From Jatrophihabitans telluris (GTDB taxonomy: Bacteria > Actinomycetota > Actinomycetes > Mycobacteriales > Jatrophihabitantaceae): a DNA stretch of 64,000 nt. The DNA lies in NCBI RefSeq assembly GCF_023516435.1, contig NZ_CP097332.1, positions 1,922,001 through 1,986,000 on the forward strand, given 5' to 3'. Of the stretch, positions 1 through 64,000 are shown one piece after another; position 1 is the stretch's first letter, and every line of letters starts with the position of its first letter. Made by a program: the position numbers and the translations under genes. Below the pieces are notes generated by a model. That model did not search any database. It saw only the letters and a program-made list of their open reading frames with translations, and was not told the origin of the DNA.

Positions 1-410
1 TGCACGGGCTGGCCCGCGTTCAAGACCTGCGCATCGAACCGAAACTATTCCCGACGGCCGGGACCAGTGAGGACGCCGCGATGCTGCTGGCCGACGCGGG
101 CGGTGCGAAGCTGATCGTCACCGTCGGTATCCGTGCCACGCTGGAGGAGTTTCTCGACGCCGGTCGTGGGGGGATGGCCTCCACCGTGCTGACCCGGCTC
201 AAGATCGGCGGCAGGTTGGTCGATGCCAAAGCCGCCGCCCAGCTGTTCCAGACTCGCATCTCCGGTGTTGCGCTTGTGTTGATGGTCCTCGCCGCGCTGC
301 TCGCGGTAGCGGTCGTCCTCGTCGCCAGCACCGACGGCAACAGCTACGTGCACATCCTTTCCCACGGGTGGACCTCGCTCGTCAACCAGCTGAAAGACCT
401 ATTCTCGTGA
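1..410 (+). CDS. steA: SteA-like cytokinetic ring protein, C-terminal part
   Basis: The reading frame is open from the window edge (first complete codon at position 3), giving 135 C-terminal residues; the start lies outside. The chain ends with one strongly hydrophobic helix (ISGVALVLMVLAALLAVAVVLVAS) and a short tail, so it is membrane-anchored by its C-terminus. The preceding segment (LIVTVGIRATLEEFLDAGRGGMASTVLTRLKIGG) has the fold signature of the SteA/thiamin-pyrophosphokinase-like proteins. In Corynebacterium, SteA and SteB localise to the cytokinetic ring and influence cell-wall hydrolase activity. The next gene overlaps its stop codon by 4 nt and is the SteB partner, which supports the assignment. 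Confidence 0.85.
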   Translation, partial: HGLARVQDLRIEPKLFPTAGTSEDAAMLLADAGGAKLIVTVGIRATLEEFLDAGRGGMASTVLTRLKIGGRLVDAKAAAQLFQTRISGVALVLMVLAALLAVAVVLVASTDGNSYVHILSHGWTSLVNQLKDLFS

Positions 411-1318
411 TCTCATTCCGGTACCACATCGTGTCCATCATCGGCATCTTCCTGGCGATCGCGCTCGGGGTGGTGATCGGAGCCAGCGCACTCAACGGCG
501 CGGTAGTCGGGGACCTGCGCCGTCAGGTCTCTGATCTGAAGAACCAGAACGCCGCCCAGACCTCCTCGAACACGACTCTTCGCGCGCAGGCCGGAAACGC
601 CGACCAGCTTGCCCACGCCTTTGCCGGCAAGATCGCCGGTGGTGCGCTGACGAAGAAGACGGTGGTGATTCTCGGCGCGCCGGGGGCGAGCAGCACCGAC
701 AAGGACGCCGCCGCCGCTGCGGTGGCCAGTGCCGGTGGCCAGGTCACCGCGCGGCTGCAGTTGAGCAAGACCTTCATCGACCCGCAGCACGCCACGGACA
801 TCCGGTCGTTGGCCACCAACTCCGGTGTGCACCCGGTCGGACTGCAACTGCCCCAGACTGACAACGCGGGCACGCTCAGCGGCTCGCTGCTGGGGTTCGT
901 CCTGTTCGGCAAGGGCCAGGCAACGGATCTGACTCAGGTGCTTGCCGGTTTCAGCGGACTCGCAATGGTCAAGGTCGAGCAGGGCACGCCCGCCTCGGGC
1001 TCGCTGCTGCTGTTGGTGGCACCGGGGGCGGTTGCCGGCGATTCGTCCGGACCGATGCTGCTGGCGATGGCCAAGCAGTTGCAAGCCACAGGTCCTACCG
1101 TTGTGCTCGGCGACGCCACCTCGGCACGAAACGGCCTCATCGCACTGATCCGCGGCGACACCGACGCAAAGGCCGCGGTGTCCACCGTCGATGACGCGGA
1201 CAGCGACCTCGGCCAACTCACCACCGCACTCGTCGCGGCCGAGGCCGCGGCGGGCCGGCCCGGTCAGTTCGGCACCGGCGCCAATGTCGACGCGCTGCTG
1301 CCCGGGGTCGACGGCTGA
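407..1318 (+). CDS. steB: SteB/MctB-like membrane protein (copper transporter-annotated family)
   Basis: 303 residues from a GTG whose bases overlap the steA stop (GTGA). I prefer this start to an upstream ATG because the protein then begins ISFRYHIVSIIGIF, the conserved N-terminus of the family. One transmembrane helix (about residues 8-28) is followed by a short coiled-coil-like stretch (QVSDLKNQNAAQT) and a large extracytoplasmic domain rich in Ala and Gly. The M. tuberculosis homologue (Rv1698, MctB) was described as a channel-like outer-membrane protein linked to copper resistance, while the Corynebacterium homologue SteB works with SteA at the division ring. Context with steA favours the division role here. 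No copper-binding Cys/Met cluster is visible. Confidence 0.85.
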   Translation: MISFRYHIVSIIGIFLAIALGVVIGASALNGAVVGDLRRQVSDLKNQNAAQTSSNTTLRAQAGNADQLAHAFAGKIAGGALTKKTVVILGAPGASSTDKDAAAAAVASAGGQVTARLQLSKTFIDPQHATDIRSLATNSGVHPVGLQLPQTDNAGTLSGSLLGFVLFGKGQATDLTQVLAGFSGLAMVKVEQGTPASGSLLLLVAPGAVAGDSSGPMLLAMAKQLQATGPTVVLGDATSARNGLIALIRGDTDAKAAVSTVDDADSDLGQLTTALVAAEAAAGRPGQFGTGANVDALLPGVDG

Positions 1319-1478
1319 GCCGTCGCGTTCCATCTCGTCCCGTCTCCGCTTCTTGCCGTCACCTCGCGGCGTGACGAGACGGCGTCGGTGCGACTCGCGG
1401 CCACTGGGGTGCGGACCGCACGCACTTTCGTGTTACCGTGAACTCCCGTGGACGTACGGGTCTTTTCAGCGGGTATGA

Positions 1479-3347
<1,869 letters not shown>

Positions 3348-3350
3348 GCC

Positions 3351-3974
3351 GTGGTTGACGCCTCGGATTTCCGCGTCGTCGAGCGCACCGAGCATTACTC
3401 GGGCTACGTGATCGATGTCCGCACGGACTCGGTTCGGATGCCGGACGGGACGATCGGGCGGCGCGATGTGATCGCTCACCCAGGCGCGGTAGCCGTGGTC
3501 GCGATCGGTGGCGACGGCCAGGTGGTCATGGTGCGTCAGTACCGCCATCCGGTAGGGGAGTTCCTGCTCGAACTGCCGGCCGGTCTGCTCGATGTCGGCG
3601 GCGAGCCCGCGCTCGAGGCGGCGCAACGGGAATTGTTCGAGGAGGCCGCGCTCACCGCGGCGCGATGGGACGTGCTCGTCGACCTGTACACCTCACCGGG
3701 GATGACCGACGAGGCGATTCGGATCTTCCTCGCCCGGGATCTGTCGCCGGTGCCTGAGTCGGACAGGTTCACCGCGGAGCACGAGGAGATGACCATGACG
3801 GTCGAGCGGTTCACGCTCCCCGAGCTCGTCGCGCAGATCTTCGCCGGCCATGTGACCAATGGCCCTGCTGTCGCTGGGATCCTGGCCGCATCGGTGTCCG
3901 CGGGCGGCGGCTGGGCGGATCTGCGGCCGGCGGACTCCGCGTGGCCTGCCCGTCCCCAGCGGTCGGCGGGATAG
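3351..3974 (+). CDS. NUDIX hydrolase, ADP-ribose pyrophosphatase type
   Basis: 207 residues. The Nudix box reads [11 protein letters not shown] then RELFEEAAL, with the catalytic REXXEE intact. As in the M. tuberculosis homologue Rv1700, there is one extra residue before the first Glu compared with the textbook box. Such enzymes cleave ADP-ribose to AMP and ribose-5-phosphate and need Mg2+. The usual final Gly of the box is Ala here (EEAAL), which I expect to be tolerated. The gene starts 3 nt after pyrG, so the two are likely co-transcribed. Its TAG stop lies inside the predicted -10 box of xerD. Confidence 0.93.
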
Positions 3975-3977
3975 ATT
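3972..3977 (+). promoter_or_regulatory. Candidate -10 box for leaderless xerD mRNA
   Basis: TAGATT, followed by 7 nt and the xerD GTG. This spacing places transcription start at the start codon. The box overlaps the stop codon of the Nudix gene. No good -35 is visible. Confidence 0.45.
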
Positions 3978-3984
3978 TGCTCCC

Positions 3985-4935
3985 GTGACCGCCCTTCGCC
4001 CCGCCGCCAACGACGCGGCCGGGTTTGCGGTTGCCGGCTATCTGGACCATCTCACCGTCGAACGCGGGTCGTCTGAGAACACCCTGTCGTCCTACCGGCG
4101 CGATCTGCTCCGCTATCAGGACTTTCTCGGCGAGCGGGGGATGGCGTCGCTGGCCGAGGTGTCGGCTACCGACGTGGCGGATTTCCTGATGGCCCTGCGC
4201 GAAGGCAACGCGGATCATCCGCCATTGTCGGCGGCCTCGGCGGCTCGCGCCGTCGTCGCCGTCCGCGGCCTGCACAAGTTCGCCTACGCCGATGGGCAGG
4301 TGGCGGCCGACGTTGCGCGCCAGGTGAAGCCGCCGACCCCACCGCGCCGACTGCCCAAAGCGATTTCGATCGACGAGGTGGAGCGGTTGCTCGACGCCGC
4401 GGACTTCGACCAGACTCCGCTGTCGGTGCGTGACCGAGCCCTGTTGGAGGTTCTCTACGGCACCGGCGCTCGCATCTCCGAGGCGGTCGGGCTCGACGTC
4501 GACGATGTGGACGTGGACAGCCGGACCGTGCTGTTACGCGGCAAGGGCGGCAAGCAGCGACTGGTTCCCTTGGGTAGCTTCGCGGCCAAGGCGCTGTCGT
4601 CCTACCTGGTGCGGGTGCGTCCGGAACTCGTGCGCCGTGGCCGTGGCACGCCCAAGCTGTTCCTTAACGCGCGAGGCGGTTCGTTGTCCCGGCAGAGCGC
4701 GTGGACGGTCCTGCGTTCCTCAGCCGACAAGGCCGGTCTCGGGGGCCATATATCGCCTCATACGCTGCGTCATTCCTTCGCCACACATCTCGTCGAGGGT
4801 GGGGCAGATGTCCGCGTCGTTCAAGAGTTGCTCGGCCACGCTTCGGTCACCACCACCCAGATCTACACGCTGGTGACGGTCGATCAACTGCGCGAGGTGT
4901 ACGCGACCTCTCACCCCCGGGCGCGCCGTTCCTGA
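3985..4935 (+). CDS. xerD: Site-specific tyrosine recombinase XerD
   Basis: 316 residues, the usual XerC/D length. The N-terminal SAM-like core-binding domain (about 10-95) is followed by the catalytic domain with Arg in [12 protein letters not shown], Lys in GKGGKQR, HTLRHSF (His and second Arg), [10 protein letters not shown] (His) and the nucleophile Tyr in TQIY. Xer recombinases resolve chromosome dimers at dif near the terminus. Position after pyrG-nudix is the conserved actinobacterial xerD locus, hence XerD rather than XerC. The GTG start was chosen for the family N-terminus ([24 protein letters not shown]) and the -10 box 7 nt upstream. Confidence 0.95.
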
Positions 4936-4957
4936 GCGACCCGAGTCTCTGCGGGAG

Positions 4958-4987
4958 TTGTTCGCAGCTTCTTGACACGGATATAAC
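4958..4987 (+). promoter_or_regulatory. Candidate promoter of the DUF3352 gene
   Basis: TTGTTC (4958-4963), 18 nt, TATAAC (4982-4987), in an unusually AT-rich 20 bp for this genome. A TTGACA at 4972 is too close to TATAAC to act as its -35. The downstream start codon is 47 nt away. Confidence 0.35.
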
Positions 4988-5034
4988 TTTGCGGGCAGAC
5001 TTCGGCTTCCGCAGATCCCAGTCAGGAGTACCCC

Positions 5035-6780
5035 GTGTCCGGATCGGACCAGCCGCTGGCAGAACCCGCGCAGCCGATGAGCGAGCCGCCGGAGCAGGCG
5101 CCTGCCTCGCCGTGGGGCGATTGGACCGACGTGAGCGCGCAGCGCTGGGACCAGCCGCCGGTGCACGAAGTCGCCCCCGGTCCGGGACCGCTTGACGACG
5201 GACCCGGGGCAGGCGCCAGTGCCGGCACGCCGTACGGCAGCGCCGCCGCCCCGATGTCTTACGGCTTTGGTCCGCCCGCTCCGGGCGCCTATGCGTTTGG
5301 CCCCGGCGATGGTGGTTCCTACGGCGCCGGGCAGGTCCAGCCAGCGCGTCGTCGCTGGCCGTGGATCGCCGGTATCGTCGCGGCCGCGCTGGTGGTAGTC
5401 GGCACGGTCGGGGGAACCGTCGCTTATCAGGCCCTCTCCGGTGGGGGGCGCCAGCCCGAATCGGTGTTGCCGGCGGACGCCGTCGCGTTCGCCAAGATCG
5501 ATCTCGACCCGTCCGCGTCGCAGAAGATCGCGGCCTATCGGTTCTTGAACACCCTTCCCAAGGTCGGAAAGAGTTTCACCCAGGGCAAGGACCTTCGGGA
5601 GTCGTTGTTCGACGTATTTGCCGATCAAGCACACTTGCCGAGCAGCTTCAACTACGCCAGGGACGTCAAACCGTGGCTCGGGGACCGGGCCGCGATCGCG
5701 CTCAGGTTCGATGCATCCGGTAAGGCCGAATCGATCGGCGCTCTGCAGGTACGCGACCAGAGCGCGGCCACCCGTTCGTTGACAGCCATCATGACGTTCA
5801 CCGGCACGGACTTCGGCGTGACGTTCAGCCACGGCTATGCCCTGCTGGGTAAGGACCAGCAGGAGGTGGACACGGCCAGGGTCGAGGCCGAGCGCGCGCC
5901 GTTGTCGGCCTCGCCCCATTTCCGGGCCGACATGGCGCTGCTGGGTTCGACCGGCGTCTCCGCGGGCTGGGCGGATTTCGGCGCCCTGTCGTCGGCCATG
6001 CGCGGTGCCGCTGTCGGAGGCGCGCTTCTGAACAAGAGCCGGCTGAGCTACACACTCCGGTTTTCCCCCACGGCGGCGGAGGTTGTCCTCAAGAGCAGCG
6101 GAGGCCCACGAGCGGCCCTTCCCGCGAGGTCCATGCCGATCGCAGCTCTACCGGCCGACACCGTCGCAGCCGCTTCGCTGAGCGTGGACAACGGCCAACT
6201 GGCTCAGGCCTACCGACAGTTCGAGTCCCGCTTCGCCCAGCAGAGCGGCGGCTTGATGGGCAACCCCCTCGCAGCGATCTCCCGACAGTTCGGCCTGAAG
6301 TTGCCGGCCGACCTGCAGTCATTGATCGGCACTGATCTGCTCCTGGCGATGGGACCTGGAAAGACTCGGGACGGCTTGCCCGAGATTGCCGCCCGAACCA
6401 CGACGGACCCGACCCGGGCGATCTCGGTGATGGACCGGATCCGCGACGGCCTGGCGGCCGAGGGTGCGCAGCTTCCGGTGGCCTACACCGCAACCGCGGA
6501 CGGCCTGGCGGTCGCAACCGACAGGTCCTATCTCGCTGCTGTCTCGGGGCCGCCGACTGCGCGTCTGGGTGACACCGCGAGCTTCAAGGCTGCGGTGCCC
6601 GACGCCGCGAAGGCACGAAGCGTGGTCTTCGCCAACCTGGACCGGGTCGCAGACATCATGGCCCGCGAAGGCGCGCCGGCTGAGGCGATCACCACCGTGC
6701 GGGAGTTCGCCGGGCTCGGACTCACCGCGGTAACCGAGGGTGATGTGACCACGGTTCGGATTCGGCTCGTCGCACACTGA
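5035..6780 (+). CDS. DUF3352 domain membrane-anchored protein
   Basis: 581 residues from GTG with AGGAG 6 nt upstream. The first ~100 residues are Pro/Gly/Ala-rich and predicted disordered and cytoplasmic. One transmembrane helix follows (about 106-128, WPWIAGIVAAALVVVGTVGG), and the remaining ~450 residues are an extracytoplasmic DUF3352 domain beginning with SVLPADAVAFAKIDLDPSASQK, typical of the family. The function of DUF3352 proteins is unknown. It lies alone between xerD and parA with its own candidate promoter. No catalytic motif is apparent. Confidence 0.8.
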   Translation: MSGSDQPLAEPAQPMSEPPEQAPASPWGDWTDVSAQRWDQPPVHEVAPGPGPLDDGPGAGASAGTPYGSAAAPMSYGFGPPAPGAYAFGPGDGGSYGAGQVQPARRRWPWIAGIVAAALVVVGTVGGTVAYQALSGGGRQPESVLPADAVAFAKIDLDPSASQKIAAYRFLNTLPKVGKSFTQGKDLRESLFDVFADQAHLPSSFNYARDVKPWLGDRAAIALRFDASGKAESIGALQVRDQSAATRSLTAIMTFTGTDFGVTFSHGYALLGKDQQEVDTARVEAERAPLSASPHFRADMALLGSTGVSAGWADFGALSSAMRGAAVGGALLNKSRLSYTLRFSPTAAEVVLKSSGGPRAALPARSMPIAALPADTVAAASLSVDNGQLAQAYRQFESRFAQQSGGLMGNPLAAISRQFGLKLPADLQSLIGTDLLLAMGPGKTRDGLPEIAARTTTDPTRAISVMDRIRDGLAAEGAQLPVAYTATADGLAVATDRSYLAAVSGPPTARLGDTASFKAAVPDAAKARSVVFANLDRVADIMAREGAPAEAITTVREFAGLGLTAVTEGDVTTVRIRLVAH

Positions 6781-6869
6781 ACCGGCCCTGCCGGTGCGGT
6801 AACCTCACGCACTGGCGGGGTTGGCACCAGCGACCCGGACGTCCGGTGGCGGTAAGGAGTGCGCATTCG

Positions 6870-7805
6870 GTGATGACGAGCCCGAGCACCCCTGAATCCC
6901 TTCCCGGACTCGACGTGGACGTACCGGCAGAGCAGGAGTCCACCGATTCGCCCGAGTCCGGTGGCACCCGTTCGGTCGACCCGGCCAAGGCCCGCGTTCG
7001 TCGCCCCTTGGTCGAACCGCGGCCGCTCGATCGGCACGGTCCGGCCCGCGTGGTCTCCCTGTGCAATCAGAAGGGCGGCGTCGGCAAGACCACGTCCACG
7101 ATCAACCTGGGCGCGGCGCTGGCCGAGTTCGGGCGCCGGGTGCTGCTGGTCGATTTCGATCCGCAGGGCGCGCTGAGCGTCGGCCTTGGCGTCCAGCCCC
7201 ACACGCTGGAACTGACCAGCTACAACCTGCTCATGGAACGCGACGTCGGTATCGACGAGGTGCTCCTGAAGACCGGCGTCGCCGGTATGGACCTGCTTCC
7301 CTCCAACATCGACCTGTCCGCCGCTGAGGTGCAGCTGGTGAACGAGGTCGCCCGGGAGCAGACGTTGGCCCGTGCCCTGGCTCCCGTGCTGGGCGAATAC
7401 GACTACGTCCTGATCGACTGCCAACCGTCGCTCGGCCTGCTCACCATCAACGCGCTGACCGCATCCGACGGCGTCGTCATCCCGCTCGAGTGCGAGTTCT
7501 TCTCCCTTCGCGGAGTCGCCCTGCTCATGGACACGATCGACAAGGTGCAGCAGCGGCTCAACCCCAAACTTCGTCTGGAGGGCGTGCTGGCCACGATGTA
7601 CGACGGGCGCACCCTGCACGGCCGCGACGTCTACAACCGGGTGCTGGAGCGTTTCGGCGACGACATGTTCGACACCGTCATCGGACGGACGGTCCGGTTC
7701 CCGGAGACCACCGTCGCGGGTGAGCCGATCACCAGTTGGGCTCCTACCTCGAACGGCGCGATCGCCTACCGCGAACTGGCCATGGAGGTCCTGGCCCGGT
7801 CATGA
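6870..7805 (+). CDS. parA: ParA/Soj family ATPase
   Basis: 311 residues. Deviant Walker A motif NQKGGVGKTTSTINLG (about 66-81), followed by LLVDFDPQGALS and DYVLIDCQPSLGLLTINAL, as in ParA/MinD ATPases that bind DNA or membrane as dimers. A ~55-residue Pro/Ser/Glu-rich N-terminal extension precedes the ATPase fold. I chose GTG 6870 because AAGGAG lies 10 nt upstream; ATG 6873 is equally possible. No parB follows. Instead scpA starts 7 nt downstream, so this is the orphan ParA of the actinobacterial scpAB locus (M. tuberculosis Rv1708), distinct from the origin-proximal parAB pair. A TAACCT -10-like box lies at 6800-6805. Confidence 0.93.
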   Translation: MMTSPSTPESLPGLDVDVPAEQESTDSPESGGTRSVDPAKARVRRPLVEPRPLDRHGPARVVSLCNQKGGVGKTTSTINLGAALAEFGRRVLLVDFDPQGALSVGLGVQPHTLELTSYNLLMERDVGIDEVLLKTGVAGMDLLPSNIDLSAAEVQLVNEVAREQTLARALAPVLGEYDYVLIDCQPSLGLLTINALTASDGVVIPLECEFFSLRGVALLMDTIDKVQQRLNPKLRLEGVLATMYDGRTLHGRDVYNRVLERFGDDMFDTVIGRTVRFPETTVAGEPITSWAPTSNGAIAYRELAMEVLARS

Positions 7806-7812
7806 GCTCGCT

Positions 7813-8730
7813 GTGACCGAGAACCCGCCCGCGGGCTCCGATCTCGAGTTGGCCGATCTGCCGGAGGAATGGGATCTGCCGGATCAGGCCGAGCCGCTGG
7901 TCGCCGACGACGGCAGGAGTCGGACCTTCAGCGTTCGACTGGACAACTTCGAAGGACCGTTCGACCTGCTTCTGACCTTGATCGGTCGACGGCAACTGGA
8001 CGTCACCGAGGTCGCCCTGTCTCAGGTGACCGATGACTTCATCGCGTATCTCGCCGCGGCCGGCGACGAATTCGATCTGGGCCAGGCGACCGAGTTCCTG
8101 GTCGTGGCCGCCACGCTGCTCGACCTCAAGGCCGCGCGCCTGCTCCCCGCCGCCGAGGTGGAGGACGAGGAGGACCTGGCGCTGCTGGAGGCGCGGGACC
8201 TCCTGTTCGCCCGGCTTCTGCAGTATCGGGCGTACAAGCTGGCCGCCAACCACCTGGCCCACCTCGAGCGCGTCGCAAGTCGGCGCTTCCCGCGCCGCGT
8301 CGAGCTCGAGGATCGCTTCGCTCGGCTCAGCCCTGAACTCCAGATCGGCGTCGAGCTGCAGCAGTTCGCGGCGATCGCGGCCGCCGCCCTGGCGCCGAGG
8401 CCAGAGCCTATGGTCGGCATCGCGCACATCCACGCACCGCGAGTCAGCGTGCGGGAGCACATGGCCGCGATGCGGGAGCGGTTGGCCCGGACGGGGTCGG
8501 CGACGTTTCGCGCGCTGGTGGCCGAGTGCGCCTCCACGTTGGAGGTGGTGGCCCGATTCCTCGGACTGCTGGAGATGTATCGGGACGGTGACGTCGCTTT
8601 CGACCAGGCCGCCGCGTTGGCCGAACTGCGGGTGCGGTGGATCGGATCCGAGCGTCGGCAGGACGACGAGGACGGTGCACGCGATGTGCCCGACGAAGCA
8701 GACGATGTTGACCGGGAGTATGGGCAGTGA
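7813..8730 (+). CDS. scpA: Segregation and condensation protein A (kleisin)
   Basis: 305 residues from GTG. The kleisin ScpA bridges the Smc ATPase heads and recruits ScpB dimers in the bacterial condensin. The conserved N-terminal motif FSVRLDNFEGPFDLLLTLIGRRQLDVTEV begins near residue 37, after an acidic lead segment, and the C-terminal winged-helix region ends in an acidic tail. The longer open frame upstream overlaps parA and lacks family similarity, so it was trimmed. parA ends 7 nt before, and scpB overlaps the stop by 4 nt. Confidence 0.95.
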   Translation: MTENPPAGSDLELADLPEEWDLPDQAEPLVADDGRSRTFSVRLDNFEGPFDLLLTLIGRRQLDVTEVALSQVTDDFIAYLAAAGDEFDLGQATEFLVVAATLLDLKAARLLPAAEVEDEEDLALLEARDLLFARLLQYRAYKLAANHLAHLERVASRRFPRRVELEDRFARLSPELQIGVELQQFAAIAAAALAPRPEPMVGIAHIHAPRVSVREHMAAMRERLARTGSATFRALVAECASTLEVVARFLGLLEMYRDGDVAFDQAAALAELRVRWIGSERRQDDEDGARDVPDEADDVDREYGQ

Positions 8731-9347
8731 CTGAAGACATCACAGCTGAGCCGCTGCACAGCGGCGCGATTGACGGCTCGGGCACGCCGCCGCTGGACCT
8801 GGCCGACCCGGTCGTGTTGCGGGGCGCGATCGAGGCTCTGTTGTTCGTGGCCGAGGCGCCCTTGGACCTGGCCCAGCTCGCCGCGGCGCTCCAGCTCCCC
8901 GTTGCCGAGATAGCGGAGGCGGTTGCCGCGCTCACGATGGACCTGGACCAGCGGCAGGCGGGCTGGCAGTTGCGCCCGGCTGCCTCCGGTTTCCGGCTCT
9001 ACACCAGGGATCGGTACGCCCCGCTCATTGAGGCGTTCCTGCTGAACGGCCAGCGCAGCAAACTCAGCCAGGCCGCACTGGAGACATTGGCCGTCATCGC
9101 CTACCGCCAACCCGTGACCCGAGCTCGCATCTCGGCCATCCGCGGCGTCAACGTCGACGGAGTGGTTCGGACACTGCTGGCCCGCAGCTTGATCACCGAA
9201 GTCGGCACCGACCCGGACACCGGGGGTGGCCTCTACCGAACCACCGACGAGTTCCTCGAGAAGATGGGCATCGGCTCGGTCGAGGATCTGCCGTCGCTGG
9301 CGCCACTGTTACCCGATCTCGACACATTGGATTCCGATGAACTCTGA
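8727..9347 (+). CDS. scpB: Segregation and condensation protein B
   Basis: 206 residues. GTG overlaps the scpA stop (GTGA), suggesting translational coupling that would balance the ScpA:ScpB ratio. Two winged-helix domains: the first with LRGAIEALLFVAEAPLDLAQLA, the second with LSQAALETLAVIAYRQPVTRARISAIRGVN, the family signature. ScpB homodimers bind the ScpA kleisin in Smc-ScpAB. The stop overlaps the start region of rluB by 11 nt. Confidence 0.95.
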   Translation: MTEDITAEPLHSGAIDGSGTPPLDLADPVVLRGAIEALLFVAEAPLDLAQLAAALQLPVAEIAEAVAALTMDLDQRQAGWQLRPAASGFRLYTRDRYAPLIEAFLLNGQRSKLSQAALETLAVIAYRQPVTRARISAIRGVNVDGVVRTLLARSLITEVGTDPDTGGGLYRTTDEFLEKMGIGSVEDLPSLAPLLPDLDTLDSDEL

Positions 9348-10101
9348 CCGATGGCCCGGCGACCAACCGTCGGGGGTGAGATTGCAGAAGGTGCTCGCCG
9401 CCGCGGGCCTCGGTTCCCGCCGGGTCTGTGAGGAGCTGATCGCTCAGGGCCGGGTCACCGTCGACGGCCACGTGGCGATCCTCGGCGCCCGGGTCGACCC
9501 CGAGACCGCCGAGGTCCGGGTCGACGGGAACCGGGTGAATCTGCGAGGGGACCTGGTGTACCTGGCCCTGAACAAGCCCAGGGGTGTGGTGTCGGCGATG
9601 TCTGATCCGCAGGGACGGCCGGACCTGTCGCGCTACGTTGCCGGCTACGACGAACGGCTGTTCCACGTCGGGCGGCTCGATGCCGAGACCGAGGGGTTGC
9701 TCATCCTGACCAACGACGGTGAGTTCGCCAACCGGCTCGCCCACCCCTCTCATGGGGTGGTGAAGGTCTACGTAGCCGAGGTCGAGGGGCAGGTCGCCGC
9801 GCCGGTGGCCCGTCAGCTTCGCGACGGGATCACGCTGGAGGACGGCCCAGTCGCGGTCGACGGCTTCCGGATCCTGGATGCCGGCTCGAGCCGCGATGGC
9901 GGCCGCAGCCTGGTCGAGGTCTCGTTGCACGAGGGACGAAAGCACATCGTGCGCCGCCTGCTGGCTGAGGTCGGCCATCCGGTGCTCAAACTGGTGCGGA
10001 CAGCGGTCGGGCCGGTCCGGCTCGGCGATCAGCGCCAGGGCACCGTCCGGCCGTTGAGTCGGCAGGAGTTGACTGAGCTGTACCGGCAGCTGGGCCTGTA
10101 G
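9337..10101 (+). CDS. rluB: 23S rRNA pseudouridine synthase, RluB/RsuA family
   Basis: 254 residues from ATG 9337, inside the end of scpB. An N-terminal S4 RNA-binding domain (RLQKVLAAAGLGSRRVCEELIAQGRV) is followed by the pseudouridine synthase domain with HVGRLDAETEGLLILTNDG, where the Asp of GRLDAET is catalytic, and ends with the RLGDQRQGTVRPL segment. RluB modifies U2605 of 23S rRNA in E. coli. Location downstream of scpB is conserved from Bacillus to actinobacteria. The upstream extension of the frame into scpB was rejected. Confidence 0.94.
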   Translation: MNSDRWPGDQPSGVRLQKVLAAAGLGSRRVCEELIAQGRVTVDGHVAILGARVDPETAEVRVDGNRVNLRGDLVYLALNKPRGVVSAMSDPQGRPDLSRYVAGYDERLFHVGRLDAETEGLLILTNDGEFANRLAHPSHGVVKVYVAEVEGQVAAPVARQLRDGITLEDGPVAVDGFRILDAGSSRDGGRSLVEVSLHEGRKHIVRRLLAEVGHPVLKLVRTAVGPVRLGDQRQGTVRPLSRQELTELYRQLGL

Positions 10102-10106
10102 ACCCG

Positions 10107-10502
10107 GTGACCCTGTCTCAACGTCGAATGGGAGTGGATGTGGCCGTACGGGCCGTACGCGGTGCGATTCAGGTCGGGGCCGACACCCGCGATGAAGTGC
10201 TGGACGGTGCCAGCGAGCTCGTCCAGGAGGTTCTCCGGCGTAACGAGGTCGATCCGCAGGACCTGATTTCGATCCTGTTCACCGCCACCCCGGACCTGAC
10301 CGCGGAGTTCCCGGCCTACGCCGCCCGGCAGCTGGGGCTGACCGACGTCCCCCTGATGTGCGCGGCTGAGATCGCCGTTCCCGGCGCCATGCCCCGGGTA
10401 CTTCGACTGCTGGCTCACGTGGAGACCGGCCGGCCTCGTTCGGACATCAGGCACGTCTATCTGCGCGGAGCCGCTGCGCTGCGGACCGACCTACCGCAAT
10501 AG
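10107..10502 (+). CDS. aroH: Monofunctional chorismate mutase, AroH class
   Basis: 131 residues. Converts chorismate to prephenate for Phe and Tyr synthesis. The family pattern is complete: VRAVRGAIQVGADTRDEV, TATPDLTAEFPAYAARQLG, DVPLMCAAEIAVPGAMPRVLR and the C-terminal VYLRGAAALRTDL. Catalytic Arg (RGAI), Glu and Arg (MPRVLR) equivalents of the Bacillus trimeric enzyme are present. GTG 10107 gives 7 residues more than ATG 10128; both fit. The gene sits 5 nt after rluB and 18 nt before cmk. In Streptomyces a prephenate dehydrogenase gene typically accompanies it; none is present here. Confidence 0.93.
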   Translation: MTLSQRRMGVDVAVRAVRGAIQVGADTRDEVLDGASELVQEVLRRNEVDPQDLISILFTATPDLTAEFPAYAARQLGLTDVPLMCAAEIAVPGAMPRVLRLLAHVETGRPRSDIRHVYLRGAAALRTDLPQ

Positions 10503-10507
10503 ACCCG

Positions 10508-10513
10508 TATCCT
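10508..10513 (+). promoter_or_regulatory. Candidate -10 box for leaderless cmk mRNA
   Basis: TATCCT, then 7 nt, then the cmk GTG. It lies in the 18-nt aroH-cmk gap and would give a secondary, leaderless transcript. Confidence 0.45.
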
Positions 10514-10520
10514 TGAGGCC

Positions 10521-11207
10521 GTGGCTCAGTCGTTCTTCACCGGTGTCGTAGCGCTCGACGGTCCTTCGGGAACCGGTAAGTCGACCGTTGCGCGGCAGTT
10601 GGCCCAGCGGTTGGGCGCCCAGTATCTCGACACCGGGGCGATGTACCGGGCCGCAACCGTGGCGGTACTCAAAGCGGGAGTCGACCCGGCAGACGCCGCC
10701 GCCGTCGCCTCGACCGTGTCCCGCATCGATCTGCGGGTCAGCACCGACCCCGTCCAGCCGAGCACCGTCCTCAACGGGGTGCCCATCGATGAGGAGATCC
10801 GATCACCGCAGACCACGGCGGCGGTCAGTGCGGTCTCGGCGGTGGCGGCGGTACGAACCCAGCTGGTGGCCCAGCAGCGCGATCTCATCAACACGGGGCC
10901 GACGGTTGCCGAAGGCCGCGACATCGCCTCGGTCGTGTGGCCGACCGCGGAGGTCAAGGTGTACCTCACCGCCTCTGAGCAGGTCCGAGCCGCCCGGCGC
11001 GCCGGCGAGCTCGATGGCGCCAGTGTGGACTCGGTGCGGGCCGACCTTCGCCGGCGCGACGTCCTGGACGCCTCCCGCGCCACGAGTCCGCTGCGCCGTG
11101 CTGATGGTGCCCTGGAGCTCGATACGTCGGCCTTGTCGATCGACGAGGTCGTGACGGAGCTGTATGAGCTGGCCGAGCAGGCCGCGCGGGTGAGCGCCGG
11201 CGGCTAG
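10521..11207 (+). CDS. cmk: Cytidylate kinase
   Basis: 228 residues. Phosphorylates CMP/dCMP with ATP. Walker [16 protein letters not shown] near residues 13-27, the LDTGAMYRA motif that shapes the CMP site, and [20 protein letters not shown] and [14 protein letters not shown] of the lid and substrate-binding region. The GTG start is set by the conserved [18 protein letters not shown]-terminus and the -10 box 7 nt upstream. cmk-der is a conserved pair. Confidence 0.96.
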
Positions 11208-11271
11208 CCCTGCGGTGCCAGCCCCACCGCCGCGGTCCGCGGCGTCCCGAACAGAACTTGGAAGTGCAGTG

Positions 11272-12630
11272 ATGACTGAGCAGAACCCCGCGCCCGACGA
11301 CGCGCCGCTGGCGATCCCGGTGGTGGCCGTCGTGGGCCGCCCCAACGTCGGCAAGTCGACGCTGGTCAACCGCATCTTGGGCCGCCGCGAAGCCGTCGTG
11401 CAGGACGTCCCCGGTGTCACGCGTGATCGAGTCGCATACGACGCCTATTGGGCCGGGCGGCAGTTCACCCTCGTCGACACCGGCGGCTGGGAGCCCGACG
11501 CCACCGGGCTGCAGGCGATGGTGTCGCGCCAGGCCGAACAGGCGGTGGTGACCGCGGACCTGGTTCTGTTCGTCATCGACTCGCGCACCGGCGCCACCGA
11601 GACCGATCTGGTGGTGGCCCGCACGCTGCGCCGCGCCAACCGCCCGGTCATCCTCGCGGTCACCAAGGTCGACGACGAGCGCGGCGAGTCCGACGCCGCG
11701 GAGTTGTGGTCGATGGGACTCGGCGAGCCGTACCCGGTGAGCGGGCTGCACGGTCGCGGTTCCGGGGACCTGCTGGACGCCATCCTGGAGAAGCTGCCCG
11801 ACGCCCCGGTCGAGCAGCTGGGGGAGTCCGGGCCGCGACGGGTCGCCCTGGTCGGCCGTCCGAACGTGGGCAAGTCGAGCCTGTTGAACCGGCTCACGGG
11901 TGAGCAACGTTCCGTGGTCGACTCGGTAGCGGGTACCACTGTCGATCCGGTCGACAGCCTGGTCGAGCTCGGCGATGAAGTCTGGCGATTCGTCGACACG
12001 GCTGGACTCAGGCGCCGGGTCAGCACGTCCTCGGGCATGGAGTACTACGCCAGTCTGCGGACGGCCAGCGCCATCGAGGCCGCCGAGGTCGCGGTCGTGC
12101 TGCTGGATGCTTCGGAGGTGATCTCCGAACAGGATCAACGGGTGATCTCAACCGTCGTCGAAACCGGACGCGCGCTGGTCATCGCCTTCAACAAGTGGGA
12201 CCTGCTCGATGAGGACCGGCGCGAACTGCTCGATCGGGAGATCGACTGGGAGCTGCAGCGGGTCCAGTGGGCTCAGCGAGTGAACGTCTCGGCCAAGACC
12301 GGCCGCGCGGTGGACCGGCTCGCCCCCGCACTGCGAACCGCGCTGCAGTCGTGGGACCGGCGCATTCCCACCGGACGCCTGAACACCTGGCTGAACGAGG
12401 TTGTCGCCGCCACCCCGCCACCCGGCCGGGGCGGCAAGCATCCGCGCATCCTCTTCGCCACCCAGGCCGACACCCGTCCGCCGCGCTTCGTGCTGTTCAC
12501 CACCGGCTTCCTGGAATCGGGCTATCGGCGGTTCATCGAGCGCAAGCTCCGCGAGGACTTCTCCTTCCAGGGCTCGCCGATCGAGATCTCGGTCCGTGTG
12601 CGCGAGCGCGGGATCCGCGGTCAGCGCTGA
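11272..12630 (+). CDS. der: Ribosome biogenesis GTPase Der (EngA)
   Basis: 452 residues with two tandem G domains, the hallmark of Der: [16 protein letters not shown] (about 22-37) and [16 protein letters not shown] (about 194-209), each followed by a DxxG (DTGGWE, DTAGLR) and N/TKxD (TKVDDE, NKWDLL) motif, then a KH-like C-terminal domain. Der acts in 50S subunit assembly. ATG 11272 and the GTG 3 nt before it are both usable; the longer open frame upstream has no family similarity. Confidence 0.96.
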
Positions 12631-12697
12631 CACCGAGGCGAATTCGGGCTGCTGCGTAGGTTAGAGTTGCCTGCGGTTCGTGACGAGTTCGCGACAC

Positions 12698-12771
<74 letters not shown>

Positions 12772-12832
12772 CCGGATCGCTCCTACCTCGAATTCGGGGA
12801 ACCGAACAGGTAGGAGCACGCGGAGGTAGCCG

Positions 12833-13276
12833 ATGCCATCGTCGACGACCGACCCTCGCCGGTTCGTCGGCCGGTGGCGACTGGACCGCACAATGCTCGA
12901 CCTGGCCACCGGCGATCGCGGCTGTGCCCACGGCGACCTGATGATCGATCGCCGGCCGGACGGAACGTTGAGCTGGATCGAATCCGCCACGATGACCTGG
13001 GGGCTGCGCCAGGCCCCGGTCAGTCGCTCGCTCACCCTCGCCGAATCCGAAGCGGGTTGGTGCTTCCGCTTCGCCGACGGACGCGACTTTCACCCCTGGC
13101 AGCTCGGTCGGCCGTTCGAGCATTGGTGTCACCCAGATCTGTACCGAGGGGTGCTGAGCGAGCCCGGGCCCGATCGACTCCACCTGCGGTGGGACGTCCA
13201 TGGACCGGCCAAACATCATCGGTACCGGACCCGGCTACGGCGTGCCCGGCCGCAGGCAGGCGCGCCGGGCCGGTAG
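12833..13276 (+). CDS. DUF6314 family protein
   Basis: 147 residues from ATG with GGAGG 6 nt upstream. The order of motifs FVGRWRLDRTMLD, FRFADGRDFHPW, HWCHPDLYRGVL and LHLRWDVHGPAKHHRYRT matches the DUF6314 family, small calycin-like beta-barrel proteins of unknown function common in actinobacteria. No signal peptide or membrane segment, so cytoplasmic. The last ~20 residues are Arg-rich and may run beyond the conserved domain. Confidence 0.7.
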   Translation: MPSSTTDPRRFVGRWRLDRTMLDLATGDRGCAHGDLMIDRRPDGTLSWIESATMTWGLRQAPVSRSLTLAESEAGWCFRFADGRDFHPWQLGRPFEHWCHPDLYRGVLSEPGPDRLHLRWDVHGPAKHHRYRTRLRRARPQAGAPGR

Positions 13277-13291
13277 TACAGCCGAGCCGAC

Positions 13292-13297
13292 TAAGCT
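13292..13297 (+). promoter_or_regulatory. Candidate -10 box for leaderless phosphatidyltransferase mRNA
   Basis: TAAGCT followed by 7 nt and the GTG at 13305. It would start the operon phosphatidyltransferase-DUF881-sbp-DUF881. Confidence 0.45.
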
Positions 13298-13304
13298 TCC
13301 GGCC

Positions 13305-13937
13305 GTGAACGAACGCCCCGGAACGGCCGGACCGGAGGCTGTGCGAACCCCGCCGTCCTCGCCGTCGCTGTGGGAGGGCGCGTGGACGATCCCCAACCTG
13401 TTGAGCGCGGTGCGCCTGCTCGGCGTCCCCCTCTTTCTCTGGCTGCTGCTCGGCCCGCACGCTGATGGCTGGGCCCTGCTGGTGCTGGCGGTCAGTGGCA
13501 TCACCGACTGGGCCGACGGCGTACTGGCCCGCAAGCTCGATCAGCAGTCACTGTTGGGCGCCCTGCTCGACCCACTCGCCGACCGGCTCTACATCCTGGC
13601 CACGCTCATCGGCCTGGTGCTGCGTCACGTCATTCCGTGGTGGCTTGCTGTCCTCGTCATCGGCCGGGACCTGGTGCTGCTGACCACGCTTCCGGCCCTG
13701 CGGCGACGTGGCCTGGACGCGCTGCCGGTCCACTACCTCGGCAAGGCCGCCACGTTCAACCTGCTCTACGCTTTTCCGCTGCTGCTGCTGGGCTCGCACG
13801 CGGGCACGATCAGCCACGTCGCCAAACCGATCGCCTGGGCGTTCACGATCTGGGGGACGGGTCTCTACCTGTGGGCCGGAGGCCTCTACCTCGAGCAGGT
13901 GCGGCGCGTGGTGAGGCTTGTACCGGTGACTCGATGA
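13305..13937 (+). CDS. CDP-alcohol phosphatidyltransferase (PgsA-like)
   Basis: 210 residues. Transfers a phosphatidyl group from CDP-diacylglycerol to an alcohol at the membrane. The diagnostic motif is intact: DWADGVLAR, then GALLDPLAD, giving the four Asp that bind two metal ions. About five to six hydrophobic helices follow the Pro/Ser-rich N-terminus. M. tuberculosis has pgsA2 (Rv1822) at this locus; the substrate (glycerol-3-phosphate, cardiolipin-type or other) cannot be told from sequence. The GTG start matches the TAAGCT -10 box; the longer frame upstream overlaps the DUF6314 gene. The stop overlaps the next ATG by 4 nt. Confidence 0.92.
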   Translation: MNERPGTAGPEAVRTPPSSPSLWEGAWTIPNLLSAVRLLGVPLFLWLLLGPHADGWALLVLAVSGITDWADGVLARKLDQQSLLGALLDPLADRLYILATLIGLVLRHVIPWWLAVLVIGRDLVLLTTLPALRRRGLDALPVHYLGKAATFNLLYAFPLLLLGSHAGTISHVAKPIAWAFTIWGTGLYLWAGGLYLEQVRRVVRLVPVTR

Positions 13938-14872
13938 GCCTGGACCGTACCGAGTGGAGCCGGTCGACACTGACGTCGGCGGTGCTGGACGACCTGTTGA
14001 ACAACACCCTCGATCCCGGCTACCGGGCTGCGGCCACGGCACCGAAGCGGCCGCATTGGTGGGACCGGCCCGCCGTGGTGATCGTGTGCCTGTCGCTCGG
14101 TCTGCTGCTGGCGGTGTCCTACCAGCAGTCTCACCTGTCGGCCCCCGCGCGCGACACCGCTCGCAAGGACCTCATCACGCGAATCCACTCGCTGCAGGCG
14201 GCCGGTTCCAGTCTGGACGCGCGTGCCCGGACACTGGCCTCCGACGTCGCCGGCCTGCGCGATCAGCAACTGTCGCCCTCGGACAACTCCGCGCTGCGCC
14301 AGTTGGAGGTCACCTCCGGCAGTGTGCAGGTCAAGGGTCCGGGGCTGCGGGTCACGCTGGCCGAACCGGCGACCCCCCAGGCCAGCGCGGGACAGGGGCG
14401 CCCGGGCACGGGATCGAAGAACGAGACGGCGGTCATCAAGGACCGTGATGTTCGGTCGGTGGTCAACCAGTTGTGGGCCAGCGGTGCCGAGGCAATCGCG
14501 GTCAACGGCATCCGGATCACCGCCACGTCGGCGATCCGCTTCGCGGGCGAGTCGATCCTCGTGGACTTCCAGACCATCAATTCGCCTTACGTCATCGAGG
14601 CGATCGGGGACCGCAACGCCCTCGATCTCGGCTTCGCGGACTCGGCGGCGGCGCGAGCGCTCAAAACCACCCAGGCGGTCTACGGCATCGGCTTCACGTT
14701 CGACACTAAGTCCTCGCTGACGTTGCCGTCGGTTACGGTGGGCCAGCAGTCCTACGCGACCAGCGGCGCCTCATCCGTTGCACCTTCCCGCTCGTCGTCC
14801 GGTCCCTCGGATGGTTCCACGGCCCGGACGTCGAGCAGTCCGACCCCAACAGCTTCGGAGAGTCCACGATGA
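13934..14872 (+). CDS. DUF881 family membrane protein (first of two)
   Basis: 312 residues, ATG overlapping the previous stop (ATGA). One transmembrane helix (about 43-60, VVIVCLSLGLLLAVSYQQS), then a coiled-coil-like region (DLITRIHSLQAAGSSLDARARTLASDVAGLRDQQL) and the DUF881 domain with GLRVTLAEPA, NQLWASGAEAIAVNGIRI and SPYVIEAIGD. The C-terminus is a Ser/Thr-rich low-complexity tail. DUF881 proteins flank sbp in Gram-positive bacteria and are of unknown function; conserved clustering suggests an envelope complex. Confidence 0.88.
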   Translation: MSLDRTEWSRSTLTSAVLDDLLNNTLDPGYRAAATAPKRPHWWDRPAVVIVCLSLGLLLAVSYQQSHLSAPARDTARKDLITRIHSLQAAGSSLDARARTLASDVAGLRDQQLSPSDNSALRQLEVTSGSVQVKGPGLRVTLAEPATPQASAGQGRPGTGSKNETAVIKDRDVRSVVNQLWASGAEAIAVNGIRITATSAIRFAGESILVDFQTINSPYVIEAIGDRNALDLGFADSAAARALKTTQAVYGIGFTFDTKSSLTLPSVTVGQQSYATSGASSVAPSRSSSGPSDGSTARTSSSPTPTASESPR

Positions 14873-15201
14873 TCGCCGCCGTCGCCCTGGTCGTAGGAGT
14901 CGTGCTGGGCGTGATCTTCCGTCCGACCGTGCCGCTGTGGCTGGAGCCTTACCTACCGATTGCGTTGGTCGCGGCCCTGGATGCGGTATTCGGTGGTATC
15001 CGCGCACGCCTGGACGGAATCTTCGACGCAAAGGTCTTCGTCGTGTCCTTCATCTCCAACGTCCTGGTCGCGGCGCTGATCGTGTTCATGGGCGACAAGC
15101 TCGGGGTCGGCGGACAGCTTTCCACCGCGGTCGTCGTCGTGCTCGGCATCCGGATCTTCGGCAACACGGCCGCGATCCGCCGTCATCTGTTCCGGGCATG
15201 A
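14869..15201 (+). CDS. sbp: Small basic family protein (DUF1290)
   Basis: 110 residues, ATG overlapping the DUF881 stop by 4 nt. Three or four hydrophobic helices; conserved segments VLGVIFRPTVPLWLEPYLPIALVAALDAVFGGIRA and FDAKVFVVSFISNVLVAALIVFMGDKLGVGG are those of the sbp family. Integral membrane protein of unknown function, encoded between two DUF881 genes in many Gram-positive genomes. Confidence 0.9.
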   Translation: MIAAVALVVGVVLGVIFRPTVPLWLEPYLPIALVAALDAVFGGIRARLDGIFDAKVFVVSFISNVLVAALIVFMGDKLGVGGQLSTAVVVVLGIRIFGNTAAIRRHLFRA

Positions 15202-15202
15202 T

Positions 15203-15949
15203 GTGGACGAGATGAAGGCAGCCCCGGACGAGCGGGAAATCCCACCGAAGCAAGGGAATTCCGTGCACAGTCGACGCCGCCGGTCCACGGTGCTGATCGG
15301 CGCCCTGCTGGCCATCCTCGGGTTCGCCCTCGCAGTCCAGCTGCGGTCCAACGCCGCGACCGATTCGCTGTCGACCGCTCGTGAGGACGATCTCGTTCGG
15401 ATCCTCGACGACCAGAACAGTCGGCTCGAGCGGCTGCAGGCGCAGATCGCGGACCTGCAGGCCGCAAAGGTGAAACTGTCCGACAGCGGCAGCAACACCG
15501 CCGCCGCACGGGCCGAAGCTCAGAAGCAAGCCGATGCATTGGCGATTCTGACCGGGACCGTTCCGGCCCACGGACCCGGTATCCGGGTAACGATCAGTGA
15601 TCCGCAGCACGCCCTGAGGTCAGAGGATCTCCTCGATGTGGTCGAGGAACTCCGCGGCGCCGGCGCCGAGGTGATCCAGTTCGGTCCGGTGCGGATAGGG
15701 ACGAACAGCGCGTTCACACAGGCCGGTTCCGACGTCGTCCTCGACGGCACGACCGTGACGAGTCCTTACACAGTGCTGGCCATCGGCGCGGCGAAGACCA
15801 TGGACACCGCACTCAACATCCCGACCGGCGTGGTCAGCACTGTGGAGGCCGCGGGGGGATCGGCCACCATCACCCGCCTGAACCAGGTCTCGATCACCGC
15901 GGTCCGGTCCAATCCCGTGCCGAAGTTCGCCACCCCGACGTCGAAGTAG
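15203..15949 (+). CDS. DUF881 family membrane protein (second)
   Basis: 248 residues from GTG, 1 nt after sbp; an ATG 9 nt later is an alternative. A transmembrane helix (about 29-46, VLIGALLAILGFALAVQL) precedes a coiled coil (DDLVRILDDQNSRLERLQAQIADLQAAK) and the DUF881 domain (GPGIRVTISDPQHALR, ELRGAGAEVIQFGPVRIG, SPYTVLAIGAAKTMDTAL). A paralogue of the gene two places upstream, presumably pairing with it. The gene ends the operon; gcvH starts 128 nt later. Confidence 0.88.
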   Translation: MDEMKAAPDEREIPPKQGNSVHSRRRRSTVLIGALLAILGFALAVQLRSNAATDSLSTAREDDLVRILDDQNSRLERLQAQIADLQAAKVKLSDSGSNTAAARAEAQKQADALAILTGTVPAHGPGIRVTISDPQHALRSEDLLDVVEELRGAGAEVIQFGPVRIGTNSAFTQAGSDVVLDGTTVTSPYTVLAIGAAKTMDTALNIPTGVVSTVEAAGGSATITRLNQVSITAVRSNPVPKFATPTSK

Positions 15950-16077
15950 CAGCCGAGGCGATAGGGTCCGGTGACGTGCGGTCGAGCTGAGTTCGCGTCC
16001 GCACGCCAGCCCGATACTTGACCAGCACCCGCGTACTCGTTCAGCAGACGCGTACTTCGACTGCAGAGGTGGCCATC

Positions 16078-16464
16078 GTGTCCGAGATTCCCGACGACCT
16101 GCGTTACACGGCCGATCACGAATGGGCCAAGCTGATCGGGGAGAACACCGTCCGGATCGGCATCACCGACTACGCCCAGTCCTCTCTCGGTGACATCGTG
16201 TTCGTATCGGTGCATGAGGTCGGTGGGTCCGTGGTCGCGGGCGAGACGTTCGGTGAGGTCGAGAGCACCAAGAGCGTGTCCGATCTGTTCGCGCCGCTGT
16301 CCGGCACCGTCGCGGCGCGCAACGAGCAGTTGGAGGCAAGTCCCGAACTGGTGAACAGCGATCCCTACGGCAACGGCTGGATTGCCGAGATCGAGGTCGC
16401 GGACCCCACCTCGCTGGACGCGCTGCTCGATCCCAGCGCATATCGTGCCGCCACGGCCGAGTAA
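16078..16464 (+). CDS. gcvH: Glycine cleavage system H protein
   Basis: 128 residues. Lipoyl carrier that shuttles the aminomethyl group between P and T proteins. The lipoylation motif is GEVESTKSVSDLF with Lys65. The N-terminus IPDDLRYTADHEWAKL is typical. I chose GTG 16078 with AGAGGTGG just upstream; the open frame extends 20 codons further but without similarity. GcvP lies 3.1 kb downstream with regulators between. GcvT is not in the window. Confidence 0.95.
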   Translation: MSEIPDDLRYTADHEWAKLIGENTVRIGITDYAQSSLGDIVFVSVHEVGGSVVAGETFGEVESTKSVSDLFAPLSGTVAARNEQLEASPELVNSDPYGNGWIAEIEVADPTSLDALLDPSAYRAATAE

Positions 16465-16478
16465 AGCTCCACCTCGCG

Positions 16479-16508
16479 TTGACCCTCCACGCCGACACCA
16501 ACTAGGCT
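16479..16508 (+). promoter_or_regulatory. Candidate garA promoter
   Basis: TTGACC (16479-16484), 18-nt spacer, TAGGCT (16503-16508). It is one of the best sigma-70-like promoters in the window and lies 90 nt upstream of the garA start. Confidence 0.55.
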
Positions 16509-16598
16509 CGCCGGACACGGGCGATCCTGCCCTCCCTGTCATCCCGCCCGAGGCGTCATCGTGGCGTCGAGAGAGATTCGCACGATCAGGAAAGGGCA

Positions 16599-17135
16599 TT
16601 GAGCTTCGTGTTCTGCACCGCGTGTGGCACTGAGAACCCCGCCGACAGCCGCTTCTGCTCCCACTGTGGGGCACCGCTGGCTGCCGGCGGCCAGCCGAGC
16701 CGTTCGGCCGGCCCGGACTCGACCTCGGTGTTCTCGGCCGCGAATCCCGTCGTTCCGGCCGACAGCGATGCCGAATTCTCCACCGAGGCCCACCAGCGGG
16801 CCGTCGATGCGCTCGCGCCCGGCTCGGCTCTGCTGGTGGTCAAGCGAGGACCGAACGCGGGCAGCCGCTTCCTGCTCGACCAGGACGTGACCACGGCCGG
16901 GCGCCACCCGGACAGCGATATCTTCCTCGACGACGTGACGGTCTCCCGGCGGCACGTCGAGTTTCGTCGCGACGGAAGCGGCTTCGCGGTCTTCGACGTC
17001 GGCAGTCTCAACGGCACCTACGTCAACCGCGAACGCATCGATTCGGCCTCGCTGGCCGGCGGTGACGAGGTGCAGATCGGCAAGTTCCGCCTGGTGTACC
17101 TGACGGCGGCCCCGAGCGTCGAGGCAACGGCATGA
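16599..17135 (+). CDS. garA: FHA-domain regulator GarA/OdhI-like with N-terminal zinc ribbon
   Basis: 178 residues. A zinc ribbon at the N-terminus (Cys6, Cys9, Cys20, Cys23) is followed by a linker with DSTSVF (residues 40-45), which matches the ETTSVF phosphorylation site of M. tuberculosis GarA, and by an FHA domain (about 85-155) with TTAGRHPDSDI, SRRHVEF and GSLNGTYVN. GarA/OdhI bind and inhibit 2-oxoglutarate dehydrogenase and regulate glutamate metabolism until phosphorylated by PknB/PknG. The TTG start gives the complete zinc ribbon; AGGAAAGGG lies just upstream. A GTG 9 nt later also keeps all four Cys. The zinc ribbon is absent from mycobacterial GarA. Confidence 0.88.
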   Translation: MSFVFCTACGTENPADSRFCSHCGAPLAAGGQPSRSAGPDSTSVFSAANPVVPADSDAEFSTEAHQRAVDALAPGSALLVVKRGPNAGSRFLLDQDVTTAGRHPDSDIFLDDVTVSRRHVEFRRDGSGFAVFDVGSLNGTYVNRERIDSASLAGGDEVQIGKFRLVYLTAAPSVEATA

Positions 17136-17187
17136 GCGGGGGCAGACACCGCAGGGCCAGCGCCCACGCGGCAAGTGTGGAGGTGCG

Positions 17188-17916
17188 ATGAGCGCAGCGA
17201 GTCTGCCGGCTCGTGGTTCGCTCTCCATCGGCGAGGTGCTGTCCCAGCTGCGTAACGACTTTCCCGACGTCACGATCTCCAAGATCCGCTTCTTGGAGGA
17301 ACAAGGCCTGGTCCAGCCGGACCGCACGCCGTCGGGTTACCGAAAGTTCTCCACCTCCGACGTCGCCAGGTTGCGCTACGTGCTCAGCCAGCAGCGGGAT
17401 CACTACCTGCCGCTACGGGTCATCAAGGATCAACTCGAGGCGATCGACCGCGGGCACTCGCCCTCGGGTCCCGGCGGGGTCCCGCGTGCTGCTCACCTGG
17501 CCATCACCGAGGGCCTGCCCAGCGGTGAACATTTTCGCTCGGCTCCCGCTGCGCTGAGGCTGACCCGCGAGGAGTTGCTGAATACCGCCGGCCTGACCAG
17601 CGACCAACTGCGGGAACTGGAGCAGTTCGGCCTGATCGCCTCCCGTGCGGGCGGTGTGTACGACGACGACGCCCTGGCTGTAGCGCGGGTGGTCGCCGAA
17701 CTCGGCCGTTTCGGCATCGAAGGCCGCCATCTGCGTAGCTTCAAGAGCGCTGCCGACCGTGAGGTGGGATTGTTCGCCCAGGTCGCGGGCCCGATGCGCC
17801 AGCGCAGTGGGGACGGGCGAGCTCGGGCCGAGGAAACCATCCGGGAACTAGCCGCGCTGTCCGTCCGCCTGCACACCGCACTCGTGCAGATCGGCCTGCG
17901 CGACATCAGCTCCTGA
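17188..17916 (+). CDS. ftsR: MerR-family regulator FtsR-like
   Basis: 242 residues from ATG with GGAGGTGCG upstream. The N-terminal MerR helix-turn-helix begins SIGEVLSQLRNDFPDVTISKIRFLEEQGLVQPDRTPSGYRKF, close to M. tuberculosis Rv1828 and Corynebacterium FtsR, which activates ftsZ. A C-terminal winged region repeats an HTH-like pattern (REELLNTAGLTSDQLRELEQFGLI). No effector-binding Cys cluster, so not a metal or redox sensor. Position between garA and the bifunctional nuclease is conserved. Confidence 0.88.
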   Translation: MSAASLPARGSLSIGEVLSQLRNDFPDVTISKIRFLEEQGLVQPDRTPSGYRKFSTSDVARLRYVLSQQRDHYLPLRVIKDQLEAIDRGHSPSGPGGVPRAAHLAITEGLPSGEHFRSAPAALRLTREELLNTAGLTSDQLRELEQFGLIASRAGGVYDDDALAVARVVAELGRFGIEGRHLRSFKSAADREVGLFAQVAGPMRQRSGDGRARAEETIRELAALSVRLHTALVQIGLRDISS

Positions 17917-18080
17917 GCTTTCCCGGAGGGCGCGGCGCCACAGTACGTCGTAGGGATGCGCGCGACAGGCTAGGCTTTATTTTTGGACGTTCGATCCAGC
18001 CGGTGCGGTGGGCACAAGCCCGATTTCTCAGCGACATCCCGGTTCCGGATCGATCATCCACCACCGTGCGAGGAGGGGCC

Positions 18081-18584
18081 ATGACGTTTCATCCGCTGCA
18101 GGTGGTGGGCGTCCGGGTGGAGTTGCCGGCCAACCAGCCCGTGGTGCTGCTCAAGGAGTCCGACGGGGTGAGGTACCTGCCCATCTGGATCGGCGCGGTC
18201 GAGGCCTCGGCCATCGCGTTCGAGCAACAGGGTGTGCAGACCCCTCGTCCGCTCACCCACGACCTGCTCAAGAACGTGATCGGCGCGCTGGGCGGCGAGC
18301 TGACCCAGGTGTCGATCAGCGAGCTACGCGACGACGTGTTCTACGCCGAACTCCGATTCGGCGACGGGACCACGGTGAGCGCTCGCCCGTCCGATGCGAT
18401 CGCTCTGGCCCTGCGCACCGGTACGGACATCGTCGGGGAGGAAAGCGTGCTGGCCGCGGCCGGTATCTCGATTCCCGACGAGGACGAGGACGAGGTCGAG
18501 CGCTTCCGGGAGTTCCTGGACTCCATCTCTGCCGACGACTTCATCGGCTCGGAGGAAGGCGGTCAGTCGCCGGACAGCGACTGA
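18081..18584 (+). CDS. Bifunctional nuclease domain protein (DUF151)
   Basis: 167 residues. ATG chosen for AGGAGGGG 3 nt upstream; the open frame before it lacks similarity. The BFN domain covers most of the protein: VVGVRVELPANQPVVLLKES, YLPIWIGAVEASAIAF, RPLTHDLLKNVI and FYAELRFGDGTTVSARPSDAIALALRTGT. BFN proteins have reported DNase/RNase activity in plants; the bacterial role is unclear. Homologue of M. tuberculosis Rv1829. The C-terminus is acidic. A TAGGCT -10-like box lies at 17971. Confidence 0.88.
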   Translation: MTFHPLQVVGVRVELPANQPVVLLKESDGVRYLPIWIGAVEASAIAFEQQGVQTPRPLTHDLLKNVIGALGGELTQVSISELRDDVFYAELRFGDGTTVSARPSDAIALALRTGTDIVGEESVLAAAGISIPDEDEDEVERFREFLDSISADDFIGSEEGGQSPDSD

Positions 18585-18616
18585 TCCGGGTTCGGCATGC
18601 TCGTCGACCGAGAAAC

Positions 18617-18631
18617 CCTCAACCTGAGGTT
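18617..18631. promoter_or_regulatory. Overlapping palindromes upstream of the second MerR gene
   Basis: CCTCAACCTGAGG (18617-18629; arms CCTCA/TGAGG) overlaps AACCTGAGGTT (18621-18631; arms AACCT/AGGTT), followed by an AT-rich TTACGGTTACTTATTTTGG. It lies in the 228-nt gap before a MerR-type gene, the expected place for a MerR operator. A TATTTT at 18642 could be the -10. Nothing else is recognisable in this gap. Confidence 0.45.
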
Positions 18632-18812
18632 TACGGTTACTTATTTTGGTCACGGCGCGGCGAGCCGCGTTGACCCTTCGTGCCGCAGCGGCCTACCGTC
18701 GTGAATACCCACGGTGCAATTCGGCTGCGGGTGCCGGGCCGGTTCCTTCCGACCTGGTAGGACAGAAGTGGCGCGGGACGACCAGATCGGCCCACGCGGC
18801 AGAGGAGACGAC

Positions 18813-19364
18813 GTGCTCGACGAAACGCCGGAACAGGGCACTCTATTCGCTCAGCCTGCCGTGGGTCCGGACGAGTCCGTCGGCTACCGCGGACCGACCG
18901 CGTGCTCGGCCGCCGGGATCACCTATCGCCAATTGGACTACTGGGCCCGCACCGAGCTCGTGGTCCCCTCGGTTCGCTCCGCGGCCGGGTCGGGCAGCCA
19001 GCGCCTGTATTCGTTCAAGGACATCCTCGTCCTCAAGGTGGTCAAGCGACTGCTGGACACCGGTGTCTCGCTGCAGAACATCCGTGCCGCGGTCGACACA
19101 CTGCGCCAGCGCGGGGTCGAGGACCTGGCCCGGATCACGCTGCTGTCCGACGGCACCACTGTCTATGAATGCACCTCGTCGGAGGAAGTGGTCGACCTGC
19201 TGCGCGGCGGTCAGGGCGTCTTCGGCATCGCTGTGAGCGGAGCCCTGCGTGAACTCGCCGGCTCGTTGGCCACCCTGCCGTCGGAACGGACTGACGGCGC
19301 GGTGCTGACCGAGGCGACCGATGAGCTGTCCCAGCGCCGTCAGCGCCGTACCGTCGCCGGCTGA
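18813..19364 (+). CDS. MerR-family regulator (Rv1830/ResR-like)
   Basis: 183 residues from GTG 18813, chosen because AGAGGAG stands 5 nt upstream; GTG 18768 and GTG 18714 are in frame and would add 15 or 33 residues. The MerR domain starts YRGPTACSAAGITYRQLDYWARTELVVPSVRSAAGSGSQRLYSFKDILVLKVVKRLL, followed by a coiled coil (NIRAAVDTLRQRGVEDLARITLL) and a region ending ALRELAGSLATLP. The M. tuberculosis homologue Rv1830 has been linked to cell growth and division and to antibiotic resilience, in a circuit with WhiB2 and WhiA; whiA is also in this window. Transcribed toward gcvP. Confidence 0.87.
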   Translation: MLDETPEQGTLFAQPAVGPDESVGYRGPTACSAAGITYRQLDYWARTELVVPSVRSAAGSGSQRLYSFKDILVLKVVKRLLDTGVSLQNIRAAVDTLRQRGVEDLARITLLSDGTTVYECTSSEEVVDLLRGGQGVFGIAVSGALRELAGSLATLPSERTDGAVLTEATDELSQRRQRRTVAG

Positions 19365-19390
19365 CTGGTATCGTCGCAGGCACCGCAACA

Positions 19391-19525
19391 CGTACGTGGG
19401 AGAGACCTGTCGGTCCGGAATAGTCCGGTTCAGGCAGGCGCCGAAGGGGCAAATTCCCCGCCAACCTCTCAGGCTCAAGGACCACGTACGCAGGTAGCTC
19501 TGAAGGGCGACGTGGCCTGACAGAG
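19391..19525 (+). promoter_or_regulatory. Glycine riboswitch (gcvT motif) upstream of gcvP
   Basis: P1 is a perfect 9-bp helix CGTACGTGG (19391-19399) with CCACGTACG (19482-19490). Inside are the conserved elements GGGAGAG, GCGCCGAAGGGGCAA and CCCCGCCAACCTCTCAGG of the glycine aptamer. A short second helix follows, CTCTG (19498-19502) with CAGAG (19521-19525), the ghost-aptamer element of singlet glycine riboswitches. Glycine riboswitches usually turn on the glycine cleavage genes when glycine is plentiful. Confidence 0.95.
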
Positions 19526-19565
19526 GGGGAGTTCCGGTTCACGCCGGATCTTCGACCCCTGTCAG
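19517..19565 (+). terminator. Alternative hairpin, likely riboswitch expression platform
   Basis: CTGACAG (19517-19523) pairs perfectly with CTGTCAG (19559-19565), extended by GGG (19525-19527) with CCC (19556-19558) around one bulged A. An inner hairpin CCGG/CCGG sits at the top. Its 5' arm contains the CAGAG strand of the ghost-aptamer helix, so the two structures exclude each other. There is no U tract, as is common for actinobacterial terminators; the gcvP GGAG lies outside the stem. Confidence 0.6.
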
Positions 19566-19596
19566 CGCGAGCTGCCCACCGTTCGGAGCACGTCGA

Positions 19597-22512
<2,916 letters not shown>

Positions 22513-22591
22513 CCGGGGGTCGCCGAGGGCGGGTCCGAGCCAACTGCGACCGCGTCAGGCGGCGGCGTCGGACGGGGGGTCAAGCCGAGCG

Positions 22592-22864
22592 TCAGGCGAC
22601 GCGGTGCAACGCGGCGGCGGTGAGTTCTGCCCGTCGGGCGTGCACGCAGTGCCCGTCCGGAAGGATCTCGCCGGAGTCCTCGAAGAGGACGACGCCGTTG
22701 CAGAGAAGGCTCCATCCCTGTTCCGGGTGGCCGGCGATCACGTGGGCGGCGTCGCGATCGAGACCGTTCGCGTCGGGGCAGGCCGGGATGTGGTTGCAGA
22801 TGCCAGCGGTGGAGTGGACGCCGAACTGGCCGTCTGTCGTTTCGCTGCTGATGTGCGGGCTCAT
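22592..22864 (-). CDS. DUF5999 family small protein
   Basis: 90 residues. The core ICNHIPACPDANGLDRDAAHVIAGHPEQGWSLLCNGVVLFEDSGEILPDG matches DUF5999, small actinobacterial proteins of unknown function with conserved Cys and His residues (CNHIPACP, HPEQGWSLLCNG). The ATG was chosen for GAGGA 6 nt upstream. About 25 residues at the N-terminus precede the usual family start and 15 Ala/Arg-rich residues follow it. Convergent with gcvP, 79 nt from its stop. Two palindromes lie upstream. Confidence 0.8.
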   Translation of the reverse strand: MSPHISSETTDGQFGVHSTAGICNHIPACPDANGLDRDAAHVIAGHPEQGWSLLCNGVVLFEDSGEILPDGHCVHARRAELTAAALHRVA

Positions 22865-22879
22865 GTCAGTTCCTCGGTG

Positions 22880-22897
22880 GTGTGTCGTACTACACAC
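22880..22897. promoter_or_regulatory. Near-perfect 18-bp palindrome before the DUF5999 gene
   Basis: GTGTGTCGTACTACACAC: arms GTGTGT/ACACAC around a GTAC core, with a single mismatched pair. It ends 16 nt upstream of the DUF5999 start and overlaps its likely leader, suiting a repressor site. The GTAC core recalls GntR- or TetR-type operators, but the regulator is unknown. Confidence 0.5.
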
Positions 22898-22939
22898 CTA
22901 TGATCGTCCATTTTGAGAGCGATTTCAGCCATCTCGGCA

Positions 22940-22957
22940 AAGTTGACCGTACAACTT
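22940..22957. promoter_or_regulatory. Inverted repeat AAGTTG-N6-CAACTT
   Basis: A perfect 6-6-6 inverted repeat within an AT-rich stretch between DUF5999 and the HAD gene, about 75 nt upstream of the DUF5999 start. A dimeric regulator site is plausible. Confidence 0.4.
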
Positions 22958-23005
22958 CACCAATTCGCAATCTTACGACCACCTAACGCGGACAAGTAGG
23001 ACAAA

Positions 23006-23479
23006 TCACGTTCTGCCGTTGACTTCCTGCGCTCGGCGGAGGGTTTTGCTGTGCGGCACCCACGTCGCGTGCAGGGTCGTGAATCCGGCCGCGGCCGCGG
23101 TCGCCACCACGTCGGGGTCGTCGTCGACGAACAGCAGGATCTCTCGTTCCGCGAGGGAACGCAGGACCTGAACCTTGAGGAACCGGGCCGGGCGGTAGTC
23201 ACCGCTGGCTCGCATGAGCAACTCGTCGGTGGGCAGTCCGGCCGCGACAAGCCAGTTCTGCGTGACGGAGCGCAACCAGCTGGGACGTCCGGTCAGCCAG
23301 GCGATGTCATGGCCGTCGTCCCGATAGCGCTTGACCAGCGCCGCCCCCTGCTCGAGGACGGGATCGGCGTGGGCACCCTCGAAGAAGCTCTCCCAGTCCT
23401 GGTAGCGACCTTCCAGGTAATGCAGCCGGTGCCGCACGTCGGCTACGACACCATCGATGTCGAAGACGGCCAGAGTCAC
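23006..23479 (-). CDS. HAD-family phosphatase
   Basis: 157 residues. HAD motif I is FDIDGVVADV (nucleophile and acid/base Asp), motif II WLTGRPSW, and motif III/IV are RFLKVQVLRSL and LFVDDDPDVV. Without a sizeable cap domain it is a small C0-type phosphatase; the substrate is unknown (homologues are annotated as polynucleotide kinase-phosphatase-like). I trimmed the frame to GTG 23479 because the protein then begins VTLAVFDIDGV and a TACGCT -10 box stands 6 nt upstream. Divergent from guaB1. Confidence 0.83.
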   Translation of the reverse strand: MTLAVFDIDGVVADVRHRLHYLEGRYQDWESFFEGAHADPVLEQGAALVKRYRDDGHDIAWLTGRPSWLRSVTQNWLVAAGLPTDELLMRASGDYRPARFLKVQVLRSLAEREILLFVDDDPDVVATAAAAGFTTLHATWVPHSKTLRRAQEVNGRT

Positions 23480-23485
23480 GCCCCG

Positions 23486-24990
<1,505 letters not shown>

Positions 24991-25041
24991 TGCTCGGGCG
25001 TCATGGCCGGCTCCGTCTCGCGCCGGCCGTCAGGGGCCGAG

Positions 25042-25091
25042 TTGACGGTCGGCGATGTGGAACGCATTCTGAATGTATGAACAGTCGTTCA
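25042..25091 (+). promoter_or_regulatory. Promoter and metal-sensor operator of the ArsR-CDF operon
   Basis: TTGACG (25042-25047), 17-nt spacer, CATTCT (25065-25070), then 6 nt to ATG, predicting a leaderless mRNA. TGAACAGTCGTTCA (25078-25091) is an inverted repeat of the TGAA-N6-TTCA type bound by SmtB/CzrA zinc sensors; it begins inside the start codon. A smaller palindrome CATTCTGAATG covers the -10 and start (25065-25075). Confidence 0.65.
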
Positions 25092-25442
25092 GACGTCTCG
25101 ACGCGCCAGCCGGACGCATCGATCGACGAGCTCAGCGAAGCCGATCTGCTCGACACCGCTGAGATCTTCGGCCTGCTGTCCGATCCTGGCCGGCTTCGGC
25201 TGCTCATCGCGCTGCGCCTGGGCGAGGCCAACGTCGGCCGGCTGGCGATCGCCGCTCACCTGAGTGAGTCGGCGGCCTCGCACGCCCTGCGGCTGCTGCG
25301 AGCTCACCGAGTCGTCGACGTCCGCCGGGTCGGACGGCTGGCGTTCTACCGGCTCGCCGACGATCACGTCGCCGAGCTGCTCGCCACCGCGTTCGCCCAC
25401 GTCGGCCATACCGAGCTCGTTCACCCGGAACGCCCGTCATGA
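25077..25442 (+). CDS. ArsR/SmtB-family zinc sensor repressor (CzrA-like)
   Basis: 121 residues. Winged helix with IFGLLSDPGRLRLLIALRLGEANVGRLAIAAHLSESAASHALRLLRAHRVV. The alpha-5 metal site is complete: Asp95, His97, His108 and His111, spacing D-x-H-x10-H-x2-H, identical in pattern to zinc/cobalt sensors CzrA and SmtB. There is no alpha-3N Cys pair, arguing against Cd/Pb/As sensing. The ATG is fixed by promoter and operator. The stop overlaps the CDF exporter start by 4 nt, so the sensor and the pump are one operon derepressed by metal. Confidence 0.93.
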   Translation: MNSRSDVSTRQPDASIDELSEADLLDTAEIFGLLSDPGRLRLLIALRLGEANVGRLAIAAHLSESAASHALRLLRAHRVVDVRRVGRLAFYRLADDHVAELLATAFAHVGHTELVHPERPS

Positions 25443-26458
25443 CCGCCTCGAGCCGCGACGTCGACGGCCACGGTCGGTCGCAGGACGACTCGGCCCAGCA
25501 CGCTCACGGCGGGGGACACCGACACGTCGAGGTGACCGCTGCGACCGACCAACGCTGGCTGCTGGCGTCGCTGTCCGTCATCGTCACGTTCATGGTGGCC
25601 GAAGTAGTACTGGGCTGGGCCGCCCACTCCCTGGCCTTGGTCGCCGACGCCGGACACATGCTCACCGACGCGGCCGCGCTCGGCCTGGCCGTCATCGCCG
25701 CCCGGCTCGCCCGCCGTCCCGCCCGCGGGCGCTACACCTACGGATTCACCCGGATCGATGCGGTCTCGGCCCAGGCCAACGGCATCACCCTGCTGCTTCT
25801 CGCGGTGTGGTTCGCTGTCGCGGCGGTGCGTCGCCTGTTCGATCCGCCACCCGTTCAGGGCGGGCTGGTTCTCGTCGTTGCCGTGATCGGGGTGGGCGTG
25901 AACCTGCTGGCGGTGTATTTCGCCGGGCGGGCCAACCGGGACAGTCTCAACGTGCGCGGTGCCGTCGCGCACATCGTCAACGATCTCTGGGCGTTCGTGG
26001 CAACCGCCATAGCCGGTGCGGTCGTGCTCCTGACCGGCTGGAACCGAGCCGACGCCGTGGCCTCGTTGATCGTCGCGGTGCTCATGGTCCAATCCGGGCT
26101 GGTGCTCGTCCGGGCAGCGAACCGGGTCTTCCTGGAGGCCGCGCCCGACGGCATCGATCCGGAGATCGTCGGCGGAGACATGGCCCGGGTGCCGGGTGTG
26201 ATCGAGATCCACGACCTGCACGTCTGGGACCTCGGGGCGGCCGAGCCGGCCCTGTCGGCCCATGTCGTCGTCGGCCGCGACTACGACTGCCACGCGGTGG
26301 CGAACGAGGTCAGGGACGTGCTCGCGGCGCGACACCACATCGGGCATGCCACGCTGCAGGCCGATCACCGCCACGCCGACGTCCGCCTGGATGAGGACTG
26401 CTCGGCCGAATCAGGTCACGGACCCGGTTACTTCGGCCACCTCGTCGATGACGTCTGA
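25439..26458 (+). CDS. Cation diffusion facilitator, zinc-type exporter
   Basis: 339 residues, ATG overlapping the ArsR stop. Six transmembrane helices; helix II has HMLTD and helix V HIVND, the HxxxD pair of Zn2+-transporting CDF proteins. The N-terminus is His-rich (HAHGGGHRH) and a cytoplasmic C-terminal domain ends HATLQADHRHADV. It should extrude Zn2+ (perhaps Co2+/Cd2+) by proton antiport. Its last 48 nt overlap the 3' end of the convergent ABC exporter gene. Confidence 0.93.
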   Translation: MTASSRDVDGHGRSQDDSAQHAHGGGHRHVEVTAATDQRWLLASLSVIVTFMVAEVVLGWAAHSLALVADAGHMLTDAAALGLAVIAARLARRPARGRYTYGFTRIDAVSAQANGITLLLLAVWFAVAAVRRLFDPPPVQGGLVLVVAVIGVGVNLLAVYFAGRANRDSLNVRGAVAHIVNDLWAFVATAIAGAVVLLTGWNRADAVASLIVAVLMVQSGLVLVRAANRVFLEAAPDGIDPEIVGGDMARVPGVIEIHDLHVWDLGAAEPALSAHVVVGRDYDCHAVANEVRDVLAARHHIGHATLQADHRHADVRLDEDCSAESGHGPGYFGHLVDDV

Positions 26459-29400
26459 GGCCGACCCGTCCGTGCCCTGCATGTAGGACCGCCACAGCGC
26501 TGCGTACGCACCGTCGGCGGCGAGCAGTTGGGCATGGCTTCCGTCCTCGACGATCCGCCCGTCGGACAACATCAGGATCCGGTCCGCGCGCGCTGCGGTG
26601 CTCAGCCGGTGGGCCACTGTCACCGTCGTGCGATGCCGGGTGAGCCGCTCGGTCGCCGCCACCACCGCCGCCTCGCTGGCCAGGTCCAGCGCCGCCGTCG
26701 CCTCGTCGAGCAGCAGGATGTCGGGATCCACCAGTTCGGCGCGGGCCAGGGCCACCAGCTGGCGCTGGCCGGCGGACAGGTTCCGCCCGCGCTCGCCGAC
26801 CTGCTGCAGGTAGCCGTCCCGTAGCGAGGCGATCATCTCGTGCGCGCCGACCGCCCGCGCGGCCGACTCGATCTCAGCCGGTGTCGCCTGAGGTCGGCCG
26901 TAGGCGATGGCATCGGCGACCGTTCCGTCGAACAGGTAGCTCTCCTGCGGGACGTAGCCCAGACGTCGGCGGAAGTCGCTCAACCGCAGGGAGCGCAGAT
27001 CGCGTCCGTCAGCGATCACCGAGCCCGACGTCGGATCGTAGAAGCGGGCGATGAGCTTGACGACGGTGGACTTACCGGCCCCGGTCTGGCCGACCAGCGC
27101 GATCGACTGGCCCGCGGGGATCTGAAGATCGAGCCCCGTCACCGCCGGTCGATCGGCGCCCGCGTAGGCGAACTCGACCCGGTCGAATCGGACCTCACCG
27201 GTCAGCTCGTCGACCGGCTCGGCATCGGCGCGCAACGGAGTCGAGGTCTGCGTCCGCAGCAGTTCCTGCAGCCGGGACAGGCCCACGCTGGCTTGCTGAT
27301 AACCGTCGAAAACCTGCGACAGCTGCTGAACCGGACCGAAGAACGCGTCCAAATAGAGGAAGAAGGCGATGAGTGAGCCCGCCGTCAAGGTGTGGTGGTC
27401 CAGCCGCTGGGCACCGAAGGCGAGCACGAGCGCGCCGGACAGATCGGCCAGCAGCTGCACGAACGGGAAGTAGGCGGCGATGTAGGTCTGGGCCCGCATC
27501 CGCGATTGCTGGTACCGCCGCGCAGCGCCGAGGAACTGCTCGGTGTTGTAGTCCTCCCGACTGAACACCTGGGCAACCCGGACGCCGGCGACGTTCTCCT
27601 GGAACTGGGCGTTGACCGTGCTCACCCGTTCGCGCGCTTCGACATAGGCCGGGACTGACTTGCGCCGGAACAGCAGCGTCGCCCCGATCAGGACGGGGAG
27701 CATCACCAGAAGGACCAATGACAGCTGGGCGTCGAGCAGGATGAGCGCCACGAGCACGCCGAGCAGGGTGAGCAGACTTACCAGTGCGGTGGCCAGTCCG
27801 GTCTGCAAGAAGTTGGACAGCGCATCGACGTCTGTCGTCATGCGGGTCACGATTCGACCGCCCAGCTCGCGCTCGTAGTAGTCCAGGCCCAGGCGCTGTA
27901 GGTGGGCGAACGTCTTGACGCGCAGGCTGTAGAGCAGACGCTCACCGGTACGTCCGGTCAGGCGCTGACCGGATGCGCTCACCGACCAGTCCAGCAGCAG
28001 GACACCCAGGGCGATCGCGGAAACCGTCAGCAGCAGGCCGGCCGAATGCCGGCTGACGCCGTCGTCGATGCCGGTACGGATCAAGGCGGGAAGGGCGAGC
28101 TGCAGGATCGCGTCCAGACCGATCAGGGCGATCCCGAGGATGAAGGCCAGCCGGACCGGGGTCAGCAGCCTGCGCAGATCAAAAGCAGGGTCCGGAGCCT
28201 GCACGGCTGACTCGTCCAGGTCTGGTCGGTCGGTTGCCGGCGGCAGGGCGGCGACCTTGGCGATGAGGTCCGCCGACGCGGGGACGGCGCCGAACATGCC
28301 GCCGCCGTGGCCGGGCGCACCGGCCGCCACGGCTGCGGCCGCCGCCTGGTTCGTGCTGGGCGTCGCGACCACGCCAGGTTCGGGGGCACGCCACAGGAGC
28401 GGGGTCACGCCGCTGTCGTCAGGTTCCAGCGGTTCGGCATCGTCACGGACGCGCCCGGCATCGCGTCCTTCGGCATCGTCGCCAGGTCCGGCCAGCAACA
28501 GGCGGAACAGTGCGGAGCGGCCCATCAGCTCATCGAAGGTTCCGATGTCGCTCACCGAGCCGCCGTCGAGTACCACGATGCGATCGGCCAGAGCGAGGGT
28601 CGAGCGCCGGTGCGCGATCAGCAGAGTCGTCCGTCCGGTGATCAGGCGGCGCAGGGTGGCTAGGATCTCCGCCTCGACCCGTGGGTCGACCGCGCTGGTG
28701 GCATCGTCGAGCAGCAGGATGCGAGGTTCGGTCAGCAGCGCCCGGGCGAGCGCGATCCGCTGGCGCTGGCCCCCGGAAAGGGTGAGGCCGCGCTCGCCGA
28801 CCAGCGTCTGGAATCCGTCCGGCAGAGCCGCGATGAACCCCTCGGCCTCGGCCGCGGCAGCGGCGGCGCGCACCTGTTCCGGGGTGGCCTCGGGCCGGCC
28901 GTAGGCGATATTGGCGGCAATCGTGTCGGAGAACAGGAAACTGTCCTCGAACACCATGCCGAGGCTGGAGCGCAACTGGCTGAGTTCGAGGTCGCGCACG
29001 TCGGCGCCACCCACCCGGATCCGCCCGGAGTGCACGTCGTAGAACCGCGGTACGAGCATGGCCAGCGTGGACTTGCCCGATCCGGCGCCCCCGACGATCG
29101 CCACCGTCTCACCGGCGCCGATCGCCAGGTCGAGTCCGGTGAGCACCGGCTCGGAGGTGGTGTAGCCGAACCGGACGCTGGTGAACTCGATCGACAGTGG
29201 GCCCTGCGGGAGCGGGGTGGGCAGTTCGGGGTCGACGATGTCGGGGGAGGCGTCGATCACCTCCAGCACGCGCTCCACACCGGCGCGGGCTTGCTGGCCG
29301 ATGGTCAGCAGCGCGGTGACCTGACGAACCGGTCCGACGAGCTGGCCGAGGTAGGTGGAGAACGCCAGGAAGGTTCCGAGGGTGATGTGGCCGTGCAGGG

Positions 29401-30241
29401 CCAACCAGCCGCCGAGCAACAACACCCCTACCTGGCCGAGGGCGGGAATCGCTGACAACGCGGCGGAATAGCGTGCCTGCAGTCGGACGACGCGCATGCG
29501 CGAGCCGAACAGTCGCAGCGCCCGCGCCTGCAGGGTCTGGACCTCACGTTGTTCCTGGCCGAAACCCTTGACCACGCGCACACCGGTGACGGTGCCCTCG
29601 ACCTGGCCGACCAGATCGCCGGCCTGCTGCTGGGCGTCCCAGTTGGCCGGAAACAGGTCGCGCCGAGAGGCCAGCGCCACGAACCACAGAGCCGGCGCGA
29701 TGGCCACGGCGACCAGGGTCAGCATCGGCGACAGGAACAGCATCGCGATCAGGCTGATCCCGAACAGCAGGACGTTGCCGGTCAACATCGGCAAGAAGGC
29801 CAACAACCCTTGGACGAGGCCGACGTCGGTGATCGATCGACTGACGATCTGACCGGTGTGCAGGCTGTCCTGAGCCGCACCGTCCAGCCGCTGCAGGGAG
29901 CGGAAGATGTCGGCCCGCAGGTCGTACTGCACCGACAGGGACAACCGTCCGGCCGAGAAACGGCGGTAGAAGGTCAATCCGTACTGGGCGAGGGCGGCGA
30001 CGACCAGGATCGCGATCCACCAGCCGATGGCCGAACGGTGGTGGGTTTGACCGGTAGTGGGGCCGCTGACCGAATCGATCACGTGCTTGACGACGAGCGG
30101 CACCGCGACGGAGATGAGCGCGCCCACCAGCGAGGCTCCGAAGGCCCCGATCAGATCTCGGCGGTGGCGCAGGCAGTAGCCCAGCAGCCGGCGCAGCCAC
30201 TGCGGCCGATTCGGACGGGACGAGTCGGGTTCACGTGGCAC
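26411..30241 (-). CDS. Fused two-module ABC exporter (TMD-NBD-TMD-NBD)
   Basis: 1276 residues: two complete type-IV ABC exporter halves in one chain. TMD1 about 20-320, NBD1 about 345-590, a Glu/Asp- and Ala-rich linker to about 690, TMD2 about 700-990, NBD2 about 1020-1255. NBD1: Walker A GGAGSGKST (Lys390), signature LSGGQRQR, Walker B LLLDD with Asp513 in place of the catalytic Glu. NBD2: GQTGAGKST (Lys1057), signature LSAGQRQ, Walker B LLLDEATAALD with Glu. So one ATP site (NBD1 Walker plus NBD2 LSAGQ) is degenerate and one is canonical, as in heterodimeric exporters. GTG start. Substrate unknown; multidrug or lipid export is typical. Divergent from the antiporter gene. Confidence 0.93.
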   Translation of the reverse strand: MPREPDSSRPNRPQWLRRLLGYCLRHRRDLIGAFGASLVGALISVAVPLVVKHVIDSVSGPTTGQTHHRSAIGWWIAILVVAALAQYGLTFYRRFSAGRLSLSVQYDLRADIFRSLQRLDGAAQDSLHTGQIVSRSITDVGLVQGLLAFLPMLTGNVLLFGISLIAMLFLSPMLTLVAVAIAPALWFVALASRRDLFPANWDAQQQAGDLVGQVEGTVTGVRVVKGFGQEQREVQTLQARALRLFGSRMRVVRLQARYSAALSAIPALGQVGVLLLGGWLALHGHITLGTFLAFSTYLGQLVGPVRQVTALLTIGQQARAGVERVLEVIDASPDIVDPELPTPLPQGPLSIEFTSVRFGYTTSEPVLTGLDLAIGAGETVAIVGGAGSGKSTLAMLVPRFYDVHSGRIRVGGADVRDLELSQLRSSLGMVFEDSFLFSDTIAANIAYGRPEATPEQVRAAAAAAEAEGFIAALPDGFQTLVGERGLTLSGGQRQRIALARALLTEPRILLLDDATSAVDPRVEAEILATLRRLITGRTTLLIAHRRSTLALADRIVVLDGGSVSDIGTFDELMGRSALFRLLLAGPGDDAEGRDAGRVRDDAEPLEPDDSGVTPLLWRAPEPGVVATPSTNQAAAAAVAAGAPGHGGGMFGAVPASADLIAKVAALPPATDRPDLDESAVQAPDPAFDLRRLLTPVRLAFILGIALIGLDAILQLALPALIRTGIDDGVSRHSAGLLLTVSAIALGVLLLDWSVSASGQRLTGRTGERLLYSLRVKTFAHLQRLGLDYYERELGGRIVTRMTTDVDALSNFLQTGLATALVSLLTLLGVLVALILLDAQLSLVLLVMLPVLIGATLLFRRKSVPAYVEARERVSTVNAQFQENVAGVRVAQVFSREDYNTEQFLGAARRYQQSRMRAQTYIAAYFPFVQLLADLSGALVLAFGAQRLDHHTLTAGSLIAFFLYLDAFFGPVQQLSQVFDGYQQASVGLSRLQELLRTQTSTPLRADAEPVDELTGEVRFDRVEFAYAGADRPAVTGLDLQIPAGQSIALVGQTGAGKSTVVKLIARFYDPTSGSVIADGRDLRSLRLSDFRRRLGYVPQESYLFDGTVADAIAYGRPQATPAEIESAARAVGAHEMIASLRDGYLQQVGERGRNLSAGQRQLVALARAELVDPDILLLDEATAALDLASEAAVVAATERLTRHRTTVTVAHRLSTAARADRILMLSDGRIVEDGSHAQLLAADGAYAALWRSYMQGTDGSASDVIDEVAEVTGSVT

Positions 30242-30387
30242 GAGTTCAGTCTAGGTCGATCGTTAGGCAGGCGAAGTTCTCCTGCCGATCGCTCGGGCCG
30301 ATGTTCGCCAACGGCATACTCTCGCCCAACGCGTGTCGAACGACGGCGCCACGGTGGGCGCGGTTCAGCGGAGAGGGAGGTGGGCCG

Positions 30388-31575
30388 GTGACTTTTGCCA
30401 CCCTGGCGGTCGTCGTCGTCGCGGGCATCGCCGGACCGTTGCTGGCGCTACCCCGGCGCTGGCATCTGCCGGTCATGCTCGGTGAACTCGCGGCGGGGCT
30501 AGCCCTCGGGTCGACGGGAACCGGCTATCTCGACGCCGCCGACCCGACTTTCTCCTTCCTGGGCCAGATCGGCTTCGCGCTGGTCATGTTCGTGGCTGGC
30601 TCCCACGTGCCGGTGCGCTCTCGCGAACTGCGCTCGGCGCTGCGTCCGTCCGTGCTCCGGGTCGCTGTGACGGCGGCGCTGGCGGTCCTGGTCGCCCTGG
30701 CCCTCAACGTCCTGTTCCATACCGGCCATGTCGGGATCTATGCCGTGCTGATGGCGTCCTCGTCGGCGGCTCTGATCCTGCCGACCGTCCAGTCGCTCGG
30801 CTTGTCAGGCGATGCTGTGCTGGCCAGCCTGCCGCAGGTCGCACTCGCCGATGCCGCGTGCATCGTGGCGCTGCCGCTGGTCATCGACCCTCGCCACGCC
30901 GTGCGAGCCGGTCTGGGCAGCGTGGCCGTCCTCACCGTTGCCGGCCTCGTCTTCCTGCTCCTTCGGCAGGCCGAGCACAGTGGCTGGCGGCGTCGACTGC
31001 ACCGCGTCTCCGAAGACCGGCGGTTCGCCCTGGAGCTGCGTTTCAGCCTCGCCGTGTTGTTCGGGCTGGCCGCACTCGCCGCCGCCCTGAAGGTCTCGGT
31101 GCTGCTTGCCGGCTTCAGCCTGGGGCTGGCAGTCGCGGCCGTCGGGTCCCCGCGCCGGTTGACGCGCCAGTTGTTCGCAATCACCGAGGGCTTGTTCGGA
31201 CCGGTCTTCTTCGTGTGGCTCGGGGCCTCCCTCGACGTGCGTGGGCTCGGCCACAACTCGCACTTCGTGGTCGTGGGGATCCTGCTCGGCCTGGGTGCGG
31301 CGCTGGCCCATCTGAGCGGGCGGCTCTTCGGCCAGCCGGCGGCGCTGGCGTTGCTCACCTCGGCTCAGCTGGGCGTGCCGGTCGCCGCGGTGACGATCGG
31401 AACCCAACTGCGGGTGCTGGCCGACGGAGAGGCCTCGGCCATGCTGCTCGGCGCCCTCATCACGATCGCGGTGTCGGTGGGCGGCGCGGCGGTTTATTCG
31501 CGGCGCGGGCCGGATTCGGTCGGGACTTCGCAGGATTCGGCGGGGCTCACGAGCCCAGGCGGACGCCCTCCTTGA
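30388..31575 (+). CDS. CPA2-type cation:proton antiporter
   Basis: 395 residues. About eleven hydrophobic helices and no cytoplasmic regulatory domain. Family features include GPLLALPRRWHLPVMLGELAAGLALG near the N-terminus, FALVMFVAGSHV, and SSSAALILPTVQSLGL. I chose GTG 30388 because GGGAGGTGG lies 5 nt upstream and the first helix starts right after; the upstream open frame is not hydrophobic. It should exchange Na+ or K+ for protons. The last 29 nt overlap the convergent LigD-Pol gene. Confidence 0.87.
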   Translation: MTFATLAVVVVAGIAGPLLALPRRWHLPVMLGELAAGLALGSTGTGYLDAADPTFSFLGQIGFALVMFVAGSHVPVRSRELRSALRPSVLRVAVTAALAVLVALALNVLFHTGHVGIYAVLMASSSAALILPTVQSLGLSGDAVLASLPQVALADAACIVALPLVIDPRHAVRAGLGSVAVLTVAGLVFLLLRQAEHSGWRRRLHRVSEDRRFALELRFSLAVLFGLAALAAALKVSVLLAGFSLGLAVAAVGSPRRLTRQLFAITEGLFGPVFFVWLGASLDVRGLGHNSHFVVVGILLGLGAALAHLSGRLFGQPAALALLTSAQLGVPVAAVTIGTQLRVLADGEASAMLLGALITIAVSVGGAAVYSRRGPDSVGTSQDSAGLTSPGGRPP

Positions 31576-32461
31576 GCAGGCCTGCGGCCAGGTCGCCGTC
31601 TCGGTCGACCCGGTCAAGAACCTCCGTGATCGACAACTGCGCCAACCCCGGGTCGTCCAACTCCTCCCAGGTGCGGGGTGCGGCCACCCAGGGCTGCGCG
31701 CGGCCGCGCATGGAGTACGGGCAGATCGTCGTCTTGGCGGGGTTGTTCTGGCTCCAGTCGAGCAGCACCTTCCCCGGGCGCAACGTCTTGGCCATCTTCG
31801 ACACGACCAGATCACGGTGATCGGCGGCCAGCTGGTCGGCGAGCTCTCGCGCGAAGGTGTGCACGACACCGGCGTTCTGCTCACCACTGAGCGGCACGTA
31901 CAGCTGCATACCCTTGCTTCCGCTGGTGACTGCGATCGCGAACCGGCCGATGTCGCCCAGCTCGGTCCGTACCAGGCGCGCGACCTCGGCGCATTCGGCC
32001 AGCCCCGCGGGCGCCCCGGGATCGAGATCGACGACCAGCCGATCGGGATTGTGGACGCCCCCGCGCGGCCCGACCGTCCACTGCGGCACATGCAGCTCGA
32101 GCGCGGCCAGGTTGGCCGCCCAGATGATGGCCGCGGTGTCGTCGATGAGCGGGAACGTGAGAGTCTCCCGGTCCCGGCTCGACCCCGGAGTCGGCAGCAC
32201 GACCGTCCGAATCCAATCCGGGACGTGGCTCGGGACGTTCTTCTCGAAGAACGGCTTCGAGGCCGTGCCGTCCGGCCATCTGAGTCGCGTGACCGGCCGG
32301 TCTTTCAAGTGCGGCAGCATGGTGGCAGCGATCCGGGCGTAGTAGTCCAGCACCTGAGCCTTGGTCGTACCGGCCTCGGGGTAGAGCACCTTGTCCAGAC
32401 GGCGCACGACTAGTTGCCGGCCTTCGACCGTGACCACCTGCTGGTCGTCCTGCGCGCTCAC
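31547..32461 (-). CDS. LigD-type primase-polymerase domain protein (NHEJ)
   Basis: 304 residues, the size of the polymerase domain alone; no ligase or phosphoesterase domain is fused. Motifs: LDKVLYPEAGTTKAQVLDYYARIA, RLRWPDGTASKPFFEKN, VVDLDPG (metal-binding Asp pair), SGSKGMQLYVPL and the C-terminal MRGRAQPWVAAPRTWEEL. These archaeo-eukaryotic primase-type enzymes add ribonucleotides at double-strand breaks during bacterial end joining. GTG start with GGAGG upstream. Divergent from ku across 169 nt, as in many actinobacteria. The ATP-dependent ligase must lie elsewhere. Confidence 0.93.
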   Translation of the reverse strand: MSAQDDQQVVTVEGRQLVVRRLDKVLYPEAGTTKAQVLDYYARIAATMLPHLKDRPVTRLRWPDGTASKPFFEKNVPSHVPDWIRTVVLPTPGSSRDRETLTFPLIDDTAAIIWAANLAALELHVPQWTVGPRGGVHNPDRLVVDLDPGAPAGLAECAEVARLVRTELGDIGRFAIAVTSGSKGMQLYVPLSGEQNAGVVHTFARELADQLAADHRDLVVSKMAKTLRPGKVLLDWSQNNPAKTTICPYSMRGRAQPWVAAPRTWEELDDPGLAQLSITEVLDRVDRDGDLAAGLLKEGVRLGS

Positions 32462-32630
32462 TGGCTACCTCCGATGCGAGGAGCCAACCGTAACGTGTTC
32501 GGCATTTCGCTGGTTGGGATGGACGTTGGGCACCTAGGCTCGTCCTTGGCCCGTCCCGGGCTCATCCTCAAGTGCAGCTCCAGCCGGACGTGCGTCGAGT
32601 CGGACCGGTCAACCATCAGGAGGGGACCTC

Positions 32631-33665
32631 ATGCGTGCGATCTGGAAGGGCGCGGTGTCCTTCGGCCTGGTCAACGTGCCGGTGCGGTTATTCGCAGCCA
32701 CCGAGGAACACGACATCCGCTTCCATCAGGTTCATCGGGACGACGGCGGCCGCATTCGCTACAAGCGAACCTGCAGCATCTGTGCCGAGGAGGTCAGCTA
32801 CGACGAGATCGCGAAGGGCTACGAGACTTCCGACGGCCAGCTGGTCATATTGACCGACGACGACCTGGACAAGCTGCCGGTGTCGACGGGCCGCGAGATC
32901 GACGTCGTGGAATTCGTGCCACGCGAGCAGGTCGATCCGATCCTGTTCGACAAGAGTTACTACCTCGAACCGGACGCGCGAGCGGTGAAACCGTACGCGC
33001 TGCTGCGCGAAGCACTGGTGGATACCGACCGGATCGCGGTCGTGAAGGTTGCGCTGCGGCAGAAGGAGACCCTCGCGGTGCTGCGGGTCCGGGACAAGGC
33101 AATCCTGTTGCAGACAATGTTGTGGCCCGATGAGATCCGCAACCCCGATTTCGCGACGCTTGACGGCGAGGTCGACCTGCGACCTCAAGAACTGTCCATG
33201 GCGTCCTCGCTCGTGGAGAGCATGGCCGCCGACTTCGATCCCGACCAGTTCACCGACGACTACCGCGAGGCGATGGTCGCGCTGATCGACGCCAAGCTCG
33301 AACGCGGCGACGCGGCCCAATTGCCCGAGGAAGAGTCGGCCGGTACCGCCAGCTCCGGCGGAGAGGTGATCGACCTGCTCACCGCCCTGCAGCGCAGTGT
33401 GGATCGGGCCCGCGCGGGCACCGCTACCGGTTCGACGACGGACTCGGTCGGCCGTGCAGACGGAGCGGTGGAGGCTGCGCCGGCTACTGAGGACCGCAGC
33501 ACGGAAGCGGCGAGCGCAAAGGGTGTGTCGAAGGCGAGAAAGGCTCCGGCGAAGAAGACGGTCAAGTCGGCGCCGAAGACCGCGTCCGCATCGAAGGCGC
33601 AAACGCCGGACACACGCGCACCCGCCAAGAAGGTGGCGAAGAAAGCGGCGGCGAAGAGTGCCTAG
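32631..33665 (+). CDS. ku: Ku homodimeric DNA end-binding protein
   Basis: 344 residues. The Ku core runs from MRAIWKGAVSFGLVNVPVRLF to about residue 260 and includes the KRTCSICAEEV segment and LPVSTGREIDVVEFVPREQVDPILFDKSYYL. The C-terminus (about 265-344) is low-complexity: a Ser/Thr/Ala linker, then Lys/Ala-rich KARKAPAKKTVK and PAKKVAKKAAAKSA. Such lysine tails in mycobacterial and Streptomyces Ku bind DNA and let the ring slide along it. ATG with GGAGGGG upstream. A TAGGCT box at 32535-32540 may be the -10. Confidence 0.96.
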   Translation: MRAIWKGAVSFGLVNVPVRLFAATEEHDIRFHQVHRDDGGRIRYKRTCSICAEEVSYDEIAKGYETSDGQLVILTDDDLDKLPVSTGREIDVVEFVPREQVDPILFDKSYYLEPDARAVKPYALLREALVDTDRIAVVKVALRQKETLAVLRVRDKAILLQTMLWPDEIRNPDFATLDGEVDLRPQELSMASSLVESMAADFDPDQFTDDYREAMVALIDAKLERGDAAQLPEEESAGTASSGGEVIDLLTALQRSVDRARAGTATGSTTDSVGRADGAVEAAPATEDRSTEAASAKGVSKARKAPAKKTVKSAPKTASASKAQTPDTRAPAKKVAKKAAAKSA

Positions 33666-33676
33666 CCGCGGCCGCT

Positions 33677-33692
33677 TGCTCGATTTCGAGCA
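33677..33692 (+). terminator. Short hairpin just after ku
   Basis: TGCTCGA / TCGAGCA around TT, 12 nt past the ku stop. Seven perfect pairs; no U tract. Confidence 0.35.
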
Positions 33693-33816
33693 GTGGACGC
33701 CCGGTTGGTGGCGGTCTGACCAGGACGGCGGGTTTTCCGTAGGGGTACCCGGGGCCGAACTCGGCCGCTGACCGAGACAATCCAGGACGGCTGCGGGTCT
33801 CGGGCCTGTGGCGGAC

Positions 33817-33854
33817 GCCGGCCGTGGTCCCGCAGGATCGGGACCACGGCCGGC
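33817..33854 (+). terminator. Perfect 16-bp inverted repeat, likely terminator
   Basis: GCCGGCCGTGGTCCCG (33817-33832), loop CAGGAT, exact complement to 33854. It lies 150 nt after ku. Strong GC stem without U tract, as typical actinobacterial intrinsic terminators. Confidence 0.6.
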
Positions 33855-34075
33855 TACGTCCACCGCCTCCGCCGGGGTCACACCAGGTCGTGGTCGGCAG
33901 CGGCGGCTGGGCGAAGCGCGACGGGCCGCGTCGTCGAGGCCCTGTGCTCTGCTCCATCATGGTGATGGCGGTCAACATGAACGGGATGCGTCGTCCGCCG
34001 CAGAGATTGTTAGCCGGACTCGGCACGATGTGAGGACACAGATGTGTCACTGGCACTAGCGGGACAGGGGATGTA

Positions 34076-35086
34076 GTGCGCGATCTGGACCTTAAGCATC
34101 ATTTCGCCGCCCTCGGTGTCGATCCTGCGGCGGTGGACCTCTACCGCCGACTCCTCGAGGACGGATCGGTCGCACCCGAGCAGCTGAGTGCGCACGGCGG
34201 TGCCGGCGGTGCCGAGGGTGTCGAGGGTGCAGACGCGCTGATCTCGTCGCTGGTGGCCTCCGGCCTGATCGCTCCGGACGGTAACGCTGCCGGCCGCTAC
34301 GTTCCGGTGCCGCCGGAGGCCGGCCTGCGCCTGTTGGCCGGCCGCCGCGAGGGACAGCTGAACGAGGCGACCGTCGCGGTCCAGCGCGCCTATCGCGAGT
34401 TCCGCCGCCAGACCAGGCCGGCCAGCGCCGATCACCCGGTCGAGGTCGTCACCGGGCCGGCGATCCTGTCCCGTCTCAAGCAGGCCGAGGACCACGCTGA
34501 GCGCGAGATCCGGCGGCTCGACTCGCCGCCCTACTACCGCACGCGGACCGCCAACAACACCGAGCTGGACCACCTGGCCCGCGGGATCGGCTATCGCGTC
34601 GTGTACTCCCAGGCCTCGCTCGCGCGAGAGAACTACCTCGACGGCAACATCCTGCCCAGTGTCAAGGCCGGCGAGCAGGCTCGGGTCCTGCCCTCGGTGC
34701 CGGTGAAGCTGAGCATCATCGACGACACGGTGGCGTTGGTCTCGCTGTCCATCTCGGACGCGGACGTGAACCGGACGCTGCTGATCGTGCGCCCCAGCAC
34801 CTTGTTCAGCGCTCTGGTGGGACTGTTCGAGGTGTGCTGGAAGTCTGCGCTTCCGATCCTCCCCAGCGGCGACGTCGGCTCCTCGATCGAGCCCGTCGAG
34901 CAGCGCATGTTGGGGTTGCTCGCCAGCGGGTTGAGCGATGAGGACATCGTTCGCACGCTGCGGATCAGCCGCCGCACGTTCTTCCGCTACCTGGAGAAGC
35001 TCCAGGCGCGCGCCGGGGTGTCGACGCGGTTCCAGCTCGGCGTGTACGCCGCACGGCACGGGTGGCTGCCGGGTGAGCCCGCCTGA
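34076..35086 (+). CDS. TrmB-like/LuxR-type HTH transcriptional regulator
   Basis: 336 residues from GTG with AGGGG 5 nt upstream. The N-terminal ~85 residues resemble a TrmB winged helix (FAALGVDPAAVDLYRRLLEDGSVAPEQLS then ALISSLVASGLIAPDG), the middle is a phospholipase-D-like sensor region typical of TrmB proteins (VVYSQASLARENYL), and the C-terminal ~65 residues are a LuxR/GerE helix-turn-helix (RMLGLLASGLSDEDIVRTLRISRRTFFRYLEKLQARAGVSTRFQLG). No receiver domain or adjacent kinase, so an orphan regulator. This architecture is common in actinobacteria; the target is unknown. Its stop codon lies in the first unit of a tandem repeat. Confidence 0.82.
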   Translation: MRDLDLKHHFAALGVDPAAVDLYRRLLEDGSVAPEQLSAHGGAGGAEGVEGADALISSLVASGLIAPDGNAAGRYVPVPPEAGLRLLAGRREGQLNEATVAVQRAYREFRRQTRPASADHPVEVVTGPAILSRLKQAEDHAEREIRRLDSPPYYRTRTANNTELDHLARGIGYRVVYSQASLARENYLDGNILPSVKAGEQARVLPSVPVKLSIIDDTVALVSLSISDADVNRTLLIVRPSTLFSALVGLFEVCWKSALPILPSGDVGSSIEPVEQRMLGLLASGLSDEDIVRTLRISRRTFFRYLEKLQARAGVSTRFQLGVYAARHGWLPGEPA

Positions 35087-35125
35087 CCCGTCCTGACCGC
35101 GCCTGACCTGTCCTGACTTCCTGAC
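35081..35125. repeat. 10-bp tandem repeat, ~4.5 units
   Basis: GCCTGACCCG, TCCTGACCGC, GCCTGACCTG, TCCTGACTTC, CTGAC. Alternating G/T at position 1 gives a 20-bp higher-order period. Each unit contains CTGA; the regulator's TGA stop is in the first unit. Confidence 0.85.
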
Positions 35126-35140
35126 GCCGTTCCGTGAGCG

Positions 35141-35188
35141 GCATCGGCATCGGCATCGGCACCGGCATCGGCATCGGCACCGGCATCG
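35141..35188. repeat. Hexanucleotide tandem repeat GCATCG/GCACCG, 8 units
   Basis: Order of units: GCATCG x3, GCACCG, GCATCG x2, GCACCG, GCATCG. It lies 55 bp upstream of the uvrB promoter element. In frame with uvrB it would read Gly-Ile/Gly-Thr, but the uvrB start is downstream. Confidence 0.9.
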
Positions 35189-35243
35189 GCCTCAGGCCGG
35201 GGACCCGGCGAGCAGCCGGCGTTCTCGCTCAGGGCGAACCATT

Positions 35244-35266
35244 GTGTCGGACCCTGGCCGTACGGT
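35244..35266 (+). promoter_or_regulatory. PafBC (RecA-NDp)-like promoter of uvrB
   Basis: GTGTCGGAC (35244-35252), 8 nt, TACGGT (35261-35266). The mycobacterial DNA-damage promoter consensus is TTGTCRGTG-N8-TAnnnT; six of nine upstream bases match and spacing is exact. Transcription would start near 35273, 65 nt before the uvrB ATG. Confidence 0.5.
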
Positions 35267-35337
35267 GGACTCATGCACGTTTCCTCCAGCAGCCGGTCGT
35301 TCCCGGCCGTTTTCAGCCGTCCCCGGCGAGGGTCTCT

Positions 35338-37506
35338 ATGAGGGTCAAGAGCGACATCGTCCCGTCCTCTGGCACCTTCGAGGTGATCAGCGAGTACTCG
35401 CCCTCGGGGGACCAGCCGACCGCGATTGCCGAACTCGAGAAGCGCATTCGAGCCGGCGAGAAGAACGTCGTACTGCTGGGTGCGACCGGCACCGGCAAGT
35501 CGGCGACCACGGCCTGGCTGATCGAGCGCTTGCAACGGCCGGCTTTGATCATGGCGCCGAACAAGACCCTCGCCGCACAGTTGGCCAACGAATTGCGCGA
35601 GATGCTGCCGAACAACGCAGTCGAGTACTTCGTCAGCTATTACGACTATTACCAGCCCGAGGCCTACGTCCCGCAGACCGACACCTACATCGAGAAGGAC
35701 TCGGCGATCAACTCCGAGGTGGAACGGCTGCGCCACTCGGCGACGATGTCGTTGCTCACCCGCCGCGACGTCGTCGTGGTGGCCACCGTTTCCTGCATCT
35801 ACGGTCTCGGCACCCCACAGGAGTACGTCGATCGTTCGGTGCGGCTGCGGGTCGGGCAGCAGATCGAACGGGAGAAGATCCTTCGTGGTCTGGTCGGCGT
35901 GCAGTACGCCCGCAATGATCTCGCCTTCACGCGTGGCACGTTCAGGGTCCGTGGCGACACCGTCGAAATCTTTCCGGTGTACGAGGAACTCGCCATCAGG
36001 GTCGAGATGTTCGGCGACGAGATCGAGCGGCTCTACTACCTTCACCCCCTTACCGGCGAGGTGGTCAGAGAGGTGGACGAGGTCTTCATCTTCCCGGCGA
36101 CCCACTACGCCGCAGGCCCTGAGCGGATGGAGCGCGCGATCGCGGGCATCGAGAAGGAACTCGAGGGCAGGCTGGCTGAACTCGACAGCCAGAACAAGCT
36201 GTTGGAATCGCAGCGGCTGAGGATGCGAACCACCTACGACATCGAGATGATGCGGCAGGTCGGTTTCTGCTCGGGAATCGAGAACTACTCGTTGCACATC
36301 GACGGCCGGGAACCGGGCAGCTCGCCGAACTGTCTGCTCGACTACTTCCCCGAAGACTTCCTGCTCGTCATCGACGAGTCCCACGTCACGGTTCCGCAGA
36401 CGGGCGGCATGTACGAGGGCGACATGTCCCGCAAGCGCACCCTCGTCGACCACGGTTTCCGCCTTCCCAGCGCGATGGACAACCGGCCGCTGAAGTTCGA
36501 GGAATTCGTCGAGCGGATCGGCCAGACCGTGTACCTGTCGGCGACACCCGGCAACTACGAGATGGACAAGGCCGGGGGTGAGTTCGTCGAGCAGATCATC
36601 CGACCGACCGGGCTGGTCGACCCGGAGGTCATCGTCAAACCCACCAAGGGCCAGATCGATGACCTGGTGCACGAGATCCGGCTGCGAGCCGATCGGAACG
36701 AGCGTGTGCTGGTCACGACGCTCACCAAGAAGATGTCAGAGGACCTGACCGACTACCTGCTCGAACTGGGGATCAGGGTTCGGTACCTGCACTCCGAGGT
36801 CGACACCCTGCGCCGGGTGGAGTTGCTCCGCGAACTACGCATGGGTGAGTACGACGTCCTCGTCGGCATCAACCTGCTGCGCGAGGGTCTCGACCTGCCG
36901 GAGGTGTCACTGGTCGCCATCCTCGACGCGGACAAGGAGGGCTTCCTGCGCTCGGGTACCTCGCTGATTCAGACGATCGGTCGAGCCGCTCGTAACGTCT
37001 CGGGCCAGGTGCACATGTACGCCGACCGCGTCACGCGATCGATGGAGCAGGCGATCGACGAGACGAACCGGCGCCGGGCCCATCAGCTTGCCTACAACGA
37101 GGCCAACGGCATCGATCCCCAGCCGCTGCGCAAGCGGATCGCCGACATCACCGACATGCTCGCGCGCGAGGCGGAGGACACCGATGAGCTCCTTGCTACG
37201 CCGGTCGGCGGTTCCGGTCGATCCCAGTCCCGCGGCAAATCCCCCGTTCCCGGGCGGGGTGGCCGCTCGACAGGCAGTTCTCGGGCACCGTCGGCCGGCG
37301 TGGTCGGCGTGGGTGCCCATGCCGACGGCAAGCTCGACATCGCCGAGTTGCCCAGAGCGGAGTTGGCCGACCTGATCCAGCAGCTCAATGATCAGATGCT
37401 CGGTGCCGCGCGGGAGTTGCAGTTCGAGGTCGCCGCCCGGCTACGTGACGAGATTCAGGAACTCAAGAAGGAGCTTCGCGGTATGGATGCGGCTGGGGTG
37501 CGATAG
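35338..37506 (+). CDS. uvrB: Excinuclease ABC subunit B
   Basis: 722 residues. Helicase-like damage-verification subunit of nucleotide excision repair. Walker [17 protein letters not shown], beta-hairpin region [17 protein letters not shown] with its Tyr row, DESHVTVPQ (DEAD-like motif II), [17 protein letters not shown] (motif VI), and the C-terminal UVR domain ([32 protein letters not shown]) that contacts UvrC/UvrA. ATG 35338 is preceded by GAGGG and begins the family N-terminus; the open frame extends 68 codons upstream through the hexamer repeat, which I reject. A Gly/Ser-rich insert precedes the UVR domain. Confidence 0.97.
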
Positions 37507-37949
37507 TGACGACCGCTGAGCCCGCGTTCTCCTTCCAGGTCTCGATGGACTGCCACGACACGGCGGTCATGACCCGGTTCTGGTCGCTGGCCTTGAACTA
37601 CGTGGCCCAACCGCCGCCGCCGGGCTTTGCCGACTGGGACGCCTTCGCCGACGAATACGGCATCCCGGTTGAAGAACGATCCGGTTTCGGCTCGGTGGTC
37701 GACCCCGCCGGCGAGGGTCCGCGGTTGTTTTTCCACGCGGTGCCGGAGGACAAGGTGGTCAAGAATCGCGTCCATCTCGACGTCAATGTGGGACGCCGGC
37801 TGGAAGACGATGAGCGGGCCGCGGCGGTCCGGGCTCATGCAGAACGTCTAGTGGCTGCCGGCGCGGCGATCGTCGCCGAACGCTGGGACGCGGGAAGTCG
37901 CTGGACGGTAATGACCGACCCGGAAGGCAACGAGTTCTGCCTGCAGTAG
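37506..37949 (+). CDS. VOC-family glyoxalase-like protein
   Basis: 147 residues. GTG overlaps the last base of the uvrB stop. Glyoxalase-like domain with SFQVSMDCHDTAVMTRFWSLALNY at the start, SVVDPAGEGPRLFFHAVPEDKVVKNRVHLDV and the ending WTVMTDPEGNEFCLQ, where H and E residues are those that bind metal in VOC proteins. Substrate unknown. Likely co-transcribed with uvrB, but no functional link is known. Confidence 0.85.
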   Translation: MTTAEPAFSFQVSMDCHDTAVMTRFWSLALNYVAQPPPPGFADWDAFADEYGIPVEERSGFGSVVDPAGEGPRLFFHAVPEDKVVKNRVHLDVNVGRRLEDDERAAAVRAHAERLVAAGAAIVAERWDAGSRWTVMTDPEGNEFCLQ

Positions 37950-37976
37950 GCCCCTCGTGTCGGCGCACCGGTCGGC

Positions 37977-38900
37977 TCAGGTCTCCCGCGCTGGTTCGCG
38001 GCGCTGTGGCCGGGCGCCCAGCTGTTCTACCGCGACCGCGCCCTGCCGGTGCCCGCAACGGGCCGCGGCCGCCAGGACCTCCAGGCCGCCCGGCCACGTC
38101 CCTGCGCGCAGGTCCGCAAGCAGCCCGGCGGCGAAGGCGTCGCCGGCGCCGGTCGTGTCCCGAACCGGCACCGGCTCGGTGCCGATCGTCTCGACACCGC
38201 CCCCACAGGCCACCACCGCCCCAGTGCTGCCCAGTTTGATGACCACCGCCCCCACCCCGGTGGCCAGGGCTTCCGCGGACGCCGTTGCGCTGTGGAGCCC
38301 GGTCAGACTCCGAGCTTCATCGGCGTTGGCGATCAACAACGAACGGTGCGGCAGCCAGGACAAGAACTCGGCCGCTCCGGCTGCCAGCAACGGCGCCGCG
38401 GAGGCGGCATCGATCGAGATCGGCAGGCCACGACGTTCGGCCTCCAGCAGCACCGCTCGAACCGCGGTGTTCGTCGCCGGTCGCAGCAAGGGATAGGCCG
38501 AGACGTGCAGCCAGTCGTCCGGGGCGAGCACGCCGAGGACGTCGGCCGCGGTGAGCCGGGCGTTGGCGCCGGCAGAGGGGACCATCGTCCGCTCACCGTC
38601 CGGCCCGATCAGCACGATGCACACGCCGGTCGGCGCCGCCGGGTCCACGGTCACCGACGAGATGACACCGGCGCGGGCCAAGTCCTGCTCGGCCTGCTCA
38701 CCGAAGCTGTCCTTCCCCACGCGGCCGACGAAGGTCACCGGGACGCCAACAGCGGCGAGCCACGCGGCGGTGTTGGCGGCTGATCCGCCAGCGCTGACGC
38801 TGATGCTTGCCGGGGCATCCGAACCAGGCGACAGCGGCCCGGGAAGCTCTGCCAGCACGTCGATCATGAGATCGCCGACGCAGACAACCCGCCCGGTCAT
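37977..38900 (-). CDS. psuK: PfkB-family sugar kinase, probable pseudouridine kinase
   Basis: 307 residues. PfkB signatures: [36 protein letters not shown] near the N-terminus and [20 protein letters not shown] near the C-terminus, where Asp of GAGD is the catalytic base. Alone the family does not fix the sugar, but the upstream gene is pseudouridine-5'-phosphate glycosidase, which overlaps this ATG by 4 nt, so the natural substrate is likely pseudouridine. Together they would turn pseudouridine into uracil and ribose-5-phosphate. Confidence 0.82.
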
Positions 38901-39802
38901 GACGACGCGGCGTACTCGGCAGCGATTCGAGCCGCCACCCGGGCATTGTTGAGGACGAGCGTGACATTGGCCGCCAAGGATGCACCGTGCGTCTGGGCAT
39001 GGAAGAACTCCAGCAGGAACGGAGTCACGTTCTTGCCGCTGACGCCGCGCCGGTCCAATTCAGTCAGGCCCGCCTGCAACACCCGGTCGTGCAGGGTCAC
39101 ATCGAGCTGGTCGGCCTCCGGGATCGGGTTCGCGACGACCAGGCCATATCCGTCCGTGGACAGTTGCTCGCGGGCCCGCATCACGGCGGCGACCTCGGCG
39201 GGGGAGTCCACCCGCCAATCCAGCCGGTGACCGGAGTCGGCCAGATAGAACCCCGGGAAGGCGTTGGTGCCGAAACCGAGCACTCCGATATTGAGCGTCT
39301 CCAGCCTCTCCAACGTCGCGGCGACGTCGAGGATCGACTTCACCCCGGCGCAGACAACGGTGATGGGGGTACGCGACAGCGTCGTCAGGTCTGCCGACTC
39401 GTCCCACGAATCACGAGCCTCGCGGTGCACTCCGCCCAAACCTCCGGTCGCGAAAACCTTCACCCCGGCCAGCGCGGCCAGGTGCGCCGTCGAGGCGACG
39501 GTCGTCGCGCCGATGCCGTTTCGAGCGGCCACGGTCGCGATATCGCGGACGCTCACCTTGACCACCTCGTCCGAACTGGCCACGGCCCTGAGGGCATCGT
39601 CGTCAAGGCCGATGCGGGCCTGCCCGTCGACGATGGCGATGGTGGCCGGGACCGCGCCGGCCTGCCTGACCTCGTGCTCGATCTCGCGCGCGATCCGCAG
39701 GTTGTCCGGCCGCGGCAGCCCGTGGCTGATGATGGTGCTTTCCAGGGCGACCACCGGCCTGCCCGCGGCCAAGGCGTCGGCGACTTCGGGGTGCAGTTGC
39801 AC
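38897..39802 (-). CDS. psuG: Pseudouridine-5'-phosphate glycosidase
   Basis: 301 residues from GTG 39802. Family motifs: [75 protein letters not shown] and [35 protein letters not shown]. Cleaves the C-C glycosidic bond of pseudouridine 5'-phosphate. I prefer GTG 39802 (AAAGGA 5 nt upstream) to ATG 39835 or GTG 39844, which lack a Shine-Dalgarno sequence and would overlap the divergent VOC gene. Upstream partner of psuK, translationally coupled by ATGA. Confidence 0.9.
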
Positions 39803-39833
39803 GTCGATCCTTTCGATCCGGTAGAGAGGAGCC

Positions 39834-40244
39834 ATGCTCAGCACAGCTCTGGATCACGTCACCATCGTCACCGACGACTTCGAGGCCAGTCGGCCAGTTT
39901 ACGACGCTGTGCTCGGCGCGCTGGACTTGGTCGCCAGCGTCGACCACATCGATCCGGAGGAGGAATCCGAGGACCCGGACACCGTCGCCGCCATCGGCTA
40001 CAGCGCACCGGAGGGACGTCCGGTGCTCGTGCTGGCCGCCGGTCCCCGGCCGACGCGACACGCACATGTGGCGCTCACGACGTCCCTACCGTCGGTTGTC
40101 GACGCGGTCTTCGCGGTGGCGCAGGCGGCCGGAATCAGCATCGTGCAGGCACCCCGCCAGTGGGAGGCGGACCACCTGGGCTACTACGGGGTGCAGCTCG
40201 CCGATCCCGCGGGCAACATGATCGAGGTCTTCTCACGAGCCTGA
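39834..40244 (+). CDS. VOC-family protein
   Basis: 136 residues from ATG with AGAGGAG 2 nt upstream. Single vicinal-oxygen-chelate domain: [28 protein letters not shown] at the start, [25 protein letters not shown] in the middle, [17 protein letters not shown] at the end. H7 and the terminal Glu are candidate metal ligands. Divergent from psuG with only ~31 nt between likely starts. Function unknown. Confidence 0.85.
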
Positions 40245-40313
40245 CGCCGATGCCGGGACATCGCCCCCGTATCCGGCGCGGTGGCCGAAGGGCGGGGCGT
40301 GCAACCGGGTCTG

Positions 40314-40601
40314 TCAGTCGACGTCGGAGAAGTGTTCGACATGCGGGGGTTCGGCGAAGTGCGGGCCGATACCGCCGCGCCAGATGGCGAAGCGGTCGGA
40401 GTCGCGAAAGGCTTGATGGGCGTCCAGGGATGACCACTCGACGAGCAGGACGAATCTCGTCGGACTCTCCACACCGTGGGTCATGCGGACGGACAGCAAC
40501 CCGGGCGAGTCGGTCAGGGCCGCCCGCACGCTGCGGTAGCCCGTCTCGAAATCGGCTTCGCTACCGGGCTTGACGTCGATCAGGGCAACCTCGAGGACCA
40601 T
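40314..40601 (-). CDS. ABM-fold (antibiotic biosynthesis monooxygenase) protein
   Basis: 95 residues from ATG with AAGGATGGG upstream; the frame before it lacks similarity. Dimeric alpha/beta barrel domain: VLEVALIDVKPGSEADFETGYRSVRAALTDSPGLLSVRMTHGVESPTRFVLLVEWSSLDAHQAF then HFAEPPHVEHFSDV. Members act as small monooxygenases, heme-degrading enzymes or chaperone-like stand-alone domains; no catalytic residue can be singled out. Downstream of the AsnC-type regulator on the same strand. Confidence 0.85.
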   Translation of the reverse strand: MVLEVALIDVKPGSEADFETGYRSVRAALTDSPGLLSVRMTHGVESPTRFVLLVEWSSLDAHQAFRDSDRFAIWRGGIGPHFAEPPHVEHFSDVD

Positions 40602-40654
40602 GATCCCATCCTTGCAGCAGCCGCGGACCGTCGATCGTCGGGGACCGCACGCGC

Positions 40655-41149
40655 CTAGTCGGTGGAGGTGTCCCAGGTGAACCGGTGGGTGTGAATGTCG
40701 AAGTACGGAAACGACTCCACCGAGGCAACCCCGTCCATCGGGCGAAGCTGGGTGTTGATGATGTCGAAGAGCTCGGCCATGTCCTCGCACACGATCTCGG
40801 CGAACAGGTCATAGGCCCCGCCGGTGATCACGACGTAGATCACCCGCTGGATCGCCCCGAGCGCGTCGGCCACGGCCATCGCGTCGCCCGAGACCTTCAC
40901 CCCGACCAGGGCCATCACCGGCAGTCCGAGAGCCAGTGGATCTGTGACCGCCACGATCTGGACGACATTGCCCTCGACCAGTCGCTGCACCCGCTGCCGC
41001 ACCGCCGGCGGAGACAGCCCCACAGCAGGGGCGAGCTCAGCGTAGGAGGCACGACCGTCCCGCTGCAGCAACCCGATCAACTGATGGTCGATCTCGTCCA
41101 ACGGGATGCGCGTCAGATGGGGGCGCGGCACCGGCGATTGGGAGGTCAC
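40655..41149 (-). CDS. Lrp/AsnC-family transcriptional regulator
   Basis: 164 residues from GTG, 7 nt after a TACCGT -10 box. HTH: LDEIDHQLIGLLQRDGRASYAELAPAVGLSPPAVRQRVQRLVEGNVVQIVAVTDPLALG. Effector-binding RAM domain: MALVGVKVSGDAMAVADALGAIQRVIYVVITGGAYDLFAEIVCEDMAELFDIINTQL. It likely responds to an amino acid or related metabolite and controls the adjacent aminotransferase gene. Two CGATCG sites spaced 31 bp lie upstream of that gene. Confidence 0.92.
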   Translation of the reverse strand: MTSQSPVPRPHLTRIPLDEIDHQLIGLLQRDGRASYAELAPAVGLSPPAVRQRVQRLVEGNVVQIVAVTDPLALGLPVMALVGVKVSGDAMAVADALGAIQRVIYVVITGGAYDLFAEIVCEDMAELFDIINTQLRPMDGVASVESFPYFDIHTHRFTWDTSTD

Positions 41150-41156
41150 GACGCAG

Positions 41157-41162
41157 ACGGTA
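41157..41162 (-). promoter_or_regulatory. Candidate -10 box for leaderless asnC-type mRNA
   Basis: TACCGT on the minus strand, 7 nt before GTG. It supports the chosen start. Confidence 0.45.
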
Positions 41163-41234
41163 TCGCTTTCGGTGCCTGCTCGGGCCCCACCCGGCCCATT
41201 CAACCTCCAGCGGTTACGCACGCGGGAAGGTCGC

Positions 41235-42623
41235 TCAGGCCAGGAGTTGGGTAACCGCGTCCTCGAACACACCCAGATGCCCGTGCACGTCCTCGGCCCG
41301 GGTCGCCGGGCACATCAGGCTCATGTTGTGAAACGGAGTGATCAGCACGCCGCGGTTGGCCAGGTACAAGTGGAAGTACTCGTCCAGGCCGGCGTCGGCC
41401 ACGGCTGCGGACTCGTTGCCCGTGCGTGGCGCCGGTGAGGCGTAGCGGAATTCGGCGCGGGCCCCGAGTTGCTGGATGGTCCAGGGGAGGCGGTGCCGCG
41501 CGAAAATCTCGCGCATCCCCTCGGTGAACGTCGTAGCCAGTGCGGTCATCCGGTCGAAGTTCGTCGCCGTGAGCACCTCGCCGAGGGTCGCTCGCATGGC
41601 CGCGGTCGACAGCGCGTTGCCCGCCAACGTCCCGCCCACCCCGCCGACGTCATCGATGTCGGCGGTCCCCGAGGCGGCGAGGGCACTCACACGCTCGGCA
41701 ATGTCGTTGGAGATTCCGTAGGCGCCGCAGGGGATTCCGCCACCGATCGACTTCCCGATGACGAAGATGTCCGGTTGCAGACCCTCCGTCCCGGTCATGC
41801 CGGACGGTCCCGCACTGAACGTGTGCGTCTCGTCGATGAGCAGCAGGCTCCCGTATCGGCGAGCCAGATCCGCCACGCCGTCGAGGAAGCCCGGCTCCGG
41901 AAGGACGATGCCGATGTTGGTCAGGGCCGGCTCGGTGACGATCACCGCGACGTCGCCGTGGGCGAGGGCAGCCTCCACCGACGCCAGGTCGTTGAACTGT
42001 GCGACCCGCGTCGTCTCGGTGGGATCGACGGCGGGCCCGACGTTGCCGGGCCTGGACTGCGCCCGGCCGTCCTCGTCCAGGATGACGAACGTCTCGTCGA
42101 CGCTGCCGTGATAGCTGTATGAGAAGACCAGGATCTTCCGACGTCCGGTCACCAGCCGCGCGAGCCGGATGGCCCAGCGGTTGGCGTCCGTGGCCGACAG
42201 CGTGAAGGACCACAACGGTAGGCCGAAGCGGCGGCTGAGCTCGCCCGCAACCCATTCCGCGTCCTCGGTCGGCAGCATCGCCGTTATCCCGCCCTTGTCG
42301 ATGGCGCGGGCGCGGATGGCTTCGGCGACCGGCGCGGGGGAATGCCCGGCCATCGCGCCGGTGTCGCCCAGAGCGAAGTCGGCGTAGCTGTGCCCGTCGA
42401 TGTCGGTCACGCGGGCGCCCTCGGCACGATCGAGATATAGCGGGAAACCGCCCGACCACTTGGTCATCCAGGTCATGGGCACCCGGCCGAACAGGTGTTC
42501 CGCGGAAGCGAAGAGGGCCTGCGAGCGCGGCCGCGCCTGCGCGTAGGCCGTGCGCTCGGTGTCGATGAGGTCGGTGAGGCGCGAAGCCAGGGCTGCGGAG
42601 GAGTACCCGTCGGAGCGGAGCAT
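41235..42623 (-). CDS. Class-III aminotransferase, GSA-aminomutase-like
   Basis: 462 residues from ATG. PLP-dependent fold-type I enzyme; the Schiff-base lysine is Lys291 in DIFVIGKSIGGGIPCGAYG. Other motifs: DIDGHSYADFALGDTGAMAGHSPAPV, SATDANRWAIRLARLVTGRRKILVFSYSYHG, LLLIDETHTFSAGPSGMTG. The glutamate-1-semialdehyde-like layout is clear, but hemL is normally with other heme genes and is ~40 residues shorter, so this is probably a transaminase for another substrate. The family is often annotated as aspartate aminotransferase family protein. Adjacent AsnC regulator suggests amino-acid-dependent control. Confidence 0.87.
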   Translation of the reverse strand: MLRSDGYSSAALASRLTDLIDTERTAYAQARPRSQALFASAEHLFGRVPMTWMTKWSGGFPLYLDRAEGARVTDIDGHSYADFALGDTGAMAGHSPAPVAEAIRARAIDKGGITAMLPTEDAEWVAGELSRRFGLPLWSFTLSATDANRWAIRLARLVTGRRKILVFSYSYHGSVDETFVILDEDGRAQSRPGNVGPAVDPTETTRVAQFNDLASVEAALAHGDVAVIVTEPALTNIGIVLPEPGFLDGVADLARRYGSLLLIDETHTFSAGPSGMTGTEGLQPDIFVIGKSIGGGIPCGAYGISNDIAERVSALAASGTADIDDVGGVGGTLAGNALSTAAMRATLGEVLTATNFDRMTALATTFTEGMREIFARHRLPWTIQQLGARAEFRYASPAPRTGNESAAVADAGLDEYFHLYLANRGVLITPFHNMSLMCPATRAEDVHGHLGVFEDAVTQLLA

Positions 42624-42644
42624 GTCTGCAGTCTGCTCTTGTTT

Positions 42645-42681
42645 CGATCGTCTATCAAGCCATAGGCTACTGAATCGATCG
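42645..42681. promoter_or_regulatory. Candidate AsnC/Lrp operator: two CGATCG sites, 31 bp apart
   Basis: TCGATCGT at 42644-42651 and at 42675-42682. Centres are 31 bp apart, three helical turns, inside a locally AT-rich stretch ending 22 nt upstream of the aminotransferase start. Phased repeats fit octameric Lrp/AsnC proteins. Confidence 0.45.
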
Positions 42682-42744
42682 TAATATGTGTGATTCACGC
42701 GCAAATTCGACGCCACAGCGGCTGGCGGCTCGCGGGCGATCCGG

Positions 42745-43314
42745 TCAGGCCGAGTACGCCGGCCCGGGCATCGGGCGCAGGCGCGCCCCCAGGTCCTCCG
42801 GCTCGGCCGAAGAAGCGCCGCCTGCGGCGGTAGCACCGATGTACAGCCACCCCAGCAGTTGCTCATCGGACCCGACCCCCATCGCGGCCTGGACCTCGGC
42901 CAGCTCCACCGGCGGCCCGCTGCGCCACATCGCGGTCCAGCCCGCCTCGAACAGCAGCAGCTGCAGAGTCGTCACCATCGCGACCGTGGCGGCGAGTTGT
43001 TCACGAGGCGGGACCTTGGGGTGGTCCTGGTAGCACACGAGTACGCCCACGAGCAGCGGCGCACGACTGGTCTTGGCGGCTGTCTTGACTGCGGCCTGGC
43101 TGCCCGCGGGATCGCCGAATCCGGCGGCCATCGCCTCGCCCAGGCGCCGCCGGTCCTCGCCACGGACGGTCACCAGGCGCCAGGGTCGCAGGGCAGCATG
43201 GTCCGGTGCGTGCGCGGCGAGCTGCAGAAGGGCACGAAGTTCGCGGTCCTGCGGCGCCCGGTCGTCCACCGGCGCCGTGCTGCGTCGGAGGCGGATCGCG
43301 TCCTGTAGTTGCAT
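42745..43314 (-). CDS. Nitroreductase family protein
   Basis: 189 residues. FMN-dependent nitroreductase fold like YdjA: N-terminal LQDAIRLRRSTAPVDDRAP with the FMN-phosphate Arg pair, HAPDHAALRPWRLVTVRGEDRRRLGEAMAAGF, and the C-terminal LLGWLYIGA. Single short domain; electron acceptor unknown. Divergent from the flavin reductase gene with a 216-nt gap in which only the -10 box of the latter is recognisable. Confidence 0.88.
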   Translation of the reverse strand: MQLQDAIRLRRSTAPVDDRAPQDRELRALLQLAAHAPDHAALRPWRLVTVRGEDRRRLGEAMAAGFGDPAGSQAAVKTAAKTSRAPLLVGVLVCYQDHPKVPPREQLAATVAMVTTLQLLLFEAGWTAMWRSGPPVELAEVQAAMGVGSDEQLLGWLYIGATAAGGASSAEPEDLGARLRPMPGPAYSA

Positions 43315-43518
43315 GACTGCCTTCTCCGTCCATCACTCCCCGCCGGGGCGTCGGGTCGCGTCCCGGCCCTTCGCACGAGCAAGCGGCGCGAGCCCGTGGC
43401 CAACCCGCGTGGAACCGCACCGTGGGCTCGATCATGCCCGCCCGTCGCGCCGGCGCCGGCTCGGGGCCGGGTGGGCAGCGCGGCCGGTCCGAGGAGACTT
43501 GTGCTGGCTCGCGCTGGC

Positions 43519-43524
43519 TAGGCT
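43519..43524 (+). promoter_or_regulatory. Candidate -10 box for leaderless flavin reductase mRNA
   Basis: TAGGCT, 6 nt before GTG. The rest of the 216-nt divergent gap is GC-rich with no clear element. Confidence 0.45.
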
Positions 43525-43530
43525 GGTCCT

Positions 43531-44079
43531 GTGAGCGCAACACAGCCGGTGCCAGCCTCGGACGGTCCGGCCCTGAGTGGGCCCGACGCGGCGCTGTCGC
43601 GCCACGTGCTCGGTCACTACCCGACCGGGGTTGCGGTAATCACCGCCGACAGTCCCACCGGACCGGTCGGTCTGTCGATCAACTCGTTCACCTCGGTGTC
43701 GCTGGAACCCCCACTCGTGTTGTTCTGCCCTGCGCTGAACTCATCGACCTGGCCGGTACTGCGCGAATCCGGGACGATTGCCATCAACGTCCTGTCGGCA
43801 GGTCAGGAGGCGGTCAGCCGGCTGTTCGCCGCCCGCGTGAGTGACCGGTTCGCCAGCATCGACTGGACACCGGGCGAGAACGGCGCCCCACTGCTCACCG
43901 ATGCGCTCGGCTGGCTGGAATGCACCGTGCAAGCGGAGTACCCCGCGGGCGACCACACAGTCGTGCTCGCCCGCATCGACCGGATGGGGGTGCACCGCGA
44001 GATCGACGATCCGCTGGTGTTCTTCCGGGGTGACTACTTCGCCGGAATCCCCGCGGCCATCCAGGCTGACGCCGACTGA
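43531..44079 (+). CDS. Flavin reductase family protein
   Basis: 182 residues. FMN-binding split barrel of the HpaC/DIM6-NTAB type: LGHYPTGVAVITADSPTGPVGLSINSFTSVSLEPPLVLFCPALNSSTWPVLRESGTIAINVLS, then GALGWLECTVQAEYPAGDHTVVLARIDRM-like strands (here DALGWLECTVQAEY). Such enzymes supply reduced flavin to two-component monooxygenases; no large monooxygenase subunit is nearby, only the ABM-fold protein. GTG start fits the -10 box. Confidence 0.9.
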   Translation: MSATQPVPASDGPALSGPDAALSRHVLGHYPTGVAVITADSPTGPVGLSINSFTSVSLEPPLVLFCPALNSSTWPVLRESGTIAINVLSAGQEAVSRLFAARVSDRFASIDWTPGENGAPLLTDALGWLECTVQAEYPAGDHTVVLARIDRMGVHREIDDPLVFFRGDYFAGIPAAIQADAD

Positions 44080-44108
44080 GCGACGGGCGGTTCCAACGCC
44101 GACCGGCT

Positions 44109-44131
44109 CCCTTCGCTGCGCTCAGCGAGGG
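44109..44131. terminator. Hairpin between convergent flavin reductase and hrpA
   Basis: CCCT-T-CGCTG / CAGCG-AGGG with one bulged T and a CGCT loop, 30 nt past the flavin reductase stop; it overlaps the last codons of hrpA and could serve both strands. Confidence 0.5.
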
Positions 44132-47100
44132 TCCAGCCGATCCATCGCGGCGTGAATCCGCTTCACCGAAACGGGTCCGCTCGTCCCCAACTGCTGCGCG
44201 AACAGGCTCACCCGCAGCTGTTCGATCATCCACCGGATCTCCTCCAGCGCTTCCGGCCCGACCTGCGGACCCGCGCGCTCCACCAGCTCGGCGAAATCAC
44301 GCTCGACGACGTCGACCACCGCCTGCCGCTCCGCATCCCGGGCGGCATTGACGCGAGCCGCAATTAGTCGCTGCTGGATGGCCTTGAGGTACCGAGGGAG
44401 CTCGCTCAGCTGCGGGGCCGGCGTGCGGCTCACGAAGGCCGGATAGATCAAGCGGGCCAGGTGCGCCTGCTCGGCCGCCACGACCGACCGAAGCGACGGG
44501 GGCACGGCCTCGCCCAGCGCAAGCTCGGTCTGCTGAGCCTCGCCGATCACCGAGGCCACGGACGAGACGGTCGTGCGAGCCGCACCTAGGAGGCCGGAGC
44601 GGACATCGGCCTGCAGCCGATCGAATTCGGGCCGGGTCCAGACCGGCCCGCCATGACGGCGCATCAGGAGGTCGATCGCCGCGGTGACACAGTCGGCGAG
44701 CAGCGAATCCAGCGAGCCGTGCGGTGACCGGCTCATCAGCAACCGCTGCCGGGTGTCCAGGCCCGCCCGCAGGTCGCGAGCCGGACTGGTCACGGTCAGA
44801 GCGAGCAGGCGACGGGTTCCGGTCCACATCGCGCTAGCCTGGTCGGCCTCGGTATCCAGCACGCGGATGCCCACGGTGCTGTCGGTGGCCCCCGCCCCGG
44901 CCGGAGACCCGGAGGTCGATGCCAGCTCGACGAGCGAGGGATAACCGGTGAGCTCGTGACCGTGAGCGGTTCGCTGAACGACCCGCGGCAGCCCTTCGGC
45001 GGGAAACTCGCGAAGTCCGTCGCGGGCCATGTCGGCCGTTGCCGTGCGCAGCTGGGCACTCAACGCCGGGGCGAACTGTGCCTGCAGCGCGCTCAGATCC
45101 TTGGCCTCGGCCAGCACGACCGCGGCCTCGTCGACGATTCGGTACGTCGGTCGCAGGTGGTCAGGCAGGCTGGTCAGATCCCAGCTCTCGGGCGGAACGT
45201 CGACCCCCCGCAGCCGGTACAGGGAGTCGGACAAGGTGCGGGTCAGGTCCGTCGTCGTCCCGGTGAGCTCGACGGGCAGCGCCCCGACCAGTTCGGCGGC
45301 GGTGTCGGGAACCGGCACGATGAGCCGGCGGATCGCCTTGGGCAGGCCGCGCAGCAGTGCCGTCACGAGCTCACTGCGGAAGCCGGGGACCTGCCAGTCG
45401 AGGCCGGCGGCGGCCGCATCGTTGAGCAGCGGCAGCGGGATTGTGACCGTGACTCCGTCGCTGCGTTCGCCGGGCTCGAAGCGATAACTCAGTTCCAGGT
45501 CGAATGAACCCGATGACCACGTGTCGGGAAACTGCTCGGCATCGATCTCAGCGCCCTTGCGCGTCAGGTCGGCCATGCTCAGGTGAAGTTGCTCGGGTGT
45601 GCGGTGTCGGGCTTTCTTCCACCACGCGTCGAAGTGCCGGCCGGAGACGATGTCGGGGGGAATGCGCTGGTCGTAAAAGGCGAAAAGTGTGTCATCGTCG
45701 GCCAGCAGATCACGTCGACGGGTCCGTGTCTCCAGCTCGTGGACCTCGTCTACGAGCCGGCGGTTGTCCCGGAAGAAGTGGTGGCGAGTGTCCCAGTCGC
45801 CCTCGACCAAAGCACGCCGGATGAACTCCTCGCGGGCATGAACAGGATCGATCTGGGCGTAGTTGACCTTGCGCCCGGCCACCAGCGCGACGCCGTACAG
45901 ACTCACCCGTTCGGTCGCCATCACCGCGGCCTGGCGGCGCTCCCAGTGCGGTTCGCTGTAGCTGCGCTTGACCAGGTGGCTTGCCAGCTCCTCCGCCCAG
46001 ACCGAGTCGATCGAGGCATTGGTGCGCGCCCAGAGTCGGGACGTCTCGACCAGTTCCGCGGCCATGACGAACTGTGGTTGCTTCTTGAACAGCGCCGAAC
46101 CGGGGAAGATGGCGAACTTTGCCCCGCGCGCACCGAGGTAATCGCCGCGCGGGCCCTCCTTGAGACCGATGTGGCTCAGCAGCCCGGCCAGCATGCTGCG
46201 GTGGATCTGCTCGACCTGCGTCGCCGACGGATCGTCCTCCCGCTGGCTACCGACCGCCATGCCCATGCCTTTGGCGATCTGGCGAAGCTGGGTGAACAGG
46301 TCTTGCCACTCCCGGATGCGCAGGTAGTTCAGATACTCGCTGCGGCACATCCGACGAAACTGGTTGCTGGACAGGGTTTTCTGCTGTTGGCGCAGGTAGA
46401 GCCAGAGCTTGAGGTAGCCGACGAAGTCCGAGCTGGGGTCGGCGAAGCGCGCGTGCGCCGCGTCGGCCTGCTGTTGCGCCTCGGCCGGTCGCTCCCGAGG
46501 GTCCTGGATCGACAAAGCCGCAGCGAGGACGAGGACGTCGCAGACGCAGCCACGATCGGCCGACTCCAGAATCATTCGCGCCAGTCGTGGGTCGACGGGC
46601 AGTTGGGCGACCCGCCGCCCGAGCGACGTGAGCGCCGGGGCGGCCTGCCCCGAGTCGGAAGTGATCGCCCCTAGTTCGTGAAGGAGCGCGAGCCCGTCGT
46701 TGACCTGGCGCCGGTCCGGTGGGTCGAGAAAACCGAAGTCCGAGACTGTGCCCAGTTCCAGGGCGGCCATCTGCAGGATGACCGAGGCCAGGTTCGTCCT
46801 CAAGATCTCGGGATCGGTGAACTCCGGTCGTGACTGGAAGTCCGCCTCTGCGTACAGACGGATACAGACGCCGTCGGAGGTGCGCCCGCAGCGGCCGGCA
46901 CGCTGCTTGGCCGATGCCTGCGAGATGGGCTCGATGGGCAGGAGCTGAACCTTCGTGCGGTTGCTGTACCGCGAGATTCGCGCGGTGCCGGCGTCGATGA
47001 CGTACTTGATTCCCGGCACCGTGAGGGATGTCTCGGCGACGTTGGTGGCCAGGACGATCCGCCTCTTCTGGTGCCGCGCGAACACCCGGTGCTGTTCGGC

Positions 47101-48174
47101 GGCGGACAGCCGGGCGTACAACGGAAGGATCTCGGTGTCGCGCAGGTTGAGCCCACCGAGCGTGTCCGCGGCGTCGCGGATCTCCCGCTCGCCGCTGAGA
47201 AAGACCAGAACATCGCCGGCCGGCTCGCGGAGCAGCTCGCGGACCGCGTCGGAGATTCCCCCGAGCAGGTCGGCCTCTTCCGCACGCGGATCGTCCGGGT
47301 CGACCAGGGGGCGGTACCTGATCTCGACGGGGTAACCGCGGCCCGACACCTCGACGATGGGGGCGTCGCCGAAGTAGCGGGCGAACCGAGCGGGGTCGAT
47401 CGTCGCCGAGGTGATGATCACCTTGAGGTCCGGACGCCGGGGGAGCAGCTGCTGCAGATAGCCGAGCAGGAAGTCGATGTTGAGACTGCGCTCGTGGGCT
47501 TCGTCGATGATGATGGTGTCGTAGTTACGCAGCAGCCGGTCGCGCTGGATCTCGGCCAGCAGGATGCCGTCGGTCATGAGCTTGACCATCGTGCGCTCCG
47601 ACACCTGGTCGGTGAACCGCACCGCGTAGCCGACCTGATCGCCGAGTTCGGTGTGCAACTCCTCGGCCACCCGCTCGGCGACCGCCCGGGCCGCGATGCG
47701 GCGCGGCTGGGTGTGCCCGATCAGCCCGCGCACCCCGCGGCCCAGTTCCAGGCAGAGCTTGGGAAGCTGGGTCGTCTTGCCCGACCCGGTCTCACCGGCG
47801 ACAACGACGACCTGATGCTCGGCTATCGCCGCAAGCAGATCCGTCCGGCGCTGGCTCACCGGCAGTTGCTCGGGGTAGTCCAGTTTGAGCGGCTGGTCCC
47901 GCCGGGCGGCGACCCGCCGCTCGGCCTGGCTGATCTCGCGAGCCAGGCTGGACAACGATTCGGGCTTGCCCCGGCCCTTACGGCGGGAGGCGTCCAGCCG
48001 GCGCCGAAGCCGATGCTCGTCGAGCAGGGTCAAACCCTCGAGGCGTTGCCGTAGCTGGCCGGCCGTCACCGGTGTCGCAATCGCCGGATCGACCGCCGAG
48101 GGCGAGGGTGCCCGCACGTGCGGCGCCGCTTTGGAGGAGGCTTCTCGCGGCTCTTCTGACGGTGAGGTGGACAT
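44122..48174 (-). CDS. hrpA: ATP-dependent RNA helicase HrpA (DEAH box)
   Basis: 1350 residues, full HrpA length. After a basic N-terminal region come Walker A GETGSGKTTQLPK, motif Ia TQPRRIAARAVAERVAEE, DEAH box IDEAHERSLN, SATID, and motif VI QRAGRCGRT, then the helicase-associated HA2/OB region and the long DUF3418 C-terminal domain. HrpA acts in translation quality control by rescuing collided or stalled ribosomes in E. coli. ATG start. It lies 30 nt downstream of the MFS gene and probably ends a four-gene minus-strand unit. Confidence 0.96.
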   Translation of the reverse strand: MSTSPSEEPREASSKAAPHVRAPSPSAVDPAIATPVTAGQLRQRLEGLTLLDEHRLRRRLDASRRKGRGKPESLSSLAREISQAERRVAARRDQPLKLDYPEQLPVSQRRTDLLAAIAEHQVVVVAGETGSGKTTQLPKLCLELGRGVRGLIGHTQPRRIAARAVAERVAEELHTELGDQVGYAVRFTDQVSERTMVKLMTDGILLAEIQRDRLLRNYDTIIIDEAHERSLNIDFLLGYLQQLLPRRPDLKVIITSATIDPARFARYFGDAPIVEVSGRGYPVEIRYRPLVDPDDPRAEEADLLGGISDAVRELLREPAGDVLVFLSGEREIRDAADTLGGLNLRDTEILPLYARLSAAEQHRVFARHQKRRIVLATNVAETSLTVPGIKYVIDAGTARISRYSNRTKVQLLPIEPISQASAKQRAGRCGRTSDGVCIRLYAEADFQSRPEFTDPEILRTNLASVILQMAALELGTVSDFGFLDPPDRRQVNDGLALLHELGAITSDSGQAAPALTSLGRRVAQLPVDPRLARMILESADRGCVCDVLVLAAALSIQDPRERPAEAQQQADAAHARFADPSSDFVGYLKLWLYLRQQQKTLSSNQFRRMCRSEYLNYLRIREWQDLFTQLRQIAKGMGMAVGSQREDDPSATQVEQIHRSMLAGLLSHIGLKEGPRGDYLGARGAKFAIFPGSALFKKQPQFVMAAELVETSRLWARTNASIDSVWAEELASHLVKRSYSEPHWERRQAAVMATERVSLYGVALVAGRKVNYAQIDPVHAREEFIRRALVEGDWDTRHHFFRDNRRLVDEVHELETRTRRRDLLADDDTLFAFYDQRIPPDIVSGRHFDAWWKKARHRTPEQLHLSMADLTRKGAEIDAEQFPDTWSSGSFDLELSYRFEPGERSDGVTVTIPLPLLNDAAAAGLDWQVPGFRSELVTALLRGLPKAIRRLIVPVPDTAAELVGALPVELTGTTTDLTRTLSDSLYRLRGVDVPPESWDLTSLPDHLRPTYRIVDEAAVVLAEAKDLSALQAQFAPALSAQLRTATADMARDGLREFPAEGLPRVVQRTAHGHELTGYPSLVELASTSGSPAGAGATDSTVGIRVLDTEADQASAMWTGTRRLLALTVTSPARDLRAGLDTRQRLLMSRSPHGSLDSLLADCVTAAIDLLMRRHGGPVWTRPEFDRLQADVRSGLLGAARTTVSSVASVIGEAQQTELALGEAVPPSLRSVVAAEQAHLARLIYPAFVSRTPAPQLSELPRYLKAIQQRLIAARVNAARDAERQAVVDVVERDFAELVERAGPQVGPEALEEIRWMIEQLRVSLFAQQLGTSGPVSVKRIHAAMDRLDPR

Positions 48175-48204
48175 GCTGATGTGCAGTCTAGGGCGCGGTC
48201 AGCA

Positions 48205-49434
48205 TCATTTCACCGACGCTGCGAGAGCACCGCCGAGGATGAGACAGCAGCCGACGACGCCGGCGGTGGCGGTCCAACCGCCGGCCGAGTAGGCCAGTCC
48301 GGTCATCGCACCCAGCACTGAGGACCCGGCGTAGTACGCGAGCAGGTACAGCGCGCTGGCCTGTGCGCGGGCGGTCGACGCCCGCCTGGCGACCCACCCG
48401 CTGGCGACCGCATGGGCGCCGAAGAATCCGGCGGTGAACACGACGAGGCCGGACACCACGAATGGAACGGACGTCGGAAGTGTCAGCGCCAGCCCGCACG
48501 CCATGATCGTGATGCTGAGCAGGATCGCTCGTCGAGGGCCGATCCGATCGGCGACGCGTCCGGCGGCGGTCGAGGACACCGTACCGGCGAGGTAGGCCAG
48601 GAAGAACAGGCCGATGACGCCCTGGCTGAGCCCGAAGGGTGCGGCGCTGAGCCGGAAGCTCAGATAGTTGTACACCGCGACGAAGCCGCCCATAAGCAGG
48701 AACGCGACCACGCACAGCCGAACGATGCCCGGGTCGGCCAGATGCGAACGCAGCCCGGCGGTCAGGTTGCGCCAGCGCAGCGGGACTGGAGAAAAGCGCA
48801 CCGGCGGCGGTACCCGTAACGAGAACAGGGCGGAAGCCGCAAGGCCAAGTATTCCGACCGCGACGATCCCGACCCGCCAGCCGCCAGCGTCGCCGGCGGC
48901 GGCGGCGAGCAGGCGGCCGCCCACTCCGCCGAGGGTGTTACCCGCTACGTAGACACCCATGGCCGAGCCGAGGGAGCTGGGATGAACCTCGTCGCCGACG
49001 TGCCCCATGGCCACGGCGACCACCGCGGCCAGGGCAACTCCGGTCAGCGCTCGAAGCAGGAGCAGGACGCCGAGGTTGGGGGACAGTGCGCTGAGCAGCA
49101 CCAGCCCACAGGCGCTGGCAAGTCCCGCCTGCATGAGGCGAACGCGACCGAAGGACTCCGCCAGGCTGGACAGCGGCAGGATGGCCAGGGCGAGCGCGCC
49201 GGTCGTCGCCGACACGGACAGGCTCGCGAGGGCCGGCGACGCGCCGAGATCGTGCCCGATCTCCGGCAGCAGTGGCTGCGTGCAGTAGAGCAGGGCGAAG
49301 GCGGCCAGCGCCGCACCCGCCATGGCCAACTGGAGCCGGTTGAATCCCGCTGAGCCGACCCGGTGCCCGGCGTGGAGCTCGGATCCGGTCACCGGAACGC
49401 CATCACCCACAGGTTCACGGTGCCACCCGGACAC
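48205..49434 (-). CDS. MFS transporter
   Basis: 409 residues, about twelve hydrophobic helices. MFS motif A-like LAESFGRVRLMQAG between helices 2 and 3 and RVADRIGPRRAILLS after helix 8. N-terminal AALAAFALLYCTQPLLPEIGHDLGASPALASLSVSATTGALALAILPLSSL resembles the YnfM/drug-efflux subgroup. The GTG at 49434 adds ~30 polar residues before helix 1; GTG 49392 is an alternative. Substrate unknown. Confidence 0.87.
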   Translation of the reverse strand: MSGWHREPVGDGVPVTGSELHAGHRVGSAGFNRLQLAMAGAALAAFALLYCTQPLLPEIGHDLGASPALASLSVSATTGALALAILPLSSLAESFGRVRLMQAGLASACGLVLLSALSPNLGVLLLLRALTGVALAAVVAVAMGHVGDEVHPSSLGSAMGVYVAGNTLGGVGGRLLAAAAGDAGGWRVGIVAVGILGLAASALFSLRVPPPVRFSPVPLRWRNLTAGLRSHLADPGIVRLCVVAFLLMGGFVAVYNYLSFRLSAAPFGLSQGVIGLFFLAYLAGTVSSTAAGRVADRIGPRRAILLSITIMACGLALTLPTSVPFVVSGLVVFTAGFFGAHAVASGWVARRASTARAQASALYLLAYYAGSSVLGAMTGLAYSAGGWTATAGVVGCCLILGGALAASVK

Positions 49435-49491
49435 GGCCGGATGGAGCAGGTGAGAGCTAGCTCGCCGGTTGTCTGCGTCACTGCCCGGGGA

Positions 49492-50154
49492 CTACCAGCC
49501 GCGGGCTCGCCACTGGCTCACCGAGGGGCGTTCGGCGCCCAGCGTCGAATCGTTGCCGTGCCCTGGATAGAACCAGGTTTCATCTGGGTAGACGTCGAAG
49601 ATCCGGCCCTGGACGTCGTCGAGCAGCGACTCGAAGTCGGCCGGGTTCCCGGTCTTACCGACCCCGCCCGGGAAAAGGGAGTCGCCGGTGAACAGATGAC
49701 CGTGTCCGTCTGGGTCGGCGTAGTAAAGGGCGATCGAGCCCGGGGTGTGGCCGCGGAGCCCGATGACATCGAATTCGAGCGCCCCGACGTGCAGCCGCTC
49801 GCCGTGCGCGAGGCGACGATCGGTCGGAACCGGGATCGCGTCGGCGTCGGCATCGCCGGCCAGCGTCCGAGCCCCGGTATGGGCCACGGTCGGTGCCAGG
49901 GCCTGCCAGTGATCGGCGTGCTGGTGAGTGGTGAGGATCGTCTGCGCAGGAGTGCCGCCGAGTGTGCTGAGGGTGGCCACCCGCTCCGGTTCGTCCGCGG
50001 CATCGATGAGGACTGCCTCGCCGGTGGATCGGCAACGGATGAGGTAGACGTTGTTCGACATCGGGCCGACGGCGAGTTTCGCGATCGTGGCGTGCGGCAG
50101 TTCCCGCACGTCGGCCGGGCCGCCAACGGCCACCTTGCCCGTGTATTCGTTCAT
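49492..50154 (-). CDS. Metallo-beta-lactamase-fold hydrolase (glyoxalase II-like)
   Basis: 220 residues. Dinuclear-metal motif TTHQHADHWQAL (HxHxDH), with further ligands in LRGHTPGSIALYY, FTGDSLF and the C-terminal WFYPGHGND. Homologues beside uvrA (M. tuberculosis Rv1637c) are uncharacterised glyoxalase II-like thioesterases. ATG overlaps the stop of the upstream DUF4032 gene by 4 nt, implying coupled expression. An open frame continues upstream in this reading frame through DUF4032, but only as an antiphase shadow. Confidence 0.92.
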   Translation of the reverse strand: MNEYTGKVAVGGPADVRELPHATIAKLAVGPMSNNVYLIRCRSTGEAVLIDAADEPERVATLSTLGGTPAQTILTTHQHADHWQALAPTVAHTGARTLAGDADADAIPVPTDRRLAHGERLHVGALEFDVIGLRGHTPGSIALYYADPDGHGHLFTGDSLFPGGVGKTGNPADFESLLDDVQGRIFDVYPDETWFYPGHGNDSTLGAERPSVSQWRARGW

Positions 50155-51407
50155 TCGGCCACCACTGGCAGTTCCTCCGTAGTCGGTTCGGTCAGGATCC
50201 GCACCGATGCATCGGGCAGTTTGGCCAGCACGGTGCGTACATAGTCCTCGACCGCGGCCGGGCGCCCGACGTCGCGTCCGAGCCGTTCGGACATCAGCCA
50301 GCGGTGCTCGCCGATCTCGTGGAACAGTTCGGCGTCGGGCAGTTTCTTCCGCAGCTCTGCGGGCACCATGCTCAGCACGCCGTAGAACTTCTCGTCGAGC
50401 CACCTGCGGGCGGCCAGGTCTTCGGGGATGTCGTGGCCGACGCCCTCGATCCACTTGGCGCGAAAACGGGCCAGGTCCGACAGCATGCCCTTGGCCTGAT
50501 TCTCCTGGACCTGGAGCCCGGTCAGCGCGTAGACCCGCCGGGCGTGGTGGCCAGGTTCGACGATGTGGGTCTCGAATCGAAGCGTGCGCCCGGCGTCCTC
50601 GGACCGGATCCCGATCTCGGAGACGTCGAAGCCGAGGGAGTTGAGCCGCCGAACGCGTTCCTCGATCTTGTAACTCTCCGACGCCGAGTAAACCTGATCG
50701 TCGGTGAGCTCGGTCCACAGTTTCTCGTAGCGCGGCTGCAGCGCGATGGCCATCTCGATGGGGTCGGCGTCCTCGGACAGGTAACCGCCCGCTTGCAGGT
50801 CCATCAGCTCGCCGGCAATGTTCTCGGTCGCGATGGTGATGTCGTGGGTACGTTGACCGATGGTCAGCTGCTCGTGCATCTCGCCGGTCTCGGCATCGAC
50901 GAGGTAGGCGGCAAGTGATCCGGCGTCCCGGCGGAACAGCGTGTTCGACAACGAGCAGTCTCCCCAGAAGAACCCGGCCAGGTGCAGGCGGACGAACAAC
51001 TGGGCCAGGGCGTCGAGCAGCCGGGCCCGCAGATCGGGCAACGACCGTTCGGTGAACAGGGCTCGATACGGCAACGAATAGGGCAGGTGGCGAGTGATGA
51101 GCAGGCTGCCGAGCACCTCGCCGGAGGTGTCCGTGCGCTCGGTGACGGTGCCGAACGCATCGACCACCGGGACCGAGGCGTCGGCCAGCGCGCGAAGCAG
51201 GTGATGCTCGCGGATGACGTATCGCTCGGTCGCCTCCTTGAAGGCGAAGATCTGGTTCTGGGCCCGGACGAACCGCACCACGTGCCTGGAGATGCCCCGG
51301 GGCACCTGGACGATTCGAGGGTCGGTCCACTCCGCCAGGGGTTGGTCGAGCGGCAGCGTGAGCAACTCGGTCGCCGCGCCCAGAGTGGTGATGGTGTAGG
51401 TACCCAT
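50151..51407 (-). CDS. DUF4032 protein with kinase-like catalytic motifs
   Basis: 418 residues from ATG. The N-terminal half carries protein-kinase-like elements in order: FAFKEATERYVIREHHLLRALADASVPVVDAFGTV (lysine and helix C-like Glu), LLITRHLPYSLPYRALF (hinge), FVRLHLAGFFWGDCSLSNTLFRRDAGSLAAYLVDAETGE (catalytic loop GDxxxxN and a later metal-binding Asp). The C-terminal half is the DUF4032 domain with PEDLAARRWLDEKFYGVLSMVPAELRKKL. Resemblance to WaaP-type kinases is visible, but activity is unproven. First gene of the DUF4032-MBL-MFS-hrpA row; a TAGGCT box lies 11 nt upstream. Confidence 0.85.
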   Translation of the reverse strand: MGTYTITTLGAATELLTLPLDQPLAEWTDPRIVQVPRGISRHVVRFVRAQNQIFAFKEATERYVIREHHLLRALADASVPVVDAFGTVTERTDTSGEVLGSLLITRHLPYSLPYRALFTERSLPDLRARLLDALAQLFVRLHLAGFFWGDCSLSNTLFRRDAGSLAAYLVDAETGEMHEQLTIGQRTHDITIATENIAGELMDLQAGGYLSEDADPIEMAIALQPRYEKLWTELTDDQVYSASESYKIEERVRRLNSLGFDVSEIGIRSEDAGRTLRFETHIVEPGHHARRVYALTGLQVQENQAKGMLSDLARFRAKWIEGVGHDIPEDLAARRWLDEKFYGVLSMVPAELRKKLPDAELFHEIGEHRWLMSERLGRDVGRPAAVEDYVRTVLAKLPDASVRILTEPTTEELPVVAE

Positions 51408-51418
51408 GACGGGTTCCA

Positions 51419-51424
51419 AGCCTA
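51419..51424 (-). promoter_or_regulatory. Candidate -10 box of the DUF4032 gene
   Basis: TAGGCT on the minus strand, 11 nt before ATG; would leave a leader of only about 4-5 nt. Confidence 0.4.
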
Positions 51425-51498
51425 CGGCGATCGTGGGCTTTGACCAGTGCAGGGACACGTCGGATCCGGGTGAACAGCTCATGGCTCGGCGGCCCCGC

Positions 51499-51504
51499 TA
51501 CCGT
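51499..51504 (+). promoter_or_regulatory. Candidate -10 box for leaderless ung mRNA
   Basis: TACCGT, 7 nt before GTG 51512; supports that start over upstream in-frame codons. Confidence 0.45.
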
Positions 51505-51511
51505 GACGGGC

Positions 51512-52189
51512 GTGCCGACTCGTCCGCTGACCGAAATCATGGAGTCCGGGTGGGCGCGGGCGCTTGAGCCGGTGACCACCGATATCGCCGGCGCCGGGGA
51601 GTTCCTCCGATCCGAGATCGCGGCCGGACGTAGATATCTGCCCAGTGGTGGAAACGTGCTGCGAGCTTTTCAGCAGCCTTTCGAGAGCGTCCGTGTGCTG
51701 ATCGTCGGCCAGGATCCCTACCCGACTCCGGGACACCCGATCGGCCTGTCGTTCGCGGTCGCGGCCGAGGTCCGCCCGATCCCGCGGTCGTTGGCCAACA
51801 TCTACCGCGAACTGGTGGACGACTTAGGGGTGCCGGTGCCCTCGAACGGCGACCTGACGCCCTGGACCCGGCAGGGTGTCCTGTTGCTGAACCGGGTGCT
51901 CACCGTCGAACCGGGCAAGTCCGGGGCGCATCAGGGCAAAGGCTGGGAGAAGGTCACCGAGCAGGCCGTGCGGGCCCTGGCCGCGCGTCCTCAACCGCTC
52001 GTCGCGATCCTGTGGGGCCGCCAGGCCCAGTCGTTGCGGCCGTTGCTCGATGGGGTCGTGCGCATCGAGTCCGTGCATCCGTCACCGTTGTCGGCCAGCG
52101 GCGGTTTCTTCGGGTCACGGCCGTTCAGCCGCGCCAACGAGGCGTTGACCGCCGCAGGGGTCGAGCCGGTGGACTGGCAGCTGCCCTGA
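51512..52189 (+). CDS. ung: Uracil-DNA glycosylase, family 1
   Basis: 225 residues. Removes uracil from DNA. Water-activating motif [17 protein letters not shown] (Asp of GQDPY), uracil-binding LLLNRVLTV and the leucine-loop [21 protein letters not shown] complete the family 1 set. Divergent from DUF4032 (104 nt). A 13-bp tandem repeat begins 10 nt after the stop, between ung and the convergent PPOX gene. Confidence 0.96.
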
Positions 52190-52198
52190 CGGCAGCCC

Positions 52199-52276
52199 GC
52201 TCAGCAGCACCGCTCAGCAGCACCGCTCAGCAGCACCGCTCAGCAGCACCGCTCAGCAGTACGGCTCAGCAGTACG
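52199..52276. repeat. 13-bp tandem repeat, 6 units
   Basis: Four perfect GCTCAGCAGCACC units then two GCTCAGCAGTACG, followed by a partial GCTCAG that enters the PPOX stop codon. Fills the gap between convergent ung and PPOX. Units within each subtype are identical, suggesting recent slippage. Confidence 0.95.
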
Positions 52277-52278
52277 GC

Positions 52279-52746
52279 TCAGCTCTCGGCCAGCCGCGCC
52301 GGGAACCCGCCGGTCGCGATCGGTCCCCAGCGCTCGGCGGTGATGCGGATGAGTGACTTGTTCTGGGTTCGCATCGCCTCGCGGTACTCCTCCCAGTCCG
52401 GATGCTCACCGGAGATGCACCGGAAGTAATCCACCAGCGGCTCCACAGCGTCGGGCATGTCGATGACCTCGGCGGCGCCGTCGAGTTGGACCCAGGCGCC
52501 CCCGAAATCGTCGGAGAGCACGAGCACGCTCGCGGCCGGGTCTCGTCGCAGGTTGGCGGTCTTGGCTCGCTCGGGATAGGAGGAGATCACGATCCGGCCT
52601 TCGGGATCGACGCCCCCGGTGACCGGGGACAGCTGGGGTCGGCCGTCGCTGCGTCGAGTGGTGAGGATCATCTGATGGCGGGGCCGGACGAAGTCGAGCA
52701 GCTGGGCCAGTTCGACGCTGGTGTTGGTGGCGATCGTTCGAGGCAT
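52279..52746 (-). CDS. PPOX-class F420/FMN-dependent protein
   Basis: 155 residues. Split-barrel flavin/F420-binding fold: FVRPRHQMILTTRRSDGRPQLSPVTGGVDPEGRIVISSYPERAKTANLRRDPAASVLVLSDDFGGAWVQLDGAAEVIDMP. This matches the actinobacterial TIGR03618-type proteins, many of which use F420 rather than FMN; cofactor cannot be decided from sequence. ATG 52746 chosen because AGGA lies 8 nt upstream; ATG 52752 is too close to it. The stop codon touches the 13-bp repeat. Confidence 0.87.
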   Translation of the reverse strand: MPRTIATNTSVELAQLLDFVRPRHQMILTTRRSDGRPQLSPVTGGVDPEGRIVISSYPERAKTANLRRDPAASVLVLSDDFGGAWVQLDGAAEVIDMPDAVEPLVDYFRCISGEHPDWEEYREAMRTQNKSLIRITAERWGPIATGGFPARLAES

Positions 52747-52841
52747 GCACATGATCCTGCCAGCAACCGCCCGATGTCTCGACCTCTCGTCGAGGTGAAG
52801 GTCACAGCTCGCTCGAGGCCCTGGAGGCGCGCGGGACGACG

Positions 52842-52864
52842 TTGTCGTAGGTCGCCATTACTCT
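52842..52864 (+). promoter_or_regulatory. PafBC (RecA-NDp)-like promoter of uvrA
   Basis: TTGTCGTAG (52842-52850), exactly 8 nt, TACTCT (52859-52864). Seven of nine upstream bases match TTGTCRGTG and the TAnnnT spacing is exact. Start of transcription is predicted near 52871, 43 nt before the uvrA GTG. Confidence 0.6.
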
Positions 52865-52884
52865 CGAACTGGTTCGAGTCGAAC
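52863..52884. promoter_or_regulatory. Cluster of LexA-like half-sites at the uvrA transcription start
   Basis: CTCGAAC-TG-GTTCGAG (52863-52878) followed by G-sharing TCGAAC (52879-52884): three TCGAAC/GTTCGA half-sites in 22 bp. The actinobacterial SOS box is TCGAAC-N4-GTTCGA; here the spacing is N2, so LexA binding is uncertain. Confidence 0.4.
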
Positions 52885-52913
52885 GCCCTATCTGAGTTCT
52901 GAGAGAGAAGTCT

Positions 52914-56108
<3,195 letters not shown>

Positions 56109-56139
56109 ACGCCCGCAACGACCGCGTGCCAGGTCGGAA

Positions 56140-56162
56140 CTGTCGTAGCAGGTCATTAGGGT
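56140..56162 (+). promoter_or_regulatory. PafBC (RecA-NDp)-like promoter of uvrC, leaderless
   Basis: CTGTCGTAG (56140-56148), exactly 8 nt, TAGGGT (56157-56162), then 6 nt to the uvrC GTG. Shares TGTCGTAG with the uvrA element. The mRNA would start at the GTG. Confidence 0.55.
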
Positions 56163-56168
56163 TGATCC

Positions 56169-58121
56169 GTGGCTGATCCGTCGTCGTACCGCCCAGCGCC
56201 GGGCACCATTCCGGTCGAACCCGGGGTGTACCGGTTCCGCGACGCGTCTCGCCGGGTGATCTACGTAGGCAAGGCCAAGAGCCTGCGGTCGCGGCTCAAT
56301 TCCTACTTCGCCGACATCTCGGCGCTGCACCCTCGTACGCGACAGATGGTCACGACCGCGGCCAGCGTGGAGTGGACCATCGTCACGACCGAGGTCGAGG
56401 CACTGCAGCTGGAATACAACTGGATCAAGGAATTCGATCCACGCTTCAACGTTCGTTACCGTGACGACAAGTCCTACCCGTCCCTCGCGGTGACCCTCAA
56501 CGAGGAGTTCCCGCGCCTGCAGGTCATGCGCGGTCCCAAGAAGTCAGGGGTCCGCTACTTCGGGCCGTACGCACACGCCTGGGCGATCCGCGAAACTCTC
56601 GACCTCCTGCTCAGGGTCTTTCCGGCCCGCACGTGTTCATCCGGCGTGTTCAAACGCGCCGGTCAGATCGGGCGTCCCTGCCTGCTCGGCTACATCGGAA
56701 AGTGCAGCGCGCCGTGTGTCGGGCGCGTCACCGCCGACGAGCATCGACAGATCATCGACGACTTCTGTGACTTCATGGCGGGCAAGACCGACCGCATGAT
56801 CAGACGGCTGGAACGGCAGATGGCCGAGGCCAGCGATCAATTGGAGTTCGAGCGCGCCGCCCGGCTGCGCGACGATCTCGGCGCCCTGCGGCGATCGGTG
56901 GAGAAGCAGGCCGTCGTACTGACCGACGGCACCGACGCCGACGTCGTGGCCTTCGCCGGCGACGAACTGGCCGCCTCGGTCCAGGTGTTTCACGTGCGCG
57001 GCGGACGGGTACGCGGCCAGCGGGGGTGGGTGGTGGATTCGGCCGCGAGTGCCGAGGGCACCGTCAGCGAAGCGGAGCTCGTGGAACAGTTCATCACCCA
57101 GTTCTACGGCCCCGAGGACGCCGGCATCCCGCGGGAGGTTCTCGTTCCCGAACTGCCCGAGGACTCACCCGCTCTTACCGAATGGCTGACCCAGCGCCGC
57201 GGTTCGCGGGTGGCCCTGCGCGTGCCTCAGCGCGGTGACAAGAAGTCATTGATGCAGACCGTGCAGCGCAACGCCGAACAGGCTTTCCTGCAGTACAAGC
57301 TGAAACGGGCCAGCGACCTGACCGCGCGGTCACAGGCGCTGTCGGAACTGCAAGAGGCCCTCGACATGCCCGAAGCGCCGTTGCGCATCGAGTGCTTCGA
57401 CATCAGCCACGTACAGGGCACCAATGTCGTGGCGAGCATGGTGGTGTTCGAAGACGGCTTGGCACGCAAGAGCGAATACCGCCGCTTCAACATGCGATCC
57501 ACCGGCGGCGATGTGGACTGGATCGCCGAAGTGATCCGCCGTCGGTTCGCCCGCTACCTTCAGGAACGAACGATCGAGGCCGAGAACGAACGCGCGGAGA
57601 TCGAGGCCGCGGGCGGGCGTGCCCGCAAGTTCTCATACCCCCCCAACCTCGTCGTGGTCGACGGTGGTGCGCCGCAGGTCGCCGCGGCCCAGAACGTGCT
57701 GGTCGAGTTGGGAATCACCGACGTCACCCTGATCGGACTGGCCAAACGACTGGAAGAAGTGTGGGTGCCGGACGACGAGTTCCCAGTCATCCTGCCCCGC
57801 ACCTCTGAGGCGCTGTACCTGCTCCAGCGGGTGCGCGACGAGGCGCACCGCTTCGCCATCACCTTCCATCGGCAGAAGCGGTCCAAGGCGATGGTCGAGT
57901 CCGAACTCGCCGAGATCCCAGGCCTCGGGCCTGCTCGTCGCAAGGCGTTGTTGGCAGAATTCGCCAGCCTCAAACGTCTGCGCGAAGCCAGCGTCGCCGA
58001 GATCGCCCAGGTGCCGGGCTTCGGTCCCGACCTCGCGCTGCGGGTCCACGAGGCACTGCTCGCCGGCCAGGCGACGGTCGAACCAGCAGTCAACATGACC
58101 ACAGGTGAGGTCGTCTCCTAG
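56169..58121 (+). CDS. uvrC: Excinuclease ABC subunit C
   Basis: 650 residues. Makes both incisions in nucleotide excision repair. N-terminal GIY-YIG nuclease ([30 protein letters not shown]), Cys-containing linker ([17 protein letters not shown]), UVR domain ([28 protein letters not shown]), RNase H-like endonuclease domain with [23 protein letters not shown] and [13 protein letters not shown], and C-terminal helix-hairpin-helix pair ([28 protein letters not shown]). GTG fixed by the -10 box 6 nt upstream. Heads the uvrC-rapZ-yvcK-whiA group. Confidence 0.97.
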
Positions 58122-58157
58122 GCTGGCCGAATTCAACCGAACTAGGAGAGGCCGAGC

Positions 58158-59042
58158 ATGACCGCCGCTGAACGCGGAGCTCTGGAAACCGTGATCGTCA
58201 CCGGTCTCTCCGGAGCCGGACGAAGCACCGCCGCGAAATGCCTGGAGGACCTGGGGTTCTTCGTCGTCGACAACCTCCCGCCCGCCCTCGTGGAGACCAT
58301 GGTCGACCTCGGCAGCCGTAGCCAGGGCGCCGTGACGAAGCTGGCGGTCGTCATGGACGTCCGCAGCCGGGCGTTCTCCTCCGACCTCACCGAGGTCGTC
58401 ACCGAGCTGGGCCAACGCGATCTACGCCCTCGCGTGCTTTTCCTCGACGCCGAAGACGCTGTGTTGATCCGTCGTTTCGAGAGTGTCAGACGCGCACATC
58501 CGCTTCAGGGCGACGGGCGCCTCGCCGACGGCATCGCCGCTGAGCGCCGCATTCTTGAGCCCATCCGCGACATTGCCGATCTCGTTATCGACACTTCGCA
58601 GCGCAGCGTTCACGGCCTGCGCCACGCCATCGAGGAAGCGTTCAGCTCTGACGGCCTCGGAGGCGGCGAGCTGCGCGCCACGGTCGTGTCGTTCGGCTTC
58701 AAGTACGGCCTGCCCGCTGACGCCGATCTCGTGATCGACGTGCGGTTCCTGCCGAATCCGCACTGGATTCCCGAGTTGCGAGAACAGACCGGCGAGGACG
58801 CCGAGGTGTCGGACTACGTTCTGAGCCAGGACTCCGTGCCCGAGTTCCTCGACCGGTACCTGGAGATTCTGCAGATCATCGGCGCCGGATACCGCCGCGA
58901 GGGCAAGCACTATCTCACGCTGGCCGTGGGATGCACCGGCGGTAAGCACCGTTCCGTCGCGATCAGCCGCGAACTCGTGCGCCGGCTCAACCAACTCGGC
59001 ATCCGCGCCTCGGTCGCCCACCGCGACCTCGGGCGGGAGTGA
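58158..59042 (+). CDS. rapZ: RapZ-family nucleotide-binding protein
   Basis: 294 residues. P-loop GLSGAGRSTAAKCLEDLGFFVVDNLPPALVETMVDL; the usual Lys of the Walker A is Arg, which is common in this family's actinobacterial members. C-terminal domain with FGFKYGLPADADLVIDVRFLPNPHWIPELREQTGEDAEVSDYV and VGCTGGKHRSVAISRELVRRL. In E. coli RapZ senses glucosamine-6-phosphate and directs GlmZ sRNA decay; in actinobacteria the role is unknown. Overlaps yvcK by 4 nt. Confidence 0.93.
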   Translation: MTAAERGALETVIVTGLSGAGRSTAAKCLEDLGFFVVDNLPPALVETMVDLGSRSQGAVTKLAVVMDVRSRAFSSDLTEVVTELGQRDLRPRVLFLDAEDAVLIRRFESVRRAHPLQGDGRLADGIAAERRILEPIRDIADLVIDTSQRSVHGLRHAIEEAFSSDGLGGGELRATVVSFGFKYGLPADADLVIDVRFLPNPHWIPELREQTGEDAEVSDYVLSQDSVPEFLDRYLEILQIIGAGYRREGKHYLTLAVGCTGGKHRSVAISRELVRRLNQLGIRASVAHRDLGRE

Positions 59043-60151
59043 TGGCCTCGACACCTCCGCGTCGCAGAATCGTCGCTCTCGGCGGCGGCCACGGCCTGTA
59101 CGCCTCCCTGAGCGCTCTGCGTGAACTGGACGTCGACATCACCGCAGTCGTCACCGTGGCCGACGACGGCGGCTCGTCCGGTCGCATCCGACGCGAGCTC
59201 GATGTCCTTCCGCCGGGTGACCTGCGCATGGCGCTGGCCGCACTCGCCGCGGCCCCCGCGCAGCCGGTGTCACCCTCAGCCTCAGCTTCAACGTCACCAC
59301 CGTCAACGGCAACGACCACAGCGACGCCGACCTCAGCGGCCGCCCCGCCGACGCCCCCCGGGGCGGACAATCCTTTTGCTACCGCGGCACCGGCAAACCG
59401 ACCCGATCTTGCCGTCGACTGGGCGGAGATCCTTCAACACCGCATGGGTGGCCACGGCGCGCTCGCCGGTCACCCGATCGGAAACCTGCTGCTCACCGGA
59501 CTGCTCGAGCTGTACGCCGATGATCCCGTGCGTGCGCTGGACCTGGCCGCGAGCGTGGTGGCAGCCCAGGGGCGGGTGCTGCCGATGGCCTCCCGCCCGC
59601 TCGACCTGATCGCGGAGGTCACCAGCACGGACCCGGACGATCCCCAGCGGTTCAGGCGCATTCGGGGCCAGTCGTCGATCGCCGCCACGCCGGGGCGGGT
59701 AGCCAGCATCGCTCTGGTCCCGGTCGACGCACGGGCATGTCCTGAAGCCGTCGAGGCAATCAGAAACGCTGATGTGGTCCTGTTGGGTCCGGGATCGTGG
59801 TACACCAGTGTGATCCCGCACCTACTTGTGCGTGAACTTGCCGAGGCAATCGTGACCACCCAAGCACTCGTGGTGACAATCCTGAATCTAGCGCCGCAGG
59901 CAGGGGAAACCGACGGGTTCTCGCCTGAAGAACATTTGCGTGTTTTACGGGCCGTCCGCGAAGATCTGCGGGTAGACGCGGTCATCGCGGATGCGGACGC
60001 AGTGTCTGACAGCGAAGGATTACGGCGGTATGCCGAATCCATCGGTGCTCGGCTCTCGTTGACACCCGTAGCTGAGCCCAACAGCTCGGCAAGGCATGAT
60101 CCAGCACGGCTGAGTTCCGCGATCGCGTCGGTCACGGGGCTGTTCGGCTAG
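59039..60151 (+). CDS. yvcK: YvcK/GlmR (CuvA)-family regulator with low-complexity insert
   Basis: 370 residues. Family core: [61 protein letters not shown], then [47 protein letters not shown] and [29 protein letters not shown]. GlmR/CuvA proteins bind UDP-GlcNAc and support peptidoglycan synthesis and growth on gluconeogenic carbon. Residues ~71-125 are a Ser/Thr/Ala/Pro-rich segment absent from typical members. GTG 59039 and ATG 59042 are both possible starts; both overlap rapZ. Confidence 0.93.
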
Positions 60152-60225
60152 ACCACCCTCGTCGCAACCCAGGGCGGCACATCGCGAAGGGACCCGACGA
60201 CGGTAACGGAACAGGAGAAGCACAT

Positions 60226-61206
60226 ATGGCCATGACGGCTGCGGTGAAGGACGAACTCAGCCGGGTGACGATCTCGAAGGCGACCGCCCGGCGGGCGGAG
60301 ATCGCAACGATCCTTCGTTTCGCCGGCGCCCTGCACCTCGTCGGCGGCCGGATCGTCATCGAGGCCGAGGTGGACACCGGCTCCGTGGCCCGCAGGCTCC
60401 GCAAGGAGATCGGCGAGGTGTTCGGGCACGACGCGGAGATCCAGGTGATCACCGGGGGAAGCCTCCGCAAAGGCACCCGGTACCTGGTCCGGGTCGTGAA
60501 GGACGGCGAGGGCCTGGCTCGCCAGTCGGGACTTATCGACCTGCGCGGGCGTCCGGTGCGCGGGCTGCCGACCCACGTCGTGGCGGGTACGGCGACCGAA
60601 GCCGAGGCCGCTTGGCGCGGTGCGTTCCTCGCCCACGGATCCCTGACCGAACCCGGTCGTGCCGGAGCTCTGGAGATCACCTGCCCGTCCAACGAGGCCG
60701 CCCTGGCCCTGGTCGGCGCGGGTCGGCGCCTGGGCGTGCTGGCCAAAGCCCGTGAGGTGCGAGGAGCCGACCGCGTGGTGGTGCGCGACGGCGATGCCAT
60801 CGGCGCGCTGCTGACCCGTATCGGTGCCCACGAGTCGGTGCTGGCCTGGGAGGAACGCCGGATGCGGCGAGAGGTACGGGCCACGGCCAACCGGCTGGCC
60901 AATTTCGACGACGCGAACCTGCGTCGGTCCGCCCGCGCCGCAGTGGCGGCCGGCGCCCGGGTCGAACGGGCGATGGAGATCCTCGGACAGGACGCTCCGG
61001 ATCATCTGCTGCAGGCCGGTCGACTCCGGCTCGAGCACAAGCAGGCCTCGCTGGAGGAATTGGGGGCGCTGTCCGATCCGCCCATGACCAAGGACGCAGT
61101 CGCCGGTCGAATCCGGCGCTTGCTGGCAATGGCCGACAAGCGGGCTTCCGACGATGGGGTTCCGAACACGGAGGCCGCGGTTACGCCGGAGATGCTCGCG
61201 CCCTGA
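60226..61206 (+). CDS. whiA: Sporulation/cell-division regulator WhiA
   Basis: 326 residues. N-terminal LAGLIDADG-homing-endonuclease-like domains ([69 protein letters not shown]) and C-terminal helix-turn-helix (LSRVTIS..., [50 protein letters not shown]). WhiA works with WhiB as an activator of division genes in Streptomyces. ATG with GGAGAAG upstream. Last gene of the uvrC-whiA row; gap follows 145 nt later. Confidence 0.96.
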
Positions 61207-61279
61207 CGGCGGCGCGCATGGGGGCCGGCAGGGCTGGTCCTGGTGCCCGGTCACGGGTCGCGCTCGCGCTACCGGCGGG

Positions 61280-61285
61280 TATAAC
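61280..61285 (+). promoter_or_regulatory. Candidate -10 box of gap operon
   Basis: TATAAC within GGGTATAACAATC, 66 nt upstream of the gap start; no convincing -35. Confidence 0.35.
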
Positions 61286-61333
61286 AATCGGCTGCCCTCG
61301 CCCGATAGAGTCAGGGCCGCACGCTTCCCCTAG

Positions 61334-62356
<1,023 letters not shown>

Positions 62357-62443
62357 GCCGCCCCGGCTGACGCCGACACCGATGGCCGGCCGACCCTGGG
62401 CGGCCCTCGTCCCAGCACGACAGACCGAGGGGGAGTCACCCGT

Positions 62444-63670
62444 ATGCGCACGCTCGACGATCTGATCAAGGTCGGGGTGAGGGGCCGCCGCGTTCTGGTC
62501 CGTAGCGACCTGAACGTCCCGCTGTCCAAGCACGACACGCCAACCGTGACCGACGACGGGCGCATCCGGGCATCCCTGCCGGTGCTGGTGCGCCTGCTGG
62601 AAGCCGGTGCCCGGGTGATCGTGACGGCCCATCTCGGACGTCCCAAGGGAGCGCCGGAGGACAAGTACTCGCTGCGCCCGGTGGCCGACCGGTTGGCCCA
62701 ACTGCTCGGTCGTCCGGTGCAGTTCGCCCTGGACACCGTCGGTGAAAGCGCCCGGTTGATGGCGGACGGCCTGTCCGACGGCGAGCTGCTCCTGCTGGAA
62801 AACGTCCGGTTCAATCCGGGTGAGACGTCGAAGAACGATGCGGAGCGCGCTGAGTTCGCCACCGCGCTGGCCTTGCTCACCGGTGGTGAGGAGGACGGCG
62901 GCGCCTACGTCGATGACGCCTTCGGGGCGGTGCACCGGGCCCACGCGTCGGTCTACGACGTCGCCAAACTGCTGCCGCACTACTGCGGCGATCTGGTCCG
63001 CGACGAGCTCGCCGTGCTGCAGCGGCTGACCGGCGAGGCCGGCGACGTCGAGCGGCCCTACGTCGTGGTCCTCGGCGGTTCCAAGGTCTCCGACAAGCTC
63101 GCCGTCATCGAGGCGCTGCTGCCGAAGGTCGACCGCCTGCTGGTGGGCGGAGGGATGTGCTTCACCTTCCTCAAGTCGCAGGGCTACGAGGTCGGCAAGT
63201 CGTTGCTGGAGGCAGACCAGGTCGACACGTGCGCGAGGCTACTGGCCGAGTCCGGTGACAAGATCGTCCTGCCCAGCGACGTCGTCGTGGCGCCCGAGTT
63301 CTCCGCCGACGCGCCGGTCCTGACCGTCCCCGTCTCGCAGATGCCGGCCGACCAGCTCGGCCTGGACATCGGGCCTGATTCGGTTGCGGCGTTCGCAAGG
63401 GTGTTGCACGAGGCGACGACGGTGTTCTGGAACGGACCGATGGGTGTCTTCGAACTTGCGCCGTTCGCGGCCGGGACCAAGGGCGTGGCCGAAGCGGTCA
63501 CGGGGGCCAGGGGCCTGACCGTCGTCGGCGGTGGGGATTCGGCGGCAGCCGTACGAGCCCTCGGCATCGACGAGAACCTGTTCGGCCATATCTCCACCGG
63601 CGGCGGGGCTTCGCTGGAGTACCTGGAGGGCAAGACCCTGCCGGGCGTCGCTGTCCTGTCCGAGAGCTGA
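62444..63670 (+). CDS. pgk: Phosphoglycerate kinase
   Basis: 408 residues. Motifs: [67 protein letters not shown], and the ATP site [23 protein letters not shown] and [13 protein letters not shown]. Transfers phosphate from 1,3-bisphosphoglycerate to ADP. ATG with GGGGG upstream; 87 nt after gap, 5 nt before tpiA. Confidence 0.97.
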
Positions 63671-63675
63671 TCGGC

Positions 63676-64000
63676 GTGGCCAAACCTGTGCGCAAGCCGT
63701 TGATCGCCGGCAACTGGAAGATGAATCTGAGCCATCTCGAGGCGATCGCCCTCGTCCAGAAGATCGCGTTCTCGCTCAAGCCGCAGCATTACGACGCGGT
63801 GGACGTGACGGTGCTGCCGGCCTTCACCTCCATCCGGTCGGTGCAGTCGCTCATCGACGGCGACAAGCTCCGCCTCAGCTACGGCGCTCAGGACCTGAGC
63901 CCGCACGCGTCGGGCGCGTACACCGGTGACGTCTCCGGACCGATGCTCGCCAAGCTCGGCTGCTCCTTCGTCACCGTCGGTCACTCGGAGCGGCGCCAGT
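63676..64000 (+). CDS. tpiA: Triosephosphate isomerase, N-terminal part
   Basis: GTG start 5 nt after pgk; 108 codons are seen before the window ends. [10 protein letters not shown] has the substrate-binding Asn/Lys and the last residues [13 protein letters not shown] hold the catalytic His. The active-site Glu and the phosphate loop lie outside. Confidence 0.96.

Follow-up and report, generated by a model that had tools for sequence, protein, structure and literature searches.

Which signal turns on uvrA in Jatrophihabitans telluris, and is the gene controlled together with uvrB and uvrC? The window, i.e., the whole stretch of DNA that was analyzed, comprises 64,000 nucleotides (bases 1922001-1986000 of one 4,193,897-base contig, NZ_CP097332.1) and carries all three genes on the plus strand. 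The gene for UvrA (52914..56108, Pfam UvrA_DNA-bind and UvrA_inter) begins with a GTG at 52914, uvrC is found at 56169..58121 (Pfam UvrC_RNaseH_dom), and uvrB at 35338..37506. UvrB was confirmed by Pfam within the frame 35134-37506, and the start at 35338 was chosen by comparison with relatives. Two more UvrA-like genes are present in the same genome (G000:C1:97521 and 1416781). A sequence-only reading had proposed that uvrA is served by a LexA-independent DNA damage promoter of the PafBC type, and that the three genes form one regulon. The first proposal is supported by conservation with exact spacing, by the presence of pafBC homologues, and by enrichment of the motif before repair genes. 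We therefore assign 52842-52864, with a probability of roughly 90% on the basis of these comparisons, as a uvrA promoter of the PafBC-dependent (RecA-NDp) class, and this conserved promoter most likely switches uvrA on upon DNA damage.

The element TTGTCGTAGGTCGCCATTACTCT is situated at 52842-52864 on the plus strand upstream of uvrA. It is composed of a PafBC-type -26 element, TTGTCGTAG (52842..52850), which is supported by the core count in the window and by its conservation with exact spacing in the Jatrophihabitantaceae (the "host family" in the following), and the -10 hexamer TACTCT (52859..52864). The arrangement TTGTCGTAG-N8-TACTCT ends 49 nt ahead of the uvrA start codon. The letters, the coordinates, the spacing, and the match to the mycobacterial consensus at seven of nine upstream bases had all been given correctly before. 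Two hallmarks of PafBC-dependent promoters are thus found at uvrA, a TGTC(A/G) element at the fixed distance of N11 from TAnnnT and the lack of a -35 hexamer. The best match to TTGACA is 3/6 at the J. telluris locus, and 1-3/6 with spacers of 16-19 in the 21 aligned uvrA loci of the host family. Judged from the spacing, transcription would start at approximately 52871, and the leader of the uvrA mRNA would measure about 43 nt, with the purine-rich GAGAGAAG (52903..52910) as a probable ribosome-binding site. Directly 3' of the -10 hexamer lies a palindrome, CTCGAAC-TG-GTTCGAG (52863-52878).

The similarity to the consensus could be fortuitous. When up to two mismatches are allowed, TTGTCRGTG-N8-TAnnnT has four matches in the window versus 1.93 expected, a number that is also reached in 10 of 100 shuffles, so that the consensus score of the uvrA site alone is not significant. 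With up to three mismatches, 39 matches were found versus 26.7 expected, a number that two of 100 shuffles reach. The core TGTCG-N11-TAnnnT has four exact matches in the window versus 0.38 expected (0/100 shuffles reach four), and three of them stand upstream of uvrB, uvrA, and uvrC. In the whole genome, 40 matches to this core contrast with 22 matches to the reversed pattern. Although the consensus score alone would not exclude chance, a chance match at uvrA is ruled out by conservation and spacing. The fourth exact core of the window, at 22883-22904, has no obvious target, and the ORF filter gave no same-strand gene behind it.

Conservation was analyzed at two levels. For the host family, 24 genomes were searched, and 22 of them, J. 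telluris included, gave a uvrA locus with a readable start; G005 and G015 were left out, as they gave UvrA-like paralogues only. Of these 22 loci, 21 (including that of J. telluris) have the motif at the exact spacing before uvrA, and in the remaining locus (L168) it is present with a gap that is one nucleotide shorter. When the 21 loci are aligned, the conserved positions cluster in the motif, in the bases just before the -10, and in the -10 with the next two bases, and most flanking positions carry little information. It might be argued that uvrA has a normal SigA (housekeeping) promoter of the extended -10 type and that the TGTC element is incidental, and the family-wide conservation of the -10 and of the bases just before it (TCA) would be in agreement with this view. 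However, all of the 21 aligned loci have TGTC without variation and at a fixed distance, in stark contrast to the diverged flanks, and the same element recurs before repair genes (see below), which makes an incidental TGTC highly improbable. Within the genus of J. telluris ("same-genus"), all eight aligned loci read TGTCGTA, versus none of the 13 loci from other genera of the family. The two consensus mismatches at uvrA are thus a genus-level spelling. A narrower pattern, TGTCGTAG-N6-ATTAnnnT, is present in four of nine same-genus genomes.

For the second level, 74 of 80 named actinobacterial loci were used, after six with less than 300 nt upstream had been dropped. The stretch from 400 bases upstream to 60 bases inside the match was scanned, and first-order Markov copies gave the expectation. 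TGTC[AG]-N11-TAnnnT was found before uvrA in 49 of the 74 loci versus 0.21 expected (47/74 in a previous count over a somewhat shorter stretch), and 25 loci are without the motif. With the gap set to any other value from 5 to 19, no more than one sequence matched; the opposite strand gave no match at gap 11 and no more than one for each of the other gaps. Grouped by order, the motif precedes uvrA in 15/16 Mycobacteriales/Pseudonocardiales, 5/5 Micromonosporales, 4/4 Streptosporangiales, 4/4 Propionibacteriales, 3/4 Frankiales and similar, 9/15 Streptomycetales, 9/23 Micrococcales/Actinomycetales, and 0/3 others. Among the named loci listed, the nearest uvrA is that of a metagenome-assembled 'Pseudonocardiales bacterium' (87% identity). 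Two further records, titled Spirochaetaceae (L055) and Planococcus (L077), contain a uvrA that is 74% and 68% identical to that of J. telluris, respectively; they are probably misnamed or contaminated.

The base that follows TGTC(A/G) deserves comment. For Mycobacterium tuberculosis, the PafBC motif has been given as TGTC(GG/AG/AC)-N10-TA-N3-T (PMC8151990). Core and spacing are the same at J. telluris uvrA, but its TGTCGT lies outside the three variants named there, which have G or C at this position. A T follows TGTC(A/G) in six of the 49 motif-bearing named loci, five with TGTCGT, one of them same-genus (L004), and one with TGTCAT. We treat the T after TGTCG as a spelling variant and not as a defining feature, and the motif is also spoken of as degenerate in PMC8151990. 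For Streptomyces venezuelae, it was stated in 2022 that the motif was not found to be conserved in an initial search, and that it therefore had yet to be established whether Streptomyces possesses a response of this type (PMC9380542). The 9/15 Streptomycetales uvrA loci with the motif can be set beside the doubt expressed there. These nine loci, which have an exact PafBC-type core before uvrA, are L029, L031, L035, L036, L037, L040, L046, L047, and L051, and six of them have TGTCAGTGGCTCCCCCTA(G/C)TCT in common.

The genes behind the motif also point to DNA repair. All 40 core matches of the genome were placed against reading frames, 18 stretches were re-inspected, and the downstream gene was scanned with Pfam for 33 of the 40 (L102, L106, L109, L111, L085, L090, and the window site at 22883 were left out). 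Several target genes were assigned by eye, whereas the control genes came from a same-strand ORF filter; for the control, 21 of the 22 places of the reversed pattern were examined, nine of which gave ten proteins and 12 had no same-strand gene by this filter, several places lying within genes. Repair or recombination genes make up 12 of the 33 scanned targets versus none of the ten proteins of this small control. They encode UvrA, UvrB, UvrC, RecA, a RadA-like protein, NAD-dependent ligase, and PolA, and, in addition, an SbcD-like nuclease, a UvrD helicase, an HhH-GPD glycosylase, a PD-(D/E)XK nuclease, and a ResIII/DEAD helicase. A concentration before DNA repair genes, which is typical of PafBC-dependent promoters, is thus seen, with the reservation that the control is small. 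Random placement in the genome, which had been named beforehand as a possible refutation, does not seem to apply, and the matches include sites before recA, polA, and uvrABC. Most matches precede genes without a known repair role: of the 33 genes scanned, 21 cannot be counted as plain repair genes (among them those for histidinol dehydrogenase, an ABC transporter, PEP mutase, and PIG-L), and three of the 33 encode DUF222 proteins. Since the remaining targets are of other or unknown function, some of the matches are surely due to chance. A start codon is found 6-8 nt after the hexamer at 13 of the 40 matches versus 0 of 21 controls (strict filter), and therefore leaderless messages appear to be common in the motif set. 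Unlike these members, uvrA itself is leadered.

LexA is encoded elsewhere in the genome, which contains 20 exact LexA boxes (CGAAC-N4-GTTCG). Two of them have a PafBC-type motif at a distance of no more than about 80 bases, namely, before recA and before a SAV_6107-like HEPN gene. No exact box was found in the window, in a search for exact matches that would miss degenerate boxes, and in this respect uvrA differs from a member of the LexA (SOS) regulon. The label "LexA-independent" would mean just this, the absence of an exact box from the window. A dual control by PafBC and LexA can be envisaged, with LexA using the palindrome at 52863-52878, which shares its half-sites (CGAAC and GTTCG) with the LexA box, and in four named loci (L023, L027, L050, and L052) uvrA is indeed preceded by a LexA-like box in addition to the PafBC motif. 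But the spacer of the palindrome is 2 nt instead of 4 nt, and inspection of the other 20 aligned loci of the host family showed no such palindrome. With the wrong spacer and no counterpart in relatives the palindrome was ruled out as a LexA site, and dual control of J. telluris uvrA is very unlikely. Among the named loci, LexA-like palindromes precede uvrA in 11 of 74 versus 0.91 expected. In the Micrococcales/Actinomycetales they are present in seven of the 14 loci without the PafBC motif (L054, L058, L059, L060, L061, L062, and L065) and in none of the nine loci with it; the four loci with both elements belong to other orders.

The absence of pafBC from the genome had also been named as a possible refutation, but the two genes are there. 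Two adjacent WYL genes follow pafA, and dop, pup, prcB, prcA, and tatC belong to the same locus. The first of the two WYL genes encodes a PafB homologue (E 6.3e-74 to a chain in 7p5x, the solved PafBC complex) and the second a PafC homologue (E 1.7e-57 to a chain in 7p5x), so that pafB and pafC are situated beside pafA in the pup-proteasome locus, as befits a genome with PafBC-dependent promoters. A third WYL gene is located elsewhere. A different main regulator at this element, for instance ClgR, which reportedly recognizes the mycobacterial RecA-independent P1 consensus motif (PMC5656591), has only the slightest probability in view of the PafBC homologues and of a later review that assigns the motif to PafBC (PMC8223512). 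The mechanism of PafBC with single-stranded DNA and sigma adaptation is described in PMC11804915. By analogy with mycobacteria (PMC11804915; PMC8223512), single-stranded DNA would bind the WYL domains of PafBC after DNA damage, and the activated PafBC would sit between domain 4 of the housekeeping sigma factor and the uvrA promoter. PafB would read the -26 element, transcription would start about 7 nt after TACTCT, and UvrA would be raised without the need for LexA cleavage.

UvrABC are listed in the PafBC regulon of Mycobacterium smegmatis, and RecA-NDp promoters are also ascribed to other Actinobacteria (PMC8223512); therefore, the J. telluris uvrA promoter is of an already known kind. It resembles the mycobacterial PafBC/RecA-NDp promoters in the motif, the spacing to TAnnnT, the target gene, and the localization of pafBC beside pafA in the pup-proteasome locus. 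In contrast to them, it has the T after TGTCG of its genus (TGTCGTAG), and its induction by damage is a prediction. In M. tuberculosis, UvrA protein was found to be overproduced without RecA (PMC8151990). In Streptomyces coelicolor, a RecA-NDp promoter was described in 2016 at SCO6735 and recA (PMC5087735), the same promoter class outside mycobacteria with targets that differ from J. telluris uvrA; SCO6735 was reported to be UV-inducible, whereas our view of uvrA comes from genome comparison. The uvrA gene of S. venezuelae is bound by LexA (PMC9380542). Damage control of uvrA would thus be common to both species, but by repressor release in S. venezuelae versus activation in J. telluris, which has no exact LexA box near uvrA. 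By comparison, the results extend a DNA damage circuit of mycobacteria to one more genus of actinobacteria and to many of the sampled groups of actinomycetes. Its steady members are uvrA and, within the host family, uvrB, and the results yield a concrete promoter set for testing PafBC outside mycobacteria. Related earlier work is reportedly that of Gamulin 2004 and Muller 2018. In those parts of the searched literature that were accessible, no description was found of the genus-level TGTCGTAG spelling, the taxon-wide uvrA count, or the contrast of uvrA and uvrB versus uvrC.

This contrast concerns the proposal that the three uvr genes form one regulon, which holds firmly for uvrA and uvrB but not in its strict form for uvrC. 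The motif before uvrB (35244..35266) has an exact core and is found in 20 of the 21 host-family genomes with a readable upstream region, J. telluris included (a second uvrB match in G019, L200, was left out, and L197 and L199 were unreadable at the start). The motif before uvrC (56140..56162) also has an exact core, and its hexamer ends 6 nt before the GTG, a leaderless spacing. Yet only two of 20 host-family loci, one of them that of J. telluris, have the strict motif before uvrC (L211, L217, L218, and L223 were unusable, and L224, a second uvrC-like locus of G006, is counted within the 20), and the strict three-gene regulon is weakened by this result. All 20 uvrC loci have TAnnnT 6-8 nt before the GTG, and a degenerate GTC[AG]-N11 form precedes this hexamer in 12 of them, versus 0 or 1 of 20 at other gaps from 5 to 19. 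Therefore, uvrC appears to retain a weaker form of the element.

At uvrB, the ATG at 35273 lies in another frame, which rules out an in-frame leaderless start for J. telluris. This ATG opens a mini-ORF of 22 codons (35273..35341) with leaderless spacing, the stop of which overlaps the uvrB start (ATGA). Such out-of-frame starts at leaderless spacing after the uvrB promoter are also seen in three relatives (L183, L185, and L192), and in all four cases the mini-ORFs, of 9-22 codons, have a stop that overlaps the uvrB start (ATGA or GTGA). A different arrangement is found in L194, in which the strict PafBC motif is absent upstream of uvrB. There, four consecutive mini-ORFs of 12 codons each extend from 203 to 63 bases before the uvrB anchor codons. 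The first begins 6 nt after a TAAACT hexamer, each shares 4 nt with the start of its successor, and the fourth one overlaps uvrB; the second to fourth are near-identical copies, 35 nt apart, and resemble the uvrB start. A literature search on uvrB with leaderless and upstream open reading frames retrieved no paper.

A joint reading of these comparisons is possible, but we consider it rather doubtful as a whole: PafBC control of uvrA and uvrB might be an old actinomycete trait that was lost in part of the Micrococcales, with a LexA-like operator in the uvrA upstream region instead; the regulon of the host family might be biased to leaderless mRNAs; and uvrB might have gained a leaderless mini-ORF several times, once a chain of four, that passes ribosomes to uvrB via the ATGA or GTGA overlaps. 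If true, damage control would reach translation as well as transcription. A displaced uvrB start is also present in L198, where no mini-ORF start codon stands at leaderless spacing. The second codon of uvrB is AGG in all six loci with a displaced start (L177, L183, L185, L192, L194, and L198) and CGN in the 12 other readable loci, and three of the 21 are unreadable at this position.
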